Source: Saccharopolyspora phatthalungensis
GTDB lineage: Bacteria > Actinomycetota > Actinomycetes > Mycobacteriales > Pseudonocardiaceae
Length of the DNA stretch: 64,000 nt
Direction of reading: 5' to 3'
Assembly: GCF_014203395.1 (NCBI RefSeq)
Contig: NZ_JACHIW010000002.1
Span: 434,001 to 498,000, forward strand
Shown here: positions 1-64,000 of the stretch, in pieces
Layout: every line of letters begins with the position of its first letter
How positions within the stretch are numbered: position 1 is the stretch's first letter
Made by a program: the position numbers and the translations under genes
Notes under the pieces: generated by a model
The model's input: the letters and a program-made list of their open reading frames with translations, nothing else
Databases searched by the model: none
What the model was told of the DNA's origin: nothing

Positions 1-1
1 C

Positions 2-796
2 GCGATGCTCCGCGACGGCCGGATCGTCGGGGTCGACGGTCCACTCCGGCCCGATGCGCCGTTCACGCCCGGTGCGTTCATCTGGTTTCACCGTGACCTG
101 CCGGAGGAGACGCCGGTGCCGTTCGCGCTGAACCTCGTGCACCGCGATGACGACCTGCTGGTCGTGGACAAACCGCATTTCATGGCCACTACGCCGCGCG
201 GCGGGCATGTCGTGGAGACCGCGCTTGTGCGGCTGCGGCGAGACCTGGATCTGCCCAAGCTCAGCCCGGCGCACCGGCTGGACCGGCTGACCGCCGGGCT
301 GGTCATGTTCGTGCTCAAGCCCGAGCGGCGTGGCGCGTATCAAACCCTGTTCCACGACCGCTTGGTACGCAAGGAATACGAAGCCATCGCCCGCTTCGAT
401 CCCCGACTCGCGATGCCGCGCACGGTGCGCAGCCGAATCGTCAAGACCCGCGGCGTGCTCGCCGCCCGGGAAGAGTCCGGCGAGTCGAACAGCGAAACGC
501 ACATCGAGCTGGTCGAGCACCGCGACGGCCTCGGCCGCTACCGGCTGGTGCCGCGCACCGGCCGAACCCACCAGCTGCGGGTGCACCTCAACAGCCTCGG
601 CATCCCGATCCTCGGCGACGACCTCTACCCGACCGTGCGCGATCGCGCGGCCGACGACTTCAGCGATCCCTTGCAGCTGCTCGCCAGGTCGCTGGAGTTC
701 ACCGACCCGATCAGCGGGCGACAACGCCGCTTCGAATCCCGCCGCACCCTGTCGGCCTGGACCGAAGTGGACGGTCACTCGGCGCCCGGCCGATAG
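2..796 (+). CDS. RluA-family RNA pseudouridine synthase (5' end outside window)
   Basis: Converts specific uridines in rRNA or tRNA to pseudouridine in the cytoplasm. The catalytic motif HRLDRLTAGL is visible, with the Asp about 93 residues from the first in-window ATG. Other family signatures are LLVVDKPHFM before it and RTGRTHQLRVHL towards the end, with the conserved Arg-His-Gln-Leu-Arg core. The first in-window ATG (position 5) follows an open reading frame that runs off the edge, and the residues there already look like the inside of the N-terminal region, so the true start is probably upstream. It ends 15 bp from the stop of the convergent GntR gene. The target uridine cannot be predicted. 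Confidence 0.9.
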   Translation, partial: AMLRDGRIVGVDGPLRPDAPFTPGAFIWFHRDLPEETPVPFALNLVHRDDDLLVVDKPHFMATTPRGGHVVETALVRLRRDLDLPKLSPAHRLDRLTAGLVMFVLKPERRGAYQTLFHDRLVRKEYEAIARFDPRLAMPRTVRSRIVKTRGVLAAREESGESNSETHIELVEHRDGLGRYRLVPRTGRTHQLRVHLNSLGIPILGDDLYPTVRDRAADDFSDPLQLLARSLEFTDPISGRQRRFESRRTLSAWTEVDGHSAPGR

Positions 797-810
797 CCGC
801 GCGGCGTAGC

Positions 811-1560
811 TCAGCGCACGTTGCGGCGGAGGCGGACCCGGTACGAGTAGTGCTCCGGCAGGAAGTGGCTGACCGCCAGTTCCACCGGTTGGCCCGTCGT
901 CGACTGGTACATGCGGTCGATGCGCAGCAGGGGCCGTTGCGGCTCGCACCCGAGGTGCCCGGCGATCTCCGGCGTCGCCATGCCGACGGTGATGCTCTGC
1001 TCGGCCTCCGCGATGGGGTCGGTCAGCCGGTCGTCGAGCAGCCCGATGATGGTCACGCCGCTGCGCGCGCCGACGTCGGTCAGCTCCGGCACCGACTCGA
1101 CGAGCTTGCCCACCGCGGGGGGCAGGAACACGGTCGTCACGCAGAACGGGACGTCTTCGTGTAGCCGCCGGAATTCCAGCGTGTGCACGCGGTCGGACAG
1201 CAGCCGCAGTCGGCCTGCGGCGTCGAGGTCGACCTGCTGGCGCAGCGGGCGGATCAGCTCCATGGTCGTATCGATCGACAGCCCCATCAGGTCGTCGATG
1301 GACCCGAACTGGCGCAGGTACTGCTCCTCGCGCGGCGCGGCGAAGGTGCCGCGCCCCGGGATCCGGTACACCATGCCCTCGGCCACGAGGTCCTGGAAGG
1401 CGCGGCGCACCGTCTGCCGGCTGACGCGGTGCGTCTCGGCGAGCTCGGCCTCGGTGGGCAGGCGTTTGCCCTCGGGATAGTCGTGCTGCAGGATCGCCGC
1501 CCGCAGTTCCCGCGCCAATCGCAGGTATGCGCTCTCCCGACCATCGGTCCGCTGTGCCAC
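811..1560 (-). CDS. GntR/HutC-family transcriptional regulator with UTRA domain
   Basis: A 249-residue DNA-binding regulator. Residues about 10-75 form the winged helix typical of GntR proteins (LPTEAELAETHRVSRQTVRR, then a PGRGTF wing). The remainder fits a UTRA effector-binding domain of the HutC subfamily. The start is GTG. It lies downstream of, and in the same direction as, the acyl-CoA dehydrogenase and PrpD-like genes, but a strong inverted repeat separates it from them, so it may have its own promoter. By position it is the likely regulator of the neighbouring acyl-CoA catabolic genes. The ligand is unknown; an acyl-CoA or a dicarboxylate would fit. Confidence 0.88.
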   Translation of the reverse strand: MAQRTDGRESAYLRLARELRAAILQHDYPEGKRLPTEAELAETHRVSRQTVRRAFQDLVAEGMVYRIPGRGTFAAPREEQYLRQFGSIDDLMGLSIDTTMELIRPLRQQVDLDAAGRLRLLSDRVHTLEFRRLHEDVPFCVTTVFLPPAVGKLVESVPELTDVGARSGVTIIGLLDDRLTDPIAEAEQSITVGMATPEIAGHLGCEPQRPLLRIDRMYQSTTGQPVELAVSHFLPEHYSYRVRLRRNVR

Positions 1561-1620
1561 GTCACCACCTCGCTGCTGTCGCCTCCGACCGTAGCGGAAA
1601 CGTTCCAGCGCCCTGACGGG

Positions 1621-1665
1621 GGCGATTTCACTGGAGATCGACGTGCCGTTTCCAGTGAAATCGCC
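1621..1665 (-). terminator. Perfect 15-bp inverted repeat after the acyl-CoA dehydrogenase gene
   Basis: GGCGATTTCACTGGA (1621-1635) and its exact complement TCCAGTGAAATCGCC (1651-1665) are separated by 15 bases. The hairpin begins 10 bases past the dehydrogenase stop codon and precedes the gntR start. This position fits a terminator, although there is no clear T tract. An operator for the GntR protein is the alternative reading. Confidence 0.6.
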
Positions 1666-1674
1666 GACATCGGG

Positions 1675-2841
1675 TCAGGCGTCGAGGCCGCCGCGGTTGA
1701 CCAGCTGGGCGGCGATGACGTTGCGCTGGATCTCGTTGGTGCCCTCGCCGACGATCATCAGCGGCGCGTCACGGAAGTACCGCTCCACGTCGAACTCCGT
1801 GGAGTAGCCGTAGCCGCCGTGAATGCGCACCGCGTTCAGCGCGATCTCCATCGCCACCTCCGAGGCGAACAGCTTGGCCATGCCGGCTTCCATGTCCACC
1901 CGGCGGCCCGCGTCGTACTCGCGCGCGGCGTGCAGGGTCAGCTGGCGTGCCGCGGTGAGCTTGGTGGCCATGTCCGCCAGGTAGTTGCCCACCGACTGGT
2001 GTTTCCAGATCGGCTTGCCGAAGCTCTCCCGCTCCTGGGCGTAGCGCAGCGCGTCCTCCAGAGCGGCCTTTCCCACACCCAGCGCACGGGAAGCGACCTG
2101 GATGCGGCCGGTCTCCAGGCCCTTCATCATCTGCGCGAAGCCCTCGCCCTCCTCGGTGCCCAGCAACGCGGTGACCGGCGCGCGGTAGTCCTCAAAGGAC
2201 ACCTCGCAGCTCTCCACTCCCTTGTAGCCGAGCTTGGGCAGGTCGCGGGAGACGGTCAGCCCCGGACCGTGCTCGACGAGCAGGATCGAGATGCCCTTGT
2301 GTCCCGGCCGCGCGCTCGGGTCGGTCTTGCACATCAGCGCGATCAGCTGGGACCGTCGCGAGTTGGTGATCCAGGTCTTCGCGCCGTTGACCACGTACTC
2401 GTCGCCGTCCCGGCGGGCATGGGTGGTCATCGCTTGCAGGTCGGAGCCGCCGCCGGGCTCGGTCAGCGCCATCGTCGCGCGGATCTCGCCGGTGGCCATC
2501 TTCGGCAGGTACTTGCGCTTCTGCTCCTCGGTGCCGAAATGCAGCAGCAGCTTCGACACCACGGTGTGCCCGCCCATCGCGCCGGCCAGACTCATCCAGC
2601 CGCGGGCGAGTTCCTCGGTGATCAGCACGTAGCACGGCGTCGAAACCGGCGTGCCGTCGTACTCCTCCGGGATCGCCAGCCCGAAGATGCCCAGCTCCTT
2701 CATCTGTTCGATGAGGGCCTCGGGATAGGTGTTGGAGTGCTCCAGCTCCTGCACCACCGGCTTGACGGACTTGTCGACGAAGTCGCGCACCGTCTCCACG
2801 GCGAGCTTCTCGTCGGCGCTGAGAATGTCCAATGTGCTCAA
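1675..2841 (-). CDS. Acyl-CoA dehydrogenase (FAD-dependent)
   Basis: A 388-residue member of the acyl-CoA dehydrogenase family, which oxidises an acyl-CoA to the 2-enoyl-CoA and passes electrons to ETF. The length is normal. Visible signatures are MALTEPGGGSD (FAD/substrate loop), WITNS, and the C-terminal GEGTNEIQRNVIA segment with the catalytic Glu. The start is TTG, with GGGAG seven bases ahead. It follows the MmgE/PrpD gene with a 28-bp gap, so the two are probably co-transcribed. The pairing with PrpD-, MaoC- and CitE-like genes suggests a short branched or dicarboxylic acyl-CoA substrate. Substrate specificity cannot be read from the sequence. Confidence 0.93.
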   Translation of the reverse strand: MSTLDILSADEKLAVETVRDFVDKSVKPVVQELEHSNTYPEALIEQMKELGIFGLAIPEEYDGTPVSTPCYVLITEELARGWMSLAGAMGGHTVVSKLLLHFGTEEQKRKYLPKMATGEIRATMALTEPGGGSDLQAMTTHARRDGDEYVVNGAKTWITNSRRSQLIALMCKTDPSARPGHKGISILLVEHGPGLTVSRDLPKLGYKGVESCEVSFEDYRAPVTALLGTEEGEGFAQMMKGLETGRIQVASRALGVGKAALEDALRYAQERESFGKPIWKHQSVGNYLADMATKLTAARQLTLHAAREYDAGRRVDMEAGMAKLFASEVAMEIALNAVRIHGGYGYSTEFDVERYFRDAPLMIVGEGTNEIQRNVIAAQLVNRGGLDA

Positions 2842-2869
2842 TGCATTGCTCCCTTGCGGTGCCAGATCC

Positions 2870-4069
2870 TCACTCGACTGTCCCCGTGCGGGGGAACGTC
2901 CGCCCTAGTAGTGCCCGGACCGATTCCCAGTCCGCCTCGGCCAGCAGGGTGGGCACGTCCGCACCGCAGGCCGCGAACTTCTCGCGCAGTTCGGCGTCGG
3001 TCGGCGGCCGCGATGGCGCCCCCGGAGGCTGCGCCAGCCGCACCCGCAGAGCCGGACCTCCGTGCTCGACCTCGATCTCCACCTCGCCGGTGAGCAGTCC
3101 TTCCTCGCCCGGCGTGTAGGTCACCTCGACCTGCCGCAGCAGTCGCTGGGCGGGCTCGCGATTGACGGCGTCGTCGGTGAACGCGGCGAAGTCCGGATAG
3201 TCGTCAAGCAGCGCCGTGGCCACGGCGTAGGGCAGGCTGAACTTGCCTTCCAGGCCGGTGCCGGGGCGGTCGTGGATCAGTGGCTTGACGGTGGGTTTCG
3301 GCGTGCTGACCCGCACGCTACGCACCTCGCGCCGGATGTCGTGGCGGATGTCGCGCAGCGCGGCGATCGGCCGCTGCATCGCGTAGCAGCAGGGGTAGAC
3401 CTTGATGGCCCGGCCGCCGGGTACCGCCGGACCGGCCAGGTCGAGTTGGCCGGCGCCGCCCACCAGCTCCAGCCACGCGTCCAGCGCGCTCGGGTCCGCG
3501 GTGGCCCCCGCCTGCGCCAGCCTGGCCGCGCGCACTCCTGCCTGGGCCGCGAACCCGACCTGCAACGACTTTGCGTAGGTGCCGAAGGCGTTCTGCACGC
3601 CGCCGGCGGCGGGGACGGCCAACGCCATCGCGGTTGCCAGCTGCTCGGTGGACAGGCCCAGCGCGGTTCCGGCCGCGACTGCGGCGGCTGGTGCACCGGC
3701 GGTGCACGTCGCATGCCAGCCAGCGCGGTAGTGCGGCCAGCCCAACGCGGTGCCCAATCTCGCCATCACCCCCGCACCCGCCAGGTACGCCCGCGCGTCA
3801 CCGCCGGTGGCCAGCACGGCCGGGACCGTCACGACGCTGATGTGCGTGGTCGACTCGAGGTGCAGGTCGTCGAAGTCCAGCACGTGTCCGACGGCGGCCC
3901 AGCGCGCCGCATCCGGAAGCCCGGCCGCGATCTCGCTTAGCGGGTGCTCCCGTGCGGCCAGTGCGACGGCGGCGGTGTCGACGAGTGAGAGCTGGGCGAG
4001 CGCGAGATCGTCCTCGCCCGGGTCGAGCTCGGCCGCCCACTGCGCGAGTGAGTCAGCGATGGATGCCAT
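2870..4069 (-). CDS. MmgE/PrpD family protein
   Basis: A 399-residue protein of the MmgE/PrpD superfamily, which includes 2-methylcitrate dehydratase and cis-aconitate decarboxylase. The mostly helical N-terminal domain contains FDDLHLESTTHISVVTVPA, the family's substrate-loop region, and the middle has the YPCCYAMQRPI segment typical of the family. It starts at ATG 4069 after GGAAAGG. It is divergent from the MaoC/CitE genes and first in a probable operon with the acyl-CoA dehydrogenase. In Pseudomonas aeruginosa a PrpD-like gene and an acyl-CoA dehydrogenase accompany the itaconate degradation genes, which is why a role in C5-dicarboxylate metabolism is plausible here. The exact reaction is unknown. 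Confidence 0.85.
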   Translation of the reverse strand: MASIADSLAQWAAELDPGEDDLALAQLSLVDTAAVALAAREHPLSEIAAGLPDAARWAAVGHVLDFDDLHLESTTHISVVTVPAVLATGGDARAYLAGAGVMARLGTALGWPHYRAGWHATCTAGAPAAAVAAGTALGLSTEQLATAMALAVPAAGGVQNAFGTYAKSLQVGFAAQAGVRAARLAQAGATADPSALDAWLELVGGAGQLDLAGPAVPGGRAIKVYPCCYAMQRPIAALRDIRHDIRREVRSVRVSTPKPTVKPLIHDRPGTGLEGKFSLPYAVATALLDDYPDFAAFTDDAVNREPAQRLLRQVEVTYTPGEEGLLTGEVEIEVEHGGPALRVRLAQPPGAPSRPPTDAELREKFAACGADVPTLLAEADWESVRALLGRTFPRTGTVE

Positions 4070-4129
4070 GGGTACCTTTCCGTCAGCGCGCCACCTCCTG
4101 CGGTGTCGCCACGCCGATCAGCCGCAACC

Positions 4130-4278
4130 TTTGTACGGCCAAATGTGCCGCCGGGTCAAGCCCCTCCGACTGCGCCAGAAATCCGCATGTGTTGGCGAGA
4201 TCACCGACCGCAATGACAGTGCGCCGTTGACGCCTCGCGGCGATGAGCACAGACTTGCCCCAGTTTGTACGGCCCAAT
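4130..4278. promoter_or_regulatory. Divergent promoter region with repeated TTTGTACGGCC element
   Basis: The 256-bp gap between the divergent PrpD and MaoC genes holds two direct copies of TTTGTACGGCC, at 4130-4140 and 4264-4274. These are followed by AAAT and CAAT respectively. Their placement near each gene start suggests a binding site, possibly for the nearby GntR regulator. This is inference from position and repetition only. Confidence 0.4.
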
Positions 4279-4325
4279 CAGAGCGTCGTCCGGGCCGGCA
4301 CCGGCCCGGACCGGAAGGAGGACCA

Positions 4326-5171
4326 GTGCCCGGTCTTGAGACCTACTTGCAGGGCTGGCGCCCCGAGCCGCTGGTGGACGCGGACGCGATGTCCCCGGAG
4401 CCCTCGCAGGCACTGGCCGCGGTGCTGGAGACGCCCGAGAAGTTCGCCGACACCACGTCGCTCCCGCCGCTGTGGCATTGGGTGCACTTCCTGCACTGGC
4501 CACGGCACAGCGAGCTAGGCGCGGACGGGCATCCGACGCACGGTCACTTCTTACCGCCGATCCCGAACCGGCGCCGGATGTTCGCCGGTGGCCGCCTCGC
4601 GATCACCGGTCCGCTGCGGCTGAGCATCCCGGCCGAGCGCACGTTGTCGCTGACCAACGTGTCGATCAAGCAAGGCCGTTCGGGCGAGATGGCGTTCGTG
4701 ACGGTGCGCGGCGAGTACCGGCAGGACGGCGAAGTCAGGCTCGTCGAGGAGCAGGATTACGTCTACCGCAGCGGGGAGAACTCGGCCAAGAGCCCCGATG
4801 CGCCGCGCCCCACCGAACCGCCCGTCTCGGACGCGCCGTGGCAGCATGCCTTCACCGGCGACCCGGTGCGGCTCTTCCGGTTCAGCGCGCTGACCGCGAA
4901 CGCGCACCGCATCCACTACGACGCTCCATACGCGCGCGAGGCCGAGTCGTATCCGGGGCTCGTGGTACACGGCCCGATCCTGGTGTTGCTGATGACCGAA
5001 CTGGCCCGGCAGCAGGCGCCGGAGCGGGAGATCGCGGGCGTGGACTACCGGCTGCGGCGCCCGGTGTTCACCGGGGATCCGGCGCTGGTCTGCGGTGGCC
5101 CGGACGGGAACCTGACCGTGCGGACCGCCCCCGACCACGTGATGGCCGAAGCGAAGGTGACGTTCCGATGA
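4326..5171 (+). CDS. MaoC-like (FAS1-type) acyl-CoA hydratase/dehydratase
   Basis: A 281-residue two-half hotdog protein resembling mesaconyl-C4-CoA or itaconyl-CoA hydratases. The open frame extends far upstream, but GTG 4326 is chosen because GGAAGGAGG lies immediately before it and because the upstream part is antisense to the PrpD gene. The first half contains the WHWVHFLHWP segment and the second the MaoC signature around FRFSALTANAHRIHYD (conserved Asn-His-Tyr-Asp), with YPGLVVHGP after it. Its stop overlaps the start of the CitE-like gene (ATGA), so the two are translationally coupled. Hydration of an enoyl-CoA followed by CitE cleavage is the expected sequence of steps. Confidence 0.85.
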   Translation: MPGLETYLQGWRPEPLVDADAMSPEPSQALAAVLETPEKFADTTSLPPLWHWVHFLHWPRHSELGADGHPTHGHFLPPIPNRRRMFAGGRLAITGPLRLSIPAERTLSLTNVSIKQGRSGEMAFVTVRGEYRQDGEVRLVEEQDYVYRSGENSAKSPDAPRPTEPPVSDAPWQHAFTGDPVRLFRFSALTANAHRIHYDAPYAREAESYPGLVVHGPILVLLMTELARQQAPEREIAGVDYRLRRPVFTGDPALVCGGPDGNLTVRTAPDHVMAEAKVTFR

Positions 5172-5965
5172 CCGAACTCGACCACGCCCGCACCCTGCTG
5201 TTCGTGCCCGGCCACCGGCCGGATCGCTTCGCCAAGGCGGCGGCCGCCGGTGCCGACGCCGTCGTCCTCGACCTGGAGGACGCGGTCGGCGTCGAGGAGA
5301 AGGACACGGCCCGCGAGCACGTCGCCGAATTCCTCGGCAGCGGGCGGTCGGCCGTGGTGCGGATCAACGGCGTCGGCACGCCATGGCACGCCGAGGACCT
5401 GGCGATGGTCCGGCAGCACTCCTGCGCGATCATGCTGCCGAAGGCGGCCGATCCGGCGCAGGTCGCGGCGGTCTCGCGGCAGGTTCCGGCGGTGATCCCG
5501 CTGATCGAAACCGCCGCCGGGGTGCTCGGCGCGGCCGAGATCTGCCGCGTGGAAGGTGTGGTGCGACCGGCGTTCGGCAGCGTCGACCTCGCCGCCGAAC
5601 TGGGCGTCGACCACACCGACCGGCAGGCGCTGCTGCACGCGCGTTCGGCCTTGGTGTTGGCCGCAGCGGCGGCGGAGCTCGCAGCGCCGCTGGACGGCGT
5701 AACGACTGCGGTGCATGACGAAGCGCTGCTGATCGCCGACAGCGCGCACGCCGCGAGCCTCGGCTTCGCCGGCAAACTGTGCATTCACCCCAAGCAATTG
5801 CCGACGGTACGCGCGGCGTTCACCCCGTCTGCTGAGACGGTTCAGTGGGCCAACGCAGTCCTCCGCGCGTCCGCGGACGGCTCGGTAGCGGTGCTCGACG
5901 GACAGATGATCGACAAGCCGGTGGTCGACCGAGCCCGCCGCATCCTCGGCCAAATCCCGTCCTGA
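5168..5965 (+). CDS. CitE-like HpcH/HpaI lyase (citramalyl/malyl-CoA lyase type)
   Basis: A 265-residue TIM-barrel lyase of the CitE family. Conserved features are LFVPGHRPDRF at the N-terminus, DAVVLDLEDAV, the catalytic-region Arg in VRING, the Mg-binding Glu in PLIETAAG, and Asp in FGSVDLAAELG. It starts at ATG 5168, overlapping the MaoC stop. Stand-alone CitE proteins of this size cleave beta-hydroxyacyl-CoAs such as citramalyl-CoA or malyl-CoA to acetyl-CoA plus pyruvate or glyoxylate. With the MaoC hydratase it would complete an itaconyl-CoA to pyruvate plus acetyl-CoA route, but no CoA transferase is seen in this window. Confidence 0.88.
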   Translation: MTELDHARTLLFVPGHRPDRFAKAAAAGADAVVLDLEDAVGVEEKDTAREHVAEFLGSGRSAVVRINGVGTPWHAEDLAMVRQHSCAIMLPKAADPAQVAAVSRQVPAVIPLIETAAGVLGAAEICRVEGVVRPAFGSVDLAAELGVDHTDRQALLHARSALVLAAAAAELAAPLDGVTTAVHDEALLIADSAHAASLGFAGKLCIHPKQLPTVRAAFTPSAETVQWANAVLRASADGSVAVLDGQMIDKPVVDRARRILGQIPS

Positions 5966-5978
5966 CCGTCGGCAAACC

Positions 5979-6007
5979 GCGCTTCGGGTTCCAGCGCTCC
6001 GAAGCGC
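5979..6007 (+). terminator. Hairpin downstream of the CitE-like gene
   Basis: GCGCTTCGG (5979-5987) and CCGAAGCGC (5999-6007) form a perfect 9-bp stem with an 11-base loop, 13 bases after the lyase stop codon. The position and GC-rich stem fit an intrinsic terminator, without an obvious T run. Confidence 0.55.
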
Positions 6008-6009
6008 AC

Positions 6010-6483
6010 ATGGTCCAACGCGGTTTTCAGCGGGCAGTGTCGAGCACCGACACCGTGTTGATCGCCGAGACCGGGCCGCCGGGGCCCCGGCAGCGGACCG
6101 GGAGCGATGAGACCGCGCCGCTGCCGGTCCGGATCCACCGGCTCGCCCAGCAATATCACGTGATCGCGGACTTCCGGCGGGCGGACATCCCGGTCACCGC
6201 GGACATGTGCCGGACACGTGAGGTGCTGAGAGCGCTGGAGGCCGCCGTCCGGGACCTTCCCGCTGCCGATCCCAGGCGCGCCGACTTGCTGTTCGAGCTG
6301 GAGCAGACACACTACGTTCTCGTCCAGCCGAAGCACCACAGTGGACTCCGCGCCGAACTCGGCCGACAACGCCGCGGCCAGGCCGTGATCGGCGAGCAGC
6401 ACGGGATCAACGCCACCGCCAGCGCCGTGCACAGCAACCGGGACTCCCGCCGCATTTCCGGCGTGGGCCCGGCGCGGGAGTGA
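6010..6483 (+). CDS. Hypothetical protein, C-terminal end uncertain
   Basis: From about 6010 to 6350 the plus-strand frame has strong G/C bias at third codon positions and reads like a real helical protein (RLAQQYHVIADFRRADIPVT, then PRRADLLFELEQTHYVLV). I do not recognise a family. Past about 6350 the frame runs antisense into the decayed membrane gene on the other strand, so the natural C-terminus is probably earlier and lost. The start is uncertain: ATG 6010 lacks a good ribosome site, and GTG 6037 is an alternative. This may be a remnant. Confidence 0.35.
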   Translation: MVQRGFQRAVSSTDTVLIAETGPPGPRQRTGSDETAPLPVRIHRLAQQYHVIADFRRADIPVTADMCRTREVLRALEAAVRDLPAADPRRADLLFELEQTHYVLVQPKHHSGLRAELGRQRRGQAVIGEQHGINATASAVHSNRDSRRISGVGPARE

Positions 6484-7131
6484 TGCCGTTGCACGACGAA
6501 GCCGACGATCGGCACGAGCACGCCGAAGAAGATGACGAAGCTGATCGTGTGCGGGTAGTCGGCGGTCGACAGCGCCAGCAGGCCGAGCACTCCGGCGACG
6601 GCGACGCCCACCGCGACCCGGGCCAGCCACGATGTCGGGCCGATCCGGTCCCACCTGCCGGTCGGGAACAGCACGAGCGCCAACGCGTAGGCGACACCGC
6701 CGACGCCGTGCAGCAGCAGGACATGCCACCAGCTGATGTTGACGTCAAAGGCGGCCTGCACCGCGGCGACCGAAGCGTGCGCCTGGGGGTTGACCGCGCC
6801 CGCTGTGGCCACGAGCGCGATCGTGAGCAGCCGGGTGGACAGGTCCCGCCGCCCCGACCACCACAAGGCGGCGGCCACGACCAGGTTGAGCACGCTCAGC
6901 AGGTAGTCCAGGACCGCCTGGCCCGCGGGCACGCTGTGCTGGGCGCCGGCCAGCAGCCCGTCGGCCAAGCGGTTGTTAGCCAGCAGGAGCAGTTCGTGGA
7001 AGCCCGTCCAGTACTTCCGTGACGGCGGCCAACGCGCCCACTACGAGCCATCCGGCCGTCAGCACGACGAACGCGACAAGCACGGCTTGCAACGCCGCGC
7101 CGCCGCTTCGCCTTGCCGCGTGATCCGACAT
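6312..7131 (-). pseudogene. Frameshifted multi-pass membrane protein gene
   Basis: A likely membrane gene starts at ATG 7131 (MSDHAARRSGG, then a hydrophobic segment AVLVAFVVLTAGWLVVGALA) but stops near 6976. Immediately after, the adjacent frame continues as FHELLLLANNRLADGLLAGA and then several hydrophobic helices (YLLSVLNLVVAAALWW, LLLHGVGGVAYALALVLFP, VAVGVAVAGVLGLLAL). Near 6390 the sense frame shifts again, towards VLLADHGLAAALSAEF. At least two frameshifts are therefore needed to read it through. The topology resembles the sensor part of a membrane kinase, but no kinase domain is present. It overlaps a plus-strand hypothetical at its decayed 3' end. Confidence 0.5.
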
Positions 7132-7462
7132 GGCCGCCCCCTGCGTGCAGTGTCGCCCGACCATGAGCCGGACGACCGGGCCGGACGCCCCCTCACGCCG
7201 TGCCGGACTTCCCGGCGGTGAGCAGCACAAGGGGCAACTCGTCCCAGTCCGCAAAGATCGGCTTGACAAAGGCAAAACGGCACGTCACTGACCAGATGCG
7301 ATCAAGGACGGACTTTGCCAGACTAGCACGCATGTTCGAATTATTGCGTGCGCAACTTTACTTGCGCCGCACCCGCACGTCCGGTCCCGCCCGGCTCACC
7401 CGCTACGCACGCGTTCGGCGCGGTCGCCACCGCTGCGTCGACCGTCGGCAGGGCTGAGGACC

Positions 7463-7732
7463 GTGGTCACGCAACGACAGCTCCACCAACGCCGCGCCGA
7501 CCACGATCTCATCGCGCTGGCCGCCGAAGCGGTCCGCCGCCACGCGCGCCGACAACAGGCCGAAAGCGCGATCGGCCGAGCACCGATCGTGCCGGGCGAC
7601 CGCTACGTGCTGGTTGGCTTCCTCGACGAACTCGCCCTCGCCGCCGGCCGCGGCGAACTGCCCGCCGACGTCCGCCGGGTCGGACTGGAACTCTGCGAGA
7701 AGCTGATCGCCGAAGCCCGCAACCAGATCTGA
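7463..7732 (+). CDS. Small hypothetical protein (89 aa)
   Basis: An 89-residue soluble, mostly helical protein with strong codon bias and GTG start 7463, preceded by GAGGA. The sequence (RYVLVGFLDELALAAGRGEL, EARNQI at the end) shows no domain I recognise. It lies alone between the decayed membrane gene and the convergent phosphatase gene, whose stop is 38 bp away. Confidence 0.55.
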   Translation: MVTQRQLHQRRADHDLIALAAEAVRRHARRQQAESAIGRAPIVPGDRYVLVGFLDELALAAGRGELPADVRRVGLELCEKLIAEARNQI

Positions 7733-7770
7733 AGGCGCCGAATCCCTTTCATACCGTGCGGCCGGGCGAA

Positions 7771-8223
7771 TCACGGTCGGCCCTCTTCGGCTGGTGCGGT
7801 GAAGCGGGCGACGTAGCGCTTCTGCCAGGGAGTCTCGACTGCGTGCCGGTCGTAGTGCCGCCGGATGAAGGCAACCGCCCCAGCCGGCGGCACTCCGTCG
7901 ATAACCGCCAGGCAGGCCAGGGCCGTTCCCGTCCTGCCACGGCCTCCGCCGCAAGCGACCTCCACGCGCTCGGTTGCGGCACGTTTCCACGCCTCATACA
8001 GGACTTCGCGTGCGCACCTCCGGTCGGCGGGCAGCCGGAAGTCAGGCCAGCGCAGCCAACGGTTCTCCCACTCGACCTTCGGTGGCGTCTTGCCGAGCAG
8101 GTAGACGGCGAAGGTCGGAATCTCTCCGGGAGGAAGCGGCTTGCGCAAAGCACGTCCCCTGACGCGACGTCCTGATGGCAGTTGAAGCACCCCGGCTCCG
8201 CCTAGGCCCCACGAGTCGTTCAC
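7771..8223 (-). CDS. Protein-tyrosine/dual-specificity phosphatase-like protein
   Basis: A 150-residue protein carrying the phosphatase P-loop CGGGRGRTGT (Cys91, Arg97; the CX5R signature), where Cys forms the phospho-enzyme and Arg binds phosphate. The general-acid Asp would be in the upstream loop around residues 55-65 (RWPDFRLP). The length fits small actinobacterial dual-specificity phosphatases that act on protein or small phosphate esters in the cytoplasm. It starts at GTG 8223. It is not in an obvious operon; the substrate is unknown. Confidence 0.75.
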   Translation of the reverse strand: MNDSWGLGGAGVLQLPSGRRVRGRALRKPLPPGEIPTFAVYLLGKTPPKVEWENRWLRWPDFRLPADRRCAREVLYEAWKRAATERVEVACGGGRGRTGTALACLAVIDGVPPAGAVAFIRRHYDRHAVETPWQKRYVARFTAPAEEGRP

Positions 8224-8293
8224 GCCGCCACCCTATGCACCAGCAGCGCTCGGCACGGTCCCCCGATTCTGCGAAAATGCCTCAGGTTCGGCT

Positions 8294-8569
8294 TCAGGCC
8301 GCTGCCTGCAGCGACATGTTGTACGCGAGGGTGCCGCGCGCGTGATGCAAGCTGCGGGCCAGCGACGCGGCCTGGTCCCGGGCCTGCGCCAGGTGTGGCC
8401 CGACGGTCGCCCAGCTGGCAAGGTCCTGTTGAGCCCTTTCGGCAACGCGGCCGACCAACTCTGCGATCGCGGCGAGGTCGGCGAGCACGGCGACCGGGTC
8501 ACCGGCCGCGACGGTGTCGATGGCGCCGAGCGCGTCGCGGGCGTCGGTGCTGTGCTGGTGCGGGTTCAT
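8294..8569 (-). CDS. Small helical hypothetical protein (91 aa)
   Basis: A 91-residue protein beginning MNPHQHSTDARDALG, alanine-rich and predicted mainly helical (VLADLAAIAELVGRVAERAQ), with strong third-position G/C bias. ATG 8569 is preferred over upstream starts because the upstream sequence has poor codon bias. No family is recognised. There are no transmembrane segments or cysteines. Confidence 0.5.
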   Translation of the reverse strand: MNPHQHSTDARDALGAIDTVAAGDPVAVLADLAAIAELVGRVAERAQQDLASWATVGPHLAQARDQAASLARSLHHARGTLAYNMSLQAAA

Positions 8570-9019
8570 GTCGGTCGCCCCCTCGGCTTCCCGGCGTTTT
8601 CTCGATGCCGCAATGCTCCCGCGCACCCCTGACAGTCCTCGATGGAGCACTCCCCCCGAACCGCCGGTGCCGGACCACCGGATGCGGGGTGGGGGATGCC
8701 CCACCCCCGCGCCCCTGCGGCGCTGATCTCGGTTCCGTGACCGGGTCGCCCGCGTCGGGCCGATCGACTCCAAGGGAATGACACCCTTGATCAAATTGGT
8801 ACTCAGCGGCCACCAGGCGAGCACTCCGTGTCCGATCAGGTTGACGGTCGTCGTAGCCCGCGATCAGCGGCCGCGGGACAGAGCCGATCAGTTCCCGTTC
8901 GCAGAACCTGTCGTGCTCATCGGCGGTGGCGGCTAGCTCCCCATCCACCCGGGACATCGAGAACGTGGCGCACCCGCGGTCCGGCGCGGATCGTGACCGA
9001 ACGGTCCACTGTGGATCAG
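8570..9019. other. Gene-poor region with a possible gene fragment
   Basis: No convincing complete gene is present. On the minus strand about 8850-8957 reads with good codon bias (VDGELAATADEHDRFCEREL) and then the bias collapses. This could be a short remnant or chance. A GC-rich stretch near 8670-8710 contains GGGGTGGGGGATGCCCCACCC, a local inverted repeat that may act as a terminator. Confidence 0.3.
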
Positions 9020-9214
9020 TTAGGTCCGGGGCATCGGGATCTCCATGCGCTTGCCGCCCCGCGGTCCGTGCTCGATGTACTCGGCGGCGAACCGCATGCC
9101 CGCCTGGTACGCCTCGACCCGCGCGCGGCCGATCTCGGCCTCGATCTGCTCGGGATGCAACTCCTCGGCCAACGAATGCACCTCCGCCAGGCGCCGGCGG
9201 ATCTCGTCATCCAT
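9020..9214 (-). CDS. Small hypothetical protein (64 aa)
   Basis: A 64-residue acidic-basic helical protein starting MDDEIRRRLAEVHSLAEEL and ending RMEIPMPRT, with the strong codon bias of a real gene. ATG 9214 is the likely start, with AAGGACGG ahead of it. No known domain is recognised. It lies just downstream of the GH18 gene in the same direction (gap 85 bp) and may be co-transcribed. Confidence 0.5.
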   Translation of the reverse strand: MDDEIRRRLAEVHSLAEELHPEQIEAEIGRARVEAYQAGMRFAAEYIEHGPRGGKRMEIPMPRT

Positions 9215-9299
9215 GCCGGTTCCGTCCTTCCTCCTCGGTTCCACAGATCCTCGCGGCTACCGACGAGTTCCGCACGATCGGGTGGCGCGCGGCGCGAAG

Positions 9300-10457
9300 C
9301 TAGACCGAAAGGCCACTTCGCAACGCGGCGAGCAGTTCCCCATCGGGTGTGTCGCCGCCGAGCTCCCAGGCGGCCACACCGCCGAGGCCGCGCGTGGCGA
9401 CCCAGGCCGCCTTCTCGGCCATCACCGCGGTGTCGTCGACGGAGAAGAACCGCTTTCCGGCCGGGTCGTACTTCCAGGCACCCATACCGCTCCTGCGATG
9501 CATCTGGCCGGGCACGCTCCGCAGCCCACGGTACGTGGGCGGGTCGCCGATGCCGACACCCGGTTGCCACAGGCCGTCGCCGGAGCGACCCGGCTCGACC
9601 TCGGTCCACCCGTGACAGTAGAACGGGATGCCCAGCAATAGGTTTCGAGTCCGGGCGCGCTTGGCTCGCCAGGCGGCCACGGCCCGGTCGCACGTGAACC
9701 AGGTCCGGTTCGGCGCGTCGGAGGACAGCGCTGAAGCGAAGTTGGTCGTGGATTCCCACGGGCCGTGCAGGTCGTAGCCCTGCACCACGACGAAGTCGAA
9801 GTCGCCCAGTTGCGTGCGGTCCCAGTGCGCCGCCAGCTCCTCGGCGGCGGGCACCCATGCGGTCAGGAGGAACCGCCGCCCGGACTCGGCGGTCAGCAGG
9901 TCCAGCCGGCAGCGGAATTCCGCCACCAGCGCGGCCAGGTTCGCCTCGTCGGCGGCCTGGGGAAACTCCCAGTCCAGGTCGATCCCGTCGAAGATACCGG
10001 CGGCGGCCCCGACCGGGAGCCCCGGCACGTTGCCGCGCAGGAACAAGTCGATCGCGGAGGATATGAATTCGTCTCGCGATTTCGCCGTGGCTGCCTGCGG
10101 GAACCGACCCGACCAGTGGGGGCCGCCGATGGCCACCGATATCCGCAGCCTCGGGTACGCGACCTTCAGCTTCCGCAGCTGGTTCAGGTTGCCCCGCAAG
10201 GGCTGGCCCGGATCATCGGCGACGCCGTCCACCGAATCGACCGCCGGAAACGGCATCTCCGCATCGGCCCATGGGTCGCCGAGCACGACCCGGAGGCCCG
10301 CCGAGATGTTGGCGAAGCAGTACACCAGGTGGTCCAGGCGCGCCGCCGTGCCGCTAATGCGCGCATCCCGCGCCGTGTAGCGGGGGCGGTCGGCGGACCC
10401 GTAGACGCCCCACGACGTGAAGTACCCGACGGTGCGTCGTCGCCTCCGATCCACCAT
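9300..10457 (-). CDS. Glycoside hydrolase family 18 (chitinase-like) protein
   Basis: A 385-residue GH18 catalytic domain. The catalytic signature DxxDxDxE is intact (Asp157, Asp160, Asp162, Glu164 in FDGIDLDWEF), and other barrel motifs are visible: TVGYFTSWGVYG at the first strand, SVAIGGPHWSG at strand 3, and the late Trp in GGVAAWELGGD. The family hydrolyses chitin or N-acetylglucosamine polymers by substrate-assisted catalysis. Oddly, the protein begins directly with the barrel and has no signal peptide or carbohydrate-binding module, so it is either cytoplasmic or exported non-classically. It is divergent from the 2OG-oxygenase gene, with 219 bp between them. Confidence 0.88.
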   Translation of the reverse strand: MVDRRRRRTVGYFTSWGVYGSADRPRYTARDARISGTAARLDHLVYCFANISAGLRVVLGDPWADAEMPFPAVDSVDGVADDPGQPLRGNLNQLRKLKVAYPRLRISVAIGGPHWSGRFPQAATAKSRDEFISSAIDLFLRGNVPGLPVGAAAGIFDGIDLDWEFPQAADEANLAALVAEFRCRLDLLTAESGRRFLLTAWVPAAEELAAHWDRTQLGDFDFVVVQGYDLHGPWESTTNFASALSSDAPNRTWFTCDRAVAAWRAKRARTRNLLLGIPFYCHGWTEVEPGRSGDGLWQPGVGIGDPPTYRGLRSVPGQMHRRSGMGAWKYDPAGKRFFSVDDTAVMAEKAAWVATRGLGGVAAWELGGDTPDGELLAALRSGLSV

Positions 10458-10676
10458 GACCGATCATCGAGCTCCCAAGCTGCCGTCCGTTCGCCCGCCG
10501 CGCCACAGATTCTCCGCCATTGCCGCGAACGGCGCAGCACGCGAATATGGCCAGCGTCAAGTAATCCGGCATTCATCGACGCGTGGAGGAGGAACCGAGA
10601 GGTCACGGCCGTAGAACCGGCGGGCGCAAGGGCGGCGTCCAATCCGCCCCGAGAACTCCGCACCGAGAGGACTTTC

Positions 10677-11546
10677 ATGAGCGAACTGGGAGCTCGGTCC
10701 TTGGAGCAGGTTGTCGACACGGCGCGCTACCCGCTGTCGGATCCGGACAGCGCCGCACGGCAGGCTGCGGTCCGCCAGGCCCGGCACGCCCTCCGGCAGG
10801 ACGGATGCAGCGTGCTGTCCGGCTTCATCCGCTCGTCCCGGCGGGACGACCTGCGCAGGGAAGGTGCCGAAATCGCGCCGCTGGCGCATTACGACGTCGA
10901 ACTCGTCAACGTCTACAACACCGACACGAATGCCGTGCTGCCCGACGACCATCCCGCTCGCACCACGATGACGCGCGGCAACGCGTTCGTGGCCCGCGAC
11001 AACATCCCGCAGCGCTGCATCATTCAGCGGCTCTACACCAGCCCGCTCTTCCAGCGCTTCGTCGCCGACTGCGTCGAGCTGCCCGAGATACACGAGCTGG
11101 CCGATCCGCTGGCCGGGCTCTGCCTCAACGTGGTGCGCCCCGGCATGGATCACCCGTGGCACTTCGACACCAACGAGTTCGCGGTCAGCATGCTCACCCA
11201 GCAACCGGAGGCGGACGGGATCTTCGAGTACTGCCCCAACATCCGGTCCGCGCAGGCGGAGAACTTCGCCGACGTCCGGGCGGTGCTGGACGGTCGCGGC
11301 GAGCACCTGATCCGGCGGCGCACGCTGCGACCCGGCGACCTCCAGCTTTTCAAGGGCCGCTTCTCGCTGCACCGGGTGACCACCGTGCAGGGCCGTGCGG
11401 CGCGCCATTCAGCGATATTCGCCTACAGCGAGCGCCCCGGCGTGATCGGCAGTGTGGCGCGGACCAAGCAGATCTTCGGCCGAGTACTGCCCGAGCACCT
11501 GGCCGCCGAAGGACGAGAGGTGCGGGGCGACCAGCTGCTGGACTAA
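10677..11546 (+). CDS. Fe(II)/2-oxoglutarate oxygenase, BesD/HalD-like, HxD type
   Basis: A 289-residue 2-oxoglutarate-dependent oxygenase. The facial triad is His162-Phe-Asp164 (PWHFDTNEF) with the distal His232 (FSLHRV), and Arg243 is the likely 2OG-binding residue. The fold and surrounding motifs (FEYCPNIR, RPGDLQLFKGR) resemble the BesD/HalD amino-acid halogenase group, but those enzymes have Gly in place of the Asp. An intact Asp predicts hydroxylation rather than chlorination. It starts at ATG 10677 after GAGAGGAC. It is first of three closely spaced genes with a SAM methyltransferase and a carnitine-type acyltransferase. A free amino acid or amine substrate is plausible but inferred. 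Confidence 0.8.
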   Translation: MSELGARSLEQVVDTARYPLSDPDSAARQAAVRQARHALRQDGCSVLSGFIRSSRRDDLRREGAEIAPLAHYDVELVNVYNTDTNAVLPDDHPARTTMTRGNAFVARDNIPQRCIIQRLYTSPLFQRFVADCVELPEIHELADPLAGLCLNVVRPGMDHPWHFDTNEFAVSMLTQQPEADGIFEYCPNIRSAQAENFADVRAVLDGRGEHLIRRRTLRPGDLQLFKGRFSLHRVTTVQGRAARHSAIFAYSERPGVIGSVARTKQIFGRVLPEHLAAEGREVRGDQLLD

Positions 11547-11587
11547 GGACATTCGACCGATCGAGAGAGCCGAGAGGAGCACCGTCC

Positions 11588-12412
11588 ATGCAATTCGATG
11601 CCACCGGCAAAGTCTCGCTCGAACAGATCTACACGCAACCCGACCCGCGCCCGTACTTCGGTACTTTGCGCGAACTCGAATACCGCATCCCGCAGCTCGC
11701 CAAACCGCATTTCCTGAAGCTGATCCAGGAATACCGGCACGCCACCGGGATCGACGTGCCGACCGTCCTGGACATCGGCTGTTCCTACGGCATCAATGCC
11801 GCCCTGCTGCGATGCGACGCGACGATCGACGAGCTCTACGCGCACTACTGCGGCGCTGACGCACCGGACCGCAGTGGGCTGCTGGCCAGAGACCGGGATT
11901 GGATCAGTTCGCGCAGGCAGCCGAAAAGGATCCGGTTCGTCGGCCTCGACAACTCGAAACCGGCCCTCTCGTACGCGCTCGCGGCCGGGTTCATCGACGA
12001 TGCGGTGCACGCCGACCTGGAAGAACATGCCCCCACCGAGCAGCAACGCGAACAGCTCGCCAAGGTGGATCTGGTCATCTCGACGGGCTGCATCGGCTAT
12101 GTCGGCGAAAAAACCCTCACAAGAATCGCGGACGCAAGCAATAAGCCGTGGATGGCGCATTACGTGCTGCGGATGTTCCCGTTCGGCCCGATAGCACGGC
12201 GACTGGCAGAGTTAGGATACGAGACCGGGCCGACCGTCGGCCTATTCAAGCAGCGCCGCTTCGTCTCCCCGCAGGAGCAGTCGTTGGTGCTGGACACGCT
12301 GTCGGCCGTCGGAGTGGATCCGAGGGGCCTGGAAGCCGACGGCTGGCTTTACGCCAGGCTGCACATCTCCCGCCCGCGAAACCGACCAGCAAGTTATGGA
12401 ATTCGAGGGTGA
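11588..12412 (+). CDS. Class I SAM-dependent methyltransferase
   Basis: A 274-residue methyltransferase with a clear SAM-binding motif I (VLDIGCSYGINAALL, about residues 58-72) and an acidic motif II region (RFVGLDNSKPALSYA). It starts at ATG 11588, 41 bp after the oxygenase, with AGAGGAG ahead. Its TGA overlaps the GTG of the following acyltransferase (GTGA), so the two are translationally coupled. The acceptor (N, O or S) is not evident from motifs. If the trio makes a carnitine-like betaine, N-methylation would be the expected role, but this is inference. Confidence 0.82.
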   Translation: MQFDATGKVSLEQIYTQPDPRPYFGTLRELEYRIPQLAKPHFLKLIQEYRHATGIDVPTVLDIGCSYGINAALLRCDATIDELYAHYCGADAPDRSGLLARDRDWISSRRQPKRIRFVGLDNSKPALSYALAAGFIDDAVHADLEEHAPTEQQREQLAKVDLVISTGCIGYVGEKTLTRIADASNKPWMAHYVLRMFPFGPIARRLAELGYETGPTVGLFKQRRFVSPQEQSLVLDTLSAVGVDPRGLEADGWLYARLHISRPRNRPASYGIRG

Positions 12413-14235
12413 CAGTGAACAGCACTCAAGCGTGGTCCACCCGCACCTTCGGCAACGAGGACCGGCTGCCCCGCGTGCCGTTGCCGACCTTGGAGCGCAG
12501 CTGCGAACGGTTCGTCGAGTGGTGCGCGCCGCTGCTGAGTGCGGACGAGCTGGCCACCACAGAGGCCGCGGTGTCCAGGTTTCTGCGCCCGGACAGCCCG
12601 GCCCGCGCCCTGCAAGCAGCGCTGGAGCAGTACGACGCCGAGGAGGGCGTGCGCAGCTGGCTCGACGCTTTCTGGCCGTACCGATACCTGGGCCGCCGCG
12701 ACCGGATCGCACTCAACGCGAACTTTTTCTTCCTGTTCAAGGAAGCGGCGCAGGAGCAGGTGGAACGGGCGGCCGGACTCGTCGCCGCAGCGGTCGACTA
12801 CAAACGACTGCTCGACGAGGAACGCATCCCGCCGATCGTCCAACATGGACAGCCGCACTCGATGGAGCAACAGAAGTTCCTGTTCTCCACCACCCGCATA
12901 CCCGGCCCGGTGCAGGACACGGTCCGCGCGCCGTACTCCGCGGAATGGCCAGGACCGTCCCCGGCCCGCCACATCGCCGTTTTCTTCCGAGGCAACGTGT
13001 TCCGCATGGAGGTACTCGGCCCGGACGGGCAACCGAACCCGCATGCCGATCTCACGGGCGGCCTGCGCGCGATCATGAAGGCCGGTGCGGTGCGGGCCCC
13101 GACGGACACGGCCGTCGGCCACCTGACCACCAAGGCCCGAGCGGAGTGGGCCGCCAGTCGGCAGGCGCTACTAGCCTGCGACCCCGGCAACGCGGACGCG
13201 CTCGACGCGATCGAGACCGCGCTGTTCTGCCTGTGCCTGGAGGATTTCTCGCCCAAGGACACCAAGGATGCTTGCGACCGGCTGCTGCACGGCGACAGCG
13301 GCAACCGGTGGTTCGACAAGGCCGTGTCCCTGGTCGTCTTCGGAGACGGCACGGCCGGTATCAATGTGGAGCACTGTTGCCTGGACGGGACCACGATCCT
13401 CAACTTCGTCGACACGCTGCTGCACCATGCGCCCGAGGCCGGGCACGAGTCGCGGGGATTATCCGCCGTGGATGCGATCGAATTCGCGCTCGACGCCGAC
13501 CTGCGCGCGGATGTCCAGGCAGCGGCCACGTCGTTCGCGGAGCACGTCGACGAAACGGCCACCACTACCCTATGGTTCGAGGACTTCGGGGCGAACCGGA
13601 TCAAGCAGCTGGGCATGTCACCTGACGCTTTCGTGCAGATGGCGTTCCAGCTAGCGCACAAGAGCACCAAGGGCCTGACGGGCGCCACCTACGAGTCCAT
13701 CGCGACCCGCCAGTACCAGAACGGACGCACGGAAGCGATGCGTGTCGTCACGCCCGAGGTGCTGCGCTTCGTGGCCGCCATGGATGACCCCGAGGCGGAC
13801 GCGGCGACTCGCCGCGCGGCGTTTCGCGCCGCCGCGGAAAAGCACGTGGCGCGCGTGAAAGAGTGCCAGGTGGGGCAAGCGCCCGAGCAGCACTTGTTGG
13901 AGCTACAGCTGATCCAGCGGCGGCGCGGCGCGGAACTGGGCGCTAGCGAGCCGCTCGATCTGTACGAGACGCCGGGCTGGCTCACGATGCGCAACGACTA
14001 CCTGAGCACCAGCTCGGCACCGTCGACCAACATCCGGTACTTCGGTTTCGGCTCGACCAGCAGCCAGTGCATCGGCGTCGCCTACGTGCTGCTGCCGGAC
14101 CACTTCAACCTCTACCTGAGCACGCCACGGCCGGTGGCCGACGAGATGTTCGGCTTCGCCGCGAACCTCACCCAAGCGGTCCGCGAACTCCAAGAACTCC
14201 TCGCCGCCGAGTCCACCGAGGGCTTGCCACGGTGA
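12409..14235 (+). CDS. Choline/carnitine O-acyltransferase family protein
   Basis: A 608-residue protein of full carnitine acyltransferase length. The family transfers acyl groups between CoA and the hydroxyl of carnitine or choline. The catalytic His is seen at His322 in GINVEHCCLDG, and the C-terminal substrate-binding motif appears as DYLSTSSAPST with FGFGSTSSQCIGVAYVL after it. The N-terminal LPRVPLPTLERSCERF is the usual family opening. The start GTG 12409 overlaps the methyltransferase stop; GTG 12415 is an alternative. The family is common in eukaryotes and sparse in bacteria. Here it is coupled to an oxygenase and a methyltransferase, suggesting acylation of a dedicated hydroxylated, methylated small molecule. 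Confidence 0.9.
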   Translation: MTVNSTQAWSTRTFGNEDRLPRVPLPTLERSCERFVEWCAPLLSADELATTEAAVSRFLRPDSPARALQAALEQYDAEEGVRSWLDAFWPYRYLGRRDRIALNANFFFLFKEAAQEQVERAAGLVAAAVDYKRLLDEERIPPIVQHGQPHSMEQQKFLFSTTRIPGPVQDTVRAPYSAEWPGPSPARHIAVFFRGNVFRMEVLGPDGQPNPHADLTGGLRAIMKAGAVRAPTDTAVGHLTTKARAEWAASRQALLACDPGNADALDAIETALFCLCLEDFSPKDTKDACDRLLHGDSGNRWFDKAVSLVVFGDGTAGINVEHCCLDGTTILNFVDTLLHHAPEAGHESRGLSAVDAIEFALDADLRADVQAAATSFAEHVDETATTTLWFEDFGANRIKQLGMSPDAFVQMAFQLAHKSTKGLTGATYESIATRQYQNGRTEAMRVVTPEVLRFVAAMDDPEADAATRRAAFRAAAEKHVARVKECQVGQAPEQHLLELQLIQRRRGAELGASEPLDLYETPGWLTMRNDYLSTSSAPSTNIRYFGFGSTSSQCIGVAYVLLPDHFNLYLSTPRPVADEMFGFAANLTQAVRELQELLAAESTEGLPR

Positions 14236-14257
14236 CTCGACGCTGCTCTCGGCTCTA

Positions 14258-15700
14258 TCACAGTGGTCTGGCTGGGTGATGTGCGGCTGTCGATTGCCGC
14301 CGCTGTTTGTGTAGGAGGGCCAGTACGGCGACCAGGATCGCACTGGCGGCCAGTGCGACTGCGGCTACGGTGAACCCGAGCTTGTAACCGTTGACTTGTG
14401 CGATGAGGCTATCGACGCCGGTGGCGAGGTCTGTCTGTTGTCGTCGTATGGCCAGGGTGGCCAGGATCGCTACACCCAGTGCGCCACTGAGTTGCCCGAC
14501 GGTGTAGCCGACGCCGGAACCGAGCCCGGCATCCCGTTCGGAGACACCGTGCAGCATTGCGTTTTGCATGGCGGGGTTGGTGATTCCCATTCCGAGCCCG
14601 ACAAGAATCATGGCTGGGAGCAGGTCCGCTACGTAGGATCCACCGACGCTCAGCCGACTGTACAGAAGCGCCCCCAGGCAGCAGCAGGCAAGCCCGGCCG
14701 AGGCGGCAGCCAGGGGGCCAACGCGAGTGGTGAGCCTGGCCGAGGCCGCCAGGCCCGGCAGGATCATCAGGCAAAGAGGCAGATACGCCAAGCCCGCAGC
14801 CACCGGGGAGTATCCCAGGACCTGTTGCATGTGGAGGGTGGCAAGGAAGAACATCGCCGTGGTGGTGGAAACCAGGAACGCCGCGGAGAAGTTGCCCATG
14901 AGGCGCACTGGATTGGCAAAAAAGCGCAGGGGGACCAGCGGTGCGGCGATCCGTGACTCGACCAGGACGAAACCGGCAATAGCGGTCACACCAACGAGAA
15001 TCGGTCCGAGAGATCCCGAAGGCTGATGGCCGGCCTCAACCAGCCCGTAAACCACGCAGCCCAGGCCCCCGGTGATCAGGACAGCGCCGACCAGGTCGAG
15101 CGAGCTGCCGGGCTTCGCGCTTGCCCTTCGGCCCATTCCGACCAGGCGGGGCACCAGAATCAGCGGCACGAATGCCAGCGGCAGGTTGATGAAGAAGATC
15201 CACCGCCAGTGGATAAGACTGGTCAGGATGCCGGAAAGGACGACACCGGCCGTGGCGCCGACACCGGCCAGACCGCCCCAGATCGCGAACGCCTTGGCCC
15301 GCTCGGTCGGCTCCGTGAACAGCAGGGCGACCAAAGACAGCGCCGCAGGGGAGGCGAATGCCTCGCCGGCGCCTTGAATGAGGCGGCCTGCGATGAGCAT
15401 CTCGATGCTCACGGCGGCACCGCTGACCAGAGAGCCAAGAGCGAACAGTGCGGTTCCGATTAGGAATACGCGGCGACGACCTGCGAGGTCAGCCACCCGG
15501 CCGCCGAGGAGCAGCAATCCGCCGCCCGCGAGCAGGTAGCCGTTGACGACCCAGGTGAGCTGGCTGGCGGTGGCGACAAGGTCCCGTTGGATCGAGGGAA
15601 GGGCGACGTTCACGATCGTGGTGTCGACCAACACCATGAACTGCATGACCCCGAGCACCGCAAGAGCGCGCCACCGATGTGGTTCTGGTGTCTCCCCCAT
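14258..15700 (-). CDS. MFS transporter, DHA2 (14-helix) drug-efflux type
   Basis: A 480-residue inner-membrane transporter with about 14 hydrophobic helices. It has the MFS motif A variant GGRVADLAGRRRVFLIG after helix 2 and an early WVVNGYLLAGGGLLLLGG. The DHA2 family exports drugs and antibiotics by proton antiport. It is the last gene of the long minus-strand cluster and stops 23 bp from the convergent acyltransferase gene. By context it is the likely exporter or self-protection pump for the cluster product. Confidence 0.92.
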   Translation of the reverse strand: MGETPEPHRWRALAVLGVMQFMVLVDTTIVNVALPSIQRDLVATASQLTWVVNGYLLAGGGLLLLGGRVADLAGRRRVFLIGTALFALGSLVSGAAVSIEMLIAGRLIQGAGEAFASPAALSLVALLFTEPTERAKAFAIWGGLAGVGATAGVVLSGILTSLIHWRWIFFINLPLAFVPLILVPRLVGMGRRASAKPGSSLDLVGAVLITGGLGCVVYGLVEAGHQPSGSLGPILVGVTAIAGFVLVESRIAAPLVPLRFFANPVRLMGNFSAAFLVSTTTAMFFLATLHMQQVLGYSPVAAGLAYLPLCLMILPGLAASARLTTRVGPLAAASAGLACCCLGALLYSRLSVGGSYVADLLPAMILVGLGMGITNPAMQNAMLHGVSERDAGLGSGVGYTVGQLSGALGVAILATLAIRRQQTDLATGVDSLIAQVNGYKLGFTVAAVALAASAILVAVLALLHKQRRQSTAAHHPARPL

Positions 15701-15757
15701 GTACGGAAACTCCTAACTGCTGCGGAAAACCGGACGCTTCCTGATGCGTCGGTTATA

Positions 15758-16816
15758 CTAGGGAGCGGCCTCAATGAGCGTGAATGGGCATAGCGTTTCC
15801 GGTCTTATCAACCGGGTGAGTCGCAAATCCGCCGAAGAGAGCAGGGTCTCGAAGTCCGACAGGGATCGCTCCGCTCCGCCGAAACTCACCAGCATGTGAA
15901 GATCGCTCAGGTAGGCCAGTCGCAGCGCGTCGGCGGGATCCTCTGCGGTCGGCGGGAGAGCTACCTCCAGGATCAGCAGCCTGGAGGTAGCGCCCATGAC
16001 CTTGCGGCAGTTGGCCAAAATCGTGACACTGCGCTGGTCGTCCCAGTCGTGGATGATGCTTTTCAGTAAGTAAAGGTCGCCGCCGTCAGGTATCGAGGCG
16101 AAGAAGTCACCGGTCCGGATTTCGCACCGTTCCGCCACATTGGCTTGCTTAAGAATCGTCCTCGCGTTCTTGACGCCCTCGGCGGTGTCGAAGAGGACGC
16201 CCCGTATGCCTGGGTGAGCGCTCAAGACCCCGGCCAGCAGGGTTCCGTTGCCACCTCCAACATCGACAACGGTCGAGTACCGGGAGAACTCGTACTCCGT
16301 GGCCAACTCGGCGGTCAGGCTCCGGGTGCCCTGGCTCATGGCTTCGTTGAACAGGGTCGACAGCTCGGGTCTGGCGGTCAGGTAGTGAAAAAGGTCCACG
16401 CCGAAGACGCGGTCGAATGCGGGACTTCCGGTTCGCAAGCTGTGGCGCAGCTGTGTCCACGCCTGTCGGAAGATCCCGCCGCCCTGGGCAACGAAGGCAT
16501 ACAGCGAGTCTGGGGTGTCGGTCCGCAGTCGCTTTCCCGCCGGGGTCAGGAAGAACCGGTCGGGCTCGGCCTCGACGAGCAGGCCCACTGCGGTCAATGC
16601 CCGGAGCAACCGGCGCATGGAGGGCGGGTGCGTATCCGTCTGGGCCGCTACCTCGGCACTGCTCAGCGGTGTCGAGCCCAACAGGTCGGCCAGCCGTAGC
16701 TCGATCATCACCTCCACGAGCTCGGAGTTGATGTAGCTCCAGGTCAACTCCAGTAGTGTCCGGTGGCTGGTGAAGTCACGGGAAGACTGCGTCCCGCTCC
16801 TATTCGTCTCGGTCAA
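15758..16816 (-). CDS. SAM-dependent O-methyltransferase (acetylserotonin OMT-like)
   Basis: A 352-residue small-molecule O-methyltransferase. An N-terminal winged-helix dimerisation domain (residues about 25-110, LRLADLLGSTPLSSAEVAAQ) precedes the Rossmann catalytic domain, with VVDVGGGNGTLLAGVL as motif I and KSIIHDWDDQ containing the catalytic His. This architecture is typical of tailoring methyltransferases in aromatic and polyketide antibiotic clusters. It lies 20 bp downstream of the GNAT gene stop-to-start on the same strand and fits a late tailoring step that methylates a hydroxyl group. Confidence 0.92.
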   Translation of the reverse strand: MTETNRSGTQSSRDFTSHRTLLELTWSYINSELVEVMIELRLADLLGSTPLSSAEVAAQTDTHPPSMRRLLRALTAVGLLVEAEPDRFFLTPAGKRLRTDTPDSLYAFVAQGGGIFRQAWTQLRHSLRTGSPAFDRVFGVDLFHYLTARPELSTLFNEAMSQGTRSLTAELATEYEFSRYSTVVDVGGGNGTLLAGVLSAHPGIRGVLFDTAEGVKNARTILKQANVAERCEIRTGDFFASIPDGGDLYLLKSIIHDWDDQRSVTILANCRKVMGATSRLLILEVALPPTAEDPADALRLAYLSDLHMLVSFGGAERSLSDFETLLSSADLRLTRLIRPETLCPFTLIEAAP

Positions 16817-16835
16817 ATCCCCAACCTCCGCACAC

Positions 16836-17450
16836 TCACGAGCGCGCTCCGCGCTGAGGCTGTCGCACCATGCTCCAGGTCAGTGGCCCGCCTTCCGGCA
16901 AGGCGACTTCAGCGGTGACCTCGAAGCCGAGGCGCCGGTAGATGGCAAGGTTGCGCTTGTCGGAAGTCTCCAGGTAAGCGGGCACTCCAGCCTGGTCGGC
17001 CTGGTCCAAACCGGGGCGGAGGACCGCGCTGCCCAGCCCACGCCCCTGCAACTCTGGGTCGACGCCTACGGTGGCCAGGAACCAGACAGGCTCGGTCGGC
17101 CGATGTGGCCCCAGGGTCTGCTCTGCCTGGAGTGCGGCCTCGGCTCGTTCTCCGGCAAGCGTGGCCATTCGTGGCGCGAGTTCGGCGAAGGCGGCGCCGA
17201 CTCCGGTGCTTTCTGGGGTAGTCCAGACCGCGACCGCGTCGCCGTCGTTGACGATCCAGACTTGGCCGTGTTCCAGGCCGATCCGGTCTACCAGCAGCTG
17301 TTGGGCCTCCCCCACGCGCCGTTCGTGGTCGTCGGCGGAGAGGGTGTGCCGGGTGTAGGGGTAGTCGCGGAACGCGCGGGCAAGCGTGCGTACCGAGTCG
17401 GGGAGATCTGACCGGGTCGCTAGGCGCACGGATACTTCCTCGTTATCCAT
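16836..17450 (-). CDS. GNAT-family N-acetyltransferase
   Basis: A 204-residue GNAT protein. The acetyl-CoA-binding motif A is present as LQGRGLGSAVLRPGLDQA (R/QxxGxG/A), followed by LETSDKRNLAIYRRLGFEV, the usual motif B. The N-terminal half carries the RLATRSDLPDSVRTLARAF opening seen in many actinobacterial GNATs. Family members acetylate amines on small molecules or proteins. In this cluster it could acetylate the aminosugar-like product, either as a biosynthetic or a self-resistance step. The substrate is not predictable from sequence. Confidence 0.88.
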   Translation of the reverse strand: MDNEEVSVRLATRSDLPDSVRTLARAFRDYPYTRHTLSADDHERRVGEAQQLLVDRIGLEHGQVWIVNDGDAVAVWTTPESTGVGAAFAELAPRMATLAGERAEAALQAEQTLGPHRPTEPVWFLATVGVDPELQGRGLGSAVLRPGLDQADQAGVPAYLETSDKRNLAIYRRLGFEVTAEVALPEGGPLTWSMVRQPQRGARS

Positions 17451-17496
17451 AATGGACTCCCTTGGTTGTAGGGGTGTTGCTGAGTACTGTCTATGG

Positions 17497-18186
17497 TCAC
17501 TTTTCGTGGAGGTCCAAGAGATGGTATTCCATGACGCGCTGCACCTCGATCCGGCGAACCCGGCGTAACAACTCGACGCGCATCCCGGCTTTCGCTGCGA
17601 ACTGGTCGAGCAGCTGCCGGTCGCCTAGGTCGGCGGTGCCGATCAGCAACCGCCCGCCCTCGGCCAGGTGGCATCGGGCGCCGGAGATGTAGGCTTCCTG
17701 GCCCTTGTAACCGGGATCGAATACGGCGCCGTGGAGTTCGGAGGACATCGGGAAGTCCTCTGCCACATAGGTCCACGGGACATTCCAGAAGATGGCGTCG
17801 TAGCGATCAGCCGGCTGAAGTGCCTGGAATAGGTCGCTGTGCAAAGCGCGCACGATGTCCTCCACCCCGTGGCGCCGTGCATTGGCCGCGGTGTTGGCGA
17901 CGGCCCGGGGGTTGATGTCCACCGCCGTGACGTGGGCGCAGCCGGACAGCGCGGCGGTCACCGAGATGACACCGGTTCCTGAGCCGACCTCCAGGAAGGA
18001 GCCGCCCGGTGGGTAGGGCAGGATTGACGCCATCACCTCGGTTGCGGCGGTGATGGTTCCCGGGAACACGTCTCGGTGCAGGTCCCATTCCCGTCCCAGC
18101 AGGAAGAAGGAGTCGGGGTAATCCGGTTCGTCCATCGTTCGGGTGAGAACCTGCTCGGCGGCTTCCGGTTCTTCGCGAATGGCCAT
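17497..18186 (-). CDS. Class I methyltransferase with NVPW active-site motif
   Basis: A 229-residue methyltransferase. Motif I is FLEVGSGTGVISVTAALSG and motif II is VTAVDINPRAVANTAANARR. At the active site it has FWNVPWTY, a variant of the NPPY/NPPF motif that positions a nitrogen nucleophile in HemK-like N-methyltransferases. ATG 18186 is preferred because AAGGAGAAACC precedes it. An in-frame start 33 bases upstream exists but lacks a ribosome site. It lies in the same-strand run between the GNAT and aminotransferase genes. An amino-group methylation of the cluster product is a reasonable guess. Confidence 0.83.
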   Translation of the reverse strand: MAIREEPEAAEQVLTRTMDEPDYPDSFFLLGREWDLHRDVFPGTITAATEVMASILPYPPGGSFLEVGSGTGVISVTAALSGCAHVTAVDINPRAVANTAANARRHGVEDIVRALHSDLFQALQPADRYDAIFWNVPWTYVAEDFPMSSELHGAVFDPGYKGQEAYISGARCHLAEGGRLLIGTADLGDRQLLDQFAAKAGMRVELLRRVRRIEVQRVMEYHLLDLHEK

Positions 18187-18254
18187 GGTTTCTCCTTGAT
18201 GTTGTGCCGACCCAACCACAGATCACTCGGGGCGATCGTTCAGGCCGCTATGCC

Positions 18255-19541
18255 CTACGCGCTCCGGGCGTAATCGACGAGTGCTGAATGGTTTTGATAG
18301 ATTTTTTGGAACGCCACGATGTAGTCGTCGATCAACGACTTGTCCTCCGGCCAGTTGTTGAAGGTCGGCAGCGAAAGCGCTTGGCGCTGGACCCGAGCGG
18401 CGTTGGAATCTGCCGCGGGTACGTTGGCGACCTTCGGGAGGCCGGGGAAGAGCGGGCTCTCTGCTTCGGAGTACAACGGCAGCGTCGCCAGGTCGGGGCC
18501 GGAGGGTGCGCCTATTTCCATGCCCTCGGCTCGCAGCGCCTTGATCAAGACTTCTCGTGTGATTGCGTCCAGGGAGTCCGGCAGGTACAGCGGCTTGTAG
18601 CCGTACCACGCGCCCATGTCGACGTCGTCGGCCACGTACGCGGGTTCGATGTAGGTCACCTCGCTCAGCCGCTCACCCAGGTACTGCAAGCATTTGTGGC
18701 GGTTCTCCTTGCGGGTGGGGAAGGCCGCCAGCGAGTGGCGGGCCACGATCGCGTTAAAGGGCGACATGCGCAGCTTGAGCCCGAACCCGGTTACCCAGTA
18801 GTCGCGCAGTCGACCGTCGATCAGGTCCTCGCGGCAGCGGTCGCGATAGTGCCCCAGCAGGGTCGCCCGGTCGTGAACCTCCGAGTCGTTTGTGACCAGG
18901 ATGCCGCCTTCCCCGGCGTAGATCGCTTTGTTGGCTTGGAGGGAGAAAACCGCGGCGTCGCCGAAGGTGCCGCAGAGGCGCCCCTTGTACCGGCTCCCGT
19001 GGGCGTGTGAACAGTCTTCCAGTACCCGCAGGTCGTGGCGGGAGGCGATGTCCAGGATGGCGTCCATGTCGCACGGATGACCCCACTGGTGGACGGCAGT
19101 GATCACCTTCGAGCGTGGGGTGATCGCCCGCTCCAGGCCGGCCGGGTCTATACACCTGGTCCGCAGATCGATGTCGGCGAGAACGACCTCGCCATGAAGC
19201 GCGAAAACCGGGCTGAGCGCGGCGTGGTAGGTCAATGCGGGGCCCACCACCTCCGTGTCCTCGCGGACCCCGAGCGCGAAGTAGGCAGCCAACAGCGCAC
19301 TGGTACCAGAGTTGAAGGTGACCGCCCACTGGACGCGGTGCTCCAGGAAACGCAGAAAGTCGTTCTCCAGTGCGCGGATTGGGCCGCTGCTGCCGCGGAT
19401 GGAGATGTCGTCGTTGCGCTGGTCGGCCAGCTCGATCAGCTCGGGCTCGTCCGCATCGGGCGGCCAGATCTCGTGAGGCCGGGGCTTGGAAATCGCCGTG
19501 GGACCCCCCAGCAGGGCAAGTTCGTCGCGGACGTCGGTCAT
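18255..19541 (-). CDS. DegT/DnrJ/EryC1-family PLP aminotransferase
   Basis: A 428-residue sugar or cyclitol aminotransferase. The PLP-binding Lys is Lys205 in SLQANKAIYAGEGG, preceded by the PLP-contacting VLEDCSHAHGSRYKGR with the ring-stacking and Asp residues. The family transfers an amino group, usually from Glu or Gln, to ketosugars or inososes in antibiotic pathways. ATG 19541 is chosen: AAAGGA lies ahead of it and the upstream open frame overlaps the neighbouring gene's coding end with different codon bias. Partnered with the nearby Gfo/Idh/MocA dehydrogenase it recalls the NtdA/NtdC oxidation-transamination pair, suggesting an aminosugar or aminocyclitol unit. Confidence 0.92.
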   Translation of the reverse strand: MTDVRDELALLGGPTAISKPRPHEIWPPDADEPELIELADQRNDDISIRGSSGPIRALENDFLRFLEHRVQWAVTFNSGTSALLAAYFALGVREDTEVVGPALTYHAALSPVFALHGEVVLADIDLRTRCIDPAGLERAITPRSKVITAVHQWGHPCDMDAILDIASRHDLRVLEDCSHAHGSRYKGRLCGTFGDAAVFSLQANKAIYAGEGGILVTNDSEVHDRATLLGHYRDRCREDLIDGRLRDYWVTGFGLKLRMSPFNAIVARHSLAAFPTRKENRHKCLQYLGERLSEVTYIEPAYVADDVDMGAWYGYKPLYLPDSLDAITREVLIKALRAEGMEIGAPSGPDLATLPLYSEAESPLFPGLPKVANVPAADSNAARVQRQALSLPTFNNWPEDKSLIDDYIVAFQKIYQNHSALVDYARSA

Positions 19542-19596
19542 CGGCAGTCCTTTCGCTATGGCCATCTGTTGCGGGCAGAGGAAACGCCTGAACGCC

Positions 19597-21807
19597 TCAG
19601 CGGATCCACAGGTCTCGTCCGGCGAAGAAGATCCGGCCGAGCCCGACCGCGTAGAAGCGCAGCAGCATGGTGTGCCGGATCTGGGGTTCGCCGGTCCGGA
19701 TCGCCAGGTCCACGTCGACGTGGCCGCGTGCGGGAACCCGGACCGTCTCGGGCTCCAGACGGAATTCGAAACCGTGCGGCTTGCCCCGGGTGATCCGGGC
19801 ACCGAGGAGCAGCTTCAGGTCTTCGTCACCGGCATTGTCGATGGTGATCACCATGGTGGTGTCGCTCTGCGGGAGCAGCCTGTTGTCGCCCGCGACACTG
19901 ATCCGCACTGACTCGTCCTCGGTGTCGCTGGTCGCCCCGCACACCGGACAACTGATCAGGTACCTACGCAGGTGCGGGCGAAGCAGGGAGCGGTTGACAT
20001 AGCGGTAGACGACCTCCCCGCAGTAGCCGCAGGCCGCCGGGCAAGCGGCGGCCTCCTCAAGGGTGTAGGTGGGCCGATAGGCCTCGACGAAGTGGTACTC
20101 GCGGGTCTCGGTCAGTCGCAGCAGCGTTTCCAACAACAGCCGGTCCAGGTGGCCGCACCGGGCGAGGATGCGGTCGATTGACTTGCGCAAGTCATCGGAC
20201 CCGGTCAGTTCGGACCCGGCGGTTTTGGCTCGCCGAGCCAGGACGGGAAGCTGGTTGGCCATTTCCCCCAGAACCGACCGGGCGCGCTCCAACTTGATGT
20301 CCAAACAGGACAAATTGTCGTAGCGTTCCATCGCGGCAGAAATTCGCTCGGCGTCACTGACCAGGCCTCGTTCGGCCACCACGAGTGTGCATGCCGTCTG
20401 GTGGCCGAGGAGGGGCCGTTCGGTGAAGCCCAACACGAAAAGGTTCGGTTCCCCGTCGATCTCGCCCACCGCGCTGTAGTAGGGCGGGTGACCACCGAAT
20501 CCCGGCGACGGCCGGACCTCCAGCCGACCCCTTTGGTATGCGTGGATGAGGGCCGGGTCTTTCAACGGCATTCGGACGTAGGCGGGCAGGGCGGACTCGA
20601 AGTGCACAAGCATCTGTCCGTTGATCTCCTCGTGCCGCGCCGAGTCCGTTAGCGTGCTCGGCCCGGACGCATAAACCGCTTCAGGATCCCCCATCACGAA
20701 GACCGCGGGAGCGTCGATACCCCATCGGGCCAGATTCTCGTTGACTAGCTCGACAGCCTGCCCCACGCTCAGTCCCTCGTCTAGCAACCGGTGGAACAGT
20801 AGATTCTCAGCGGGGCTTCCGTCTTTGAGCAGCGGACTGGCGACGTAGCTTCCGGCCCAGCCATCGAGGAAGCGCTGGGCGACCGTGAACCGGTTGTGGG
20901 TGCCCAGCAGTTGGGTGCCCAACTTGACGGTCAGACAAGCATTGGCGAAGACCACCTGAGCGGGGATCTGCGCCGGATCGAACCTCCTGGACTCGGGGTA
21001 CACACACTCGTATCCCTGCATGCAGGCCGGCAGGGGGCCTGCGGCCTTCCGAGCTACCGCGAGCTCTGCGGCGTTGTCGGTCAGACCACACAGCAGGTCG
21101 CTGGGGGTAAGCCGGAGGTAATCTTCGCTGCCGTGAGTGATCACGCTCAGGACCCGTTGTAGATCGCTTCGGCTACTCAACGCCTCGGGCTCCACGGCGC
21201 CTTGCGGGTAGCTCGTGAGTCGACCGTCCACCAGCGGCGAATCGCCTTTGAGCAGAGGTGCGATCAGGGTGTCGGCTTCGGCGGGCAAGCACGGGTAGAT
21301 CAGGGTCTTGAAGACGAGTTCGCTGAGCTTGGCGACGGACTCAGCGGCTAATACACCGACTCGTAACCGTGGGAACGCGCGGTGAAGCCGGGCCAGGATG
21401 GCGAAGCCGAGCGCGGAAGACGGTCCGGCGATCGTCAGGTAGCGTGCGCCGCGGTGGCGGCGCACCAAGTCGAGGATTTGTTCGGTGGTGCGTGCGGGTT
21501 CAAGAAAAGCCCTTTTAGCCAGCGCGAAAACCGCCGCGGGGTAGTGGAAGCCGTCCCTTGCCACACAGACCACCAGATGCTCCTGCCGGAGCTGGCTACG
21601 CTCGCGCAGGGCCTCGTGCGGAGGGGGGATGTCTCTTTCGCGGTGCTGAACATCGACCACGGGCAACCCGAGCTTTTTTGCAATCCGCCTGGGCCACAGG
21701 TGCCGATTTGTTGGATCGAAGACAGGCAGGTCGCGAGCGTCAAGTCGGTCGTGCGCTAGCGCATACGCGAGGTAGTCCTCCAGCGTCCGTGTCAATCCGA
21801 TGGTCAT
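19597..21807 (-). CDS. Large caspase-fold (CHAT/C25-like) protein with zinc ribbon
   Basis: A 736-residue protein of no named function. Residues about 110-375 look like a caspase-fold peptidase of the CHAT/gingipain C25 kind. His225-Gly226 is in SVITHGSEDYL, and a candidate nucleophile Cys291 is in VVFANACLT. FTVAQRFLDGWAGSYVAS and LLDEGLSVGQAVELVNENLA follow, as in CHAT proteins. Residues about 589-623 form a zinc ribbon (Cys593-x2-Cys596 and Cys620-x2-Cys623). Residues about 630-736 look like a beta-sandwich. There are no membrane segments. It lies between the aminotransferase and the dehydrogenase in the cluster. Start ATG 21807 has GAGGA ahead. A protease or adaptor role is inferred; it could also be a catalytically dead scaffold. 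Confidence 0.6.
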   Translation of the reverse strand: MTIGLTRTLEDYLAYALAHDRLDARDLPVFDPTNRHLWPRRIAKKLGLPVVDVQHRERDIPPPHEALRERSQLRQEHLVVCVARDGFHYPAAVFALAKRAFLEPARTTEQILDLVRRHRGARYLTIAGPSSALGFAILARLHRAFPRLRVGVLAAESVAKLSELVFKTLIYPCLPAEADTLIAPLLKGDSPLVDGRLTSYPQGAVEPEALSSRSDLQRVLSVITHGSEDYLRLTPSDLLCGLTDNAAELAVARKAAGPLPACMQGYECVYPESRRFDPAQIPAQVVFANACLTVKLGTQLLGTHNRFTVAQRFLDGWAGSYVASPLLKDGSPAENLLFHRLLDEGLSVGQAVELVNENLARWGIDAPAVFVMGDPEAVYASGPSTLTDSARHEEINGQMLVHFESALPAYVRMPLKDPALIHAYQRGRLEVRPSPGFGGHPPYYSAVGEIDGEPNLFVLGFTERPLLGHQTACTLVVAERGLVSDAERISAAMERYDNLSCLDIKLERARSVLGEMANQLPVLARRAKTAGSELTGSDDLRKSIDRILARCGHLDRLLLETLLRLTETREYHFVEAYRPTYTLEEAAACPAACGYCGEVVYRYVNRSLLRPHLRRYLISCPVCGATSDTEDESVRISVAGDNRLLPQSDTTMVITIDNAGDEDLKLLLGARITRGKPHGFEFRLEPETVRVPARGHVDVDLAIRTGEPQIRHTMLLRFYAVGLGRIFFAGRDLWIR

Positions 21808-21845
21808 TTCACTAGTCCTCCGCTCACGGGTCCCTCTCGGGGCGG

Positions 21846-22847
21846 TCAGCACGCGTTGGCCAGCACTGACGGCCGGGGATGCGCATCGGGCCCGCCCTCA
21901 TTGCTCTCGTAGGCGCGTTGGATGACCTGAACCGTGCTGAGCTGGCGCGCGAAGTGCTTGGCCCGGTATTCGCGGTCGTCGAGATGGCGCAGGTACCGCG
22001 CGATCATCCTGTCGACCATGGCCTCCTTGGAGATCGTCACCGTGACCCCGGCAACCCGGGTGCCCCCCGGCGAATACAGGCTCGCCTCCGTTGGGCTGAT
22101 CTCCAGGGAACCGTCGGTGCCCAGAACGGTGAGTCGCTCGACCTTTTCGTGGTTGTGCCGGGAGACGCAAAGGGTGCCCGCAAATCCCTGGTACGGATAG
22201 GAGAAGTAGACACTGACCAGATCTTCGAGTCCTTGACGCCGCATCTCCTCGTAGCAGTGCAAGAAGGCCGCGCGGACCGAGACCGGACTGGCGAACAGGC
22301 CGGCGAGGATGTCAACGAGGTGATACCCCATGTCGAGCATGACCCCGCCCAGGGCCTTGTCGCTGTCGGCGCGCCAGCCGGAGGTCATCTTCGCAAGGTT
22401 GATGTGGTAGTCGTAGGCAAACCAGTACGGCTCTCCCGTGCGGTGGAGATTTCGGCTGGCGAAGTCGAATGCCGGGTTGAAGTTCCGCTGAACCAGCGTG
22501 TAGACACTCCGGTCGGCGGCGTCGGCCATCTTGACGAGGTCCCGCGCATCCTGCTCGGTAACGGCGAACGGCTTCTCCTTGAGGATGTGGACACCGTGCT
22601 GCAGTAACGCCCTGCAACCCGAGAAGTGCGTCTGATGTGGAACCGTCACCAACGCCACATCGAAGTCGAGGCACGCCAGCGCGTCCTCGAGGTTGTCAAA
22701 AAACGGCAGTCCTAGCCGCCCGGCCAACCGGGAAGCATCTGGCGCTATGTCGACCACACCGACGACGTCTGTATATCGATGCAGGATGGGCAAGTACTCT
22801 TGGCCCTGTTTCCCCGCGAATCCAACGACAACTGAGCGATGACGCAC
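21846..22847 (-). CDS. Gfo/Idh/MocA-family NAD(P)-dependent oxidoreductase
   Basis: A 333-residue dehydrogenase with an N-terminal Rossmann domain (VVVGFAGKQGQEYLPIL), the family KEKPFAV motif whose Lys is catalytic, and the C-terminal alpha/beta domain with GGVMLDMGYHLVDIL carrying the conserved Asp and His. The family oxidises or reduces sugar and inositol hydroxyls. It precedes the caspase-like gene by 38 bp on the same strand and probably supplies the keto substrate for the DegT aminotransferase. The sugar is unknown. Confidence 0.92.
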   Translation of the reverse strand: MRHRSVVVGFAGKQGQEYLPILHRYTDVVGVVDIAPDASRLAGRLGLPFFDNLEDALACLDFDVALVTVPHQTHFSGCRALLQHGVHILKEKPFAVTEQDARDLVKMADAADRSVYTLVQRNFNPAFDFASRNLHRTGEPYWFAYDYHINLAKMTSGWRADSDKALGGVMLDMGYHLVDILAGLFASPVSVRAAFLHCYEEMRRQGLEDLVSVYFSYPYQGFAGTLCVSRHNHEKVERLTVLGTDGSLEISPTEASLYSPGGTRVAGVTVTISKEAMVDRMIARYLRHLDDREYRAKHFARQLSTVQVIQRAYESNEGGPDAHPRPSVLANAC

Positions 22848-22891
22848 CTTTTCCCCCTAGGGCTGTATGCTCGCTACTCCGTCTCTCTTCG

Positions 22892-23437
22892 CTAGTGATC
22901 CGGTAGAACCCTGGTCCCGTCGGGATCAGTGACGGTGATATCCCGCCGTCGGGACGCCGGTACGCGATCGAGCCATTCGTGCGCCCTGGCGACAATCTCT
23001 CCGATGAAGGCACTGCCGGTTCGTGCCACGTTTTCTTCCAGCAAGCCGATTTCGCTGGGTCCGATCCACGAGAACTCGGTGTGCTTGTCCTGTTCCAGCC
23101 GTGGGGCGTCCAAGTCGCCCGCGACCTCTACCAGGAAGTCGAGTTCACAATGGACCTCGCCGTTGCCGTTCCAGGTCGATCGCCCTAGCAGGGCCAGGAC
23201 CCGCCCCAGGCGCCATCCGGTCTCCTCTTCGATCTCGCGATCCAGCGCGCCTAGGACGTTCTCGCCGGGGTGTACGGAACCGCCCACTACATCCCAGCAC
23301 CCGGGGAAGAGGGTACGGTTCTCCGAACGCCGCTGGATGAACACTCGGTCGCGTGCGTCTCGGATCAGCGCGCCCACGACTAGGCGGGGGCCGGCTGGCA
23401 GTGATCCGGTAGGCCCCTGGTCGAGAGGCGAGGTCAT
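22892..23437 (-). CDS. Nudix hydrolase
   Basis: A 181-residue Nudix protein with a complete Nudix box: Gly53, Glu59, then REIEEETGW at residues 67-75 (GX5EX7REUXEEXGU). The family cleaves nucleoside diphosphates linked to another moiety. The start overlaps the stop of the M28 peptidase gene (ATGA, 23434-23437), so the two are translationally coupled. In this cluster it may process an NDP-sugar or a pyrophosphate intermediate, or act as a house-cleaning enzyme. The substrate is not evident. Confidence 0.9.
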   Translation of the reverse strand: MTSPLDQGPTGSLPAGPRLVVGALIRDARDRVFIQRRSENRTLFPGCWDVVGGSVHPGENVLGALDREIEEETGWRLGRVLALLGRSTWNGNGEVHCELDFLVEVAGDLDAPRLEQDKHTEFSWIGPSEIGLLEENVARTGSAFIGEIVARAHEWLDRVPASRRRDITVTDPDGTRVLPDH

Positions 23438-24927
23438 CGCCCACCCCCCGAAACGGTGGGCCGCTCGGCGTTGGAATAGTGCTCGAAGACGCGCAGGAAC
23501 GCGTCGGCGTGAGCGCTGACTTTCGCGGGGTCGTAGCTGTCAGCGTTGTCGCACGGCAGGTGGTAGCAGCGGTCGTAGGACTCTCCCGCCAGACCACCCC
23601 AGCGGGCCGCCTCCTCGGCAGTCTTGCCTTCGAAGGAGCCACCGAACAGCCCGCCCATCGGGATGCCGGCTTCGGCGAAGGGCGCGTAGTCGGATCGGCC
23701 GTCCAGACACCATGTGCCCGGTTCGGTTCCTGTTGCCCGGAATGCACCGAGAAACCGATCGCGAATCGCCACGGAACCTGGTGGGGCGCCCCGGCCAGGC
23801 GCGAGGGCCAGTGCGTGGTCTCCTTCCGCGCTGCGGCATGGGGTATTGCTGTCCAGGACGAACAGGCCACGGTTCGGGCCGCCGATCATCTCCAGGTTGA
23901 GGTAGAGCCCGATATTCGCCCGCTCCTGCGGTGAGAGGGCCTGAACGTAGTGTTTGGCTCCGACCATGCCGAACTCTTCGGCTGACCAGAACGCGAACAC
24001 CAGCCGGTTACGTGGTGGGATGGGTGCAGTGGCCTGTCGAAGCGCGGCCTCCAACAACACGGCGGCGGCGATGCCGTTGTCGTTGATGCCGGGTCCGGTG
24101 GGCACGGAATCCAGATGCGCCCCGGAAACGACTGTCCGGCCCGGGTCTCCCGACGTGCTCTCGGCAAGCAAGTTCTCGGTGGAGCGCTGCTCGGTCAATG
24201 AGCGCAGCACCATGGTGACCTTGAGGTGCCGCTCCGCCACCCCCAGCAGCGCCTGGCCGGTTTCCGGACTCACGCCGCCGATCGGGATCTCTGCGGTCTC
24301 GGGTTCCCACAACCATCCGTACAGCTCGCCGGGGCGATCGTTGATGACGATCACTGCGGTAGCGCCGGCACCGGCGGCGACCGCCTGCTTCTGATCCAGC
24401 GTGCAGCCCCCGTTGAGGACGAGTGCGATTCGTCCTCGTGCCACCGCGTCGGCGTATGACTCCGCCGTGCACCCCTGCCGTTTGGCCTCGGTTCCAGTCA
24501 CGGGAGCCAGTTCAGCGGTGGTGCCACCTGCGGGTGTCGAGGGCGAATAGCCGACCACGTTGATGCGATGGTGGGTCCCGCCTCCCACCGTGAGGTCGTA
24601 TTCCAGCGCCTGGGTGTAGAGAAAGCCGAACCGCTGACGCGTGACTCGGTAGCCAACTTTGGCCAGCAGCGTCTCGAAGTAGCTGATTGATTGGTCGTAT
24701 CCACGAGATCCCGCGGCCCGATGGCCATCGTTGTGATCGGCAAACGACTGCAGCGCCGCGACGTGTTCACCCACATGCCCCAATTCGATCCTGGTCGAGC
24801 CTGTCCCCGAATCGCCCGGGGTCGCGCGGTTGGACAGCATCACCACAGATGCGGACAGAGCGGCCACGACGACCAGGACGACAGCCGCCACGAGCGGAAA
24901 TCTCCTCGGTCGAAAATGTTTCAACAT
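23434..24927 (-). CDS. Secreted M28-family zinc aminopeptidase with PA domain
   Basis: A 497-residue exported metallopeptidase. The N-terminus MLKHFRPRRFPLVAAVVLVVV is a basic stretch followed by a hydrophobic signal or anchor. A PA-type insert lies at about residues 130-230. The M28 metal ligands are visible in order: SGAHLDSVPTGPGINDNG (His and Asp), FWSAEEFGMVG (catalytic Glu and ligand Glu), GRSDYAPF (Asp) and CYHLPCDN (His). It removes N-terminal residues outside the cell. ATG 24927 overlaps the P450 stop by one base (TGATG) and has GGGGG ahead of it. In a metabolite cluster it could activate an exported peptidyl or aminoacyl prodrug. Confidence 0.9.
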   Translation of the reverse strand: MLKHFRPRRFPLVAAVVLVVVAALSASVVMLSNRATPGDSGTGSTRIELGHVGEHVAALQSFADHNDGHRAAGSRGYDQSISYFETLLAKVGYRVTRQRFGFLYTQALEYDLTVGGGTHHRINVVGYSPSTPAGGTTAELAPVTGTEAKRQGCTAESYADAVARGRIALVLNGGCTLDQKQAVAAGAGATAVIVINDRPGELYGWLWEPETAEIPIGGVSPETGQALLGVAERHLKVTMVLRSLTEQRSTENLLAESTSGDPGRTVVSGAHLDSVPTGPGINDNGIAAAVLLEAALRQATAPIPPRNRLVFAFWSAEEFGMVGAKHYVQALSPQERANIGLYLNLEMIGGPNRGLFVLDSNTPCRSAEGDHALALAPGRGAPPGSVAIRDRFLGAFRATGTEPGTWCLDGRSDYAPFAEAGIPMGGLFGGSFEGKTAEEAARWGGLAGESYDRCYHLPCDNADSYDPAKVSAHADAFLRVFEHYSNAERPTVSGGGR

Positions 24928-26165
24928 CAAGCCCCCAATACAACGGGAAGGGCATGCAGGCCGTGGTGCGGCCCAAAGATCCGCCAACGCAACTGCTCGA
25001 CGGGTATCGCCAGCCGCATATCAGGGAAGCGATCCACCACGCTGCGGAAGACGATCTGCGTCTCCAGTCGGGCCAGCGGAGCCCCCAGACAAAAATGCGG
25101 GCCGTGCCCGAACCCCACATGCGCGGGAGACCCTCGGCTCAGATCGAGGCTGTCAGCCGCTGGGAAGACATCCTCGTCCCGATTGGCGGAGTTCAGCACC
25201 AGTCCGACGATAGAGCCGCGCGGGATCGTCGTACCCGAGTAGCAGACGTCTTCGGTAGCGACCCGGAAGGTAGCCTTTTCCGCTGGGCCGTCATAACGGA
25301 TCAGCTCGTCCACCGCGTGCGCGGTCATCTCTGGGTTGTGGCGTAGGAAATGTCGCTGCTCATCATGGGTCAGAAGGGCGAGCACAGCGTTGCCGATAAA
25401 GTTTGTCGTAGACTCCGTCCCCGCGATGAACAGCGCGGTCACCATCCCGATCAGCTCGTCGTCGTTGATGGTTCCCCGGTGGTGTGCGGCGACGAGTTCG
25501 TCGACCAGCCCGTGCTCCTCTGGCCTCTTGGATTCTCCGCTCTTCAGGCAGGCCCGTTTGCGCTCCAAGAGCTCCACGAAGTACGCGAAGAACTCCCCAG
25601 CGGCATCCGGCGCCGTCGGCAGCACGTCGATATAGCTGGGATAAGCCACGTCATCCCGCCAGGCCGTCACCGCCAGCGCCTCGGCCGGAGCCATACCCAT
25701 GATCCGGCACATGACCAGTACCGGCAGCGGCTGAGCGAGCCGCGCAATGAGATCCACCGCGTCCTGACCAGGCAGATCGCCAAGCAGATCGTCGGTGAAC
25801 TGTTGAATCCACGGCCGAAAGAACTCCACCGTCCGAGGCTGGAAAGCCTTGCCGATGACGTTCTTCAAGCGGCGATGGTCAGCCGCATCACTGTTCAGAA
25901 GATTATTGACAACCACTCGCCCATCGGGTGTCACGAGACCGGTCACCCGTGCACCTCGAAGCTGATCGGCCGCGTTCCGGGGATCCTTGGACAGGCGCGG
26001 ATCACCAAGCGCCGCCCGGACATCCTCGTACCGCGTCAGTAGCCATATGCATAGACCGTCCGGCTGTTGGATCTGGTGCACCGGGCTGTTTTTCCGCAGC
26101 CATGCGTACCCAGGGTAGGGATCGGCGACAAAGTCGTAGCCAAAGAAATCCGAAGGCTCCATCAT
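24927..26165 (-). CDS. Cytochrome P450 (soluble bacterial type)
   Basis: A 412-residue P450 of normal bacterial length. The heme-binding loop is FGHGPHFCLGAPLAR with the axial Cys359. The I-helix oxygen-activation motif is AGTES (248-252), and ExxR is Glu287-Leu-Ile-Arg290. It needs ferredoxin and reductase partners, which are not seen here. It is first in the minus-strand cluster and is coupled to the M28 gene. A hydroxylation or other oxidation of the cluster product is the probable role. Confidence 0.95.
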   Translation of the reverse strand: MMEPSDFFGYDFVADPYPGYAWLRKNSPVHQIQQPDGLCIWLLTRYEDVRAALGDPRLSKDPRNAADQLRGARVTGLVTPDGRVVVNNLLNSDAADHRRLKNVIGKAFQPRTVEFFRPWIQQFTDDLLGDLPGQDAVDLIARLAQPLPVLVMCRIMGMAPAEALAVTAWRDDVAYPSYIDVLPTAPDAAGEFFAYFVELLERKRACLKSGESKRPEEHGLVDELVAAHHRGTINDDELIGMVTALFIAGTESTTNFIGNAVLALLTHDEQRHFLRHNPEMTAHAVDELIRYDGPAEKATFRVATEDVCYSGTTIPRGSIVGLVLNSANRDEDVFPAADSLDLSRGSPAHVGFGHGPHFCLGAPLARLETQIVFRSVVDRFPDMRLAIPVEQLRWRIFGPHHGLHALPVVLGA

Positions 26166-26389
26166 GAAAGTGATCCCTGTCGTGGGCCCCGCCCAAGGTT
26201 CGTGTCGACAGTGCCATGTATTGCCTGAGACGATGTCTTCACCCTTTCGGGCAATGGCATGCTTGCGAAACGACGTGCTGGAGATGCCATCGATAACCGC
26301 CTAGCAGAAAACTACGACACTAAGGGGGTACGAACCATCGACGAGCGAATGTGAACCCGTCTACTTTCCCCCAGCGGTGAAGACACTCC

Positions 26390-26418
26390 CCCAGTGATCT
26401 CCTGGCCCAGTGATCTCC
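26390..26418. repeat. Two tandem copies of CCCAGTGATCTCC
   Basis: CCCAGTGATCTCC occurs at 26390-26402 and again at 26406-26418, a 16-bp period, in the region upstream of the minus-strand P450 operon. A related CCCCCAGCGGTGA lies just before (about 26370). Spacing of about one and a half helical turns suggests regulator half-sites. This is inference. Confidence 0.45.
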
Positions 26419-26805
26419 CGACCCCGCCCCGGACGCCTATTTACGTTTTACCCCAACTACTTTTAGAGGCTAGCCCAACAACCAGTATGCGGCAACAAGA
26501 AACCTTCGATCGGAGCAGTTGGTTGCCTTTTCCCACTTTTCCCGGGGCGGCCAACCGTTCGGCGCTGGCCGGCAGTCCGACCTGATCTTGTCCGGCCACG
26601 CCTGCTGTTCGCGGCGCGCGGGCTGGCCTGTCCGTATCGGCAGCTCAGACCTGCAATGGGCCGCCCACAGCGGGCATCCCCGCGCTAGGTGTCACACCGT
26701 AGCACGAAAACGGGCTGAAATTGGGAGGATTCATCGTCGCTGAACTGATTTGCACTATAATGGAATCCTGTCGACTTGACGGTTCGCTACAACCGCAGTT
26801 CATCC

Positions 26806-26967
26806 ATGAAAAATTCGCCAGTTCTGAGGCTCGGAAATGCTCTACGCACCGAGCGACCCGGGACAAGGCCCCGCCACAACGGCACCGTCAAACCACTGTG
26901 GAACATGCACGACCTGACCCCGGCAGGCCGCCCCGGGGGCTGGCACGAACAACTGAGCTACAAGTGA
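26806..26967 (+). CDS. Possible small peptide (53 aa), unassigned
   Basis: An open frame beginning MKNSPVLRLGNALRTERPG and ending with a Gly/Trp/His-rich segment (RPGGWHEQLSYK). Codon bias rises along its length. There is no convincing ribosome site before ATG 26806. It stands alone opposite the metabolite cluster. A RiPP-like precursor or a decayed gene end are both possible; neither is established. Confidence 0.2.
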   Translation: MKNSPVLRLGNALRTERPGTRPRHNGTVKPLWNMHDLTPAGRPGGWHEQLSYK

Positions 26968-27274
26968 TCTCGCACCAGGACGACGGTCTGCCTATCGCCG
27001 CTTGTCGGAGGCGGTCCACGCGCTTCACGGTGACTCTCAGATGTTCGTCCGTCTTGGCGAGTTCACCGGTTTCGCACTGACTCGCCACGACGCCAGGCCC
27101 GAGAGTCCGATGTGGACTCTCGGGACCGGACGACTCGCGGCGCCGACTTCGAAATACAGCGCGATCTCGCCGCCGTCTATCTGCACCACGTCCGCCGAAA
27201 CGGCAATCACCGGAAAACTGGTGTCGTGGGTGGTGATGGCCGCTGGAACGACCACCACCACCCACAAACCGTGG

Positions 27275-29563
27275 TCAGCGCAGCGAAGGTCGCACCTCAG
27301 CCGTCGCCCCCACCATGTTCTTCAGGGCCGCCTCGACCTCGACATAGCCGCGCGTCTTCAGCCCGCAGTCCGGGTTGACCCACAGCCGATCCGCCGGAAC
27401 GGCCGCCAGCGCGGCCCGCAGCAGGTCCGCGACCTCGGCCACCTCCGGCACCCGCGGCGAGTGGATGTCGTACACGCCGGGTCCCACGCCGCGACCGAAA
27501 CCGACCGAGTTCAGGTCGTCCAGCACCTCCATGCGCGAGCGGGCGGCCTCGATGCTGGTGACATCGGCGTCCAGCGCCACGATCGCGTTGATCACGTCGC
27601 CGAACTCGGAATAGCACAGGTGGGTGTGGACCTGGGTGGATTCGGCGACGCCGCAGGTGGCCAGCCGGAACGAGGTCACCGCCCAGTCCAGGTACGCCTC
27701 GTGCTGCGCCGCGCGCAACGGCAGCAACTCGCGCAGCGCCGGTTCGTCGACCTGGATGACCCGGATACCGGCCGCCTCCAGATCGTTCACCTCGTCCCGG
27801 ATGGCCAGCGCGACCTGCTTCGCGGTGTCGGCCAGCGGCTGGTCGTCCCGGACGAACGACCACGCCAGGATCGTCACCGGACCGGTGAGCATGCCCTTGA
27901 CCGGCTTCTCGGTCAGTCGCTGCGCATAACTCGCCCATTCGATCGTGATCGGCTTCGGGCGGGAGACATCGCCGAACAGGATCGGCGGCCGCACGCACCG
28001 CGACCCGTAGGACTGCACCCAGCCGTTGTCGGTGCTGGCGAAGCCGTCCAGGTATTCGGCGAAGTACTGCACCATGTCGTTGCGTTCGGGTTCGCCGTGG
28101 ACCAGGACATCGAGCCCGAGTTCTTCCTGGAGGTGGATCACCCGCTCGATCTCCTCGCGCATCCGCTGCCGATAAGTCGCCTGGTCGATGCGGCCGGCGC
28201 GCAACGCGGCCCGCGCCTTGCGGACGTCGGTGGTCTGCGGAAACGATCCGATCGTCGTGGTCGGCAACGGCGGCAGGCGCAAGGACTTCTGCTGGGCGGC
28301 GCGCCTGTTCTCGTAGTCACTGCGCGTGGTGTACTCCGGCCGCATTGCCTGCAGCCGAGCCCGCACGCGATTGTTGCGCACCCGGTCGGCTTGGGCGCGG
28401 TCGGCGACGGCCGCACGGGCCGCGGCCAGTTCCTCGGCCACCGCGTCGCGGCCTGCCTGCAACGCCCGGCCGAGGACGACCACTTCGCGGACCTTCTGCT
28501 CGGCGAAGGCCAACCAGGATTTGACCTGCGGATCGAGATTCTCTTCTGCCTCGACGTCATACGGCACGTGCAATAGGGAGCACGACGTGCTAACGGCAAC
28601 CTCGCTTGCCGAGCCGAGCAGCGTCGCAGCGGTCGCAAGCGCCTTGTCGAGATCGGTGCGCCAAACATTGCGCCCGTCGACCAGCCCGGCTACCAAGGTC
28701 TTGTCCTGCAACCCGCGGACCGACGACAAGGAGTCCACTGTCGACGTCCCGGCGACCAGATCGACACCGATGGCCTCGACCGGGCTGGAGGCCAGCACCT
28801 GCAACGCCGCACCGAGATCGCCGAAATAGCCCGCGACCAACAGGTTCGGACGCTCGCCCAGAGCACCGAGCCGCTGGTAGGCCTCGCGCAGCGCATCCAG
28901 CTCCGGCTGCGAGCGGTCGGCGGCGAACGCGGGTTCGTCCAGTTGCACCCACTCCACGCCGGCTCGGTACAGCTCGCCCAGCAGCTCGGCGTAAGCGTCG
29001 AGGAGCCCAGCCAGCTTGTCCAACGGCCGGAACGCCTCCGGAGCTCCGGCGGCGGGCTTGGACAGCAGCAGGAAGGTCAGCGGGCCCACCAGCACCGGGC
29101 GGGTGGTCACGCCCGCTTCGGCGGCCTCCCGGTACTGCTCCACCGGGGTCCGGTCGGCCAGCGAGAAGCGCGTGTCCGGACCGATCTCGGGCACCAGGTA
29201 GTGGTAGTTGGTGTCGAACCACTTGGTCATCTCCAGCGGCGGCATCGACTCGACGCCGCGCGCCATGGCGAAGTAGGTGTCCAACGGGCCCAACCCGAGC
29301 TCGGCGTAGCGCGGCGGGACCGCACCGAAGGTGACCGCGGTGTCCAGCACCTGGTCGTAGAACGAAAAAGTGTTGCCCGGTACCGAGTCCAGGCCCGCAT
29401 CCCGTAGCGCGCGCCAAGAATCGAGCCGCAGTTCGCGCGCGACCGCGCGCAGTTCCGCTTCGCCGGTGCGGGACGACCAGTAGCTCTCCAATGCGCGCTT
29501 CAATTCCCGGTTGGGGCCGATCCGGGGGTAGCCGAGTACGGTCGATCCGATCTTGCTGGTCAA
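27275..29563 (-). CDS. metE: Cobalamin-independent methionine synthase
   Basis: A 762-residue enzyme that transfers the methyl group of 5-methyltetrahydropteroyl-triglutamate to homocysteine. The N-terminal barrel starts [17 protein letters not shown]. The C-terminal barrel holds the zinc ligands His and Cys in [10 protein letters not shown] and Cys in [10 protein letters not shown], plus [13 protein letters not shown] for homocysteine binding. The length is normal for the family. A cobalamin riboswitch lies in its leader (about 29705-29900), so expression should fall when B12 is plentiful and the B12-dependent MetH can take over. It is monocistronic as far as can be seen. Confidence 0.97.
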
Positions 29564-29704
29564 GGCCCTCTCCTCGCGAGCTCGACGACAAATGCCCCGA
29601 GGTCAGGGAAAGAGCAGGCGAACCGGCAGGCGCCGCGCGACACGGGCCGGTCGTCCGCCAGGCCCTCCCGCGAGACCTCGGACCGCGCGCACCACTCGGT
29701 GCGC

Positions 29705-29900
29705 GCACCGGTGGCAGGTCTTCGGACTCGCGGGCAGGTCCCGGCCGTTGCCGGGGTTCCTACTGGCCGTCGCTTCCCAGGCACGCGTGCCCAGTGCTGC
29801 GCCCGGTCTGCTCAGACCGGGGACGGCGGTCGTTCCCACTCACCGCTGCGGGGCAGTCCCGGACTCGCACCGGGTTCCCTCTTGCCTCGCCCACCCGCGG
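29705..29900 (-). promoter_or_regulatory. Cobalamin (adenosylcobalamin) riboswitch controlling metE
   Basis: On the minus strand the leader shows the conserved core: GGGAACCCGGTGCGAGTC then CCGGGACTGCCCCGCAGCGG (B12-box-like region), and the closing segment GTCCGAAGACCTGCCACC near 29709-29727. Just 3' of the aptamer, GCGCACC (29687-29693) and GGTGCGC (29698-29704) make a 7-bp hairpin that may be the expression platform. It sits about 140 bases before the metE start. The boundaries are approximate. Confidence 0.85.
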
Positions 29901-30261
29901 ATGCGACTTCAGTCGCGCTTGGGGCGGACGAACCACCAGCACAACGGAGGCTACCGACTGCAAGGCCGTTGGCAAGAGGCCGACGCACCTGGACGGTGTC
30001 CGCGCATCCGGTGACTTCCGCGCTGAACACCCCTTTCCCACCCGTGCCCGCACCACGGATGAGAGGCTCGTCACTCAGTGTCGTGCGGACGTGACCGGGC
30101 TGGCACTCCGTTCCCCGCTGCACGGACCTTGAACGCAGCGGAACCGCTGGCGGCGGGGTCGGGCGTGTGCGGCCAGCGGAACGAACCAGGTCGGGTGACG
30201 ATCACGTCAACGGTGCTGGATCCGCATCTCACGTTCCGCGGGGCCCGGCCGTCTACGGGGA

Positions 30262-30756
30262 GTGAAAGTGAGACCGTTCGAGCAGATCGTCGACGAGTAC
30301 GGCCCGATGGTGCTGCGAGTGTGCCGAGCCGTGCTCGGACCAGCCGACGCCGAAGACGCCTGGTCGGAGACCTTCCTGGCCGCGCTGCGCGCCTACCCGG
30401 AGCTCGCCGAGGACGCCAACGTGGAGGCGTGGCTGGTCACGATCGCGCACCGCAAGGCGGTCGACGTCACCCGGGCAACGGCGCGTCGACCCGTGGTCGT
30501 GGCGCGCCTGCCCGAGCGGCCCAGCACCGCCGGCCGTCCGGAGGACTGGGACGGCGACCTGTGGGCAGCGTTGAGCGCGCTGCCGACCAAACAACGCATG
30601 GCCGTGGCCTACCACTACCTGGCGGGGCTGCCCTACGCCGAAATCGCCGAGATCATCGGCGGCAGTACGGATGCGGCCCGCCGCGCCGCGGCCGACGGCA
30701 TCAAAACCCTGCGCGCGACGTATCGACGCGCCACGAGCGTAGGAGGGGAAGCGTGA
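30262..30756 (+). CDS. ECF-type RNA polymerase sigma factor
   Basis: A 164-residue ECF sigma factor. Region 2 is PFEQIVDEYGPMVLRVCRAV, with AEDAWSETFLAAL as the -10 recognition part. Region 4 is ALPTKQRMAVAYHYLAGL, with YAEIAEIIGGSTDAARR as the -35 helix-turn-helix. It starts at GTG 30262; GTG 30268 is an alternative. No anti-sigma gene is adjacent. Instead the next gene, an alkylguanine repair protein, begins within its stop codon (TGATG). It therefore probably directs a DNA-damage or alkylation regulon including its own operon. Confidence 0.9.
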   Translation: MKVRPFEQIVDEYGPMVLRVCRAVLGPADAEDAWSETFLAALRAYPELAEDANVEAWLVTIAHRKAVDVTRATARRPVVVARLPERPSTAGRPEDWDGDLWAALSALPTKQRMAVAYHYLAGLPYAEIAEIIGGSTDAARRAAADGIKTLRATYRRATSVGGEA

Positions 30757-31373
30757 TGATGGCGATCCACGAATCCGACGACAGGCACCTGTTCGATGCG
30801 CTCCCGGCGATCGACTTCGACGTCAGCAAGCGACTGCACTTCGAGCTGGTGCACGCGGCCCGGCGGGAGGGGCTGCTGGACGTCTCCTACCGCACGATCG
30901 ACACCCCGGTGGGCGAGCTGCTGCTGGCCGCGACCGAGCTCGGCCTGGTGCGGGTCGCGTACACCAGGCAGGGGCATGACCGGGTCCTGGAGTCGCTGGC
31001 CAAGTTGATCAGCCCCCGCATCCTGCGGGCAACCGACCGACTGGACGAGGTCGCCCGCCAGATCGAGCAGTACTTCACCAAGCGGCGGCGCGCCTTCGAC
31101 CTGCCGCTGGACTGGCGCCTCTCCCGCGGGTTCCGGCTGAACGTGCTGTCCCACCTGCCCGACATCGCCTACGGCAACACGGCCAGCTATGCCGATGTCG
31201 CGGCGGCTGCGGGCAGCCCCCGAGCGGTGCGCGCAGTGGGTTCCGCGTGCGCGACCAACCCGCTGCCGGTGGTGGTGCCATGCCACCGCGTCGTGCGTTC
31301 GGACGGAACGGCGGGCGGATACGTCGGCGGGCTGGAGGCCAAGACGACCCTGTTGAACCTGGAGGCATCATGA
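30756..31373 (+). CDS. ogt: Methylated-DNA-protein cysteine methyltransferase
   Basis: A 205-residue suicide repair protein that removes the methyl group from O6-methylguanine in DNA onto its own Cys. The active site VVPCHRVV is intact, followed by GGYVGGLEAKTTLL, and the DNA-binding helix is around SYADVAAAAGSPRAVRAVGSA. The N-terminal domain (about 40-110) is of the Ogt type. It starts at ATG 30756 (or GTG 30753) behind AGGAGGGG. It overlaps the sigma gene before it and the oxygenase gene after it (ATGA at 31370), forming a coupled operon. Confidence 0.95.
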   Translation: MMAIHESDDRHLFDALPAIDFDVSKRLHFELVHAARREGLLDVSYRTIDTPVGELLLAATELGLVRVAYTRQGHDRVLESLAKLISPRILRATDRLDEVARQIEQYFTKRRRAFDLPLDWRLSRGFRLNVLSHLPDIAYGNTASYADVAAAAGSPRAVRAVGSACATNPLPVVVPCHRVVRSDGTAGGYVGGLEAKTTLLNLEAS

Positions 31374-32098
31374 GCACGCCGAAGGCGGACCGGTACGCGA
31401 AGCGGGTCTCCGGCGCGGACTGGCAGACGGTTGCCGCCGAGGTCAACGACTACGGGTGCGCACTGCTGCCGCAGTTGCTGACCGCCGACGAGTGCGAACG
31501 GATCGCGGCCCTGTGGAACGAGCCCGAGCACTTCCGCGCGACGATCAATCTGCGCCGCCACCGCTTCGGAGACAACGGCGACTACCACTACTTCGCCGCG
31601 CCCTTCCCCGAGCCGGTGGAGAAGCTGCGACAGGCCCTGTACCCGCGGCTGCTGCCGATCGCCCAGGACTGGTACGACAAGCTCGGCCGGGAAGCGGAAT
31701 GGCCGGACACCCTTGACGAGTGGCTGGACATCTGCCATCGGGCCGGGCAGACCCGCCCGACCCCTATCCTGCTGCGCTACGAGCAGGGCGGCTGGAACGC
31801 GCTGCACCGCGATCTCTACGGCGACAAGGTGTTCCCGCTGCAGGTCGTGATCAACCTCAACGCACCGGGGACCGACCACACCGGAGGCGAGTTCCTGTTG
31901 GTGGAGCAGCGCCCGCGGGCCCAATCGCGGGGGACCGCAACGCTGATCCCGCAGGGCCACGGACTGGTGTTCACCACCCGCGACCGGCCGGTGCGCTCGG
32001 CTCGCGGTTGGTCTGCCTGCCCCGTGCGGCACGGGGTCTCCGCGGTCCGCTCCGGATGCCGCCACACGTTGGGCCTGGTCTTCCACGACGCCGCCTGA
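31370..32098 (+). CDS. 2OG-Fe(II) oxygenase in alkylation-repair operon
   Basis: A 242-residue 2-oxoglutarate/Fe(II) oxygenase. The iron ligands are probably His and Asp of ALHRDLYGD with the distal His of CPVRHGVSAV, and an Arg in the next strand (SGCRHTLGL) binds 2OG. Members of this group commonly sit beside ogt/ada genes and are annotated as AlkB-like or prolyl-hydroxylase-like. Oxidative demethylation of alkylated bases is the likely role, but protein hydroxylation is not excluded. The start overlaps the ogt stop (ATGA) and its own stop overlaps the next gene (TGATG). Confidence 0.85.
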   Translation: MSTPKADRYAKRVSGADWQTVAAEVNDYGCALLPQLLTADECERIAALWNEPEHFRATINLRRHRFGDNGDYHYFAAPFPEPVEKLRQALYPRLLPIAQDWYDKLGREAEWPDTLDEWLDICHRAGQTRPTPILLRYEQGGWNALHRDLYGDKVFPLQVVINLNAPGTDHTGGEFLLVEQRPRAQSRGTATLIPQGHGLVFTTRDRPVRSARGWSACPVRHGVSAVRSGCRHTLGLVFHDAA

Positions 32099-32304
32099 TG
32101 AGTTACACGCACCCGCGGACGATCGCCGAGATCCCCACCACCTCGCCGGAATCCGTTGCGCTGTCAAAGGCGCTACGCGCCAAGGGATTCGCGTTCGTCG
32201 GACCGACGACGATGTTCGCGCTGATGGAGGCCATCGGCATGGTCGATACGCACCTCGTCGACAGCCACCGCCGCGGCACCTCCGGCATCTGGCGGCACCC
32301 CTGA
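32098..32304 (+). CDS. Stand-alone C-terminal piece of 3-methyladenine glycosylase I (Tag)
   Basis: A 68-residue protein matching only the last third of Tag (SKALRAKGFAFVGPTTMFAL, then MEAIGMVDTHLVDSH). Full-length Tag is about 190 residues and removes 3-methyladenine from DNA. The N-terminal half with the base-binding pocket is absent. Of the C-terminal zinc ligands, the His in DTHLVD is kept, while the Cys position appears as Ser/His. The ATG overlaps the oxygenase stop (TGATG), so it is still translationally coupled in the operon. It is either a relic of a fused or deleted gene or a retained accessory domain. Confidence 0.7.
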   Translation: MSYTHPRTIAEIPTTSPESVALSKALRAKGFAFVGPTTMFALMEAIGMVDTHLVDSHRRGTSGIWRHP

Positions 32305-32504
32305 CCTGGGTGACGGCCGATTCAGCGCGAAATCGCGCCGACTCCAGGCGCACCGGCGTCCGGTCGGGCGCGGCCACCGGCGTGCGGTGACCGCGGCGAC
32401 GGGTGTTGATCAGGCCGCCCAGCTGGGTTGTCGGCCCGCTCCCGTCGGGACAATTCCGCGGTGCTCCGAAACTTGATCTTGTTTTAGGAGGCGCGGCCGT
32501 CTCG

Positions 32505-32750
32505 GACGACTCTCGGGCCGGTGGTGGACCGCGACGACCGGGACGGTGGTCGGCTACGAGTCCTGGCTGGAGCGCGACCGCTGATCATGCAGGACTTCGG
32601 CCCGGACGTCGTCGGGATCGCCCCGCCCGTCGGCCGAGGCGTTCGCTCGATCGCGTGCCGAGACCGACCGCGCGGCCTGCGGCCACCGATTACGAGACAA
32701 TACGGATTGGGACGGACCGACTATTTCGACGATCCCGCGTGCCGAGTCGG
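32505..32750 (+). pseudogene. Decayed TnsA-like transposase endonuclease fragment
   Basis: Plus-strand sequence near 32520-32580 reads GTVVGYESWLERDR and then stops. One base out of frame it continues LIMQDFGPDVVGIA (to about 32625). Joined, this matches the start of actinobacterial TnsA-like heteromeric transposase endonucleases (YESxLERDRLxxxDFDPxVVGIA). Beyond that the reading frames degenerate. It needs at least one frameshift and has no TnsB/TnsC partner here, so it is a remnant of a past Tn7-like element. Confidence 0.5.
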
Positions 32751-32753
32751 TCG

Positions 32754-33689
32754 TCATGCGGGGTAGCTGCTACTTCGTGGTCTTGTGAGGGCGCCGCTGA
32801 CGTAGAGCATGTCGCCCATGCGCATGTCGTCGTCCTTGAGGGGCGGAAGGTCGTTGGCGGCGAACAGGTCTCGGATGCTGATTCCGTTCAGCGCCCAGCC
32901 GCGGTCGGTCAGGTAGGGAGCCGCTTCGTTGCGCTCACCGAAATATCGCAGCCTCGCCATGTCGGGATCGAAACTGTGCGCACGCCAGCGTTCGGAGATG
33001 CGGTGCAGGCGTTCCTTCGTCTTGTCCTCGTCGCCTGGTTGCGGGTTGGGCTTGCTTTCGGTGGCCACCCGGCTTCCCGGCGCGCTGAGTTCGGTGATGG
33101 TGTCCAGCAGGCGATCCTGCGCCTTGGGCGGCAGGTAGCCCAGCAGGCCTTCGGCGCTCCACGCGGTCGGCCGGGCCGGGTCGAATCCGGCGGTGCGCAG
33201 TGCGGTGGGCCAATCGTCGCGCAGATCGACCGCGGCCACTCTCCGGTCGGCGGTGGGCGCAGCGCCCAACTCGGCCAGTGTGCGGGTCTTGAATTCGATG
33301 ACCTGCGGCTGGTCGACCTCATACACCACGGTCCCGGTTGGCCAGGGCAGTCGGTACGCGCGGGAATCCAGCCCCGAGGCCAGGATCACGACCTGCGTGG
33401 TGCCCGCGTTCGTCGCATCGAGGAAGAACTCGTCGTAGAAGTTGGTACGTACCTTGGCTATGTCGATCCATACCTGCTCGACCAAGTCGTTGGGGGTCAC
33501 TTCGCCGGTCGCCAGCCGGGTGAGTAGGTCGACGCCGACCGCCCGGACGAGCGGTTCGGCGAACGGGTCGTCGATGAGCGAACGATCCGCGCGGGTCGCT
33601 ATCGCCCGGGCCGCCGCGGCCATGCTGGCGGTCGCGCCGACGCTGGATGCCAGGTCCCAGGTGTCTCCGTCGTGCCTGGTGGAAGTCAT
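32754..33689 (-). CDS. TIGR00027-family SAM-dependent methyltransferase
   Basis: A 311-residue member of the actinobacterial TIGR00027/LCMT-like methyltransferases. The N-terminal [20 protein letters not shown] and [13 protein letters not shown] are hallmarks. [17 protein letters not shown] is the SAM-binding motif I, and [18 protein letters not shown] follows. The family is expanded in mycobacteria and related genera. Substrates are mostly unknown, with roles suggested in secondary metabolism. It starts at ATG 33689. There is no clear operon partner. Confidence 0.92.
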
Positions 33690-33931
33690 GTTCTGTCCTA
33701 CCCTTCTTTGAACCTAGGTCTTGTTTGAGACCGCTCACGGCGACATGAAATCACCAGCCAGACAGGGCATTTATGCCGGTCTTAGCGTGACTTGTCGTGG
33801 GCAGCCCTCCGACTCCTCCGAGACGGGAGGGGAGCAGCCAGTGCATATGCCTGCATGTCAGCGAGGTCGCCATGCGCTGTTGGCTCCTCGTCCGACAGCA
33901 CCGCTACCGGACCCCGCCGTGCTTTCGGTCG

Positions 33932-34627
33932 TCAATGGGCGAACGCCGTTCCGGCGGCCGGGGCCCGGTCCACCTCCGGCCGGTACACCATCAGCACCGA
34001 CGCCGCGCCGACCCACAGCGCGAACACGATGCCCGTCACCAAGGCCGCGACCGCTACGAACCCGCTCGGCATGTAGAAGGAAGTGACGCCGGCGATCAAC
34101 CCGATCAGGCCCACGCCGAGACCGAACCACCCCAGCCACGGCGCCAGCAGTTCGCCGCGCGTCATCGCGGCACCGGCGGTGGCCGCGAACAACGCGACCA
34201 GCAGCCCGAGCCCACCTAGCGACAGCCGGTGCAGCTCGGCGAGCACGAACACAATCGACTGGCTCGCGCTGGCCACGTTATTGCTCAGCGAGACCAGCGT
34301 GGTGACCGGCAGCACGCTCAGCATCGTCATCGTCGCGAGGCTGACGCCCGCACCGAAGACGACCGGGGAGAACGCTTCCGCACCACCTTCCGCACGCTGC
34401 AACAGGTGGCGAAGATGCCCCACGAACCACAGGAACACCACGGCGGCGAGGGTCAAGGCCAACGCGGCCAACAAGATCGTCGCCCGATTCGCCGCGACGT
34501 AGAAGAAGGTCAAGACCGGCTCGTCGCTGGGCGGCGACAAGGGGTTGAGGAGCAGGCTGAGCAGCAACAACACCGCGGCCACCAGCCCGCTGATGGCACC
34601 CGCACGTTCCCACGAACGCTCATTCAT
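33932..34627 (-). CDS. Hypothetical six-helix integral membrane protein
   Basis: A 231-residue membrane protein beginning MNERSWERAGAISGLVAAVLL with about six hydrophobic segments, including ATILLAALALTLAAVVFLWF, LGGLGLLVALFAATAGA and the last FVAVAALVTGIVFALWVGAA. ATG 34627 is chosen because AAAGGGGG precedes it; the open frame extends 321 bases further upstream with no coding bias. It resembles DUF4386-like or uncharacterised actinobacterial membrane proteins. No catalytic motif is seen and the function is unknown. Confidence 0.75.
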   Translation of the reverse strand: MNERSWERAGAISGLVAAVLLLLSLLLNPLSPPSDEPVLTFFYVAANRATILLAALALTLAAVVFLWFVGHLRHLLQRAEGGAEAFSPVVFGAGVSLATMTMLSVLPVTTLVSLSNNVASASQSIVFVLAELHRLSLGGLGLLVALFAATAGAAMTRGELLAPWLGWFGLGVGLIGLIAGVTSFYMPSGFVAVAALVTGIVFALWVGAASVLMVYRPEVDRAPAAGTAFAH

Positions 34628-35005
34628 GACGGCCCCCTTTGCAAAAGTGGTGCCGAAACATCTTTGGCACGCCACGGGTACCCAAATCCGGGAGGTCTTG
34701 AGGCACCATGGGCCGGCCGAGACAGCAAGCTCTCCACTTTTCATCTTCCGGGAAGAGCCCGCATTAGGTGCCAGGCAGGGACGCCGCCTGCGACCACGAG
34801 GGATGCCAGTGCGTCGTTTGGTCGTGGCCGCTTCACACGCACAGGGCCTCACACCTCCCTGCGCCGAGGAGCACGCGAGCGCCAACTCCCCTTTCCTACT
34901 CATCCACAATGGACATTTGTGCCGCGTTCGCCTCGCGAGGGCGTTCAACGAACGTTGTAGGCGGCAGCGTTCCGGTCGGTCATCAAGATGCCGGTTCGGG
35001 TTCGC
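34628..35005. other. Intergenic region, nothing assigned
   Basis: The 378 bp between the membrane gene and the dehydratase gene has no frame with good codon bias. GTGCC and GGCAC near 34653-34673 form a small hairpin in the leader of the membrane gene. I see no known riboswitch core. Confidence 0.3.
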
Positions 35006-35989
35006 TCAGCTCAAGGCGAAACGGTTTGCCCAGGTTGCCACGTCGGCGGTCGTTGCGTTCCCGCCGCAGAGCACGATGCCGAGCGCGGCTCCGGCCCCGA
35101 CCCGCTCTAGCACCTGCCGCGCGGCCGGAACGAGGCACCCGGTGGCGGGCTCAGCCCAGACCTTCGCGTGGTTGGCGAGGTCGAGGGTTCCCTGCACCGC
35201 CTCGGCGTCGGACACCACCAGGACACCTGTGACCAATGTGGACACATGGTCGTAGGTCAGTTGGGAAACCGACGGCGCACTGAGCGTGGAGACCACCGAA
35301 GACAGCTCGACCGGCACCGGCCCGCCGGCTGCCAACGCCTGGGACATGGCCTCCGCACCCCGGGTCTCCACTCCCCAGATCCGCACGTCAGGTCGACGCG
35401 CGCGCAGCGCCGCGGCCACGCCCGCGATCAGACCGCCCCCGCCGATGCTGACCAACACGTCGGTGAGCTCGCTGGCATCGTCGGCGAATTCCTGGCCGAC
35501 CGTGCCCTGACCTGCGATGACGGCCGGGTCGTCGAACGGGTGGACCAAGGTGAGCCCACTGGCCTGCAGCTCGGTCATGAGCGCGAACGCACCGGCCATG
35601 TCGTCGGTGAGGCGGACCGTGGCGCCGGCGCGCTCGGCGACGTCGACGGCACGAGTCGGCGCCGAACGCGGCATGACCACGGTCGCCTTGATGTGCAGGG
35701 CACCGGCCATGACCGCGAGTGCGATCCCGTGGTTTCCGCCGCTGACGGCGACGACCCCGGCGGCGCGCTCGGATTCGCTCAGGGCCAGCAGCTTCGTAGT
35801 CGCACCACGCACTTTGAAGGAGCCGGTGCGCTGCAACAGCTCCAGCTTGGCGGTGACCGGCGCTCCCAGCAGTTCGGTGAGGCCAGGGCTGGGCACCGTC
35901 GGCGTCCGCACGACATGCCCGGCGATGCTTTCCGCTGCGGATTCGACGTCCTTGATGCTGATCAACCCGCGCGCTTCCGTAACAGTCAC
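35006..35989 (-). CDS. Threonine/serine dehydratase (PLP fold type II)
   Basis: A 327-residue catabolic-type dehydratase. The PLP Lys is Lys59 in GSFKVRGA, the substrate loop is SGGNHGIALA, and the phosphate-binding glycine loop is SIGGGGLIAG. It lacks the C-terminal ACT regulatory domain of biosynthetic IlvA, so it is the short form acting on threonine or serine to give 2-oxobutyrate or pyruvate and ammonia. 3-Hydroxyaspartate dehydratase or racemase activity is possible in this family. It starts GTG/ATG at 35989 and appears monocistronic. Confidence 0.9.
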   Translation of the reverse strand: MTVTEARGLISIKDVESAAESIAGHVVRTPTVPSPGLTELLGAPVTAKLELLQRTGSFKVRGATTKLLALSESERAAGVVAVSGGNHGIALAVMAGALHIKATVVMPRSAPTRAVDVAERAGATVRLTDDMAGAFALMTELQASGLTLVHPFDDPAVIAGQGTVGQEFADDASELTDVLVSIGGGGLIAGVAAALRARRPDVRIWGVETRGAEAMSQALAAGGPVPVELSSVVSTLSAPSVSQLTYDHVSTLVTGVLVVSDAEAVQGTLDLANHAKVWAEPATGCLVPAARQVLERVGAGAALGIVLCGGNATTADVATWANRFALS

Positions 35990-36053
35990 AACTGCACGTT
36001 AACCGACGCCTCAGCGTCAGCGGCAAGGCATCCTGCGGATGGTCGCGATCGGT

Positions 36054-36266
36054 TCAGATCGCCATGCCGATGACCTCGCCAATGGCACATCCGGTCAAGC
36101 AGTGCGTCGTCGCCGTGATCGCGGTGCGGGTCAGCTCTCGCCCGTCGGCGGACTATTGACCGTGCCCATGAGCGTAGCCGTCGCGTGACGGTGTCACATG
36201 ATCACTGACTGTGGTACTCCCCTGCTCGGATAGCCGGCAAACGTCCCGCGAGCATCTCACGATCAT
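36054..36266 (-). pseudogene. Truncated DUF4396-like gene with internal stop
   Basis: Reading from ATG 36266 the minus frame passes HVTPSRDGYAHGHGQ, meets an in-frame TAG, then continues SADGRELTRTAITATTHCLT and GCAIGEVIGMAI before a TGA at 36054. The HCLTGCAIGE motif is the signature of DUF4396 proteins (small His/Cys membrane proteins). The TAG probably replaces a Trp codon. The transmembrane part after GMAI is missing. It starts 2 bp from a palindrome resembling CsoR-family operators. Confidence 0.55.
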
Positions 36267-36267
36267 T

Positions 36268-36286
36268 TATACCCCCAGCGGGTATA
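36268..36286. promoter_or_regulatory. CsoR/CstR-like palindromic operator
   Basis: TATACCC-CCAGC-GGGTATA is a perfect 7-bp inverted repeat with a 5-base centre. It resembles the A/T-flanked CCC...GGG operators of CsoR-family copper or persulfide sensors. It lies immediately before the decayed DUF4396 gene. No csoR gene is present in the window. Confidence 0.5.
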
Positions 36287-36713
36287 TCAAACAAGTGGAT
36301 CTGGCCGATCGCGAGCATCGCAACTAAGAATTTTGTCGTCGGCCGCAACGATCCCCATCGTCGCGGCGAGCCCGCTCGCCCCGAAACCTTCCAGCAACAG
36401 ACCCCCGGAATAGTCCTGTTAGGACACTTTCGGCTCCTCCGCTGGATGACGGGATCCAGGCGATGAATCACGACATCAACCCGGGATGCGTTCACTGTCG
36501 GCCGCGAGATCGCCCATTCATTTGGTGACCAGCCGCAGCCCGCGCGACCTCCCCCCGTTCAAACCCGAGATCGTCGGAGAACTCGCCGAAGCACAATGCG
36601 TCGAGCTTAACGACCTTGGAAACACTGCCCGGACCGAACCACCGTGGTTTGTGGCTCGTCCGTGCGGGAAACCGGGGCGTAGTGTGCTCCGGCGGTGTGG
36701 AAGGGGACGAGCG
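36287..36713. other. Intergenic region with a short coding-like remnant
   Basis: No intact gene. On the minus strand about 36300-36420 one frame reads LLLEGFGASGLAATMGIVAA with some coding character, then breaks, and may be an unidentified remnant. The 3' part holds the promoter side of the epimerase gene, with AAGGGGACGAGCG as its ribosome site. Confidence 0.3.
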
Positions 36714-37742
36714 ATGAACGCGGGCGGGAAGTCACGACGCGTGGTCGTGGTGGGGGCGACCGGGAACATCGGCACCAGCGTGGTCGAGGCGCTGACCGCG
36801 GACCCCGAGGTCGCAACGGTCGTCGCCCTGTCTCGACGGGAAGCCGCCGTCACCGGGCCGAAGACGCGGTGGGAACGGATCGACATCCTCCGGGACGAAC
36901 TGGTCGACCACTTCGCGTCGGCGGACGCAGTGATTCACCTCGCGTGGTTGTTCCAACCCACGCACGACCCGGTCACTACCTGGCGCAACAACGTGGTGGG
37001 CAGCCTCCGGGTGTTCGAGGCCGCGGCGGTCGCCGGGGTCCGCACGCTGGTCCACGCGTCCTCGGTCGCCGCCTACAGCCCCGGCCCCATGCAGGGGCCC
37101 ATCGACGAGCATTGGCCCACCCACGGGTGGCCCGCAGCCGCCTACAGTCGCGAGAAGGCGTACCTCGAACGCTGCCTGGACATCTTCGAGTACCAGCATC
37201 CCGACCTGCGGGTAGTGCGGATGCGTCCGGCGTTCTCCTTCAAGGCGGAGGCGGCCACCCAGCAGCGACGGCTCTTCCTCGGCCCCCTGCTGGTGAACCG
37301 CCTCGTCCGGCCCGACCTGCTGCCCGCGTTGCCGACCCTGCCGGGGATGCGTTTCCAAGCGGTGCACAGCGACGATGTCGGCGAGGCCTACCGGCTCGCC
37401 ACGCGGGCCTCGCGATCCGGCGCGTTCAACATCGCCGCCGACCCGGTCATCGACACCGATGTCCTCGCCGAACTCTTCGGCAAGCGCACGCTCACGGTCC
37501 CGGCCGCTCCGGTGCGGGCCGCGCTCAGCGCCGCCTGGCAGTTGCACCTCGTACCGGCTTCGCCCGGCTTGTTCGACACCTTCCTACGACTACCGACCAT
37601 GGACACCTCACGCGCCCGCACCGAACTGGGCTGGGCTCCGCGGCACACCGCCGAGGACGCCGTCGAGGCGTTCCTGCGCGGCCTCCGGGAGGACTCCGGC
37701 GTGACAGCTCGCCACCTGGCCGCCGTTGGCCACGACTCGTAA
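36714..37742 (+). CDS. NAD-dependent epimerase/dehydratase (extended SDR)
   Basis: A 342-residue extended short-chain dehydrogenase. The dinucleotide motif GATGNIG is at residues 14-20. The catalytic Ser region is HASSVAAYSPG, and YSREK (Tyr-x3-Lys) is the active-site pair. The family acts on nucleotide sugars or related carbonyl compounds. ATG 36714 is chosen for its AAGGGG ribosome site; the frame is open upstream without coding bias. It is convergent with the alcohol dehydrogenase. The substrate is unknown. Confidence 0.88.
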   Translation: MNAGGKSRRVVVVGATGNIGTSVVEALTADPEVATVVALSRREAAVTGPKTRWERIDILRDELVDHFASADAVIHLAWLFQPTHDPVTTWRNNVVGSLRVFEAAAVAGVRTLVHASSVAAYSPGPMQGPIDEHWPTHGWPAAAYSREKAYLERCLDIFEYQHPDLRVVRMRPAFSFKAEAATQQRRLFLGPLLVNRLVRPDLLPALPTLPGMRFQAVHSDDVGEAYRLATRASRSGAFNIAADPVIDTDVLAELFGKRTLTVPAAPVRAALSAAWQLHLVPASPGLFDTFLRLPTMDTSRARTELGWAPRHTAEDAVEAFLRGLREDSGVTARHLAAVGHDS

Positions 37743-37889
37743 CAACAAATGGCCGCGATTCCCCACCGGCCTTTTCGAAGATCAGCGCTGCGGGCACCCC
37801 CGAGCCGCGCCGAGACGTTCACCGAGCAACCGTCAGCGGGTACTGCGGATGGTGTCAGCAAGCACCCGCTGAAGCTGGTCAGCCGTCGA

Positions 37890-39005
37890 TCAGTCGTGCA
37901 GGATCACGCCACGGATGTTCTTGCCATCGCGCAGGTCCTGGTAGCCCTCGTTGACCTGCTCCAGGGTGTAGCGCGTCGTCACCAGCTCATCGAGCTTCAG
38001 CTTCCCGGCGTCGTGGAGCCGGAGCAGCCGCACGATGTCGTACTGCGGGTTGGACGAGCCGAACAACGAACCCTTGATGGTCTTCTCGTTCAGCGTCAGG
38101 TCCGCGCCGGAAACGTGCACCGTGAGCTCGGACGGGTCGGCCAGGCCGGTGATCACGACGGTGCCGCCCTTGCCGATTGCCGCCGTCGCCTTCGACACCA
38201 CGGTCTCGTCGACCGTGCCGACCAGGATTAGCGCCGCGTCCGCGCCCTGCCCCCAGGTCAGTTCGGTGACCTTCGCGTGTGCCTCGTCGGGGTCGGCGAA
38301 GGCGTGCGTGGCGCCGAACTTCAGCGCCGTTTCCCGCTTGAACTCGAGCGGATCGACGACGACCACGTACTTGGCCCCGGCCTGCAACGCGCCCTGCACG
38401 GCGTTGATGCCCAGGCCGCCGACGCCGTAGATGATCACAGTGTCCCCGGCCCTGACGTCGCCGGCGTTAACCGCCGTGCCCCACCCGCTGGGCACCCCGC
38501 AGCCGACCAGGGCCGCCGTCTCCAGCGGCAGCCAGTCGTCGATCTTGACCACCGAGTGCTGCGAGATCGTTGCCCGCTCGGCGAAGGTACCCAACATGCA
38601 CATGGCGCCGAAGTCCTCGCCGTCGCCGTGGAACCGGAACGTGCCGTCGGGCATGGAGCCGACCAGGATCGTCGCGCCCATGTCGCACAGGTTCTGCCGA
38701 CCGGTCGAGCAGTAGCGACAGGTCCCGCAGTTGGGGATGAAGCTGCACACCACGTGGTCACCGGGCTTGACCTTGGTGACGCCGGGCCCGATCTCCTCGA
38801 TGATCCCGGAGCCCTCGTGGCCGCCGACGATCGGGTACCGGGGCGGCAGGTCGCCGTCGGTGAGGTGCAGGTCCGAGTGACACAGCCCGGCCGCGGTGTA
38901 CTTGATCAGGACCTCGCCGGGGCCCGGACCGTCCAGGTCCAGTTCGACGATCTCGAAGGGCTTGCCCACCTCTCGCACAACTGCTGCCTTGGTCTTCACG
39001 TCCAA
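37890..39005 (-). CDS. NDMA-type zinc-dependent alcohol dehydrogenase
   Basis: A 371-residue class III-like medium-chain alcohol dehydrogenase of the actinobacterial NDMA-dependent type. The catalytic zinc ligands are in GLCHSDLHLTDG and GGHEGSG. The structural zinc motif is CGTCRYCSTGRQNLC, and the Rossmann motif is YGVGGLGINAVQGA. Members hold NAD tightly and oxidise alcohols, including long-chain or cyclic ones. It lies 10 bp after the remnant C-terminus of an aldehyde dehydrogenase on the same strand, so it was once the second gene of an ALDH-ADH operon. Confidence 0.93.
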   Translation of the reverse strand: MDVKTKAAVVREVGKPFEIVELDLDGPGPGEVLIKYTAAGLCHSDLHLTDGDLPPRYPIVGGHEGSGIIEEIGPGVTKVKPGDHVVCSFIPNCGTCRYCSTGRQNLCDMGATILVGSMPDGTFRFHGDGEDFGAMCMLGTFAERATISQHSVVKIDDWLPLETAALVGCGVPSGWGTAVNAGDVRAGDTVIIYGVGGLGINAVQGALQAGAKYVVVVDPLEFKRETALKFGATHAFADPDEAHAKVTELTWGQGADAALILVGTVDETVVSKATAAIGKGGTVVITGLADPSELTVHVSGADLTLNEKTIKGSLFGSSNPQYDIVRLLRLHDAGKLKLDELVTTRYTLEQVNEGYQDLRDGKNIRGVILHD

Positions 39006-39015
39006 CTTCCTCCGA

Positions 39016-39105
39016 TCACAGCGCCAAGTTGACTGCTTTGGTCTGGGTGTAGAGGTCGATCGCGTCCGGCCCTAACTCTTGTCGCCAAGCGGTCTGCTGG
39101 TACCG
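39016..39105 (-). pseudogene. C-terminal remnant of an aldehyde dehydrogenase
   Basis: The last 29 codons of a minus-strand frame read RYQQTAWRQELGPDAIDLYT then QTKAVNLAL. This matches the C-terminus of aldehyde dehydrogenases (GGFKQSGxGRELGxxAxxxYTxxK). The rest of the gene, including the catalytic Cys and Glu, is gone. Upstream sequence has no coding bias. The position right before the alcohol dehydrogenase fits loss of its operon partner. Confidence 0.55.
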
Positions 39106-39391
39106 CCAAAAGGCAGCGCGGTGTCGAACCCGTGGCACCCGGCAGTAACGATTCCGCCCGGGAACCGCCCCTGCTCGGTAGCTCAGGCACCGCTGTGAAA
39201 GCTCGCAAGTTGGTGCGGGCGACTCGCCGCGATCGGACGAACTCGGCCGCGTTTGGCCACGCATTTGCGGCACATCTGAGCACAAAAAACCGCATTCGCG
39301 GGATCATTATGGGTGATTTTCCGCGTCTGCGCGTCAATACCTGCCCCAAACGGTCGATGTGCGCGGGCCGGGGCCGTCTTACGGTGAGGCC

Positions 39392-39919
39392 ATGGAGCCG
39401 TCTGCGAGCGGTGTCGGCGAGCCTGCCATCCCGGCCCAGCGTGCCGCGCTGGGGCCCGGTCAGGTACTGGTCACGGGTGATGTCGTCCGCGACCGGGTGC
39501 TCGACACAGCCAAGCTGGACGCTCGCGCGCACGCCCAGCGGCAGGTCCACTACGTCACCCGGCGCCGTCGGGAAACGCACGTCGTGCAGGGAGTTCCGCT
39601 GCACGAGGTGCTCGCCGAAATGCCTCCTCGGCTCGACGAGCGGCACAAGATGGGGCAGCTCAACATCATCGTGCTCGCCCTGTCCGAGGACGGGTTCCAG
39701 GTCGTGCTGTCGCTGGCCGAGATCGACCCGGAGTTCGGAGCGTGCGCCGCGCTGCTGGCCACCCGCTACAACGGCCGCGCGCTGACCCGGCCGACCCTGG
39801 TGATGCCCGGCGATGGCCGTGCCAGCCGGTATGTACGCGGATTGTGCCGGTTGCGGCTGCTCAACATCGCCCCGTCGGAAGCATTGGCCGATCCGGAGCT
39901 CCGCAGCACCGTGCGGTAG
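39392..39919 (+). CDS. Molybdopterin-dependent oxidoreductase-like protein (small)
   Basis: A 175-residue protein resembling the molybdopterin-binding fold of sulfite oxidase-type enzymes: LVTGDVVRDRVLDTAKLDAR, VVQGVPLHEVL, then PTLVMPGDGRASRYVRGLCR. The usual cofactor-ligating Cys is not obvious in this short form, so it may not be catalytic. ATG 39392 is the likely start, though GTG 39374 is possible; the ribosome site is weak. It stands alone. Confidence 0.7.
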   Translation: MEPSASGVGEPAIPAQRAALGPGQVLVTGDVVRDRVLDTAKLDARAHAQRQVHYVTRRRRETHVVQGVPLHEVLAEMPPRLDERHKMGQLNIIVLALSEDGFQVVLSLAEIDPEFGACAALLATRYNGRALTRPTLVMPGDGRASRYVRGLCRLRLLNIAPSEALADPELRSTVR

Positions 39920-40207
39920 GACCCGGCTGTTCCCCACACCGAGCCGGCGAGCGAGTTCGGGCTGACCACCACCCGGCTCGACGGGTTGGGGGCTCGAAGT
40001 CATCACCATCGCGCAACGGTGAGTTCCCGCCATTTCGGCGGTCTAACCATGCAGCAGCTCAGGTCCGGAAACGAGGAGGGCCGTCCCGGTGCACATGTTC
40101 AATGATGCGGAAACCGCAGTCATGGCCGACTTCGGCCGGTCGGCCGAGCCGTACCGGCGTGATCGGCCCGCTGTGGCCGACACCGGACTCGTGGCAACGG
40201 CACGCCC

Positions 40208-40795
40208 ATGACCGAGCCGTACCGCTCGAATCCCTTCGCCGATGCGGTTGTGCTGTTGGAGCGCGCGACCTGCTACGTGCTCGGCACCGCTTCCGCCATC
40301 ACCGTAGCGGCGCTCGATCACGCCACTCCGTGCACCGCCTGGAATCTCCGGACACTCCTCGCCCACGTCAACGAATCGCTGGCCATCGTCGCGGAAACCC
40401 TTGCGCCGGCCCGAACCGGCGAGGCATTCGGCTGCGAGAACATCACGGCGAGCCCGCTCGCGGTCCTTCAGCATCGCGCCGGGTTGCTGCTGGAGACTTG
40501 CCTGCAACACCCGAGCCGCGTCCGCATCGAAGGCTGGCCCTTGGACGGCAAGATCGCCACCGCGACCGGTGCACTCGAAATCGCCGTGCACGGCTGGGAC
40601 ATAGCCCAGACCTGCGGACACGACACGATGATCCCGGACGGACTCGCTGCGGCCTTGCTCCGCATTGCGCCACTGCTCGTCACCGACGCCACCCGCCCGT
40701 CGTTGTTCGCGCCTCCCGTTGCGTGCTCGCGGCAAGCCGAGCCGGGCGAGCGCCTCGTCGCATATCTCGGGCGATACCCGGGCCACCGGCGATAA
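40208..40795 (+). CDS. TIGR03086-family (DinB/maleylpyruvate isomerase-like) protein
   Basis: A 195-residue four-helix protein of the mycothiol-dependent maleylpyruvate isomerase/DinB-like superfamily, common in actinobacteria. TPCTAWNLRTLLAHV carries the first metal-binding His, and EIAVHGWDIAQTCG the conserved His near the middle. These proteins often bind a divalent metal and may use mycothiol. The function is otherwise unknown. It is convergent with the YjbR-like gene, whose stop is 16 bp away. Confidence 0.85.
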   Translation: MTEPYRSNPFADAVVLLERATCYVLGTASAITVAALDHATPCTAWNLRTLLAHVNESLAIVAETLAPARTGEAFGCENITASPLAVLQHRAGLLLETCLQHPSRVRIEGWPLDGKIATATGALEIAVHGWDIAQTCGHDTMIPDGLAAALLRIAPLLVTDATRPSLFAPPVACSRQAEPGERLVAYLGRYPGHRR

Positions 40796-40811
40796 CCGTT
40801 CGGTCGAGGTC

Positions 40812-41186
40812 TTACTGCTCGCGGCTGAGCGCACTCCAGCGCAGTTTCTCCTGCTCGCGCTTCGGCAATCCCGCGACGACGAGATCGTAGGAATCCTCGA
40901 CCAGGTCCAGCACCAGCGGATCCGGCATCGAACCGTCGAGGACGACCGTGTTCCAGTGCCGCTTGTTGAGGTGGTAGCCGGGCGTGACTGCCGGGTACGT
41001 CGCGCGCAACTGGATCGCCAATTCCGGTTCGCACTTGAGGCTCACCCGCAGCGGGCTGCCGCCCAGCCTGCTGATCGCGAAGATCTTGCCGGCGACCTTG
41101 AAGACGCTGTTGGCCTCGTCGAAGGGGAACTCTTCACGCGCACCAGCGAATGCGAGGCATGCGGCCTTGAGCTCCCGCGGCGTCAT
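40812..41186 (-). CDS. MmcQ/YjbR-family protein
   Basis: A 124-residue protein of the MmcQ/YjbR family (CyaY-like fold, double-wing DNA-binding-like). Recognisable segments are FPFDEANSVFKVAGKIFAI, LKCEPELAIQLRATYP and PGYHLNKRHWNTVVLDG. ATG 41186 is preferred over an upstream in-frame start. The biochemical role of the family is not settled. Confidence 0.88.
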   Translation of the reverse strand: MTPRELKAACLAFAGAREEFPFDEANSVFKVAGKIFAISRLGGSPLRVSLKCEPELAIQLRATYPAVTPGYHLNKRHWNTVVLDGSMPDPLVLDLVEDSYDLVVAGLPKREQEKLRWSALSREQ

Positions 41187-41259
41187 GCGAGCAGCGTAGC
41201 GGTACGGTCCCAGGCGAACGAGTGATGTTGTGTTGATCACGGCAATTGGGGTGTTTGTC

Positions 41260-41284
41260 CGGAACCAGCTGGTCTACTGTTCCG
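41260..41284. promoter_or_regulatory. CGGAAC-N13-GTTCCG inverted repeat upstream of spo0M
   Basis: CGGAAC (41260-41265) and GTTCCG (41279-41284) are perfect complements in the 306-bp gap between yjbR and spo0M. GGAAC with GTT downstream also recalls ECF sigma promoter elements, but the spacing is shorter than usual. The rest of the gap shows nothing else I can name. Confidence 0.3.
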
Positions 41285-41492
41285 TTGCTATGGACGTGGA
41301 CGATGATCCTGGAATCCGACGCAAAGACCTCCCTGCCGACGAACGCTTTCCGAGCTCGCCCTGAGTCCAGCGCCCGGCGGTCGGCCGCATTCCCGGAGAC
41401 GTCGACCGAGGAGCCGCACCAGCAGCAACCAAATCCACGACATCGCACCGGAATCGCTACAAGACGCAAAAAGGAAGGAAAGGGCCAGGCAG

Positions 41493-42485
41493 ATGGTCTT
41501 CAAGAAGCTTCTCGGCGCGCTCGGCGTCGGCGGCCCGTCGGTGGACACCGTGCTGCACCACGCGCATGTCCGCCCGGGTGAGAACATCGCCGGGGAGGTC
41601 CGTATCACCGGCGGCAACCAGGACGTCACCGTCGAGCACGTCGCGCTCGGCTTCGTCACCCGCATCGAAACCGAGCACGGTGGCCGTGATGGGCACGCCG
41701 GGGTTGAGTTCCACCGCGCCGTGGTGGCCGGGCACTTCCCGCTCCGCGAAGGCGAGAACAAGACCCTCCCGTTCGAGCTGCCCGTGCCGTGGGAAGCGCC
41801 GTTGACCAGCGTCTACGGTCAGCACCTGCACGGGATGACGCTCGGGGTGCGCACCGAGCTGGCCATCGCGAAGGTCGCCGACAAGGGCGACCTGGACCCG
41901 GTCTCGATCGAGCCCCTGCCCGCGCAGGGACGGGTGCTGGAGGCGTTCTCCCAGCTCGGTTTCCACTTCAAGGGTGCCGACCTGGAACACGGCCACCTGC
42001 ACGGCACTCACCAGGAACTGCCGTTCTTCCAGGAAATCGAGTTCTTCCCGCCGCCGCAGTTCGCCGGGCGCATCAACGAGGTCGAGCTGACCTTCGTCAC
42101 CAGCCAGCAGGGGCTGGACGTGGTGCTGGAAGCCGACAAGCGCGGCGGCTTCTTCACGCCGGGCCAGGATGCCTTCGGCCGCTTCCACGTCACCCACGAG
42201 GAAGCGCTCAACACGGACTGGGCCGGCCAGATCCTCGGCTGGCTGGAGCAGGTCGCCGAGCGGCGCGGCGCGTTGGGCGGCTACGGCCACCACGGGTACG
42301 GGCACCACGACCACGGCTACCACCCACACGACTACGGTCACCACGACGACCACCACCGGCGCGGTTCCGGGATGGGCGGCATGGTGGCGGGCGCCGCACT
42401 CGGCGCCGGAGCCGGATTCCTCGGCGGCATGGTCGCCGGCGAGATGATCGAGGAGGTCTTCGAAGGCGACGAAGGAGAATTCTGA
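41493..42485 (+). CDS. spo0M: Sporulation-control protein Spo0M
   Basis: A 330-residue arrestin-like protein of the SpoOM/Spo0M family (FKKLLGALGVGGPSVDTVL, then ENIAGEVRITGG), which modulates sporulation in Bacillus and occurs widely in actinobacteria. After the two beta-sandwich halves (to about residue 255) comes a His/Gly/Tyr-rich tail of about 28 residues (HHGYGHHDHGYHPHDYGHHD) and then a glycine-rich hydrophobic stretch (MVAGAALGAGAGFLGGMVAG) that may contact the membrane. The tail looks able to bind metal ions. It starts at ATG 41493 after AAGGAAGG. Confidence 0.92.
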   Translation: MVFKKLLGALGVGGPSVDTVLHHAHVRPGENIAGEVRITGGNQDVTVEHVALGFVTRIETEHGGRDGHAGVEFHRAVVAGHFPLREGENKTLPFELPVPWEAPLTSVYGQHLHGMTLGVRTELAIAKVADKGDLDPVSIEPLPAQGRVLEAFSQLGFHFKGADLEHGHLHGTHQELPFFQEIEFFPPPQFAGRINEVELTFVTSQQGLDVVLEADKRGGFFTPGQDAFGRFHVTHEEALNTDWAGQILGWLEQVAERRGALGGYGHHGYGHHDHGYHPHDYGHHDDHHRRGSGMGGMVAGAALGAGAGFLGGMVAGEMIEEVFEGDEGEF

Positions 42486-42493
42486 CCCCGCAA

Positions 42494-42540
42494 GGTGTTT
42501 CGCGGGCGTCGGGATCAGCCCGATGCCCGCGAAAGGCACC
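42494..42540. terminator. Bidirectional terminator between spo0M and the GGCT-like gene
   Basis: TTTCGCGGGCGTCGGG (42498-42513) pairs with CCCGATGCCCGCGAAA (42519-42534) through a 5-base loop, with one G-T pair and additional pairing outside (GGTG/CACC). It lies between two convergent genes, directly after the spo0M stop, and has A/T runs at both stem ends. Confidence 0.75.
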
Positions 42541-42624
42541 TGAGATTCGGTGGCCAGTCCCCGAACGGAGCCGAACCGAATCGGCGGGAATAGCCGGCAA
42601 GGTGCTCGCGCGCTCCGCAGCGCG

Positions 42625-43395
42625 TCAGATCGCGCCGCATCCGGCCAGGTCGTGGTGTGGTTCGCCGCAGACCTCCGCATAGGTCAGGCCGTCGGAGGTA
42701 GCCGACGTCCCAGACAGGGCTAGAGCGGTGCGTTGGTCGACGTCCACACAGCGCACCGGGCGGCCTCCGACCAGCAGGGCAGCGCGCTGCAGCGAGGCCC
42801 CGGCGTAGGCCAGGACGTGCTGCGGTTGACTGCCGTCCTCCAGCCGGATCCGTTCGGATCCATGCAGGCAGACCAGGCGGTAGCGGCTGCCGCGTCCTTC
42901 GCACTCGTCCAGCACTCGGCGCTGTTCGGGGGTAGCGAACCACACCGCGTGCTGCTCGATGACTCCCGGGGCCGCGGCAAGAACCGCCGGACGTTGTCCA
43001 TCTCGGGCGCGCAGTCCCGCCGACCAGACGGCCGCTAGTCCGGTGCAACGGGCGCGCAGCACAACCGCCGGTCCGGCCAATCCCAGGGTTTCCCGCAGCC
43101 AGGTGATTTTCGCGGGGCAGGCGTTCGACCCATAGGCGAGCACGGGTCGCCGGTCGCTGAGCGGAGCGGCACCATGTTCGGCCAGCCACCCGTCCAGGCA
43201 AGGCTCGGTAGCCTCGCCGGTGCTCACTCGCCAGCCGGAAGGCGCCACGGCGTCCGGGCGGACCTGATGACCGAAGCCGTCGAGCTGGACGAACGAAAAG
43301 TTTGGGCGTGCACCGGGATAAGGGGTCGCGGGGTAGTCGACATCGGCGAAGGACGATCGTGCCGATGATGGGATTTGCCGGTCAGGGAAGCACAT
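42625..43395 (-). CDS. Gamma-glutamylcyclotransferase-fold protein
   Basis: A 256-residue protein with the GGCT-fold signature VLAYGSNACPAKI (YGSN phosphate/substrate loop) and a downstream VLDECEGRGSRYRLV whose Glu matches the catalytic position. The family cyclises gamma-glutamyl amino acids or related amides to 5-oxoproline. The N-terminal about 60 residues (NFSFVQLDGFGHQVRPDAVA) are an extra segment. ATG 43395 is preferred; a TTG 69 bases further upstream is possible. The substrate is unknown. Confidence 0.7.
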   Translation of the reverse strand: MCFPDRQIPSSARSSFADVDYPATPYPGARPNFSFVQLDGFGHQVRPDAVAPSGWRVSTGEATEPCLDGWLAEHGAAPLSDRRPVLAYGSNACPAKITWLRETLGLAGPAVVLRARCTGLAAVWSAGLRARDGQRPAVLAAAPGVIEQHAVWFATPEQRRVLDECEGRGSRYRLVCLHGSERIRLEDGSQPQHVLAYAGASLQRAALLVGGRPVRCVDVDQRTALALSGTSATSDGLTYAEVCGEPHHDLAGCGAI

Positions 43396-43531
43396 GATCC
43401 GCCCAGCATCTCGCCGCAAGCCCGCCGATGCTGTGAGCCCGATCGCAAATTCCGTGCCGAGCAACGTGATTTACATCGTTGTCGCACTCTCGGTGTTCAT
43501 TCGAGCACGCTTCGTGCCTAAGTTCGGCCTG

Positions 43532-43574
43532 GCGGTTCCGGTGGAAAAGGCATCCTGATTTCCACCGGAACCGC
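43532..43574 (-). terminator. Perfect 16-bp hairpin downstream of xylB
   Basis: GCGGTTCCGGTGGAAA (43532-43547) and TTTCCACCGGAACCGC (43559-43574) form a perfect 16-bp stem with an 11-base loop. It lies 50 bases past the xylulokinase stop on the minus strand and 137 bases before the leader of the GGCT-like gene. A strong terminator is the simplest reading. Confidence 0.7.
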
Positions 43575-43623
43575 TCGACAGCGATGGGCCGCAACCGGAA
43601 TGGCCGCGGGAATACTCTCGCGG

Positions 43624-45027
43624 TCAACCGTTCATTGTAGACACTGCGGTGGCGTAGGCGCGGCGGATCCGGTGACCGGTGTCGAGTTCCGTCGGGCCCG
43701 GGACCTCCCGGGCGGCCACCACCGGCCAGGACGGGGGCTCCGGAGTTCCCGAAAGGGCCCACGCCGCTTGGCGGGCGGCGCCGATGGCCACGTATTCGTC
43801 GGGCTCCGGCAGCGTCACCGGCGCCCCGAACACCTGGGCCGCGATCTCGCCGACCACGGGCATCTTCGCGGCACCGCCGATGACCAGCACGCGTCCCGCG
43901 CCGATGCCCTGTGCACGCAGTTCTTCCAATGCGTTCGCGAGGTTGCAGAGCATTCCTTCGACGGCCGCCCGCGCGACGTTCGCGGGGTCCATGTTCTGCC
44001 GCCGAAGGCCGACCAGGCTGCCGCTGGCATCGGGCAGGTTCGGGGTGCGCTCACCGTCGAGGTAGGGCAGGAAGACCAGGCCCCCGGAACCCGGAGCCGC
44101 CTGCCGCGCGAGGCGATCGAGTCCGTCGAGGTCGGTGCCCAGCATCCCGGCCGTGGCACTGAGCACGCGGGCGGCGTTGAGCGTGCACACCAGCGGCAAG
44201 AAGCGCCCCGTGGCGTCCGCGAAACCGGCCACCGCGCCGGAGGCGTCGGCGGCAGGGTGTTCGGCGACCGCGAACGCCGTTCCGCTGGTGCCCAGCGAAA
44301 CAACCACGTCGCCTGGTGCGATGCCGAGCCCCAGCGCGGCGCCCATGTTGTCGCCGGTACCCGCGGCGACGAGCACGCCGTCCGGAGTGTGCCCGGCCGC
44401 CTCGGCAGGTCCTAGGACCGCCGGTAAGTCTGGAGTCCGGCCGCCGAAGGCGAGCGCGAGCAGGTCCTGCCGATAAACATCGTCGCCCGGGGACCAGTAG
44501 CCGGTGCCGGATGCATCGCCGCGGTCGGTGGTGGGCATCGCGGTGCCGCCGGGGCCGCCGCGCAGTCGCCAGGTCAGCCAGTCGTGCGGCAGCATCACCT
44601 GCGCCGTGCGGTCGGCGAGTTCCGGTTCGTGCTCGGCCATCCAGCGCAATTTGCTGATGGTCACGGACGCGACCGGCACCGTGCCGACGGACTCGGCCCA
44701 CTTCTGCGGGCCGCCGAGTTCCTGGATCAGTTGGGTGGCGGCCGCCGCGGATCGGACGTCGTTCCACAGCAGGGCATCGCGCACCGGTCGACCCGAGTCG
44801 TCCACCGCGACCAAACCGTGCTGCTGCCCGGCGACCGCGATCGCGTCGACGTCCTCCAGCAGGCCCGCGCCCGCCTCACGCAGGGCCTGCCACCAAGCCT
44901 CGGGATGAACCTCGGTGCCCTCCGGGTGCAGGGCGCGGCCGCGGTGCAGCACCCGGCCGGTGGCGGCCTCGCAGATGACGATCTTGCAGGACTGGGTGGA
45001 GGAGTCCACCCCGGCGACTGTTCGCAT
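43624..45027 (-). CDS. xylB: Xylulokinase
   Basis: A 467-residue FGGY-family carbohydrate kinase that phosphorylates D-xylulose for the pentose phosphate pathway. Family signs are GVDSSTQSCKIVI at the N-terminal ATPase lobe, VAGQQHGLVAVD and LWNDVRSAAAA with the catalytic Asp, VSLGTSGTAFAV, and VLVIGGAAKMPVVGEIAAQV near the C-terminus. It lies 134 bp downstream of a DeoR-family regulator on the same strand. No xylose isomerase or transporter is in the window, so the sugar could be another pentulose or a polyol product. Confidence 0.93.
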   Translation of the reverse strand: MRTVAGVDSSTQSCKIVICEAATGRVLHRGRALHPEGTEVHPEAWWQALREAGAGLLEDVDAIAVAGQQHGLVAVDDSGRPVRDALLWNDVRSAAAATQLIQELGGPQKWAESVGTVPVASVTISKLRWMAEHEPELADRTAQVMLPHDWLTWRLRGGPGGTAMPTTDRGDASGTGYWSPGDDVYRQDLLALAFGGRTPDLPAVLGPAEAAGHTPDGVLVAAGTGDNMGAALGLGIAPGDVVVSLGTSGTAFAVAEHPAADASGAVAGFADATGRFLPLVCTLNAARVLSATAGMLGTDLDGLDRLARQAAPGSGGLVFLPYLDGERTPNLPDASGSLVGLRRQNMDPANVARAAVEGMLCNLANALEELRAQGIGAGRVLVIGGAAKMPVVGEIAAQVFGAPVTLPEPDEYVAIGAARQAAWALSGTPEPPSWPVVAAREVPGPTELDTGHRIRRAYATAVSTMNG

Positions 45028-45161
45028 TGTTCGTGGTCCCTGGCTGTTCAGGCGGTCGGCGGGATTTTCGCGTCCGGGGCCGTCCCGGAACGCCTATGCG
45101 TGATCATCGTGCCGATGTCGACGGCGCGCATGGGCGGCCCCCTTTACTTCCTTCTGCTTGG

Positions 45162-45956
45162 TCAGGCTTCGGTGTCGACGATGCGAATCTCCAAACCGAG
45201 GCCCCGAGCGGTCCGCAACTCGTCTTCGGGCACCGCGGCGTCGGTGACCAGCAGGTCGTACCCGCTCAGATCGCCGTACGCGTAGGTGGCGGTCCGGCCG
45301 AACTTGGTGTGGTCGACGGCGAGTGCGGCGCGATCGGCGATGCGCAGGTAAGCCTCCTTGTTCTCTGCGTACTCGCGCACCGGGTGGTACAGCTTGCCCT
45401 CGCTGACGCAGGTGGCCGTCACGAACGCGATATCGACCCGGATGCGTTGCAACTGGCGCCGTATCTCCGGTCCGGCGCAGGATTCGAAATCCTCGTAGAA
45501 CGTATCGCCGAGCAGCGTCACGTCGACGCCGGCTCCCCCGAGCAGGTAGGTCACGCGCAGCGAGTTGGTGATGACCCGGATCCCCTCGACGTCGGCGAGG
45601 CGACGCACGAGCGGGAACAGCGTGCTGCCGCAGTCGAGGAGCACGGTGTTTCCCGGACTGACCTGCGCGGCGAGCACCTCGCAGATGGCTTCCTTGACGT
45701 GCTGATTGGCGTTCTCCCGGAAGCGCAGCGAGCTCTCCATGGTCACCGTCGAGAACGCAGCCGCGAATCCGCGCCGCTTGTGCAGCAGCTTGCGGTCCTG
45801 GAGGTTGTCCAGATCGCGGTGTATGGTCATCACGCTGACGCCCAGACGGCGCGCGAGGTCATCGATGCGCACTTCGCCCTCGTCCGCAACCTGGCGCAGC
45901 ACCGACTGACGGCGCTGTTCCACCTCGGCTTCGGACCCGCGGCTGGCCATCGTCAC
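45162..45956 (-). CDS. DeoR/GlpR-family transcriptional regulator
   Basis: A 264-residue sugar-catabolic regulator. Residues about 15-70 form the DeoR helix-turn-helix (ADEGEVRIDDLARRLGVSVM then TIHRDLDNL), followed by a ribose-5-phosphate-isomerase-like sensor domain (TVLLDCGSTLFPLVRRL, LGDTFYEDFESCAGPE). It probably represses the adjacent xylB until a phosphorylated sugar binds. A palindrome near TCACA...TGTGA just upstream of its start is a candidate operator. Confidence 0.93.
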   Translation of the reverse strand: MTMASRGSEAEVEQRRQSVLRQVADEGEVRIDDLARRLGVSVMTIHRDLDNLQDRKLLHKRRGFAAAFSTVTMESSLRFRENANQHVKEAICEVLAAQVSPGNTVLLDCGSTLFPLVRRLADVEGIRVITNSLRVTYLLGGAGVDVTLLGDTFYEDFESCAGPEIRRQLQRIRVDIAFVTATCVSEGKLYHPVREYAENKEAYLRIADRAALAVDHTKFGRTATYAYGDLSGYDLLVTDAAVPEDELRTARGLGLEIRIVDTEA

Positions 45957-45989
45957 CCCTCTCCGCCCTCGACTGCGGAGAAGAACTTA

Positions 45990-46006
45990 TCACACATTAA
46001 TTGTGA
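45990..46006. promoter_or_regulatory. TCACA-N7-TGTGA palindrome upstream of the DeoR regulator gene
   Basis: TCACACATTAATTGTGA lies 34 bp upstream of the deoR-type start in an unusually A/T-rich stretch. The half-sites TCACA and TGTGA are exact complements. It is a good candidate for an autoregulatory operator. This is inference. Confidence 0.5.
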
Positions 46007-46057
46007 AGAAACCAAATTTTCCTGAGATCTTTGCTTCCGGCGCTCGCGGCACCGGCG

Positions 46058-46666
46058 TCAGCGCGGGATGGACGTGCGTTTGAACTCGTTGAGGTCGGTC
46101 CACCCGGTCAGCAGATCCACCACGCGTTCGATGACCTTGATGGACGCCGCCGGGTTCGCGCCCTGCCGGGGACGGTTCATCAGCCGCACGAACACGGCCT
46201 GCTCGGCGGCGATGAAGGTCGGCACGCCCCAAACGTTGTGCGACGCCACGAAATCCTCGTGCTCGGAGCGCACCTTCTCCAGGGCGTTACCGGCGTCGAT
46301 GCGCGCGAACACGGCGTCCGCGGGAACCCCGTGGTCGGCGAGGACGCGTTCGACCACCGCGCGGTCCTCAAGGCGCAGTCCGGCATCGTGACGCGCCTCG
46401 AAAAGGGCGCGGTGCACCGACGGAAACCGCTCCGGGAACTCGTCCCGGACCACTACCCCGGCCTGCAAGGCGACGATCCCGCTGTCCTGCTCGGGTTTCT
46501 CCCAGACGCTGGACTGGCCCTCTTCGACGTGCGCCTGACCGAGGGAGAACGGCAGGTACCGGACCTGCCAGTCGGCCCCCGCGGCCAGGCCGGTGAGCAG
46601 ATGTTCGTGCACGTTGCGCGCGAACGGGCAGCGATAGTCCCAAGTGACGGCGAACGCGGCGGTCAT
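46058..46666 (-). CDS. DsbA/FrnE-family thiol oxidoreductase-like protein
   Basis: A 202-residue thioredoxin-fold protein with the helical insertion of the DsbA/FrnE/HCCA isomerase group. The active-site position reads YRCPFA, a single-cysteine CxxA variant, followed by a helical middle and the cis-Pro region VWGVPTFIAAEQAVF. No signal peptide is seen, so it is cytoplasmic. It follows the SELENBP-like gene by 30 bp and is probably co-transcribed, which ties both to thiol or sulfur redox chemistry. The single Cys argues against a classical disulfide oxidase. Confidence 0.82.
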   Translation of the reverse strand: MTAAFAVTWDYRCPFARNVHEHLLTGLAAGADWQVRYLPFSLGQAHVEEGQSSVWEKPEQDSGIVALQAGVVVRDEFPERFPSVHRALFEARHDAGLRLEDRAVVERVLADHGVPADAVFARIDAGNALEKVRSEHEDFVASHNVWGVPTFIAAEQAVFVRLMNRPRQGANPAASIKVIERVVDLLTGWTDLNEFKRTSIPR

Positions 46667-46696
46667 ATCCGGGTCAACATCCTTGCCTTATCGGGG

Positions 46697-48115
46697 TCAC
46701 GGATAGCAGTACGAATCCGAGGAGGCGTCGCCGCCTTGGAGACGCACCTGGTGGACCCGCCGACCCCGGAACTCGGCGCCATGCGGGAAGAACCGCTCGT
46801 CGACCGCCAGTCCGCCGCCGGCATCCGGATCGGTGTCGACCTTGGCGAACCAGGCGCCCACGCCGTCGGGGTAGAACTGGTCGTCCCAGGCCCCGTACAG
46901 CGAGTTCGTCAGGTAGATGCGCCGGCCATCACGGCTGACCTCCACCATCTGCGCCCCACCGGACAGCGGTTCGTCCGGTTCGGCCGGGTGGGCGACGCGC
47001 CCGGTGATCCCGCCGAGGCGGACCGAGCCGGTCTCGCGGGGATGCGCGGGATCGCTGACGTCGTACTGCTTCAGCTCGCCCGTCCCCCAGCACGAGACGT
47101 ACAGGAACCGGTCATCGACGGACAGGTTGATGTCGGTGACCAGCGGCGGCACCGCGCCGAACGGCTGCAGCGCGGGCGGCAGCTGCTCAGCCGGTGCGGG
47201 TTCGGCGGGAATGGTGATCACCTTCTCCGCCTGCCAGTCGCCGCCCTCGCGGTGCCAGCGCCAGACCGACGCCGACAGGTCCTCAGTGCTGACGACCACG
47301 CCGGCGAAGCCCCAGGTGGCGTCGGGGTCGTGCGAAGGACGCAGTTCGAGCACCATCTGATGCTGGGCGCCGAGGTCGACGCGCTGGACGTGGCGTCCCT
47401 CGGCCAGGTCCCAGAAGTGCAGGGCGTGGCCGTACTCGTTGTTCAGCAGCTGTTCCGGAACGACCCCGTTCTCGATCATGGCGGGAGTGCCCCACTCGCT
47501 GGTGATCAGGGTGTTCTGGTTGAGGTGCCACCAGGCGTCGTAGGCCAGGTGCTGCGGCCCCCGATCGGTTTCCCAGGCGCGCACCACGTCGAACGTGTCG
47601 TGGTCGAGCACGGCGATTCCCCCCGGGCCATCGTCGCTACCGGCGGCTCCGAGGCAAGACAGGTAAATCCCGTCCGGCCCGCAGTGCAGGGTATGCGGCC
47701 GGGAGTAGCCGGCTTTCGCCGCGAGTTCTTCGGCCGTCACGGTTCGCACCAGTTTCGGCTGCCGGGGGTCGGGATGGGTGTCGTAGATGTGGATGTTCGA
47801 CGAGCGCAACCCGGGCAGCAAAAGGTAGCGGCGTTGCAGGCCATCGGTGTGATGTCCGGCGTGGGCGAACGCGCTGCTGCACGCGTTCCAACCGAAGTGG
47901 TGCAACTCGTCGCCGCGGGTGGGCAGATCGGCCCAACCGACCACCCGGCCGAAGCTAGCCGATTCCGGGTCGGTGTCGACGACGGTGAGCGCGTCCGGTT
48001 GCGCGCCGTCGCGGTCGAACGCGACGACGTAGGCCAGGCGCTCGGCGGGCGCGGCGATGGCTTCGCCCGGACTGCGGTAGAAGGTGGGATCGAGCTCGGC
48101 TGGAGAACTCATCAT
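46697..48115 (-). CDS. Selenium-binding protein / methanethiol oxidase (SELENBP1 family)
   Basis: A 472-residue beta-propeller of the SBP56/SELENBP family, known as methanethiol oxidase in bacteria and human. The conserved HHFGWNACSSAFAH with the functional Cys is present, as are metal-site histidines in GYSRPHTLHCGPDG, FVVRAW-adjacent QHLAYDAWWHL and LNNEYGHALHFWDL. ATG 48115 is chosen, preceded by GAGGAGCC, over an in-frame start 27 bases upstream. It is followed by the DsbA-like gene. Oxidation of methanethiol to formaldehyde, H2S and H2O2 is the family reaction. Confidence 0.9.
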   Translation of the reverse strand: MMSSPAELDPTFYRSPGEAIAAPAERLAYVVAFDRDGAQPDALTVVDTDPESASFGRVVGWADLPTRGDELHHFGWNACSSAFAHAGHHTDGLQRRYLLLPGLRSSNIHIYDTHPDPRQPKLVRTVTAEELAAKAGYSRPHTLHCGPDGIYLSCLGAAGSDDGPGGIAVLDHDTFDVVRAWETDRGPQHLAYDAWWHLNQNTLITSEWGTPAMIENGVVPEQLLNNEYGHALHFWDLAEGRHVQRVDLGAQHQMVLELRPSHDPDATWGFAGVVVSTEDLSASVWRWHREGGDWQAEKVITIPAEPAPAEQLPPALQPFGAVPPLVTDINLSVDDRFLYVSCWGTGELKQYDVSDPAHPRETGSVRLGGITGRVAHPAEPDEPLSGGAQMVEVSRDGRRIYLTNSLYGAWDDQFYPDGVGAWFAKVDTDPDAGGGLAVDERFFPHGAEFRGRRVHQVRLQGGDASSDSYCYP

Positions 48116-48224
48116 GGCTCCTCGACAAAGCGGCGTGATCAACCAGACTCTCGGATGCGGAGCGGAGCGTCGAGGCAGTCCGGATGATGGGACCCGTACG
48201 GCGCAACGAAATACGTCCGAAGGG

Positions 48225-48509
48225 CTAAGCGGGTTGGTAGGTCAGACAGTCCACAATGTCCGGTCCGTACCCGACGGAGATGCCGGGTGCTTGGCATTCG
48301 AGGTGAAGGTTGTAGCGGCAATCGACCATCTTGCACGCCCCGACGTGCCCGACCGCGGCGGGATCGCCGCCCGCGACCGGGGCGCTGCAGAAGGTGTCAC
48401 ACTGCGCGTGCTCCGGATCCCCGATGGTGATCGCGAGGGCGTGGCAGGTCATTTCCCGGTTGAACGCGCAGTTCTCGGCGGTGCACCTGTTCACGAGAGG
48501 CATTTCCAT
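48225..48509 (-). CDS. DUF1540 protein with two cysteine-rich repeats
   Basis: A 94-residue protein with two DUF1540 modules: NRCTAENCAFNREMTCHALA with CDTFCS, and GACKMVDCRYNLHLECQAPG with CLTY. Each has four or five cysteines, suggesting metal binding. The preferred start is ATG 48509; ATG 48545 would overlap the universal stress gene stop (ATGA) and is also plausible. The proteins occur in spore-formers and actinobacteria, with unknown role. Its place after a universal stress gene suggests a stress link. Confidence 0.82.
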   Translation of the reverse strand: MEMPLVNRCTAENCAFNREMTCHALAITIGDPEHAQCDTFCSAPVAGGDPAAVGHVGACKMVDCRYNLHLECQAPGISVGYGPDIVDCLTYQPA

Positions 48510-48541
48510 GGTCACCACCCGGCTTCTTCGGATTCGCTGTG

Positions 48542-49429
48542 TCATCCGGCGCGCAGGACGGCGACCGGACAGGGCGCGCGGTTGACCGCGGCGTGGCTGA
48601 CCGAACCGAGCAGTGCGCGCCGGATGCGGCCACGGCCGTGACTGCCCACCACCAGCAGGCTCGCCTCCTGAGCTTCCCGGAACAGGGCCTGTGCGGGTTT
48701 CTCCGGCGTGACCACCCGACGAACGTCGACATCCGGATACCGCTCGCCCCACCCGGCCAGGGACTCGGCGAGCACCTGCTCGGCGTCCCCGCGCACCTCG
48801 CTCCAGGGCAGCTCCCACTGCTGGACCCGTCCGAAGGGATCCAACGACAGATCGCTCCAGGCGTGCACGGCCACCAGCTCGCAGCCGTGCCGGGACGCGA
48901 AGTCGTAGGCGAAGCCGATCGCCAGCCCGCTGGCGGGTGAACCGTCGACGCCCACCACGACCGGCGCCGAGTCCGGTCGATCACGACTGCCCCGGATTAC
49001 TGCCACCGGTGCTCCGGACCGGCGCGAGAGCAGTTCCGCCGAGGTCGAGCCGAGCACGCCGAGCTGCTGCTCGATCTGCGGACCGCCGAGCACGAGCAGC
49101 TCGGCCTCCGCCGCGCACTCGCCGAGCAACACGGCAGGGTCGCCGAATGGCATCTCGTTGCGCACTTCGAGCCCGGGATCGATCTCCCGGCAATCCGCCG
49201 CGAGCACCTCAAGCTCGCGCCGCAGGGCTTGCTGAAGCGGCTCCCGCAGGTCGTCCGCACCCGGCACCTTGATCGACGTGCGCTCCTCGAACGGCCACGG
49301 GAGCACGTGCACGAGCAGCAGCGGTCGACGCCGACTGGACGCCTCGTGCGCAGCCCACCGGACCGCCCGCCGCGACGACTCCGACAGGTCGAACCCCGCT
49401 ACGACCGCCTTGCGGCCTGCGTCCGCCAT
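48542..49429 (-). CDS. Universal stress protein with two UspA domains
   Basis: A 295-residue tandem UspA protein. Domain 1 (about 5-145) starts KAVVAGFDLSESSRRAVRWA and domain 2 (about 155-295) starts VVVGVDGSPASGLAIGFAYD. The second domain keeps a clean ATP-binding motif, LLVVGSHGRGRIRRALLGSV; the first is less canonical (LVLGGPQIEQQLGVLGSTS). It is typical of the dormancy and stress regulon in actinobacteria. Its stop overlaps a possible start of the DUF1540 gene. Confidence 0.93.
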   Translation of the reverse strand: MADAGRKAVVAGFDLSESSRRAVRWAAHEASSRRRPLLLVHVLPWPFEERTSIKVPGADDLREPLQQALRRELEVLAADCREIDPGLEVRNEMPFGDPAVLLGECAAEAELLVLGGPQIEQQLGVLGSTSAELLSRRSGAPVAVIRGSRDRPDSAPVVVGVDGSPASGLAIGFAYDFASRHGCELVAVHAWSDLSLDPFGRVQQWELPWSEVRGDAEQVLAESLAGWGERYPDVDVRRVVTPEKPAQALFREAQEASLLVVGSHGRGRIRRALLGSVSHAAVNRAPCPVAVLRAG

Positions 49430-49618
49430 CCCGACCCCCTAAACCGCAGCATGACAATTTCCATAATGAACCGCACGCGGCCACCCGGCAGCAGATGGCC
49501 CGTTGCCGGAGCGGACCGGCCGTGAACAGGACAGGGCGTCAGCCCGATCATGACTGGCAGCGTTCAGCCGACGCCCTACCGAGCCGGTCACACGGCCAGC
49601 GACGCCGGTGGATCCACA

Positions 49619-50044
49619 TCATCCGAGCAGGACGGCCAAGTGCGCACCACGAGATAGATTCCGCGAGCCATCAGCGAACGATATTCCACAGTGGAAAGTT
49701 TCGACCGGGTCCGGTGAGGCCAGCTCACTCCGGCCATACCCAGCTCCGCGACCCAGTCGAAGAATCCGCTGGTGGTGCTGATGTCCGTCGAGCGAGACGA
49801 CGTGCTGGCAGGTGGCCTTCAACTTGGTGGCCAGCGCTCCCAGCAGTGCGACAAGATCCTGATATTGGTCATGGGCGAAGCGGGAGAACTCCTCGACCTT
49901 CACGCCGACATCGGGATGAGCTCGCGGAGCCTTCGCCGCGGTGGCGTTGTCGCTGTCGAGCCGCCCTTCCTCCAGCAGTCCGGCGAGCTCAGCCAGCAGA
50001 TGCGAGCTACCGTCCACAGAGGATGGTTCCACCCGGAAGTTCAT
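49619..50044 (-). CDS. ESX/EspC-like small helical protein, probably frameshifted
   Basis: From ATG 50044 (MNFRVEPSSVDGSSHLLAEL, behind GGGAG) the protein reads as a helical ESX/EspC-type secreted protein to about residue 80 (KVEEFSRFAHDQYQDLVALL). At about 49785 codon bias shifts to another frame, which continues STTSGFFDWVAELGMAGVSW. The open frame itself therefore carries a low-bias tail after the shift. Either a genuine frameshift has occurred or the sequence contains an error. Type VII secretion is an inference from size and pattern only. Confidence 0.4.
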   Translation of the reverse strand: MNFRVEPSSVDGSSHLLAELAGLLEEGRLDSDNATAAKAPRAHPDVGVKVEEFSRFAHDQYQDLVALLGALATKLKATCQHVVSLDGHQHHQRILRLGRGAGYGRSELASPDPVETFHCGISFADGSRNLSRGAHLAVLLG

Positions 50045-50282
50045 AGGTCTCCCAAGGTCCGCACTGGTCCGTCGCGGCTGTGCCATGGCACCGCCGAGGC
50101 GGGTGATCGAGTACCGCTGCGGAACCGAACCGGTGCGAGTAACCTCGACTGTCCACGGATTCATCAGCACGAATCGCTCGGCGAAGCGGTTTGCTCAGGG
50201 ACAGCCGCAAGGAATCTTCACGATGTCGATGCCAGCGCCTGCCAGGGCCGTGTCGAATGATGCCGTGAATCGACCGGCTCGA

Positions 50283-50765
50283 TCACGGGCGAGGAACGCG
50301 AACTCGGCAGCCCGATCGCCGAACCCCATCAGAAGATTGCGAGCCCGCTGCTTGGATTGCAGCGTCCACCGTGGCCGCGTAGGTGAACCGGCTGGCGACG
50401 TCGAGCATCCCGAGCAGGCGGTCGACGATCCGGTTCTGGGTGACCAGCAGAAGATCGGTTTCGCGCATCAGGGCGCGGTGCGCGGCTTCCAGTAGCGCCA
50501 CGACCCCGTGAGTAGACAGGAACGACAGAGCGGACAGGTCCAGGACGGCGGTGCGGGTGTCCGTCGACAGGTTCGCACGCACCACCTCGGCGAAACGCGT
50601 GGCGCTGTCCATGTCCAGAACCCCGGCGGCCTCGATGACGACGACACCGGCAACCGGGCGCGTGATGTTCAGGCGCAGCGCCTCGGCTCCGGGCGTGCGG
50701 TCTTCGATTCTCAGTTCGGTGCGCGGAGCCGGAACCTCGGTGCGGCCGAGTTCGGCGAAGGACAT
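50283..50765 (-). CDS. STAS-domain anti-anti-sigma factor
   Basis: A 160-residue STAS protein. The domain (about 35-140) includes VLDLSALSFLSTHGVVALLE, where the Ser of FLSTHG is the likely phosphorylation site, as in SpoIIAA and RsbV. Such proteins bind and inactivate anti-sigma kinases when unphosphorylated. No anti-sigma kinase or sigma-B-type gene is adjacent, so the partner lies elsewhere. Confidence 0.88.
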   Translation of the reverse strand: MSFAELGRTEVPAPRTELRIEDRTPGAEALRLNITRPVAGVVVIEAAGVLDMDSATRFAEVVRANLSTDTRTAVLDLSALSFLSTHGVVALLEAAHRALMRETDLLLVTQNRIVDRLLGMLDVASRFTYAATVDAAIQAAGSQSSDGVRRSGCRVRVPRP

Positions 50766-50977
50766 TCACAGCCTCCCCTGGGCTTCAGGATTCGGGTGTT
50801 CGGCCGCGCCGTGGAGACCCGACGGACCAGCCTCCACGCTACGACCGAAAACGAGATCACCAGGGAATATGACCTTTCGAGCACGTCACAATACGAAGGG
50901 TGCCCAGTTTCGGTCGGGGCACACGAACGTGTGACAAGCGCCGTCACTCCCAGCGAGCGGCCTTCGCCGGCGGGCAT

Positions 50978-51544
50978 TCAGTGGCCTACCGCCCCGCCGG
51001 CGGTCTGCGGTGCCAGCGAATCGTTCGTCCTTCGGCCGACGCTCTCCCGCGCGAGGTAGTCCTCCACGTCGAAGAGATTGCCGTGGGCTCGGTCCAGCAC
51101 GTTGAGCATGGTCGACATCTGCGAGACCGCATCGACCTGTTCGGCCAGGAACCAGCGCATGAACTGCTCGCCCAGGTAGTCTCCGTCCTCCCGGACCGTC
51201 CGAGTCTGCGTGGCGACCTCGGCGGTCACCGCCCGCTCCTGCTCCAGGGCGAGCGCGATGAGCTCCCGAGGCTCGGAAAAATCGCTTCGCACCGTCGGCA
51301 CGGCCGGGATCTCCACCGCGAGGTTGCTGTCCATCATGTACTGCACGATGCGCAGCGCGTCGGTGCGCTTCCGCAACGACCGACGGTAGAAGTGTGCCGC
51401 GAGACGGGGCAGGTCCCGCTGGTCGAACCACACGGCGATCGCGAGGTACTGCTGCGAGGCGCGGAATTCGTTGCCCACCTGCTCCGCCAAGAGGTGCTGG
51501 GCACGCGAGACGCGCGGCTCGATCTTCTTCACGCTACTGGTCAT
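50978..51544 (-). CDS. Ferritin-like protein with altered ferroxidase site
   Basis: A 188-residue protein closely resembling actinobacterial ferritin BfrB. The first ferroxidase Glu is kept in QVGNEFRASQQYLAIAVWFD. The helix-B EERxHA motif (VEERNHAMMLVQ in M. tuberculosis BfrB) is replaced by LRKRTDALRIVQ, so the bridging Glu and the His are missing. Later helix motifs (ALALEQERAVTAEVA, GEQFMRWFLAEQVD) are normal. It may therefore be a non-oxidising subunit that assembles with another ferritin, or a paralogue with a new job. It starts at ATG 51544. Confidence 0.88.
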   Translation of the reverse strand: MTSSVKKIEPRVSRAQHLLAEQVGNEFRASQQYLAIAVWFDQRDLPRLAAHFYRRSLRKRTDALRIVQYMMDSNLAVEIPAVPTVRSDFSEPRELIALALEQERAVTAEVATQTRTVREDGDYLGEQFMRWFLAEQVDAVSQMSTMLNVLDRAHGNLFDVEDYLARESVGRRTNDSLAPQTAGGAVGH

Positions 51545-51649
51545 GGGCGAACGCTAGAACGCATTACCGCCGGTTACTCGTTACCTGCCGTGAATCCCAC
51601 CAATTGAGCGACGGGTTCGTGTACGGCGAATGCACGCCGGCGGCGACAG

Positions 51650-54097
51650 TCACTCACGGCCGCCCCGGCGGGTGCGGCGGGTCGGGGTTGCCGTGGCGGG
51701 GTCCTCCGGCCACGGGTGCTTGGGGTAGCGGCCGCGGAGTTCCGCGCGGACCTGCTGGTACCCGTTGCGCCAGAACGAATTGAGGTCGGCCGTGACGGCC
51801 GCCGGACGGCCGGCCGGTGACAGCAGGTGCAACACGACCGGCACCCGGCCGTCGGCGATGCGCGGCGGGTCGTGCCAGCCGAAGACCTCCTGCAGCTTGA
51901 CCGGCAGAGCGGGGCGGTCGTCCTGGTAGTCCACCTTGATGCGGGAGCCGGAGGGGACCTCGATCCGATCCGGCGCGAGTTCGTCCAAGCGGCCCGCCGC
52001 CGACCACGGGATCAGCCGCCGCAGCGCCACGCCCGCCGGAATCCGCAGATCGGCGCGCCGCCGGGCGTTCGAGAGCTCCGGCTCCAACCATTGATCCACA
52101 ATGGACAGCAAGGTTTCGTCATCGGTGGCGGGCCAGGGATCGCCGAGGGCGGCGTGCAGGAAGCCGAGCCGTTGCCGCAGCCGCCGCGCATCCTCGTTCC
52201 AGGCCAGCAGTTCCAGCCCCTCCGCACGCAGGCCGGCCAAGAGCGCCGCCCGGACCTCGGCGGGATCGGGATCGGGAATCGGCCGTTGGCTCAAGGAGAT
52301 CGCACCGAGCCGCTCGACCCGGACGGCCCGCACGTCGCCGTCGATCCAGCCGATCTCATCGACATTGGTCACCAGGGCGGGCGCCGCGCGCCGAGCAAGT
52401 GCCTCGTCGGCCGGCGCGGCCAGACGGACCGTACCGCAGGCGCTTCCCGGGGCTCGGTCGGCGACCGCCACCGCGAGCCACTCCGATCCGCGCAACCCGG
52501 AGTTCCCGGGCAACTCCACCGCCGTCCCGGAGGCCAGCAGGTACACCGCAGAATCCGCTCCCCGGCGCCGCGCTAGGCGCTCCGGCTGTGCCAACGCGAC
52601 GACCAGCGCCGCATCGCCCGGTGCCAACGTTCCTGAGGGTGCCGACGTTCCAGAGTGCGGTTGCACCGACGCACGCAGCCTGCGGACCTCACGGCGCCAC
52701 CGCTCGCTGCCCGGAACTCCCCGACGCAATCGGGCGAGCGCGGTCTCCACGTCGACTTCGCTGGTCAATGCGTCGTTGTCGAGCAGGGCGACGACTTCGG
52801 CCGCGATTTCCGCGCCCGCCAGCTCGCGGCCGTCGAGCAGCGCGCGGGCCAGCTTCGGGTGCAGGCCGAGCTCGGCCATCCGGCGTCCCCGGTCGGTCAC
52901 CGCGCCGGAGACCTCCAGCGCGCCGAGGCCGCGCAACACCTCCCGTCCCGCGGCCAACGCACCGGCGGGCGGCTCGTCCCACCACGTCAGCGCCGAGCCG
53001 TCCGGCGTTCCCCAGCAGGCGAGTTCCAGCGCCAACCTCGTCAGATCGGCGGTCCGGATCTCCGGTTCCGGGTAGGCGGGCAGGGTGCTGTGCTCGTGCT
53101 CCGGCCAGCACCGGTACACCACGCCCGGGCCCTGCCGTCCGGCACGGCCCGCCCGCTGTTCGGCCACCGCCGCCGACACCCGGACCGTCGCCAGCCCGGA
53201 CAGGCCGCGCCGGTTGTCCACACGCGACACCCGGGACAGGCCCGAGTCGACGACGGCGCGCACTCCTGGCACGGTCAGGCTCGATTCCGCGACCGCCGTC
53301 GCCAGCACCACCCGACGCCGCTCCCCCACGCGCAGCGCCGAGTCCTGCTGGGCATGGGGAAGCCTCCCGTGCAGCGGCAGAACGTCCACATCGGATTCAT
53401 CGAGCAAACCCGCGACGCGTCGGATCTCCGCCGCACCGGGCAGGAACGCCAGCACATCGCCGTCCTGCTCGGCAAGCGCAGTCCGCACCGCCCGCGCCAC
53501 GCATGACTCGATCCGCTCGCCCCGCCTCGGCGATAGGTATGTGGTCCGAACCTGATGGGTCCGGGCGTGCGCCTCCAGGACCGGCGCGTCGCCGAGCAGT
53601 TCCGCGGCACGACCGGCCGCCACCGTGGCCGAGGTCGCCAGCACCCGCAGGTCCGGCCGCAGCCCCTCGCGCGCGTCCAGCAGCAGCGCCAACAGGAGAT
53701 CCGCGTCGAGATGCCGTTCGTGGCATTCGTCGAGTATCACCACGTCGACCCCGGAGAGCTCCGGATCCGATTGCAGCCGCCGCACCAGCAGGCCGGAGGT
53801 CACCACCTCGACGATGGTGTCCGCACCCCGGCGGCGCTCGCCCCGCACCGAATATCCCACGCGCTGCCCGACGTTCTCGCCGAGCAGGCTCGCCATGCGT
53901 TCGGCCGCGGCTCGGGTCGCCAACCTGCGCGGCTCCGCTACCACGACGCGCAGCCCTTGCTCGGCCAATGCCAGCGGGACCAATGTCGTCTTGCCGGTAC
54001 CCGGCGGGGCAACCAACACCGCCGTGCAGTGCTTCGTCAAGGCATCGGTGACGTCGCCCAGCACGGCACGGACGGGAAGATCGGGGAAGTCGAGCAT
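51650..54097 (-). CDS. hrpB: ATP-dependent helicase HrpB
   Basis: An 815-residue DExH-box helicase. Visible motifs are PPGTGKTTLVPLALAEQG (Walker A), VVILDECHERHLDAD (DECH motif II), LRVLATSATVA (motif III) and AEQRAGRAGRQGPGVVYRCW (motif VI). The HrpB-specific C-terminal domain includes FGWHDPPRIADGRVPVVLHL with LLSPAGRPAAVTADL. ATG 54097 is chosen, since upstream in-frame sequence lacks coding bias. It is an RNA helicase-like protein of unknown precise substrate; loss is usually tolerated. Confidence 0.95.
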   Translation of the reverse strand: MLDFPDLPVRAVLGDVTDALTKHCTAVLVAPPGTGKTTLVPLALAEQGLRVVVAEPRRLATRAAAERMASLLGENVGQRVGYSVRGERRRGADTIVEVVTSGLLVRRLQSDPELSGVDVVILDECHERHLDADLLLALLLDAREGLRPDLRVLATSATVAAGRAAELLGDAPVLEAHARTHQVRTTYLSPRRGERIESCVARAVRTALAEQDGDVLAFLPGAAEIRRVAGLLDESDVDVLPLHGRLPHAQQDSALRVGERRRVVLATAVAESSLTVPGVRAVVDSGLSRVSRVDNRRGLSGLATVRVSAAVAEQRAGRAGRQGPGVVYRCWPEHEHSTLPAYPEPEIRTADLTRLALELACWGTPDGSALTWWDEPPAGALAAGREVLRGLGALEVSGAVTDRGRRMAELGLHPKLARALLDGRELAGAEIAAEVVALLDNDALTSEVDVETALARLRRGVPGSERWRREVRRLRASVQPHSGTSAPSGTLAPGDAALVVALAQPERLARRRGADSAVYLLASGTAVELPGNSGLRGSEWLAVAVADRAPGSACGTVRLAAPADEALARRAAPALVTNVDEIGWIDGDVRAVRVERLGAISLSQRPIPDPDPAEVRAALLAGLRAEGLELLAWNEDARRLRQRLGFLHAALGDPWPATDDETLLSIVDQWLEPELSNARRRADLRIPAGVALRRLIPWSAAGRLDELAPDRIEVPSGSRIKVDYQDDRPALPVKLQEVFGWHDPPRIADGRVPVVLHLLSPAGRPAAVTADLNSFWRNGYQQVRAELRGRYPKHPWPEDPATATPTRRTRRGGRE

Positions 54098-54367
54098 AAC
54101 CTCCCCATCCTGCCATCCCAGACGCCCCGGCCCGACCAGCGGCGGCTCGCGGCAGGTCAGCCAGCCTGCGTCGCCGGCGCCAGATGAGGAACCACGGGTG
54201 GCCTCATACCGCCGCTGATCGTCCACTGAGGACTGCTGACGATGGTTGCCGCCACAAGGACGCTTGCCGACCCATCGCGGCGCGCACCTGTCATGCCCCA
54301 GCCACCGCATCAACTTCCGCAGGACGAGACCGCTTTCGCACCCGTTGCGGGTCGTGCCGCGAAGTGC

Positions 54368-55348
54368 TCACGGGCGTGGCCGGACCGAATCGGTTTCGAG
54401 GCGCTCCGCGATGAGGTCGAGCAGCGAATCGACTTCCGCCTGGTCATAGCCGGTGCCGGCGTCGGGCTGCTCGCTGAAGGTGACGGTGTGCACCTCCTCC
54501 GAGGTCACATTGTCGGCTCCGCGCAGGGTCGCCACGACGCGGTCCAGGAAGTCATCGACCTCGTCCTCGTGGTAGCCGCGCTCACCCTCGGCCGAACCGC
54601 GCAGCACTACGCTGCCGACCGCCTCCGAGGTGAGCCGCGGAGCTCCCGGGTGCAACGCCCGGGGGAAGGCGCGGCCGATCGGCAGGCGCTGCGCCGGGAC
54701 CAACCGCCCCTGCGGGGCCATCTGCTTGATGATCGTGGAGACCATGACGAGGAAGGCGAAAACGCTGGCCTCCTGGTAGCCCGGCTGGCCCGGTCCGGGC
54801 GGATTGAACCGGGCGTTCAACACATCCTGCGCGGTGAGCTCGTCCGCACCGCGCAGCGTGGCCTCAACGCGGTCCATGAACGCATCGACCTCGGCCTTGT
54901 CCAGCGCCGGCTGCTGCGCGGTGGCGCTCGCCAGCACCTCGCGTCCCGCCGGGACCGGCTCGCCGGTCCGCTCCACCGGCTCGGGCCGCGGTACCGACGC
55001 GACCGGGTCGGGACGCCGGGCCACCGCCTTCTCGCGCGCTGTCTTCTCGGGCGCTGTCTCGCCGCTTCCCGACCGGACGCGTTGATCGGCCTCCCGCACC
55101 TCCCTCTTCATCAGGGTCAGCGCCACCTGGTCCAGGAACTCGGCGACCTGCGTTTTCTTGTAAGCCCGCCCGGGCTTACCCGGGCTGAACCGGGCCCTCA
55201 GCACGTCGCGCGCGGTCACCAGCGGTTTCCCGCGCAGTGTTGCCTCGACACGGGTCAGCAACTCGTCGACCTCGGCCTCGTCGTAGCCGCGGCTTCGTCG
55301 CCACGTCCTGGTGAAAGAAACGTTGTGCACATCGTCGGGGGTGAGCAT
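54368..55348 (-). CDS. DivIVA-repeat protein
   Basis: A 326-residue protein built from about six short DivIVA-type repeats (for example RGYDEAEVDELLTRVEATLR, LDKAEVDAFMDRVEATLRGA, RGYHEDEVDDFLDRVVATLR and TGYDQAEVDSLLDLIAERLE), each followed by a VTxxDVxxxxF segment. A Pro/Arg-rich linker (about 85-130) separates the repeats. The repeats resemble the N-terminal DivIVA motif that binds curved membrane at poles and septa, but there is no long coiled coil. A role in cell-pole or septum organisation is plausible. It starts at ATG 55348. Confidence 0.85.
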   Translation of the reverse strand: MLTPDDVHNVSFTRTWRRSRGYDEAEVDELLTRVEATLRGKPLVTARDVLRARFSPGKPGRAYKKTQVAEFLDQVALTLMKREVREADQRVRSGSGETAPEKTAREKAVARRPDPVASVPRPEPVERTGEPVPAGREVLASATAQQPALDKAEVDAFMDRVEATLRGADELTAQDVLNARFNPPGPGQPGYQEASVFAFLVMVSTIIKQMAPQGRLVPAQRLPIGRAFPRALHPGAPRLTSEAVGSVVLRGSAEGERGYHEDEVDDFLDRVVATLRGADNVTSEEVHTVTFSEQPDAGTGYDQAEVDSLLDLIAERLETDSVRPRP

Positions 55349-55692
55349 CCTCGCGCCTCCAGGGCATGCGCCGCCTACTTATGGACGCATGCCCGGCGTC
55401 CTCCACCGAGCCCCCGACCCGCCCGTTCTGCGCGACACAGCTTGCCCAAGCTCAAGCGCGAGATCAAGACCTCTGGTCTGCTCCGAGCGGTGACATTCGT
55501 CGGCACGCCGACCGCAGCGTGTTCGCCCGGGTGCGGACCGTGGGGACGCCGGAGGGAGGCCAACACCCGCCGCAACGCCGATCGGCGCACCGGCCACTTA
55601 GGACTGTTCGCCGAGGGCGACTGCTGGCCCACCCGGAGCCAACGCGCCAAGATGGAAGGTGCCACCGTAGGTGCGAGGCATCGGAGGACTCC
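55349..55692. promoter_or_regulatory. Divergent promoter region with 9-bp inverted repeat
   Basis: The 344-bp gap between the DivIVA-repeat gene and the DUF427 gene contains GGGCATGCG (55362-55370) and CGCATGCCC (55386-55394), a perfect 9-bp inverted repeat with a 15-base spacer, starting 14 bp upstream of the DivIVA-repeat start. It could be an operator over that gene's promoter or leader. Nothing else is recognised in the gap. Confidence 0.4.
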
Positions 55693-56442
55693 ATGACAAG
55701 CTCAGCTGAGCGCGCGGCGGTGGAGCAGTCGCACAAGCGGGTGCGGGCCTACCTCGGCGGGCAACTGGTCGCGGACACCCGGCGGCCATTGCTCGTGTGG
55801 GAACACCCCTACTACCCCACCTACTACCTGCCGGTCGGCGACGTGCGCGCCAAGCTGCGCCCGACGGGCGAGAGTCGGCACGCCGACCGCCTCGGCGAGG
55901 GCGATGTCTATGACGTGCTCGTCGACGGAGCCACCGCCGAACGCGCCGCGGTCCGGTTCCCGGATTCCGCCACCACCGCCGTGCACGACTACGTGCGGTT
56001 CGAATGGGGCGCGATGGACGAGTGGTTTGAGGAAGACGAACCCGTCTACGTCCACCCGCGCGACCCGTACAAGCGGGTCGACATCCTGGCGAGCTCACGG
56101 CACGTGACCGTGCGTATCGGCGGCGTCGTGGTGGCGGACTCGCATCGCCCGCACATCCTCTTCGAAACCGGCCTGCCGCCGCGTTACTACCTGCCGCTGG
56201 CCGACGTGCGGATGGACCTGCTGCGGCCGTCGGACCGGCGGACTCAATGCCCCTACAAGGGCACCGCGACGTACTGGAACGTGCTCATCGAGGGCACCGA
56301 GCACGCCGGTTTGGTGTGGACCTACCGCACCCCGCTCCCGGAAAGCCAGAAGATCGCCGGGCTCGCCTGCTTCTACGACGAACACGTCGAAATGACCATC
56401 GACGGCCAACCGCAGGAACAACCGCGCACCCCGTTCTCCTGA
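55693..56442 (+). CDS. DUF427 protein with two DUF427 domains
   Basis: A 249-residue protein with two tandem DUF427 domains. The first spans about 15-110 (VADTRRPLLVWEHPYYPTYY) and the second about 140-240 (VADSHRPHILFETGLPPRYY). Both keep the conserved YYxPxxDVR region and the late Tyr/Asn pattern. These small beta-barrel proteins are common in actinobacteria and fungi; no enzymatic role is established. It starts at ATG 55693. Confidence 0.88.
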   Translation: MTSSAERAAVEQSHKRVRAYLGGQLVADTRRPLLVWEHPYYPTYYLPVGDVRAKLRPTGESRHADRLGEGDVYDVLVDGATAERAAVRFPDSATTAVHDYVRFEWGAMDEWFEEDEPVYVHPRDPYKRVDILASSRHVTVRIGGVVVADSHRPHILFETGLPPRYYLPLADVRMDLLRPSDRRTQCPYKGTATYWNVLIEGTEHAGLVWTYRTPLPESQKIAGLACFYDEHVEMTIDGQPQEQPRTPFS

Positions 56443-56536
56443 CGATCGCGACAGGAGATCTCACGCACGTCCGGGTTCGGGGCTCGCGCGTCGTCGTTGC
56501 GGCGGGGCATCCGCAAACGAGTCCGTCAGCAGGTCC

Positions 56537-57145
56537 TCAGCGGCTGACATTGATCGCGCGAGGAGCCAGGCCGTGGTGGAGTTCGTCCAGGAGGAGGTCG
56601 AGGGCGGCGTCGACGCTCCCGTCCGGGAGCATGCCGCCTACGGCCAGGCTGGCGAAACCGTGCAGTCCGGCGAACATGGCGAGCCCGATCCCCTCGGGGT
56701 CCCCGGCGTGCACATCGCCGCCGCGCTGTCCGTCGGCGATGACCGCGAACATCGAGGCCCCCAGCTGATGGCCGCCGGCGACGAGTTCCTCGGAGGCGTC
56801 GGGAGCGTGCTTGCGCACGAACATCAGCTCCAGCAGTTCGGCGTCGTGCACGGCGAAATGGACGTAGGCCCGGGCCATCGCCGCCAGCCTGCGGCGGAAC
56901 GGGCCCTCGGTCGCCGCCGCCGCTTCGAGTTCGGCGGACAGCCGCTCGAATCCGCGGAGTGCGAGCGCGTTCAGCAATGCCCGCTTGTCCTTGAAATGCC
57001 GTCGCGGTGCCGCATGGCTGACGCCGATGTCCCTCGCGAGTTCCCGCAAGGACAACGCGTCGACGCCGCGCGTGCGCAGCGCGGTGGTCGCCGAGTCCAG
57101 CAGCGCGGCGCGAAGGTCCCCGTGGTGATAACGGCCTCCAGCCAT
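56537..57145 (-). CDS. TetR-family transcriptional regulator
   Basis: A 202-residue TetR regulator. The N-terminal helix-turn-helix includes LSLRELARDIGVSHAAPRRH then FKDKRALLNALA, followed by a helical ligand-binding domain with GLHGFASLAVGGMLPDG near the end (WHG-like C-terminal domain). ATG 57145 is preferred over an in-frame start three codons upstream. It is divergent from an SDR gene, and a 17-bp palindrome lies between them, so it very likely represses that gene and itself. Confidence 0.92.
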   Translation of the reverse strand: MAGGRYHHGDLRAALLDSATTALRTRGVDALSLRELARDIGVSHAAPRRHFKDKRALLNALALRGFERLSAELEAAAATEGPFRRRLAAMARAYVHFAVHDAELLELMFVRKHAPDASEELVAGGHQLGASMFAVIADGQRGGDVHAGDPEGIGLAMFAGLHGFASLAVGGMLPDGSVDAALDLLLDELHHGLAPRAINVSR

Positions 57146-57201
57146 GACCAGCACCCTACCCCGAATGTTGACACCGGCAGCATTGTGACCGTTGCCAACT
57201 T

Positions 57202-57218
57202 TGTTGTCAGTGACTACA
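57202..57218. promoter_or_regulatory. 17-bp palindromic TetR operator
   Basis: TGTTGTCAGTGACTACA matches the pattern TGT-N-GTCA-N-TGAC-N-ACA, a near-perfect palindrome, midway between the divergent tetR and SDR starts and only 10 bp ahead of the SDR ATG. TGTGACCGTTGCCAA nearby is less symmetrical. It is a strong candidate site for the adjacent TetR protein. Confidence 0.65.
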
Positions 57219-57228
57219 TTTGACCGGC

Positions 57229-58119
57229 ATGACCGCTTGGAAGATCGACCAGATACCCGACCTGACCGGCCGCACCGCGATCATCACCGGCGCCAACAGC
57301 GGCCTGGGCCTCCACACCGCCCAAGCACTCGGCACGGCCGGTGCGCACGTGGTGCTCGCCGTCCGCGACGTCGACAAGGGCAAGGCTGCCGCGGCCACGG
57401 TCCCCGGCAGGCCCGAGGTCCGGCGCCTGGACCTCTCCGACCTCACCTCGGTGCGGGAGTTCGCCGCATCCTGGGACGGCAAGCTGGACCTGCTGGTCAA
57501 CAACGCCGGGGTGATGTTCGCGCCGGAGGGACGCACCAAGGACGGCTTCGAGACGCACTTCGGCACCAACCACCTGGGCCACTTCGCACTCACGAACCTG
57601 TTGCTGCCGCACGTCACCGACCGCGTGGTCACCGTCGCCTCCAGCACGCACCGGTTCGTGCGAGGCATCAACTTCGACAACCCGAACTTAACCGGCGATT
57701 ACCGCGCCCAACGCGCGTACGGCCAGTCCAAGCTGGCCAACCTGCTCTTCGTGCTGGAGTTGCAGCGGCGGCTCAGCGAGACCGGGTCTTCGGTCCGGGC
57801 GCTGGCCGCGCACCCCGGCTGGGCCGCCACGAACCTGCAAACCCGCAGTCCGAACCCGGCGGTGCGCCGGCTCATGGAGGTCGGCAATGGGCTGTTCGCG
57901 CAGGACGCAAAGGCCGGAGCTCTGCCCACGCTCTACGCCGCGACCCAGGACCTGCCCGGCGCGAGCTACCTGGGCCCGGATGGACCATTCGAGTTACGCG
58001 GCGGGCCGACGCTGGTCAGCCGGACCACGGCGGCAAGCGACCCGACAGCGGCGAAGAAACTCTGGACCCTCTCCGAAGAACTCACCGGCACGACTTTCCC
58101 CCTCGCCAAGACGGGTTGA
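57229..58119 (+). CDS. Short-chain dehydrogenase/reductase (SDR)
   Basis: A 296-residue classical SDR of the retinol-dehydrogenase/WWOX-like oxidoreductase group. The cofactor motif is TGANSGLGLHTA (TGxxxGxG), the NNAG motif is LVNNAGVMF, and the catalytic pair is in RAYGQSKLANLLFV (YxxxK), with the Ser in VVTVASSTHRFV. ATG 57229 is preferred; TTG 57220 is possible. It is divergent from and probably repressed by the TetR regulator. The substrate is not known; detoxification of an aldehyde or ketone is typical of such pairs. Confidence 0.92.
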   Translation: MTAWKIDQIPDLTGRTAIITGANSGLGLHTAQALGTAGAHVVLAVRDVDKGKAAAATVPGRPEVRRLDLSDLTSVREFAASWDGKLDLLVNNAGVMFAPEGRTKDGFETHFGTNHLGHFALTNLLLPHVTDRVVTVASSTHRFVRGINFDNPNLTGDYRAQRAYGQSKLANLLFVLELQRRLSETGSSVRALAAHPGWAATNLQTRSPNPAVRRLMEVGNGLFAQDAKAGALPTLYAATQDLPGASYLGPDGPFELRGGPTLVSRTTAASDPTAAKKLWTLSEELTGTTFPLAKTG

Positions 58120-58306
58120 AAAGCCGGCGTAGCGAACCGCGATTCAGCAGCATCCGGCTATGACGTACGCGCGGGCGGCCGTGGCGGCCGACCTCGGGCC
58201 TTACGCTGTGTAGGCCGCTGTGTAGGTCACAGAGCGCTCCGCCGCGGCGCACCCGGCAAGCACTGCACGGCAGCGTGTGAATGTCGATCAAGACAGGAGC
58301 CGCAAC

Positions 58307-59125
58307 TTGAGCGAGCCAACGTACTACGCCCCCAAGGGCGGCTTGCCGTCGCAGACCACGTTGCTGACCGACCGGGCCGTCGTGACGGAGGCGTACACCG
58401 TCATTCCTCGTGGCGTGCTTCGCGACATCGTCACCAGCAACCTGCCCGGATGGAGCAACACCCGGACCTGGATCCTCGCCAAGCCCATTGCCGGGTTCGC
58501 CACCACGTTCGCGCAGTACATCGTCGAGGTGTCGCCTGGCGGCGGCAGCACCGAGCCCGAGCCCGAACGCGGCGTCGAGTCCGTGCTGTTCCTGCTCGCC
58601 GGCACGCTGAACCTCGTCATCGAGAGCGAGGACCACGTCCTCACCCCGGGCGGGTACGCCTACCTCCCGGCCGGCGGCAGCTGGGCGGTGGCCAACGAGT
58701 CCGACGCCGCGGCGACCTTCCAGTGGGTCCGCAAGGCCTACGAGCCACTGGAGGGCTACACCCCCAAGGCATTCGCCGTGCAGGAGCAGGAGATCGAGCC
58801 GACGCCGATGCCCGACACCAACGGCGCCTGGGCCACCACGCGGTTCGTCGACCCGAACGATCTCGCGCATGACATGCACGTCAATATCGTGACCTTCGAG
58901 CCCGGCGCGGTGATCCCATTCGCCGAGACGCACGTGATGGAGCACGGCATCTACGTCCTGGAGGGCAAGGCGGTGTACCGGCTCAACGACGACTGGGTCG
59001 AGGTCGAGGCCGGTGATTTCATGTGGCTGCGGGCTTTCTGCCCGCAAGCCTGCTATGCGGGCGGCCCGGGCAAGTTCCGCTACCTGCTTTACAAGGACGT
59101 CAACCGCCAGATCAGGCTGACCTGA
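58307..59125 (+). CDS. (S)-ureidoglycine aminohydrolase-like bicupin
   Basis: A 272-residue two-cupin protein resembling (S)-ureidoglycine aminohydrolase of the allantoin pathway, which releases ammonia to form ureidoglycolate. The opening TYYAPKGGLPSQTTLLTDRA is typical, and the C-terminal cupin has FAETHVMEHGIYVLEGKAVY with the metal-binding His/Glu set. The start is probably TTG 58307 behind AGGAG; GTG 58277 is an alternative. No other allantoin genes are in the window, so the role is inferred from similarity alone. Confidence 0.82.
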   Translation: MSEPTYYAPKGGLPSQTTLLTDRAVVTEAYTVIPRGVLRDIVTSNLPGWSNTRTWILAKPIAGFATTFAQYIVEVSPGGGSTEPEPERGVESVLFLLAGTLNLVIESEDHVLTPGGYAYLPAGGSWAVANESDAAATFQWVRKAYEPLEGYTPKAFAVQEQEIEPTPMPDTNGAWATTRFVDPNDLAHDMHVNIVTFEPGAVIPFAETHVMEHGIYVLEGKAVYRLNDDWVEVEAGDFMWLRAFCPQACYAGGPGKFRYLLYKDVNRQIRLT

Positions 59126-59225
59126 GGTCGCCGGGATTCCCGATAGTGAACACAAGGCGACCAGAGGGCGAACAGCAGGTTAAGTCACTTTAAGTGATCT
59201 CGCGGTCGCGTGCAGCATCCCTTGG

Positions 59226-61946
59226 GTGGATTATCCACAGCAGAGCGTGCACACTGCGTATCAGCCGCTGGTGAACATTGGATTGGGCGGGATCTTGGCA
59301 GTTCAACTGTTGCCCCGCTGGTTCGGCGACGGTCCCCGACCGAGTGACTCTGGCGTGCAGCCCGACCCGGTCAAGGAGGACCTGCAGTTGGTCGTGGGCG
59401 CGATCCGCGCGGCGGCCGACTGCCGAATCCGGCTTCCACTGCACCTCTCCGTGCGGGCTCACACGGTCGTCCACGATCCCGGCGCACTCATGGACGTACG
59501 CCGGGCGCTGTGGTCGGCCGGCCGCCAGGAGAGCGAAACCACCCTCGAAATCCGCCCGCCGCTGAGCCGGCTGGACCCGGAGCGACTGCTCGCCCGGATG
59601 GAGGAATTGCGCGGCTGCGGTTTCCGCGTCGCGCTCGTCGGGGTGGGGATGGATTCCGTCTCGCCGTCGCTGGTGACCGATCTGCGGCCGGACCTGGTCA
59701 AGCTCACGCCGAGCGTGTTGCACGGGTTCCCGGACAAGCAAGGGGGGCTTGCCGTCCTCGAATCCATGCGGCAGCTGGCCGACGTCGCCGGCGCGGCGTT
59801 GGTGGTGGACGGTGCGGACCAACGCCGGCAGTTCGCGGCCGTGCGCCGCCTAGGTGCCCGGCTCGTGCAGGGCGCGCTACTTGCCCCAGTGTCGGAGACG
59901 CCGCCGATGACCACCCAGGTCTCGGTGCCGGCGCCGGAGGCGCCCGGGCGGCCCGACCGGGAAGATGCGCGCGCCGCCACCGGACCGCCGGTCGTCGAAT
60001 TCCTGGCTCCCGCCACCATGCTCCCGGCCGACGCCCTGGCCGACGAAGCGCGGAAAACCTTCACCGAACGACCCGAGATCAGTGGAATCGTGCTGGTCGA
60101 CGATGAGCAGCGGCCCCTGGAAGCCCTCGACCGCAACCGGTTCCTGCTGGCCATGAGCGGCCCATACGGACATGCGTTGCACGCCGGCAAACCGGCGTCC
60201 CGGCTGGCCGACAAACCCCGGATCGTCACCACCTCCACCACCGCGGCCGAAACCATGCGGCTGGTCACCACGTCCGATCCGGCCCGCGCCTACGAGGACG
60301 CCGTGGTGGTCGACGAGGTGGGCCGGTGCCTGGGCGTGATCCGGGCGAACGACCTGGTCCGCGGCGTTACCGACGACCACGTCGAAGACGCCGCCGCGCT
60401 CAACCCGCCTACCCGCCTGGCTCCGCTCAAGCGGTTCGCCAAGACCCTGCGCGGCCCGAGCTGGGTGTTGTCCCGGCCGAATACCAAGGGCGTCGAAATC
60501 CCGTGCGGGCACAACGAAAACAGCACCGACCGCGAGATCCGATCGCGGACCGGTGGCCGCCCGGACGCCACCTCGGCGGCCACCGAACCGGACGTCGCCC
60601 TGACCTGGCTGCGCCGGTCCAGCCAGCGCTTCACCGACCTGCTGGCCGTCGCACCGGTCGGCATCGGCCTGTTCGACCAGTCCGAACGGCTGGTCGACGC
60701 CAACGACGCGCTCTGCCGATTGCTCGGGTACCGCCTGGAGCAGCTGCGCGGGTGCACCACCGATGATCTCAGCCATCCGCAGGACCAGGGCCGTTCGCTG
60801 CGCCCCGGCATGGGCGCGCTGGGGCGCAACGGCGCGAAACCGAAGGTGCTGCAACGGTTGCTGATGCGGTCGGACGGTCAGCCGGTGTCCTGCGAGCTGC
60901 ACACCGGCCTGTCCGTGCAGGACGACGGGACGCAGTTCTGGCTGGTGGTCTTTCAGGACATCACCGAACGGCATCGGCAGGCCGAGGCCTTGCACCACCG
61001 GGCCACCCACGACGACCTAACCGGCCTGCCCAACCGGGCCGCCGTCAAGGATCTCCTCGCCTCTTACCTCGCCGGCCCGGTCCGCGACCGCACCGCCGTG
61101 CTGTTCTGCGACATCGACAAGTTCAAGCGCATCAACGACTCGCTCGGTCACGATGCGGGCGACGAGCTGCTGGTGGCCCTCGCCCGGATCCTGGAAAACG
61201 GCGTGCCGCCCGAGTGCACGGTCGTGCGCCTCTCCGGTGACGAATTCGTGATCGTCTGCTCGAACATCGACGCGGTCGGCGGTCTTGACGCGCTGGCCAC
61301 GCGGGTGTCCTCGCTGCTGCACACCACCACCCCGGTGCGGGGTCAGCTCGTGCGTGTTTCGGCCTCGATCGGCGCCGCGGTGGCCGATCGGCCCAACACC
61401 ACGGCGGACGACCTGCTGAGGTTCGCCGACGCCGCCGTGTTCGAGGCCAAACGGCGCGGCCCGGGCAAGGTCTCGCTGGCCAGCCCCACCCTGATCGCCT
61501 CCGCCGACGGGCAGCTGCACATGGAAGGCCAGCTGCGGGACGCCCTGTCACACGACGAACTGGAGCTGCATTACCAGCCGGTGGTCGCGTCCGACGGCTT
61601 GATCACGGGGTTCGAGGCCCTGGTGCGTTGGCCGCACCCGGACCTCGGACTGCTCTCCCCGGCCGCATTCCTCCCCATCGCCGAACAAGGAGACCTGCTG
61701 CGCAAGCTGGATCGCTGGGTGCTGCGCACCGCCCTGCGCGAGGCGGCCCAGTGGCCGGGGTCCTTCGGCTGCCAGGTCCGGATCGGCGTGAACCTGGCCG
61801 GGCTGGTGCCCGGCGACCCCCGGTTCGTCGCGGCCGTTTCCGAGGCGCTCGACGCGACCGGCATCGCCCCGGACCGGGTCGTCCTGGAGCTAGTCCCGTG
61901 TTTCGCACATGGGGGTGGTTGGGGTTGGAAGAGCGTTCCGCTTTGA
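59226..61946 (+). pseudogene. PAS-GGDEF-EAL cyclic-di-GMP protein, 5' part, interrupted by an IS
   Basis: The first 888 codons encode a large signalling protein. An N-terminal degenerate EAL-like domain spans about 1-230 (YQPLVNIGLGGILAVQLL). A CBS/receiver-like linker spans about 260-400. A PAS domain spans about 455-575 (LLAVAPVGIGLFDQSERLVD). The GGDEF domain lies about 590-745, with SGDEF in VVRLSGDEFVIVC. The start of a second EAL domain has FEALVRWPHP near residue 796. At 61895 the frame enters an IS element and ends at 61946. The missing EAL part resumes in frame at 63641. The intact protein would synthesise and degrade cyclic-di-GMP. As it stands the EAL half is lost. Confidence 0.85.
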
Positions 61947-63640
61947 TCATCTTATCGTTGCGGGATGCGTGCACGACCGCTTCCGCAACCGATGGTCTTC
62001 GGTGGGCCGAGTGTGGAAAAGATGCTGGGTGCGTTGCCGGTGGTGGCCGACTACTGCGGCAGGTTGGACCTGGCCGGGATTATCGACCGGGCCTGCCCGG
62101 TGCGTGATGTGGCGATCCTGTCGCATGGGCAGGTGATCGAGGCGTTGGTGGCGAATCGGTTGACCTCGCCGACGCCGTTGTTGCGGGTCACCGATTGGGC
62201 GCGGGCATGGGCGGTGGAGGAAGTGCTGGGTATCGACCCCGCCAGGCTCAATGACGACCGGATCGCCCGCGCGTTGGACGCGATCGCCCCGGAGCTGGAC
62301 CGGATCGTGGGATCGGTGGGGGCGCGAGCGATCTCGGCGTTCGGGCTGGATGTGTCCCGGTTGCATTGGGATATGACGTCGATCTCGCTGTATGGCGCAT
62401 ACGAACAGACCGATCCCGGCTACGCCGCACCACGATTCGGGCACCCGAAAGACCGTCGCCCGGATCTCAAGCAGGTCCAGGCCGGACTGGCGGTCACCGG
62501 CGACGGCGGGATACCGGTGCTGCATCGTGGCTACGACGGCGGCGCGGGAGAGGTCGCCCAGGTAGTGGGGGCGATGACCGCGCTGAAAAACCTTGCCGGG
62601 CCACGGGATTTTCTGTTGGTGGGGGACTCGAAGCTGATCTCCTACGGCAACCTGCACGCCATGGTCACCGCGGGCGTGAGATTCATCGCCCCGGCATCCA
62701 AGCTCTACGTCCGCGCCGCCGAGTTGGCCGCACTCGACCCGCAGGCGGCCACGGTTGTGGATTACGTAGCTGGACGGGACACCGGTAAACCAGCCGATCG
62801 CCGCGGCGCCTGGCGGGTCATGGAGGACACACTGAGCCTGCCCGGCAAGCGCAAGACCGACCCGGTACTGCGGCTGCGACGGGTGTTCGTGCACTCCACC
62901 GCCCGAGCGACGGCTGCCATGGCGGCACGGGCGAAGAAACTCGACCGGGCCCGCGGCGACCTCGACCGGGTCGTGCGTGGCCTGGGGTCGCGGCACTACC
63001 CGAGTGAGCACGCCGTCACCGACCGGGTCACCACCATCGCCCGCACCCGCCGTGTCAAGACCTACCTGCGCACCCAGGTCGGCACCGACCCCGTCACCGG
63101 TAAACCCACCCTGACGTGGTGGTTCGATCAGACCGCGCTGGATGCCGAGGCCTCCACCGACGGCTGGTACGCCCTGTTGACCAACCTGCCCGCCACCGTC
63201 ACCGCCGCCGAGGTCCTCACCCGCTACAAGGGCCAGGAAGTGGTGGAACGCCGCTACTCGGCGTTCAAGGGCCCCCTGGCGGTGGCACCGATGTTCCTCA
63301 AGACCAACCGGCGCATCGCCGCCCTGCTCACCGTGATCTGTCTCGCTCTTCTCGTCTTCTGCCTGATCGAACGCGCCGTGCGGACCGCGATCGCTCCGGA
63401 GGTCAGGATGGCCGGCCTGTATCCCGGTCAGAAAGCCAAACCCACCGGCCGCTTGATCTTCCAGGCCCTGTCCGAACTCCGGCTGATCCCCGCCACCACC
63501 GGCCAACCCGCGACCATCCCGCAACCCGGGCCCGTCCAGACCCGACTACTCAACCTGCTTGCCGTCGATCCCACCCAACCGCCATGATCATCCGGCATAC
63601 CCGGGTTCGTCCCACCCTCACCCATGTGCGAAAGACGCGG
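61896..63640 (+). mobile_element. IS1634-type insertion sequence
   Basis: A 1.74-kb element with imperfect terminal repeats: left end CCGTGTTTCGCACATGGG, right end (complement) GCGTCTTTCGCACATGGG, sharing TTTCGCACATGGG. It is flanked by a target duplication CTAGTC (61890-61895 and 63641-63646; GCTAGTC if one more base is counted). It carries one transposase gene and sits inside the EAL domain of a cyclic-di-GMP gene. The complete ends and exact duplication suggest a recent, intact insertion. Confidence 0.9.
61965..63587 (+). CDS. IS1634-family DDE transposase
   Basis: A 540-residue transposase of the IS1634 type (IS4 superfamily). It has a DUF4277-like N-terminus (FGGPSVEKMLGALPVVADYC) and a DDE core: WDMTSISLYGAYE for the first Asp, LLVGDSKLISYGNL for the second, and YKGQEVVERRYSAFKGPLAV with the C-terminal Glu (YREK-like region). 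The reading frame is open and full length. ATG 61965 lies within 70 bases of the left end; ATG 61992 is an alternative. It catalyses transposition of the element. Confidence 0.92.
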   Translation: MRARPLPQPMVFGGPSVEKMLGALPVVADYCGRLDLAGIIDRACPVRDVAILSHGQVIEALVANRLTSPTPLLRVTDWARAWAVEEVLGIDPARLNDDRIARALDAIAPELDRIVGSVGARAISAFGLDVSRLHWDMTSISLYGAYEQTDPGYAAPRFGHPKDRRPDLKQVQAGLAVTGDGGIPVLHRGYDGGAGEVAQVVGAMTALKNLAGPRDFLLVGDSKLISYGNLHAMVTAGVRFIAPASKLYVRAAELAALDPQAATVVDYVAGRDTGKPADRRGAWRVMEDTLSLPGKRKTDPVLRLRRVFVHSTARATAAMAARAKKLDRARGDLDRVVRGLGSRHYPSEHAVTDRVTTIARTRRVKTYLRTQVGTDPVTGKPTLTWWFDQTALDAEASTDGWYALLTNLPATVTAAEVLTRYKGQEVVERRYSAFKGPLAVAPMFLKTNRRIAALLTVICLALLVFCLIERAVRTAIAPEVRMAGLYPGQKAKPTGRLIFQALSELRLIPATTGQPATIPQPGPVQTRLLNLLAVDPTQPP

Positions 63641-64000
63641 CTAGTCGAAACCGCGCTCGTCGACCTGCCCGCCCAAGCCCGGTCCGCGATGCACGCGCTA
63701 GCCGACCGGGGCGTCAACTTCGCCGTGGACGACTTCGGCACCGGCTACTCGTCGCTTGCCCGCCTCAAGGAGCTGCCCGCCCAGATCATCAAGGCCGACC
63801 GCCAGTTCATCGCCGGCATCGGCGGCGACCCCGCCGACTTCGCCGTCGCCCGGGCGGTCGTCGACATGGCCCGCGCAATGGGGCGTCACTGCGTCGCGGA
63901 AGGCGTGGAAACCGCCACCCAGTTCCACGTGCTCAAAGGGCTGGGCGTCGACGGCTACCAGGGGTGGCTGTTCTCCCACCCCGTCCGGCAGCGAGAGCTT
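63641..64000 (+). pseudogene. 3' part of the interrupted EAL domain (runs off the window)
   Basis: Immediately after the IS the frame resumes as LVETALVDLPAQARSAMHAL, then FAVDDFGTGYSSLARLKELP, IIKADRQFIAGIGGD and CVAEGVETATQFHVLKGLGV. These are the later EAL-domain motifs, including the DDFGTGYSS metal-binding loop and the catalytic EGVET Glu. Fusing it to the codon before the duplicated CTAGTC restores ...VVLELVETALVD... exactly. It continues beyond the window. Confidence 0.9.

Follow-up and report, generated by a model that had tools for sequence, protein, structure and literature searches.

A predicted caspase/gingipain-fold protein family with a zinc-ribbon motif in actinobacterial biosynthetic loci

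The locus and its gene cluster

The window, the whole stretch of 64,000 nucleotides of Saccharopolyspora phatthalungensis that was analysed, encodes on its minus strand a 736-aa protein flanked by genes of apparently biosynthetic function. The original prediction had placed this ORF, with a His-Gly and a Cys motif and a zinc ribbon, between an aminotransferase and a sugar dehydrogenase; the ORF carries all of these motifs, and its neighbours are indeed a DegT and a Gfo/Idh/MocA gene. A scan of GTDB contigs returned five relatives, from S. megasporus, S. silaceus, S. harbinensis, S. monomycini and Nocardiopsis kunsanensis. The counts below refer to six loci, namely the window and L005-L009, each of the five relatives being covered to no more than 10 kb on either side of the gene.

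23434..24927, minus strand: M28 peptidase with PA domain and, by eye, an N-terminal hydrophobic segment (5/6 loci, blastp of rough gene calls)
22892..23437, minus strand: Nudix hydrolase (4/6 loci, blastp of rough gene calls)
21846..22847, minus strand: Gfo/Idh/MocA oxidoreductase (6/6 loci)
19597..21807, minus strand: predicted caspase/gingipain-fold protein with zinc-ribbon motif, 736 aa, no known family
18255..19565, minus strand: DegT-type aminotransferase (6/6 loci)
17497..18186, minus strand: HemK/PrmC-like methyltransferase (5/6 loci, not L007)
16836..17450, minus strand: GNAT acetyltransferase (6/6 loci)
15758..16816, minus strand: O-methyltransferase (4/6 loci)
14258..15700, minus strand: MFS exporter (4/6 loci)

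The spacing is tight: 38 bases separate the Gfo/Idh gene from the start of the 736-aa gene, and 31-55 bases, depending on the DegT start chosen, separate its end from the DegT gene. Homologues had been expected next to these two enzymes, and both accompany the gene in every locus of the clade. The gene families of the locus suggest a pathway to an amino sugar or aminocyclitol that is methylated, acylated and exported, and an M28 peptidase with a hydrophobic N-terminus would fit an amino-acid-bearing product that is trimmed outside the cell. The kanosamine pathway uses the NtdA and NtdC enzymes and a phosphatase. The loci of the window's clade resemble it in their DegT and Gfo/Idh genes and in an inositol-monophosphatase-like gene found in all five related loci; unlike the kanosamine set, the window yielded no such phosphatase-like gene, and the enzymes of the window's clade are only distantly related to the named models. 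For the window and four of the five relatives, searches with seeds from the family loci found no adenylation/NRPS, ATP-grasp or YcaO gene; in L009, an acyl-CoA-ligase-like gene lies some 6 kb from the family gene. A carrier or precursor peptide was sought among 18 candidate small ORFs in the gaps of the window's cluster, none of which matches the five related loci at E <= 0.01.

Several further genes lie near these clusters. The S. monomycini cluster has at its margin (L009:1062-2183) a threonyl-tRNA synthetase core of 373 aa, whose TIGR00418 match (E 2e-112) falls just short of the cut-off; it might be a self-resistance copy. In the window, positions 10677-11543 encode a HalD-family (PF23169) oxygenase; in HalD-type oxygenases an H-x-D pattern marks a hydroxylase rather than a halogenase, and the pattern, read by eye, suggests a hydroxylase here. 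A divergently oriented gene near the cluster, at positions 12415-14232, encodes a member of the carnitine acyltransferase family (PF00755, E 2e-163), unusual in a bacterial metabolite cluster.

Family membership, predicted fold and conserved residues

The 736-aa protein has no match over cut-off in Pfam, NCBIfam or PADLOC, its best match in a PDB sequence search has E 0.13, a viral structure library gave nothing at E <= 0.001 and a plasmid collection nothing at all. Within the window's own phylum, which the profile searches covered, the family is patchily distributed. Of the 41 genomes of relatives covered by a single-sequence search, none but its own gave a match, and in the class 3/394 genomes did. 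Profile A1 (six sequences) matched in 6/394, 11/394, 3/150 and 5/200 genomes at E <= 1e-3, many of these matches being short and limited to the C-terminal part. Profile A2 (15 rows) matched in 23/131 and 4/100 genomes at E <= 1e-6, its matches including the CHAT proteins L063, L064 and L071 (PF12770 confirmed for L063, the others assigned from motifs by eye), and profile A3 in 4/71 and 1/70 genomes at E <= 1e-5. Comparisons below use 33 members: the window protein, L005-L009, L033-L041 and L072-L090 minus L082, which a member search did not return. Outside this set remain the fragment L052, the three CHAT proteins, the short C-terminal-only matches and two further matches. Among the matches listed in a search of the full-text literature (titles and starts of abstracts, with subscription journals mostly outside), no description of such a family was found, which is not to claim its absence from print.

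The features of the protein are as follows, with counts among the 33 members.

20650..21588, minus strand: residues 74-386, predicted gingipain-like subdomain pair
21133..21135, minus strand: His225, putative dyad histidine (27/33)
21004..21090, minus strand: Cys240, Cys262 and Cys268, insert between His and Cys with a C-x5-C knuckle, putative metal site (33/33)
20935..20937, minus strand: Cys291, putative nucleophile, aligned with the CHAT cysteine (33/33)
19939..20031, minus strand: residues 593-623, four-Cys zinc-ribbon motif
19600..19914, minus strand: residues 632-736, predicted C-terminal beta-sandwich, Ig/macroglobulin-like (six-sequence fold model)

A first fold model built from six sequences had a mean pLDDT of 52, below 50 across residues 167-349, and was used for the C-terminal sandwich and not for the core. 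In the predicted core model, residues 74-382 superpose on the gingipain RgpB over 259 residues at 2.7 A, with the two-subdomain gingipain fold of peptidase C25 and the caspase/haemoglobinase fold of clan CD cysteine peptidases. Its top structural neighbours are the C25 gingipains, followed by separase and CHAT proteases, and the nearest endopeptidase folds are gingipain, separase, TPR-CHAT and legumain. The best Foldseek row has a low TM-score (0.34), and gingipains are absent among the 50 rows listed, appearing only in the VIA second look. A caspase-, CHAT- or gingipain-like fold had been read from motif order, and the model bears this reading out rather precisely.

The profile comparison to which that reading pointed came out in part. 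Profile-profile comparison supports homology to CHAT (E 7.9e-8 over residues 281-361, with negative controls negative), while neither PF01364 (peptidase C25) nor PF12770 (CHAT, at its curated cut-off) matches the window protein or any of the 33 members. In the 22 genomes that carry the family, PF01364 occurs in four places, none of them a family locus. The window's genome also encodes a CHAT-like protein (L162) and, as a separate ORF on contig C2, a C25-like protein (L161) with a PF01364 match over cut-off (E 2.9e-5). By hhalign, L162 aligns to the family (probability 47.7%, E 1.9e-4), whereas L161 does not (0.5%); the link to C25 is thus one of fold only and that to CHAT one of sequence as well. 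Since both family profiles fail, the protein is filed under neither C25 nor CHAT. It also differs from RgpB and Kgp, gingipains of peptidase C25 (clan CD), in the spacing of 66 positions and the three-Cys insert between His and Cys, in the zinc-ribbon motif and in the secretion signal, none being visible by eye; from CHAT, TPR-CHAT/Csx29 and separase the family differs in its missing PF12770 match, and no CRISPR or defence context was noticed around it. Modelling points to a relative that shares the clan CD fold while its insert and its setting are new, and for a computational result the fold and family assignment is solid.

Among all Cys, His, Asp and Glu positions of residues 1-386, only Cys240, Cys262, Cys268 and Cys291 are invariant in the 33 members, one of which, L087, was likewise not returned by the member search (its profile match spans the C-terminal part) and was added for its Cys motif, so that its cysteines are no independent evidence. 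The pair anticipated by the original prediction is conserved in its cysteine and not throughout in its histidine. In the model, strands 217-223 and 283-289 precede His225 and Cys291, which lie 66 positions apart. The histidine is missing from six members, replaced by Ala in four, Phe in one and Leu in one; the Ala members have another His four residues downstream, where the Phe and Leu members have Cys. In the core tree, changes of His225 fall on three branches, two of which are required by forks with good support, and L039 lacks the residue while its sister L040 retains it. The His-Gly and x-x-Cys motifs retain the sequence context of CHAT and clan CD, and the pair looks catalytic in most members. 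All four cysteines persist even where His225 is lost, which points to a possible metal-binding role for Cys291. A PBZ zinc finger (PF10283) was considered for the C-x5-C knuckle and dismissed, the matches being at chance level (best E 2.3, in 2/33 members) with no conserved His pair. Further on, the C-x2-C ... C-x2-C pattern of the predicted zinc ribbon is matched exactly in the window protein, as had been described, and a looser form (C-x1-3-C, last letter Cys or His) is found in 31/33 members; no Pfam zinc-ribbon model scores above cut-off in the window protein.

Neighbourhoods of the wider family

Caspase-fold proteins had been thought foreign to clusters of this kind, and for this family, which is found repeatedly in biosynthetic loci, that expectation fails. 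Genes for adenylation/NRPS, ATP-grasp and YcaO proteins were counted, with seeds drawn from the family loci themselves, in 28 distant loci of 18 kb each (L041, 12 kb; L073, 17.8 kb; L076, 7 kb). Seeds from other clades matched in 20/28 loci and 11/13 clades (grouped at 40% identity, L082 being assigned by hand to the L077 clade from blastp matches), and any seed in 25/28, although the 'adenylation' matches of L089 and L090 may be spurious frames. Only 3/40 control stretches were positive (Fisher p 4e-8 by locus, 3e-7 by clade), the controls being 18 kb stretches at arbitrary round coordinates from 15 searched genomes, mostly Streptomycetaceae, while some family loci come from elsewhere. L-amino-acid ligase domains occur in L039 and L077, YcaO in L084, an NRPS adenylation domain in L088 and coenzyme-M-type genes in L074; L037, L076 and L087 have no such ligase gene by any seed. 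Judging from gene content, the common setting of the distant clades is amino or carboxylic acid activation. The neighbourhood argument rests on these clades and not on the window's, given the absence of ligase genes from the window and most of its relatives.

Individual loci have features of their own. In L074 (2893-5277) XcbA/XcbD-type coenzyme M genes adjoin an adenylation-like gene and the family member, and in L039 and L040 HisRS-paralogue-like proteins and an S66-peptidase-like gene, both recognised by eye, lie close by. One cassette recurs in L078-L080, L082, L086, L089 and L090: a KamA-like radical SAM protein, an ATP-grasp ligase, a methyltransferase, an MFS protein and a family member whose LSAC motif is CHAT-like.

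Candidate roles

From the computed fold, conservation and gene neighbourhood we infer catalysis, substrate, metal and cell location, and we give slightly less than an even chance to the tentative reading that the protein works in the cytoplasm as a cysteine enzyme with a caspase/gingipain (clan CD) fold. Its still unnamed family, from actinobacteria, would serve specialised-metabolite pathways through acyl or amide chemistry. Cys291, aided by His225, would accept an acyl or aminoacyl group from a pathway intermediate, either activated or amide-linked, hold it as a thioester and hand it on to water or to an amine, which in this cluster would be that of the aminosugar produced by the Gfo/Idh and DegT enzymes; Cys240, Cys262 and Cys268 would bind a metal that fixes a loop beside the active site, and the zinc ribbon and beta-sandwich may position the partner that carries the substrate. 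Since the distant clades share acid activation, the simplest role that the family could have in common is that of a cysteine enzyme acting on acyl groups, by transfer or by cleavage. That such amide formation on an aminosugar occurs in nature is exemplified by the lincosamide enzymes CcbD/LmbD, which, as described in section 9 of PMC12945683, use a cysteine-protease-like Cys-His site, CcbD working with a carrier protein; the likeness, drawn from that description, is an analogy of proposed logic rather than demonstrated kinship. Against acyl transfer stand the losses of His225 on about three branches, the failure to find the counted ligases in the loci of the window's clade (save the acyl-CoA-ligase-like gene of L009), the lack of any confidence of the six-sequence model in the core, and the weak Foldseek result with no gingipain among its rows listed. 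It is possible, if doubtful, that the family as a whole carries its catalytic cysteine next to, or as part of, a thiolate metal site and was recruited repeatedly in actinobacteria to make or break natural-product amides, as a caspase-fold counterpart to condensation and transglutaminase-like enzymes.

The original prediction had envisaged processing of a carrier, a self-resistance target or a partner enzyme. A dedicated protease that cuts a pathway peptide or protein, be it a carrier peptide, a partner enzyme, a regulator or a resistance target, would agree with the endopeptidases nearest to the predicted fold and with the His/Cys dyad of most members; the lack of any conserved small ORF in the gaps of the window's cluster, partner genes that vary between clades and the repeated loss of His225 speak against it, and, acyl transfer fitting equally well, we regard it as unlikely. 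Those same losses are what a non-catalytic scaffold or sensor would explain, one in which the four cysteines make up a single four-thiolate metal site where the active site used to be, and whose task is to assemble or regulate biosynthetic enzymes: the cysteines outlast the histidine, are the sole invariant residues of their kind in the N-terminal part, and are followed by a zinc-ribbon motif in nearly all members. Yet a pure scaffold would not need His225, still present in most members at deep divergence, and both residues keep their CHAT/clan CD context; this reading is rather improbable. An anti-phage or self-killing protease in the cluster by chance is very improbable. Caspase-like peptidases are described as frequent effectors of bacterial conflict systems (PMC7159879), but the neighbouring genes here are biosynthetic, and PADLOC lends no support, with nothing for the window protein and, among the 33 members, two single-member marginal matches (best E 0.036).

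The main known roles of caspase-fold enzymes are in proteolysis during cell death, virulence and defence. Here a diverse caspase-fold family for which neither Pfam nor NCBIfam has a model has amino-acid-activating or azoline-making enzymes as neighbours. If the acyl-transfer reading is true, antibiotic pathways would prove to build amides by a new route, and genome mining would gain a handle; if proteolysis is, it would reveal peptide-carried chemistry in clusters where it was unsuspected. The invariant three-Cys insert would in turn provide a sharp test case for the coexistence of a metal site and a cysteine nucleophile.
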